Origin: Deltaproteobacteria bacterium
GTDB taxonomy: Bacteria; Desulfobacterota; Desulfarculia; Desulfarculales; Desulfarculaceae
DNA length: 8,246 bases
Reading direction: 5' to 3'
Assembly (NCBI GenBank): GCA_020444165.1
Contig: JAHLLK010000177.1
Coordinates: 1-8,246, forward strand
In this document: positions 1 through 8,246 of the stretch, in pieces
Position numbering within the stretch: the stretch's first letter is position 1
How the letters are laid out: every line of letters begins with the position of its first letter
Program-made: the position numbers and the translations under genes
The notes under the pieces: generated by a model
Told to the model about the DNA's origin: nothing
The model's input: only the letters and a program-made list of their open reading frames with translations
The model's database searches: none

Positions 1-48
1 CCTGGCAATACGCTATCTGATCCCCTTTTACCCTTGACATTTATCACA

Positions 49-206
49 GTTACTCTGAGCGCAGCGAAGAATCCCCATTTGGACAATTATCAGGTTTTCA
101 ATTCCATTCAACAAGCCTGAAAATGGTTTATACCGATTTAACCATTTTATAAAATACTGTTAAGGGATTCTTCAGTCGGTCGCTCTGCTCCCTCCACCAG
201 AATGAC
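49..206. repeat. Imperfect inverted-repeat element, copy 1 (MITE-like or REP-like)
   Basis: An inner inverted repeat, GAAGAATCCC at 66-75 against GGGATTCTTC at 164-173, is flanked by outer arms that are partly complementary (about 49-65 and 174-206, ending GAATGAC). The interior is AT-rich. It is the same element as the one at 4545-4724: both have an inner GA[A/G]GAATCCC arm, the word GGACAAT just inside the left arm (81-87), AAGCCTGAAA in the middle (113-122), and a right end in GAATGAC. It carries no coding capacity. It sits about 10 bases 3' of the stop of the minus-strand membrane gene, where its RNA hairpin could act as a terminator or 3' stabiliser. The inverted repeat and homology to the second copy are seen; mobility by a transposase acting in trans is inferred. 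Confidence 0.7.
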
Positions 207-216
207 ATCCGACTTT

Positions 217-1284
217 TTATCCGGAAGGCAACATTTCCTCTGGTTCAGAATCGAGAGTCTGGTTTTCTTTTGAAACCATATCTTTATATGCCAGCGTCCA
301 GATGCTGGAGGAAGTGCTCAGCACCACCCCTTCTGCAATTTTAAAAGGTATAAAATATAGGACTAGGGTTATGGTCAAATAAATAATTACCGGGACAACC
401 AGCGCCGAAGGATCTATCCTTCCTTCCAGGATATCAATTAACCAACTCATATTTTGATCTGTGCCAAACACAATACGCATCAAGTAAGAGGGAAGGAAAT
501 ACAATCCACCCACCAGCAGAATCAAGCCGGCATTGATTACCAAAACGCTCATTGCCGTGGTCAGAGTTTCCCTGATCTGTTGGAAAGTGAGGCGAAAGCC
601 CTGCTTAATGGAAGCGAACACACCCATCCCACTCAATGCGCAGGCCCGATAACTCAACCGGCTGGGTATCCACATCAATGTAGAAATTATTGTAAAAATT
701 ACTATAAGGATTTGAAGACCAAAATATTGTGACATTACCGGTGGAGTTCCTTCCCCTAAATATTTAAGGGTCATCGCACTGCTATTAAACATGGCAATTA
801 TCATAATAATCAGGTAAAGAATTCCTAGTGGCAGGAAAATTGCCAGATCGATCAGGACCAGGCGCAGCGCTGTTTTTGACCACCCCAAACGGAACCCCTG
901 ACGGGCTGAAACCTTGGCATCGCCTGATTCATAGTTATCCACGACGAAAATAAGAGATGCTTCAAATATATATTTCAATATGATCGAGAATATACTCCAT
1001 AAGATTATGACAACCGAAAACACACAAATCCCTGCCACCAATGTATCCATATACTTTGAATAGGCAATGCTTTCAAATAGGTGCTGGTATGCCTGAATCA
1101 TCCTCTCGGTTTCTTCCATAGGCACCATTGACATCATTTGTGGCATGAACAGATTGGCAATTGACTTCCAAAACGCCATTGCCGTTGATGTGGTCAGCAG
1201 TGAAAAAGCAATACCAAGCACCCACAATGCCCGATAATTCCGTACGATCTGCCAAGAGCGTTTTATTTGTGCTTTTATGTTCAT
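217..1284 (-). CDS. Multi-pass integral membrane protein of unknown function
   Basis: This encodes 355 residues with about six hydrophobic segments (roughly residues 20-38, 82-115, 140-167, 187-206, 243-267 and 294-317) and a short hydrophilic, acidic C-terminus. A cytosolic-looking patch recurs after two of the segments: QGFRLGWSK at 129-137 and QGFRLTFQQ at 228-236. This suggests two homologous halves, as in membrane-domain proteins that arose by duplication. The start is supported by a strong Shine-Dalgarno (CAGGAGGA on the minus strand, spacer about 6). I see no catalytic or nucleotide-binding motif. It appears monocistronic: the next upstream minus-strand gene ends 231 bases away, and an inverted-repeat element follows directly. 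Its codons look more AT-rich than those of the adjacent ychF cluster. It resembles the broad group of polytopic proteins annotated as hypothetical or as glycerophosphodiesterase-type membrane domains, but that assignment is weak. Confidence 0.85.
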   Translation of the reverse strand: MNIKAQIKRSWQIVRNYRALWVLGIAFSLLTTSTAMAFWKSIANLFMPQMMSMVPMEETERMIQAYQHLFESIAYSKYMDTLVAGICVFSVVIILWSIFSIILKYIFEASLIFVVDNYESGDAKVSARQGFRLGWSKTALRLVLIDLAIFLPLGILYLIIMIIAMFNSSAMTLKYLGEGTPPVMSQYFGLQILIVIFTIISTLMWIPSRLSYRACALSGMGVFASIKQGFRLTFQQIRETLTTAMSVLVINAGLILLVGGLYFLPSYLMRIVFGTDQNMSWLIDILEGRIDPSALVVPVIIYLTITLVLYFIPFKIAEGVVLSTSSSIWTLAYKDMVSKENQTLDSEPEEMLPSG

Positions 1285-1515
1285 CGATTTTCCTCCTGAA
1301 AATCATCAGTAATTTTTAGGGAGTTTGTATTTTTCTCCCCCAATGGGTGTTTGCAATAATTACCTGTAACTATAGCCGAATTTTATGCGTTTATCATCAT
1401 TCCACCGCACAAATTCTAAAATATTAAGATGAAAAGATAACCAGTCCCAGGGGATAGTTTTTAAAACTGGTTGCTTCAACTTATAATTGCCTTCAAATTT
1501 ACCCGCCCCATCACC

Positions 1516-1896
1516 TCACGCCGGGATCTCGGCGATGCACTCGATCTCCACCAAAGCATCCAGCGGGTTCTGGCGCACGGCCACCGTGGTGCGGGCCGGC
1601 TTATGCTCGCCGAATTTCTGCGCGTATACCTTGTTCATGCCCTGGAAGTCGTCCATGCTCTTGAGGTACACGTTGGTCTTGACCACTTGCTCCAGCGTCA
1701 GCCCAAAGCCGCCCAGCACGATGTCCAGGTTCATCAGCGCCTGTGCCGTCTGCGCTTCGATGCCGCCCTCCACCAGCTTCATGGTCTCCGGGTCCAGCGG
1801 TGTCTGCCCGGAGCAGAACACCAGGTTGCCGCTGCGCATGGCATGGCAGTAAGGGCCGATGGCTTTGGGGGCGTTGTCCACATATTTCGCTTGCAT
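1516..1896 (-). CDS. ridA: RidA family (YjgF/YER057c/UK114) reactive enamine/imine deaminase
   Basis: Family members hydrolyse reactive 2-aminoacrylate-type enamines/imines released by PLP enzymes, as a cytosolic homotrimer. From the ATG at 1896 the protein has 126 residues, normal for the family. Visible hallmarks are GPYC near residues 14-17, CSGQTPLDP at 28-36, VVKTNVYLKSMDDF at 71-84, PART at 100-103 with the Arg that anchors the substrate carboxylate, and the terminal VEIECIAEIP with the conserved Glu. An in-frame GTG at 1905 would add three residues. I prefer the ATG because GAGAG lies about 8 bases before it, although the GTG keeps the E. coli-like residue numbering (Arg105, Glu120). 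It is the last gene of a possible three-gene cluster, about 40 bases after ychF. The presence of the substrate Arg suggests genuine deaminase activity rather than one of the family branches lacking it. Confidence 0.92.
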   Translation of the reverse strand: MQAKYVDNAPKAIGPYCHAMRSGNLVFCSGQTPLDPETMKLVEGGIEAQTAQALMNLDIVLGGFGLTLEQVVKTNVYLKSMDDFQGMNKVYAQKFGEHKPARTTVAVRQNPLDALVEIECIAEIPA

Positions 1897-1943
1897 AACA
1901 TCCACTCTCTTTTCTGGTTGTTTCTAACCGGTTCTTTCATCAT

Positions 1944-3038
1944 TTATACGTTGAAGCGGAACTTGATCACCTCGCCGTCCTGCACCACGTATTCCTTGCC
2001 CTCCAGCCGCAGCAGGCCGGCCGCCTTGAGCGCCGCCCAGCTCCCGTGCTGCTCAAAGACCTCGAAGTTTGCCACCTGCGCCTGGATGAAGCCGCGCTCG
2101 AAATCCGTGTGGATCACGCCGGCAGCCCCCGGGGCGGTGGTGCCGACCTGGATGGTCCAGGCACGGGCTTCCTGCTCGTTGAAGGTGAAGTAACTGATCA
2201 GGCCCAACAGCTGGTAGCCGGCGCGGATCAACTGGTCCAGCCCGCTCTCGCTGATACCGGAGATCTCCAGGTACTCCCGGGCTTCCTCGGGCGGCAGCTG
2301 CACGATCTCCTCTTCCAGTTTGGCGCACAGCTTGAAGATCTGCGCCCCCTGTTCGGCAGCCACGGCGCGCGCTTCCTCCACATAGAGGTTATCGGCCACC
2401 AGGCCGTCCTCGTCCACGTTGGCGGCATAGATCACCGGCTTGGACGTCAGGAAGCGGTTCTCATCGTTGAGGGCATTGAACTCGGCCGTCTCGCGCCGCG
2501 GGTAGGACCACAGCGGCTGACCGGTGGCCAGGTATTCCTTCAGCTCGATGGCCATCTCCAGCACCGGCTTGAGCCTGGCGTCGCCCTTTACCTGGCTTTC
2601 CAGCTTTTCGATCTTACGCTCCAACTGCTGCAGGTCAGCCAGCGCCAGCTCGGTGTTGATCACCTCGATATCCTGGCGCGGCTCGGGCTGTGCGCTCACG
2701 TGCACCACGTTGGGGTCATCGAAACAGCGCACCACGTGCAGGATGGCATCCACATCGCGGATATTGCCCAGGAACTGGTTGCCCAGTCCCTCACCCTGGC
2801 TGGCGCCCTTTACCAGGCCGGCCACATCCATGAACTGCACGGTGGCATGGATCACCTTATCCACCCCCACCAGCTCGGCCAGGCGTTCCAGGCGCGCATC
2901 GAGTACCGGCACGATGGCTTTGTTCGGTTCGATGGTGCAGAAGGGGTAATTGGCCACCTCGGCATTCTGCTCTTTGATCAGTGCGTTGAATGTGGTGCTT
3001 TTACCCACATTGGGCAGACCGATGATGCCAATTTTCAT
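1944..3038 (-). CDS. ychF: Redox-regulated ribosome-binding ATPase YchF (OLA1/Obg family)
   Basis: At 364 residues this matches the usual bacterial length (about 363). The P-loop GLPNVGKST (7-15) opens the G domain. The switch II region DVAGLVKGASQGEGLGNQF (71-89) has the signature of the family, with Leu after the DVAG motif, which is typical of this HAS-like GTPase subgroup. NVDE (207-210) replaces the GTP-specifying NKxD, in line with the ATP preference reported for YchF/OLA1. A helical coiled-coil insertion lies at about 130-170. The C-terminal TGS domain runs from about 280 to 364, including RAWTIQVGTTAPGAAGVIH and the final FRFNV. YchF binds the 70S ribosome/50S subunit and is linked to stress and translation control. 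AGGGATG lies upstream of the ATG. It follows the 121-aa gene by 55 bases and precedes ridA by about 40 bases, so co-transcription is likely. Confidence 0.97.
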   Translation of the reverse strand: MKIGIIGLPNVGKSTTFNALIKEQNAEVANYPFCTIEPNKAIVPVLDARLERLAELVGVDKVIHATVQFMDVAGLVKGASQGEGLGNQFLGNIRDVDAILHVVRCFDDPNVVHVSAQPEPRQDIEVINTELALADLQQLERKIEKLESQVKGDARLKPVLEMAIELKEYLATGQPLWSYPRRETAEFNALNDENRFLTSKPVIYAANVDEDGLVADNLYVEEARAVAAEQGAQIFKLCAKLEEEIVQLPPEEAREYLEISGISESGLDQLIRAGYQLLGLISYFTFNEQEARAWTIQVGTTAPGAAGVIHTDFERGFIQAQVANFEVFEQHGSWAALKAAGLLRLEGKEYVVQDGEVIKFRFNV

Positions 3039-3093
3039 ATTTTCATCCCTGTAACCTTAAGACTTCTTAACCTCAATATTTCTAAACCTCAGT

Positions 3094-3459
3094 TTATATT
3101 TCGACGTGGAAGTTGATCACCGTCTCATAAAGATGCAGCACACCCTCCCCCTGTTCCACGCTGATATTAAATTCATTACGGCCCGGTTTGAGCCAGTCAG
3201 AATGGATCAACTCCATATTATGGCCCAACTGCGTGCCGTTCATGCCGGTAAATGCATCGATCTCGTTTCCGTTGATGTTCAAATAGAACACCAGCCGGCT
3301 GGCTTTGCTCAGGTAATAATCAAAGACCACATAGCCGCGCGGCCGGGCGGCCTTATTGTAAAGATGCTCCGGCAGGTCAAAGGCGAACACGACCTCATCA
3401 CCGGCTTCCAACTGCTGCACACCATCATGGATCACCTTGAAATCACCAACGATCGGCAT
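3094..3459 (-). CDS. Conserved-looking hypothetical protein, 121 aa, probably beta-rich and cytosolic
   Basis: I do not recognise this family. The protein is soluble, with no signal peptide or membrane segment. It alternates short hydrophobic stretches with turns (VVFAFDLPEHL, GYVVFDYYLSKASRLVFYLNINGNEI, NEFNISVEQGEGVLHLYETVINFHVEI), the pattern of a beta-sandwich or jelly-roll. The phrase PGRNEFNISVEQGEG with a conserved-looking Trp (HSDWLKPG) resembles carbohydrate-binding or galactose-binding-like beta-sandwich domains, but this is only a fold-level impression. The start is strongly supported by AAGGAGGA about 5 bases before the ATG. It is the first gene of the minus-strand cluster with ychF and ridA. 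A TATAAT (minus strand, 3513-3518) about 50 bases upstream could be its -10 box, but I see no good -35. Confidence 0.85.
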   Translation of the reverse strand: MPIVGDFKVIHDGVQQLEAGDEVVFAFDLPEHLYNKAARPRGYVVFDYYLSKASRLVFYLNINGNEIDAFTGMNGTQLGHNMELIHSDWLKPGRNEFNISVEQGEGVLHLYETVINFHVEI

Positions 3460-3490
3460 AACTCCTCCTTGCGGAAATTGCTCGTTCTCC

Positions 3491-3520
3491 GAGACATATG
3501 CCCGGTGAAATTATTATAAT
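3491..3520 (+). promoter_or_regulatory. Candidate sigma-70-type promoter for the lipoprotein gene
   Basis: GAGACA (3491-3496, four of six matches to TTGACA) is separated by 18 bases from a perfect TATAAT at 3515-3520. A start near 3527 would give a leader of about 115 bases before the lipoprotein start. The -10 region is nearly palindromic: TATAAT also reads on the minus strand at 3513-3518, so it might serve the divergent 121-aa gene as well. AT-rich spacers often contain such boxes by chance. Confidence 0.35.
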
Positions 3521-3600
3521 AGTTAAATTCATGCCCCGCATTCTGTAACAGGTTGCTGAGGCGGGGGTAATACCTGATATCCGTAGCGCTTCTAATCTTA

Positions 3601-3618
3601 TGGTAGAAAATCCTACCA
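3601..3618 (+). other. Small stem-loop in the leader of the lipoprotein gene
   Basis: TGGTAG (3601-3606) pairs perfectly with CTACCA (3613-3618) around the loop AAAATC. It lies about 20-30 bases before the lipoprotein start. There is no T-run after it, so it is not a typical terminator. A 6-bp stem can occur by chance and no function is assigned. Confidence 0.25.
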
Positions 3619-3640
3619 GATTTCGCCCAACAGGATCCAG

Positions 3641-4441
3641 GTGATCGGTTTGCATAAAAAGTTGATAATGATCTCAGTCATCATGCTGCTATTGGCTGCC
3701 TGCCAGACGAACGTGAGTGAGCAGGCTTTGTCCCTGGCGCGTGCTACCGTGGTGGCGGAAATCACCAGCACCAGTGCCGCCCGACCCACACACACCGCCA
3801 CGGCTACAGTAACCGCCACGGTCACAGCCACCGCTACACCACAGCCCACCTACGACCCAAACAGCACGCCCACGCTCACGCCCACACTGGCCTACCCGCA
3901 GGCCACCGTACTGCAGCAGTCCAACTGCCGCTATGGGCCGGGCGCACCCTACCTGTATGAATGGGGGCTGTACCCCGAAGACCGTGTGACGGTGACCGCC
4001 CGCAATGAGCTGAGCACCTGGGTGTACGTGCAGCCGCGCAGCTATTCGGGGTATTGCTGGGTGAAAGCCGAATTGCTGGACATTGATGGCGAGATCGACC
4101 CGCTGCCGCCCTTTTACGGGCGTCTGCCGTACTCCGAGCTGTACAAACCGCCCACCAACCCGCGCGCCACGCGCGAAGGCACCGAGGTATACCTGGTCTG
4201 GGACCCGGTGTGGATGACGGCCGATGACGACCGCGGTTATTTGATCGAAGCCTGGGTATGCAGAGACAACCAACTGGTGTTCAACCCCATCGGCACCACC
4301 ACCTACACCGAGACCAGCATCAGCATCACAGATGAAGCCGGCTGTGCCCAACCTTCCGGCGCCCGCCTGTACACCGCCGAAAAACACGGCTACACCCAAT
4401 GGGTGCAGTTCACCTGGCCGCAAGCCGGCCCGGGCGGATGA
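3641..4441 (+). CDS. Exported lipoprotein with Thr-rich linker, SH3-like domain and beta-rich C-terminal domain
   Basis: The protein has 266 residues. A signal peptide with lipobox LLLAAC places the lipidated Cys at residue 21. A low-complexity linker (about 42-84) has Thr at nearly every second position. Residues about 86-148 resemble a bacterial SH3 domain (an RYGPG turn after NC, then DRVTV and WVYVQP, closing with GYCWV); Cys96 and Cys139 could form a disulfide. The remainder, about 165-260, is beta-rich and reminiscent of a fibronectin type III fold (PPTNPRATREGTEVYLVWDP), with Cys207 and Cys235. The likely role is surface binding of cell-wall or other ligands; no catalytic residues are seen. 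The start is uncertain. GTG at 3641 has AGGA 5 bases upstream. In-frame TTG at 3650 is preceded by AGGTGATC, a close complement of the 16S rRNA 3' end, and would give a tidy MHKK-type signal peptide. No partner gene is evident. Confidence 0.9.
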   Translation: MIGLHKKLIMISVIMLLLAACQTNVSEQALSLARATVVAEITSTSAARPTHTATATVTATVTATATPQPTYDPNSTPTLTPTLAYPQATVLQQSNCRYGPGAPYLYEWGLYPEDRVTVTARNELSTWVYVQPRSYSGYCWVKAELLDIDGEIDPLPPFYGRLPYSELYKPPTNPRATREGTEVYLVWDPVWMTADDDRGYLIEAWVCRDNQLVFNPIGTTTYTETSISITDEAGCAQPSGARLYTAEKHGYTQWVQFTWPQAGPGG

Positions 4442-4544
4442 CCTATATATCTGCTCCCCTAATAGAGACCACCTGAAAGTCATGGTCCATTCAAAGATTC
4501 CTCAATTGAAACCTGCTCCTACACCATCGAAATGATAATAAAAT

Positions 4545-4724
4545 GTCATTCCGAGACCGAAGGTCGAGGAATCCCCAATAGGACAATCCGTAAAGCCTTA
4601 TTTCCAAGCGAAACCAACCCAAAGCAGCGGTACAACATAAGCCTGAAATTATGCATCAGGTGATTTATAAATTACTGCTGAGGGATTCCTCGGTCGAAAG
4701 CTACGCTTGCTCACTCGGAATGAC
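4545..4724. repeat. Inverted-repeat element, copy 2 (MITE-like)
   Basis: The terminal 11-bp inverted repeat is perfect: GTCATTCCGAG at 4545-4555 against CTCGGAATGAC at 4714-4724. A perfect inner 10-bp repeat, GAGGAATCCC at 4566-4575 against GGGATTCCTC at 4682-4691, lies inside it, so a transcript would form a long cruciform-like hairpin. The AT-rich interior shares GGACAAT and AAGCCTGAAA with the copy at 49-206. No ORF lies inside. It starts 103 bases after the lipoprotein stop and could also end that transcript. No clear target-site duplication is visible. Confidence 0.8.
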
Positions 4725-4734
4725 TTTTTATTAT

Positions 4735-4776
4735 CGTTCCGAGATCAAAGGTAGGGGGATATCCAATAGGATCATT
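4735..4776. repeat. Decayed left half of the same inverted-repeat element
   Basis: The stretch beginning CGTTCCGAGATCAAAGGTAG and running on through ATCCAATAGGAT closely follows the left arm of the element at 4545-4587, with scattered substitutions. There is no matching right arm before the next gene. It begins about 10 bases after the complete copy ends, suggesting a nested or tandem insertion followed by deletion. Confidence 0.6.
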
Positions 4777-4834
4777 ATTTAATCAACCTTTCCAAATAAT
4801 ACTTTTTTATTTGCTGCCTTTGTATATCATTCTA

Positions 4835-4863
4835 TTGAAATCACCCCGCGCCTGTGCTAAAGT
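4835..4863 (+). promoter_or_regulatory. Candidate promoter of the FAD oxidoreductase gene
   Basis: TTGAAA (4835-4840) is followed after exactly 17 bases by TAAAGT (4858-4863), preceded by TGC as in an extended -10 box. A start near 4870 would give a leader of about 30 bases that includes the Shine-Dalgarno GAGGAGAG just upstream of the ATG at 4902. Position and spacing are good; the -10 hexamer matches four of six. Confidence 0.45.
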
Positions 4864-4901
4864 AGGAAAATCCATTATCCATACGGTCGAGGAGAGTAAT
4901 C

Positions 4902-6074
4902 ATGGCACAAACAGCAGATGCGATCATCATCGGCGCCGGCATACACGGCTGCAGTCTGGCCTTCCACCTGGCGGAGAAAGGGGTCAAATCCGTGGTACTG
5001 GAGCGTAAGGTGGTGGCGGCCGGCGGCACCGGCCGCTCCAGCGGGCTGGTGCGCATGCACTACGACAACCGCCCCGAAGCCGAACTGACCTGGGCTTCAT
5101 TCCAATACTTCAACAACTGGAAGGAGCGCGTGGGAGTCGGCAACTGCGATTTCCAGCGCACCGGCTTCATCCAGATCGTCAAACCCAACATGAGCGAGGC
5201 GCTCAGGAAGAACGTAGCCATGCAGCAGGAGATCGGTATCCCCACCATGGTGGTCGGCCCGGACGACGTCAAACGCCTGGCGCCGCAGTTCGTGGTCGAG
5301 GACATCGAAGTTGCTGCCTACGAGCCCAACTCCGGTTACGCCGACGCCACTGCTGCAGCTATGGGCTTTATGAATGCCGCCAAAGAAATGGGGGCTGCGC
5401 TGGTGCAGGACTGCGCCGTGACCGATATTAACGTCAGCGGTGGTAAGGTCACCGGCGTACAATCCAGGCAGGGCGACTATGATGCGCCGGTTATCGTTGA
5501 CTGCGCCGGGCCGTGGGCTGCGCCGGTTGCCAAAATGGCCGGCCTGGATATCCCGGTGGACACCTGGCGTCACGACACCATGTTCATCAAACACCCGCCG
5601 CAGATGGGGCCGTATTACCCCACCGTGATCGACTTCCCCACATTCAGCTATTTCCGCCCGGAGACCGGCGGCCTGACACTGGTCGGGCTGGAAGACAACA
5701 ACCCCATTGGCGAAGACCCGGAAGGTAACGTGGACCACGCCAAAGCCGGCTTTGTCGAGCGAGCCATCGACTACCTGTGCCAGCGCGTGCCGCTCATGGA
5801 GCAGGCTACTTTCCACAGCGCCCACGGCGGCTACGACGGCATCACCCCGGACCAGCACGCCATCCTGGACCAGGCAGGGCCGGACGGTTTCTACCTGCAG
5901 TGCGGCATGAGCGGCACCGGCTTCAAGATCGCCCCCGCTATCGGCGCCTGTATGGCTGAATTGATCGTGGATGGCAAAGCCACAACGGTGGATCTCACAC
6001 CCTTCCGCCTCAGCCGCTATCAAGAAGGCACTACGCTGGATGGTGAATTCTCCTACGGCAATATGTGGCTGTAG
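4902..6074 (+). CDS. FAD-dependent oxidoreductase, DAO family (sarcosine oxidase beta / glycine oxidase-like)
   Basis: The protein has 390 residues, the usual length of single-chain DAO-family amine or amino-acid oxidoreductases. The N-terminal Rossmann dinucleotide-binding motif GAGIHG (11-16) sits in AIIIGAGIHGCSLAFHLAEKG, and the ribose-binding Glu follows at 34 (VVLER). TGRSSGLVRMHYDN (43-56) is the FAD-contacting loop seen in sarcosine-oxidase-like proteins. VDCAGPWA (199-206) and the C-terminal DGFYLQCGMSGTGFKIAPAIG (328-348) are the later FAD-binding segments. The expected reaction is oxidation of a secondary or primary amine or amino acid at the C-N bond; the substrate cannot be told. 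No alpha, gamma or delta sarcosine-oxidase subunits and no folate-binding domain are adjacent, so it probably acts alone or with a distant partner. GAGGAGAG lies about 6 bases before the ATG. A hairpin at 6213-6241 follows. Confidence 0.93.
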   Translation: MAQTADAIIIGAGIHGCSLAFHLAEKGVKSVVLERKVVAAGGTGRSSGLVRMHYDNRPEAELTWASFQYFNNWKERVGVGNCDFQRTGFIQIVKPNMSEALRKNVAMQQEIGIPTMVVGPDDVKRLAPQFVVEDIEVAAYEPNSGYADATAAAMGFMNAAKEMGAALVQDCAVTDINVSGGKVTGVQSRQGDYDAPVIVDCAGPWAAPVAKMAGLDIPVDTWRHDTMFIKHPPQMGPYYPTVIDFPTFSYFRPETGGLTLVGLEDNNPIGEDPEGNVDHAKAGFVERAIDYLCQRVPLMEQATFHSAHGGYDGITPDQHAILDQAGPDGFYLQCGMSGTGFKIAPAIGACMAELIVDGKATTVDLTPFRLSRYQEGTTLDGEFSYGNMWL

Positions 6075-6198
6075 GGTTTATAAGAAATCAACCCGTTTTA
6101 CATCTTACAAGGGGCTTCGATGCCATAGACTCAACACGTCAATTATTGTTTGTTTTTACCGTTGATTTATCCTTCAAATAACAGTTTATCGATTTCCC

Positions 6199-6227
6199 TT
6201 TAGTTTCTACACAAAACCCTCTATAAT
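6199..6227 (+). promoter_or_regulatory. Candidate promoter of the tandem array, overlapping the hairpin
   Basis: A perfect TATAAT lies at 6222-6227, partly in the loop of the hairpin at 6213-6241. The best -35 at 17-base spacing is TTTAGT (6199-6204), only three of six matches. Transcription would start near 6234, giving a very short leader that still carries AGGG before the ATG at 6246 but lacks the left arm of the hairpin. Confidence 0.35.
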
Positions 6228-6241
6228 TGTTAGAGGGTTTT
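6213..6241 (+). terminator. Rho-independent terminator-like hairpin at the end of the oxidoreductase transcript
   Basis: AAAACCCTCTA (6213-6223) pairs perfectly with TAGAGGGTTTT (6231-6241) around a 7-base loop, and the 3' arm ends in a run of five T (6238-6242). It lies about 140 bases after the oxidoreductase stop and only 4 bases before the first array gene. The stem is AT-rich apart from the CCCTC/GAGGG core, so terminator strength is uncertain. Confidence 0.65.
6233..6237 (+). promoter_or_regulatory. Shine-Dalgarno of array gene 1, inside the 3' arm of the hairpin
   Basis: GAGGG lies 8 bases before the ATG at 6246 and is base-paired with CCCTC in any transcript that includes the whole hairpin. 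It is the only recognisable Shine-Dalgarno in the array. Read-through RNA would hide it; RNA starting near 6234 would leave it free. Confidence 0.5.
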
Positions 6242-6245
6242 TCAA

Positions 6246-6587
6246 ATGGGCAAAATTAGGATATTAATAGTAATAATTTTATTGCTTTTCATTCTCCTCC
6301 TGCTGCTGGGCTGGCGCAAGATAGCCGATGTTGTCAAGCCTGAACCCACCAGCACCGCAACAATGACTGCAACACAAACTATCACCAGTACACCCACGCT
6401 AACCAATACTGTTACTGCCACAGCCACCAGCACAGCGACCCACACAGCCACTACGACGCCCACCCCGACCGATACCAGCACCCCTACACCCACACGCACC
6501 TATTTACCCACCTGGACACCGACTAAAGCGGATAAGAATAATGAAGGGAGTAGGGGAGAAGAAAAACCACCCGATATCGAACACTAA
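6246..6587 (+). CDS. Array gene 1: membrane-anchored Thr-alternating stalk protein
   Basis: The protein has 113 residues and no recognised family. An N-terminal hydrophobic helix (about 5-22) follows a short basic head (MGKIR) and ends in GWRKIADVV (22-30). From residue 35 to 85, Thr occupies every odd position without a break (26 Thr in succession). The motif LPTWTPTKA follows (87-95), then a charged, not Gly-rich tail (about 96-113) ending DIEH, unlike the other copies. No lipobox or Ala-X-Ala site is evident, so an uncleaved anchor is likeliest. The stalk is probably outside the cell, by analogy with the exported lipoprotein linker nearby, but positive charges flank both sides of the helix, so topology is not certain. 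It is the only copy with a Shine-Dalgarno. It is almost identical over 178 bases (6298-6475) to array gene 5. Confidence 0.8.
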   Translation: MGKIRILIVIILLLFILLLLLGWRKIADVVKPEPTSTATMTATQTITSTPTLTNTVTATATSTATHTATTTPTPTDTSTPTPTRTYLPTWTPTKADKNNEGSRGEEKPPDIEH

Positions 6588-6591
6588 CAAA

Positions 6592-6945
6592 ATGAAATAT
6601 AACTATGTGATAACTATTTTTTTCCTTTTCATACTCATCCTACTCCTGCTGCTGGGCTGGCGCAAGATAGCCGATGTTGTCATGCTTGAACCCACCAGCA
6701 CGGCAACAATGACTGCAACACAAACAACCACCATTACACCCACGCTAACCAATACGGATACCCCCACAACCACCAGCACGGCAACGCACACTGCTACATC
6801 AACAGCCACGCCCACCGATACCAGCACACCGACATCTACGAACACTTACGTGCCCACCTGGACGCCGACCAAAGCAGACAGGAATGGTGGAGGAAGCGGT
6901 GGTGGTGGTGGATCTGACGATGGTGATGCAGGGGATGAAGGTTAA
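6592..6945 (+). CDS. Array gene 2: membrane-anchored Thr-alternating stalk protein
   Basis: The protein has 117 residues from the ATG at 6592. I chose this start over the in-frame ATG at 6541 because it aligns with the other copies, leaves 4 bases after the gene 1 stop instead of a 47-base overlap, and puts the hydrophobic helix at the N-terminus (about 5-21). The collar is GWRKIADVV. The Thr-X stalk is followed by VPTWTPTKA and a tail with Gly-rich and Asp-rich parts ending DAGDEG. There is no Shine-Dalgarno before the start, so ribosomes finishing gene 1 probably re-initiate. The first half of its tail (RNGGGSGGGGG) is shared with gene 3. Confidence 0.8.
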   Translation: MKYNYVITIFFLFILILLLLLGWRKIADVVMLEPTSTATMTATQTTTITPTLTNTDTPTTTSTATHTATSTATPTDTSTPTSTNTYVPTWTPTKADRNGGGSGGGGGSDDGDAGDEG

Positions 6946-6966
6946 TTAAAACCACTTTACAATGCA

Positions 6967-7308
6967 ATGAATAAAAAGTTTACCTTTTTACTAATCCTCA
7001 TTTTTCTTATTCTCTTTCTGCTGTTTACATTGTGGAAGATGGATGATATTTTCGCGCCCGAACCCACCAGCACCGCAACAATGACTGCAACACAAACTAC
7101 CACCAGTACACCCACACTAACCAATACCGTTACCCCCACAACCACCAGCACAGCCACCACAACACCCACACCGACCGATACCAGCACACCTACACCCACG
7201 AATACCTATTTACCCACCTGGACACCGACCAAAGCTGAAAGGAATGGTGGAGGAAGCGGTGGTGGTGGAGGCGGTGATGAAAAACCAGGTGGTGGAGACG
7301 AAGGATAA
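6967..7308 (+). CDS. Array gene 3: membrane-anchored stalk protein with a divergent collar
   Basis: The protein has 113 residues. A Phe-rich hydrophobic helix (about 5-22) is followed by TLWKMDDIFAPEP instead of the GWRKIADVV-type collar of the other copies, making this the most diverged N-terminal half. Thr then occupies every even position from 34 to 80. Relative to genes 1 and 5 the stalk is four residues shorter, an even number that keeps the Thr register. LPTWTPTKA (82-90) and a long Gly-rich tail ending GGGDEG follow. The gap after gene 2 is 21 bases without a Shine-Dalgarno; TACAAT lies at 6958-6963, too close to the ATG for an ordinary promoter. Confidence 0.8.
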   Translation: MNKKFTFLLILIFLILFLLFTLWKMDDIFAPEPTSTATMTATQTTTSTPTLTNTVTPTTTSTATTTPTPTDTSTPTPTNTYLPTWTPTKAERNGGGSGGGGGGDEKPGGGDEG

Positions 7309-7326
7309 TCTAGTATTATTTTGCCA

Positions 7327-7659
7327 ATGAATAAGCAACTGATCCTCATCCTATCCCTCCTCATACTTCTCCTCTTGCTGCTGCTCGGCTGGCACAGGAT
7401 AGCTGATGTTGTTACGCCTGATCCCACCAGCACGGCTACGATTGCCGTGACCTCCACAGCCACGGAAACCCCCACAGCCACCAGCACCGCGACCTATACC
7501 GCTACCACAACGCCCACGCCCACCGATACCAGCACGCCTACACCCACGAACACGCCCCTACCCACCTGGACGCCGACTAAAGCGGACAAAAATGATAGTG
7601 GAATCGGCGGGGGCGGAGGCCCAAGTGGTGGGGATGGTGACGCCGGCGGCGGTGGATAA
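7327..7659 (+). CDS. Array gene 4: membrane-anchored stalk protein with a broken Thr register
   Basis: The protein has 110 residues from the ATG at 7327; this start gives the MNK-type N-terminus shared by genes 3 and 6. A Leu-rich helix (about 4-20) is followed by GWHRIADVV, a conservative variant of the collar. The stalk differs from the rest in its first half (TATIAVTSTATETPT), where the strict Thr alternation slips once, then rejoins the common sequence. LPTWTPTKA is followed by a Gly-rich tail ending DAGGGG. There is no Shine-Dalgarno. TATTAT at 7314-7319 ends 7 bases before the ATG, a spacing that would suit a leaderless transcript, but AT-rich spacers make this weak evidence. Confidence 0.8.
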   Translation: MNKQLILILSLLILLLLLLLGWHRIADVVTPDPTSTATIAVTSTATETPTATSTATYTATTTPTPTDTSTPTPTNTPLPTWTPTKADKNDSGIGGGGGPSGGDGDAGGGG

Positions 7660-7675
7660 TAAGTTATCATAAGCA

Positions 7676-8041
7676 ATGAATAATAAACTGATCCCGATCC
7701 TATCCCTGCTCATACTCTTCCTGCTGCTGGGCTGGCGCAAGATAGCCGATGTTGTCAAGCCTGAACCCACCAGCACCGCAACAATGACTGCAACACAAAC
7801 TATCACCAGTACACCCACGCTAACCAATACTGTTACTGCCACAGCCACCAGCACAGCGACCCACACGGCCACTACGACGCCCACCCCGACCGATACAAGC
7901 ACGCCAACACCCACGAACACACCCCTGCCCACCTGGACACCGACTAAAGCACCCAGGCATGATAATGACAGCGGTGGTGGAGACAGCGGCCCAGGTGGTG
8001 GAGGGAGTGGCGGCGGCGATGGCGATCCAACAATACCATGA
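7676..8041 (+). CDS. Array gene 5: membrane-anchored stalk protein, near-duplicate of gene 1
   Basis: The protein has 121 residues. A hydrophobic helix (about 5-18) is followed by GWRKIADVV (19-27). Thr occupies every even position from 32 to 82, with a residue-for-residue match to gene 1 in the collar and most of the stalk. The conserved motif is LPTWTPTKA (84-92). The tail is the longest in the array (about 29 residues), Gly/Asp-rich and ending DPTIP, quite unlike that of gene 1. No Shine-Dalgarno is seen in the 16-base gap after gene 4. Its TGA stop overlaps the ATG of gene 6 as ATGA. Confidence 0.8.
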   Translation: MNNKLIPILSLLILFLLLGWRKIADVVKPEPTSTATMTATQTITSTPTLTNTVTATATSTATHTATTTPTPTDTSTPTPTNTPLPTWTPTKAPRHDNDSGGGDSGPGGGGSGGGDGDPTIP

Positions 8042-8246
8042 ATAAGTATCTGATCCTGATCCTATCCGTACTTATACTCCTTCTCCTGCTGCTAGGCTGG
8101 CGCAAGATAGCCGATGTTGTCATGCCCGATCCCACCAGCACCCACACAGCCACAAGTACACCCACGCTAACCAATACCGTTACCCCCACAACCACCAGCA
8201 CAGCGACCCACACGGCCACTACGACGCCCACACCGACCGATACCAG
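8038..8246 (+). CDS. Array gene 6: membrane-anchored stalk protein, 3' end outside the window
   Basis: The ATG at 8038 overlaps the stop of gene 5 (ATGA at 8038-8041), a typical translational-coupling arrangement. The 69 visible codons encode a hydrophobic helix (about 4-19), GWRKIADVV (20-28) and a Thr-alternating stalk that lacks the ATMTATQT block of genes 1, 2, 3 and 5. The reading frame is open to the last base, so the conserved Trp motif and tail are expected beyond the window but not seen. The stalk DNA is a mosaic: 8167-8203 equals part of gene 3 and 8192-8231 equals part of gene 5. Confidence 0.78.
   Translation, partial: MNKYLILILSVLILLLLLLGWRKIADVVMPDPTSTHTATSTPTLTNTVTPTTTSTATHTATTTPTPTDT

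Follow-up and report, generated by a model that had tools for sequence, protein, structure and literature searches.

A tandem array of at least six genes, each encoding a membrane helix and a Thr-alternating stalk, ends the 8,246-nt stretch of DNA analysed here (the window). At positions 6246-8246, six co-directional homologous genes (g1 to g6) stand head-to-tail on the + strand; the helix and the T-x-T stalk are found in all six, and each of the five complete copies adds the motif PTWTPTKA followed by a short tail. The computed part of the picture consists of six constrained tandem genes, products with one helix and no predicted fold, operon-like spacing and a stalk segment that g1 and g5 have exchanged. 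The stalk-only build is already present in databases, and the unusual part is its amplification to six or more copies. As an explanation we tentatively favor a set of tandem-amplified, cargo-free, O-glycosylated stalks that would form a surface glycan brush, with glycosylation, location and expression all presumed, and give this reading somewhat less than an even chance. Bacterial Thr/Pro stretches are usually regarded as passive linkers; a linker that is the whole product, under selection and in at least six copies, would be a candidate surface-glycan scaffold in a largely uncultured phylum.

Genes and proteins of the array

The array opens with g1 (6246..6587), which encodes a stalk protein of 113 residues whose tail is acidic and polar, not Gly-rich, and continues with g2 (6592..6945, 117 residues), g3 (6967..7308, 113 residues), g4 (7327..7659, 110 residues, with a shorter stalk) and g5 (7676..8041, 121 residues), all on the + strand. 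The sixth copy, g6 (8038..8246, + strand), overlaps the last 4 nt of g5, stop codon included, and is readable over 69 residues; the contig end cuts it inside the stalk, ahead of PTWTPTKA, and the contig very likely breaks off within the array. Homology was used to set the starts of g2 and g4 (the mechanical list of open reading frames starts them earlier, at 6541 and 7321).

Successive genes are separated by 4, 21, 18, 16, and -4 nt, so that the next gene begins -4 to 21 nt after each stop and leaves no space for a domain. No Shine-Dalgarno-like site precedes g2 to g6, whose pairing with the anti-Shine-Dalgarno sequence is computed at +1.9 to -2.2 kcal/mol, compared with -6.3 kcal/mol for g1. 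Three other genes in the window reach -9.2 to -11.2 kcal/mol, and weak pairing is also computed for YchF (-4.7), RidA (-1.1 or -3.9) and an SH3-like gene (-0.8 or -4.1), depending on the start chosen. The six genes probably form one translationally coupled operon. The array's only Shine-Dalgarno-like GAGGG lies in the right arm of a perfect 11-bp hairpin (6213..6241, + strand; stems 6213-6223 and 6231-6241) that ends 4 nt 5' of the g1 ATG. This hairpin is absent from the terminator scan list, its z value is -2.14, and 8 of 200 shuffles fold equally well; it is possibly a terminator of the upstream gene or a control element. A promoter candidate (6199-6227, TTTAGT-17-TATAAT) was seen by eye 5' of g1, below the scan threshold, with its -10 box within the hairpin.

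The complete copies (110-121 residues) are composed, in order, of a hydrophobic segment, a short collar, the T-x-T stalk, PTWTPTKA, and a tail of 18-31 residues. The hydrophobic segment spans approximately residues 3-23 in all six copies (mean Kyte-Doolittle value 2.1-3.3 over 19 residues) and is followed in five of them by the collar GW-(R/H)-(K/R)-IADVV, the divergent collar of g3 being LWKMDDIF. Each complete copy contains 26-32 Thr and 7-15 Pro residues. None of the five contains Cys, so a lipid anchor is not expected, and their tails, on reading, have no sortase-type anchor in the form of a C-terminal LPXTG-type motif plus hydrophobic helix. The AlphaFold2 model of g5, built with 12 sequences, shows a single N-terminal helix (residues 5-24), the rest being coil (mean pLDDT 64.6, pTM 0.22), and no Pfam match was obtained for g1 or g5, the two copies scanned. 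Charges flanking the helix (+1 to +3 before, -2 to +1 after) weakly favor an N-in/C-out orientation; the margin is small because two basic residues of the g5 collar and one basic residue of the g1 N-terminal flank fell inside the computed helix window.

The copies evolve as genes. All 15 pairs give dN/dS values of 0.22-0.53 (dS 0.27-1.14), which identifies the array copies as constrained genes, and differences summed over the 15 pairs amount to 272, 213, and 576 at codon positions 1, 2, and 3, respectively. This third-position excess marks the sense frame as the coding one, although V-G-V-type antisense reading frames are also open. At the DNA level the array repeats (283 nt in four copies at 66-100% identity; 107 nt at the same register across the six genes, reaching 98%) are far above chance expectation. 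Comparison of the copies shows the stalk and PTWTPTKA conserved while the tails and membrane parts drift, with tail identity of 40-66% over the terminal windows in most pairs. Copies g1 and g5 share 148 identical nt over membrane segment, collar and stalk (6298-6445 = 7719-7866), flanked by identities of 47% at the start and ~40% in the tail, a pattern that fits a recent exchange between copies; every other pair shares at most 40 identical nt.

These results bear out the sequence-only reading in its central claim of six tandem stalk genes, with the reservation that g6 is truncated by the contig end. Its suggestion that the stalk itself is the product is supported by the purifying selection, the -4 to 21 nt spacing and the one-helix fold prediction. 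The alternative it had named, fragments of a larger protein, can be dismissed, as each gene has its own start, its own stop and a selected frame.

Stalk-only relatives

A single-sequence search of the protein database returned 13 proteins and a profile search at least 429 (best 7996 candidates scored, best 120 listed); sequences were read for all 13 of the former and for a further 44 and six proteins. The array proteins themselves are not among the 13 or the best 120 of the 429, and missed gene calls are one possible reason. Small stalk-only genes appear worth seeking in general, as gene callers may miss them or mask them as low complexity.

Many of the relatives are proteins of 93-146 residues with the same build and other collars (DSQNLGGxFRT, ETNYRGxFRT, and similar), some with a TSP3-like tail. 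The closest in construction are small stalk proteins from Anaerolineae and metagenomes (P0001, P0008, P0014-P0023, P0029, and others; G477, G456, G409), which at ~93-146 residues share with the array the N-terminal helix, the T-x-T stalk, a short Gly/Asn/Asp-rich tail and, in most cases, the absence of a Pfam domain, and whose exit, such as TNTLAPLWTPTKKPK, resembles that of the array. They differ in the collar (DSQNLGGxFRT or similar, against GWRKIADVV), in a tail that often contains Cys, and in being single-copy, in the genomes surveyed, except for a pair in G409. The array follows the DSQNLGGxFRT-type plan of a short N-terminus, one membrane helix, a T-x-T stalk and a length of ~100-125 residues. 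The statement of the sequence-only reading that it knew of no described system with this architecture needs correcting: the build is not unique, with many other stalk-only proteins of ~93-146 residues in databases, and what is unusual is its amplification to six or more copies.

Two further groups resemble the array in part. Stalk proteins that end in a TSP3-like tail (P0046, P0048, P0050, P0074; G413, G460) share its helix, stalk and small size, have the FRTPTPT-type collar of the single-copy stalk proteins above, and differ in an Asp-rich DDDGDGVLNYADNCPQKYAETSNGCPQ tail; the tail of G413 scores 21.5 bits against TSP_3, under the cut-off of 25. The lipoproteins with a CAP domain (PF00188, YkwD-type; P0031-P0033, P0035, P0039) have a T-x-T stalk and a similar exit (TPTNTPYPTRTKAPN...), which leads into the domain where the array gene stops. 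Their signal sequence is followed by a lipobox-like Cys and their C-terminus by definition holds the CAP domain; the array has neither.

What connects the array with these relatives is its architecture together with the stalk exit. A profile of this exit, of the form TNTxxPxxPTKK..., built from 21 relatives scores g5 at 30.9, g2 at 22.4, g3 at 21.9, g4 at 16.4, and g1 at 13.5 bits, with two CAP-domain lipoproteins used as controls (17.4 and 17.2 bits) above g4 and g1 and the next control at 11.4. With the membrane/collar profile the array copies score 5.4-14.6 bits against up to 13.4 for unrelated controls, and only g3 exceeds these; as this part finds no match, common descent of array and relatives is unproven. 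A profile-profile comparison gives 98.9% probability, a value inflated by the repetitive stalk. The stalk with its exit looks like a linker module common to several Chloroflexota proteins, and the array genes would be made up of this module and an anchor only.

Genome surveys and glycan-gene context

In the family that contains the relatives, at least 14 of 152 genomes gave 16 profile matches at 1e-5, scoring being limited to 47 candidates in each genome (three scans, giving 14/150, 14/150, and 14/152 at 1e-5, concern this same family and are not independent). By reading, six of the matches are stalk-only genes in five genomes (G477, G441, G456, G235, and G409 twice), four carry the TSP3-like tail (G413, G460, G464, G468), three have a longer C-terminal part (G282, G502, G474), and three are lipoprotein-like (G425, G225, G474). 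The recurrence of arrays in Chloroflexota genomes, which the sequence-only reading had proposed as a check, was not seen in the genomes surveyed: the relatives there are single-copy except for the one tandem pair in G409 (L078, 8780-9441), whose members have near-identical starts, the second having hardly any stalk and a different tail. A second family yielded no profile match in 52 genomes. Across 396 genomes of the class, the exact back-translated PTWTPTKA was found in none, while profile A5 matched in at least two at 1e-6 (scoring limited to 18 candidates in each genome).

An oxidoreductase of the window (P0126) has named relatives at 62-65% identity that include, among the matches listed, Anaerolineales, Anaerolineae, and Chloroflexi bacteria. 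Among 41 genomes with close oxidoreductases, 14 matched the N-terminal profile A3 at 0.01, mainly through longer proteins, with one stalk-only gene of 94 residues (G235). Twenty regions around related oxidoreductases, searched with a Thr-density filter, contained no stalk-only gene and so provide no synteny for the array. Plasmids and Rfam gave no match. Candidates set aside as non-relatives include four loci of a genome-collection scan (L001 and L004, long proteins with Thr stretches; L002 and L003, stalk open reading frames of 632 and 1092 residues) and 21 loci on viral contigs, where the first three matches per locus were Thr linkers, mostly in long proteins, that do not begin with a membrane helix and collar.

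The gene neighborhoods of three single-copy relatives hint at glycan synthesis and lend indirect support to the surface-glycan idea of the sequence-only reading. The stalk-only genes of G477, G441, and G456 lie 283, 572, and 83 bp, respectively, from one glycosyltransferase-like gene that is present in 129 of the 152 genomes of the family at 1e-60. What this gene does can only be guessed, because its sole NCBIfam match, to the BFO_1060 glycosyltransferases, stops at 51 bits where the cut-off is 200, and Pfam gives nothing at 1e-6. The G477 cluster also encodes a bifunctional PAPS synthase, which at 827 bits exceeds the curated cut-off of 669, a PseF-like cytidylyltransferase (151, below the cut-off of 205.7) and GT2 and PMT-type domains, and the G456 cluster a sulfotransferase; the neighbors in G441 were compared by eye only. 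The longer stalk protein of G282 lies in a similar cluster with a NeuB-like synthase (265, below the cut-off of 399.65), in a genome where the search for the glycosyltransferase-like gene gave no match. The conserved cluster, as seen at L074, L077, L080, and L081, comprises genes for PAPS synthase, nonulosonate-type enzymes and sulfotransferase, with the glycosyltransferase-like gene as its widespread member.

Three of ten stalk genes within 1 kb of the glycosyltransferase-like gene correspond to P ~1e-7 for random placement, and to 3e-5 for placement within 10 kb, values that serve as a lead since this neighbor was chosen after seeing the data. The ten come from genomes with that gene and leave out three lipoprotein-like matches, the G409 pair and G282. 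Counted over all 13 non-lipoprotein-like stalk matches, the adjacency again holds for three, and not for the four with TSP3-like tails or the G409 pair. Conversely, of 30 glycosyltransferase loci drawn from the 129 genomes (G441 and G456 not among them), only that of G477 has a stalk-only gene within ~1.5 kb, so that the two are not obligate partners. The window itself contains no glycan genes. In two genomes, TSP3-tail stalk genes (L075, 9208-9549; L082, 5533-5919) adjoin one and the same gene, which by eye resembles methionine synthase.

Possible roles of the array

According to the glycan-brush reading, the membrane helix would anchor an unfolded Thr/Pro rod outside the cell, given export and the N-in/C-out topology, and the copies would be produced together from one operon. 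O-linked glycans would most likely sit on the stalk Thr residues, as composition and the gene context of the relatives suggest, and the rods together would form the brush. Tandem duplication would raise the dose and provides copies that vary in length and tail. Both Thr/Pro stalks and mucin-like proteins are familiar, and eukaryotic mucin-type membrane glycoproteins, a multigene family, have a membrane-tethered unfolded Thr/Pro-rich stalk as their main product. They offer a parallel in the way of working, with no kinship claimed: the array proteins share the unfolded Thr/Pro-rich rod, by composition and as coil in the model, but are bacterial, ~110 residues long and only putatively glycosylated. 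The titles and abstract openings of the open-access literature searched gave no account of an operon with six copies of a cargo-free stalk in bacteria. A bolder version, a bacterial membrane mucin on a Chloroflexota cell, we consider unlikely. In it, the tandem-amplified cargo-free stalks of the coupled operon would be densely coated with O-glycans of nonulosonate type and sulfated O-glycans, and the number of copies and the length of the stalks would set how thick the coat is.

The rods might instead remain unglycosylated and act as spacers or tethers. They would then space the wall, span it, or bind partner proteins by way of the Trp motif or the Gly/Asp tail. We regard this as doubtful: PTWTPTKA, short as it is, is invariant in the five complete copies, and the same exit stretch connects stalk to domain in the CAP lipoproteins, but the tails differ strongly between copies, unlike a binding site, and no partner was found. 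That exit likeness would also suit an origin from stalk lipoproteins, for instance those with a CAP domain, that no longer carry cargo. Such derivatives would serve regulation or competition by occupying export or modification machinery or by diluting cargo-bearing stalks. A CAP-lipoprotein exit profile from 17 proteins places g5, g4, g2, g3, and g1 at ranks 1, 3, 11, 14, and 21 among 160 distinct sequences. The CAP N-terminal profile, however, gives the array copies -4.0 to 3.7 bits (ranks 104-182 of 188), the lipobox Cys is missing and the window has no CAP gene, and we judge such an origin to be improbable.

The remaining alternatives concern whether the copies matter at all. Transient duplicates of little function, maintained by recombination, would agree with the single copy usual in the relatives seen and with the recent g1/g5 exchange, yet dN/dS of 0.22-0.53 and dS of up to 1.14 describe old copies that are all open, which makes this reading quite unlikely. 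A repeat misassembly that multiplied one or two genes is suggested by the contig end inside the repeat and by the 148-nt identity, a long run of a kind that may break an assembly. The remaining pairs, with their short shared runs and many silent differences, and the independent tandem pair of a similar gene in G409 speak against it, and we consider such an artefact very improbable.

Upstream of the array, the window contains a lipoprotein-like gene (3641-4441) with a T-x-T stalk of its own followed by a C-terminal region that is SH3-like by eye; its product has no match in Pfam or the PDB. Beyond this gene lies an inverted repeat (4527-4742) with 29-nt arms 158 nt apart and 90% complementary, to which a stretch at ~40-215 (23 nt, 87%) is related; the two look like copies of a dispersed mobile-type repeat.
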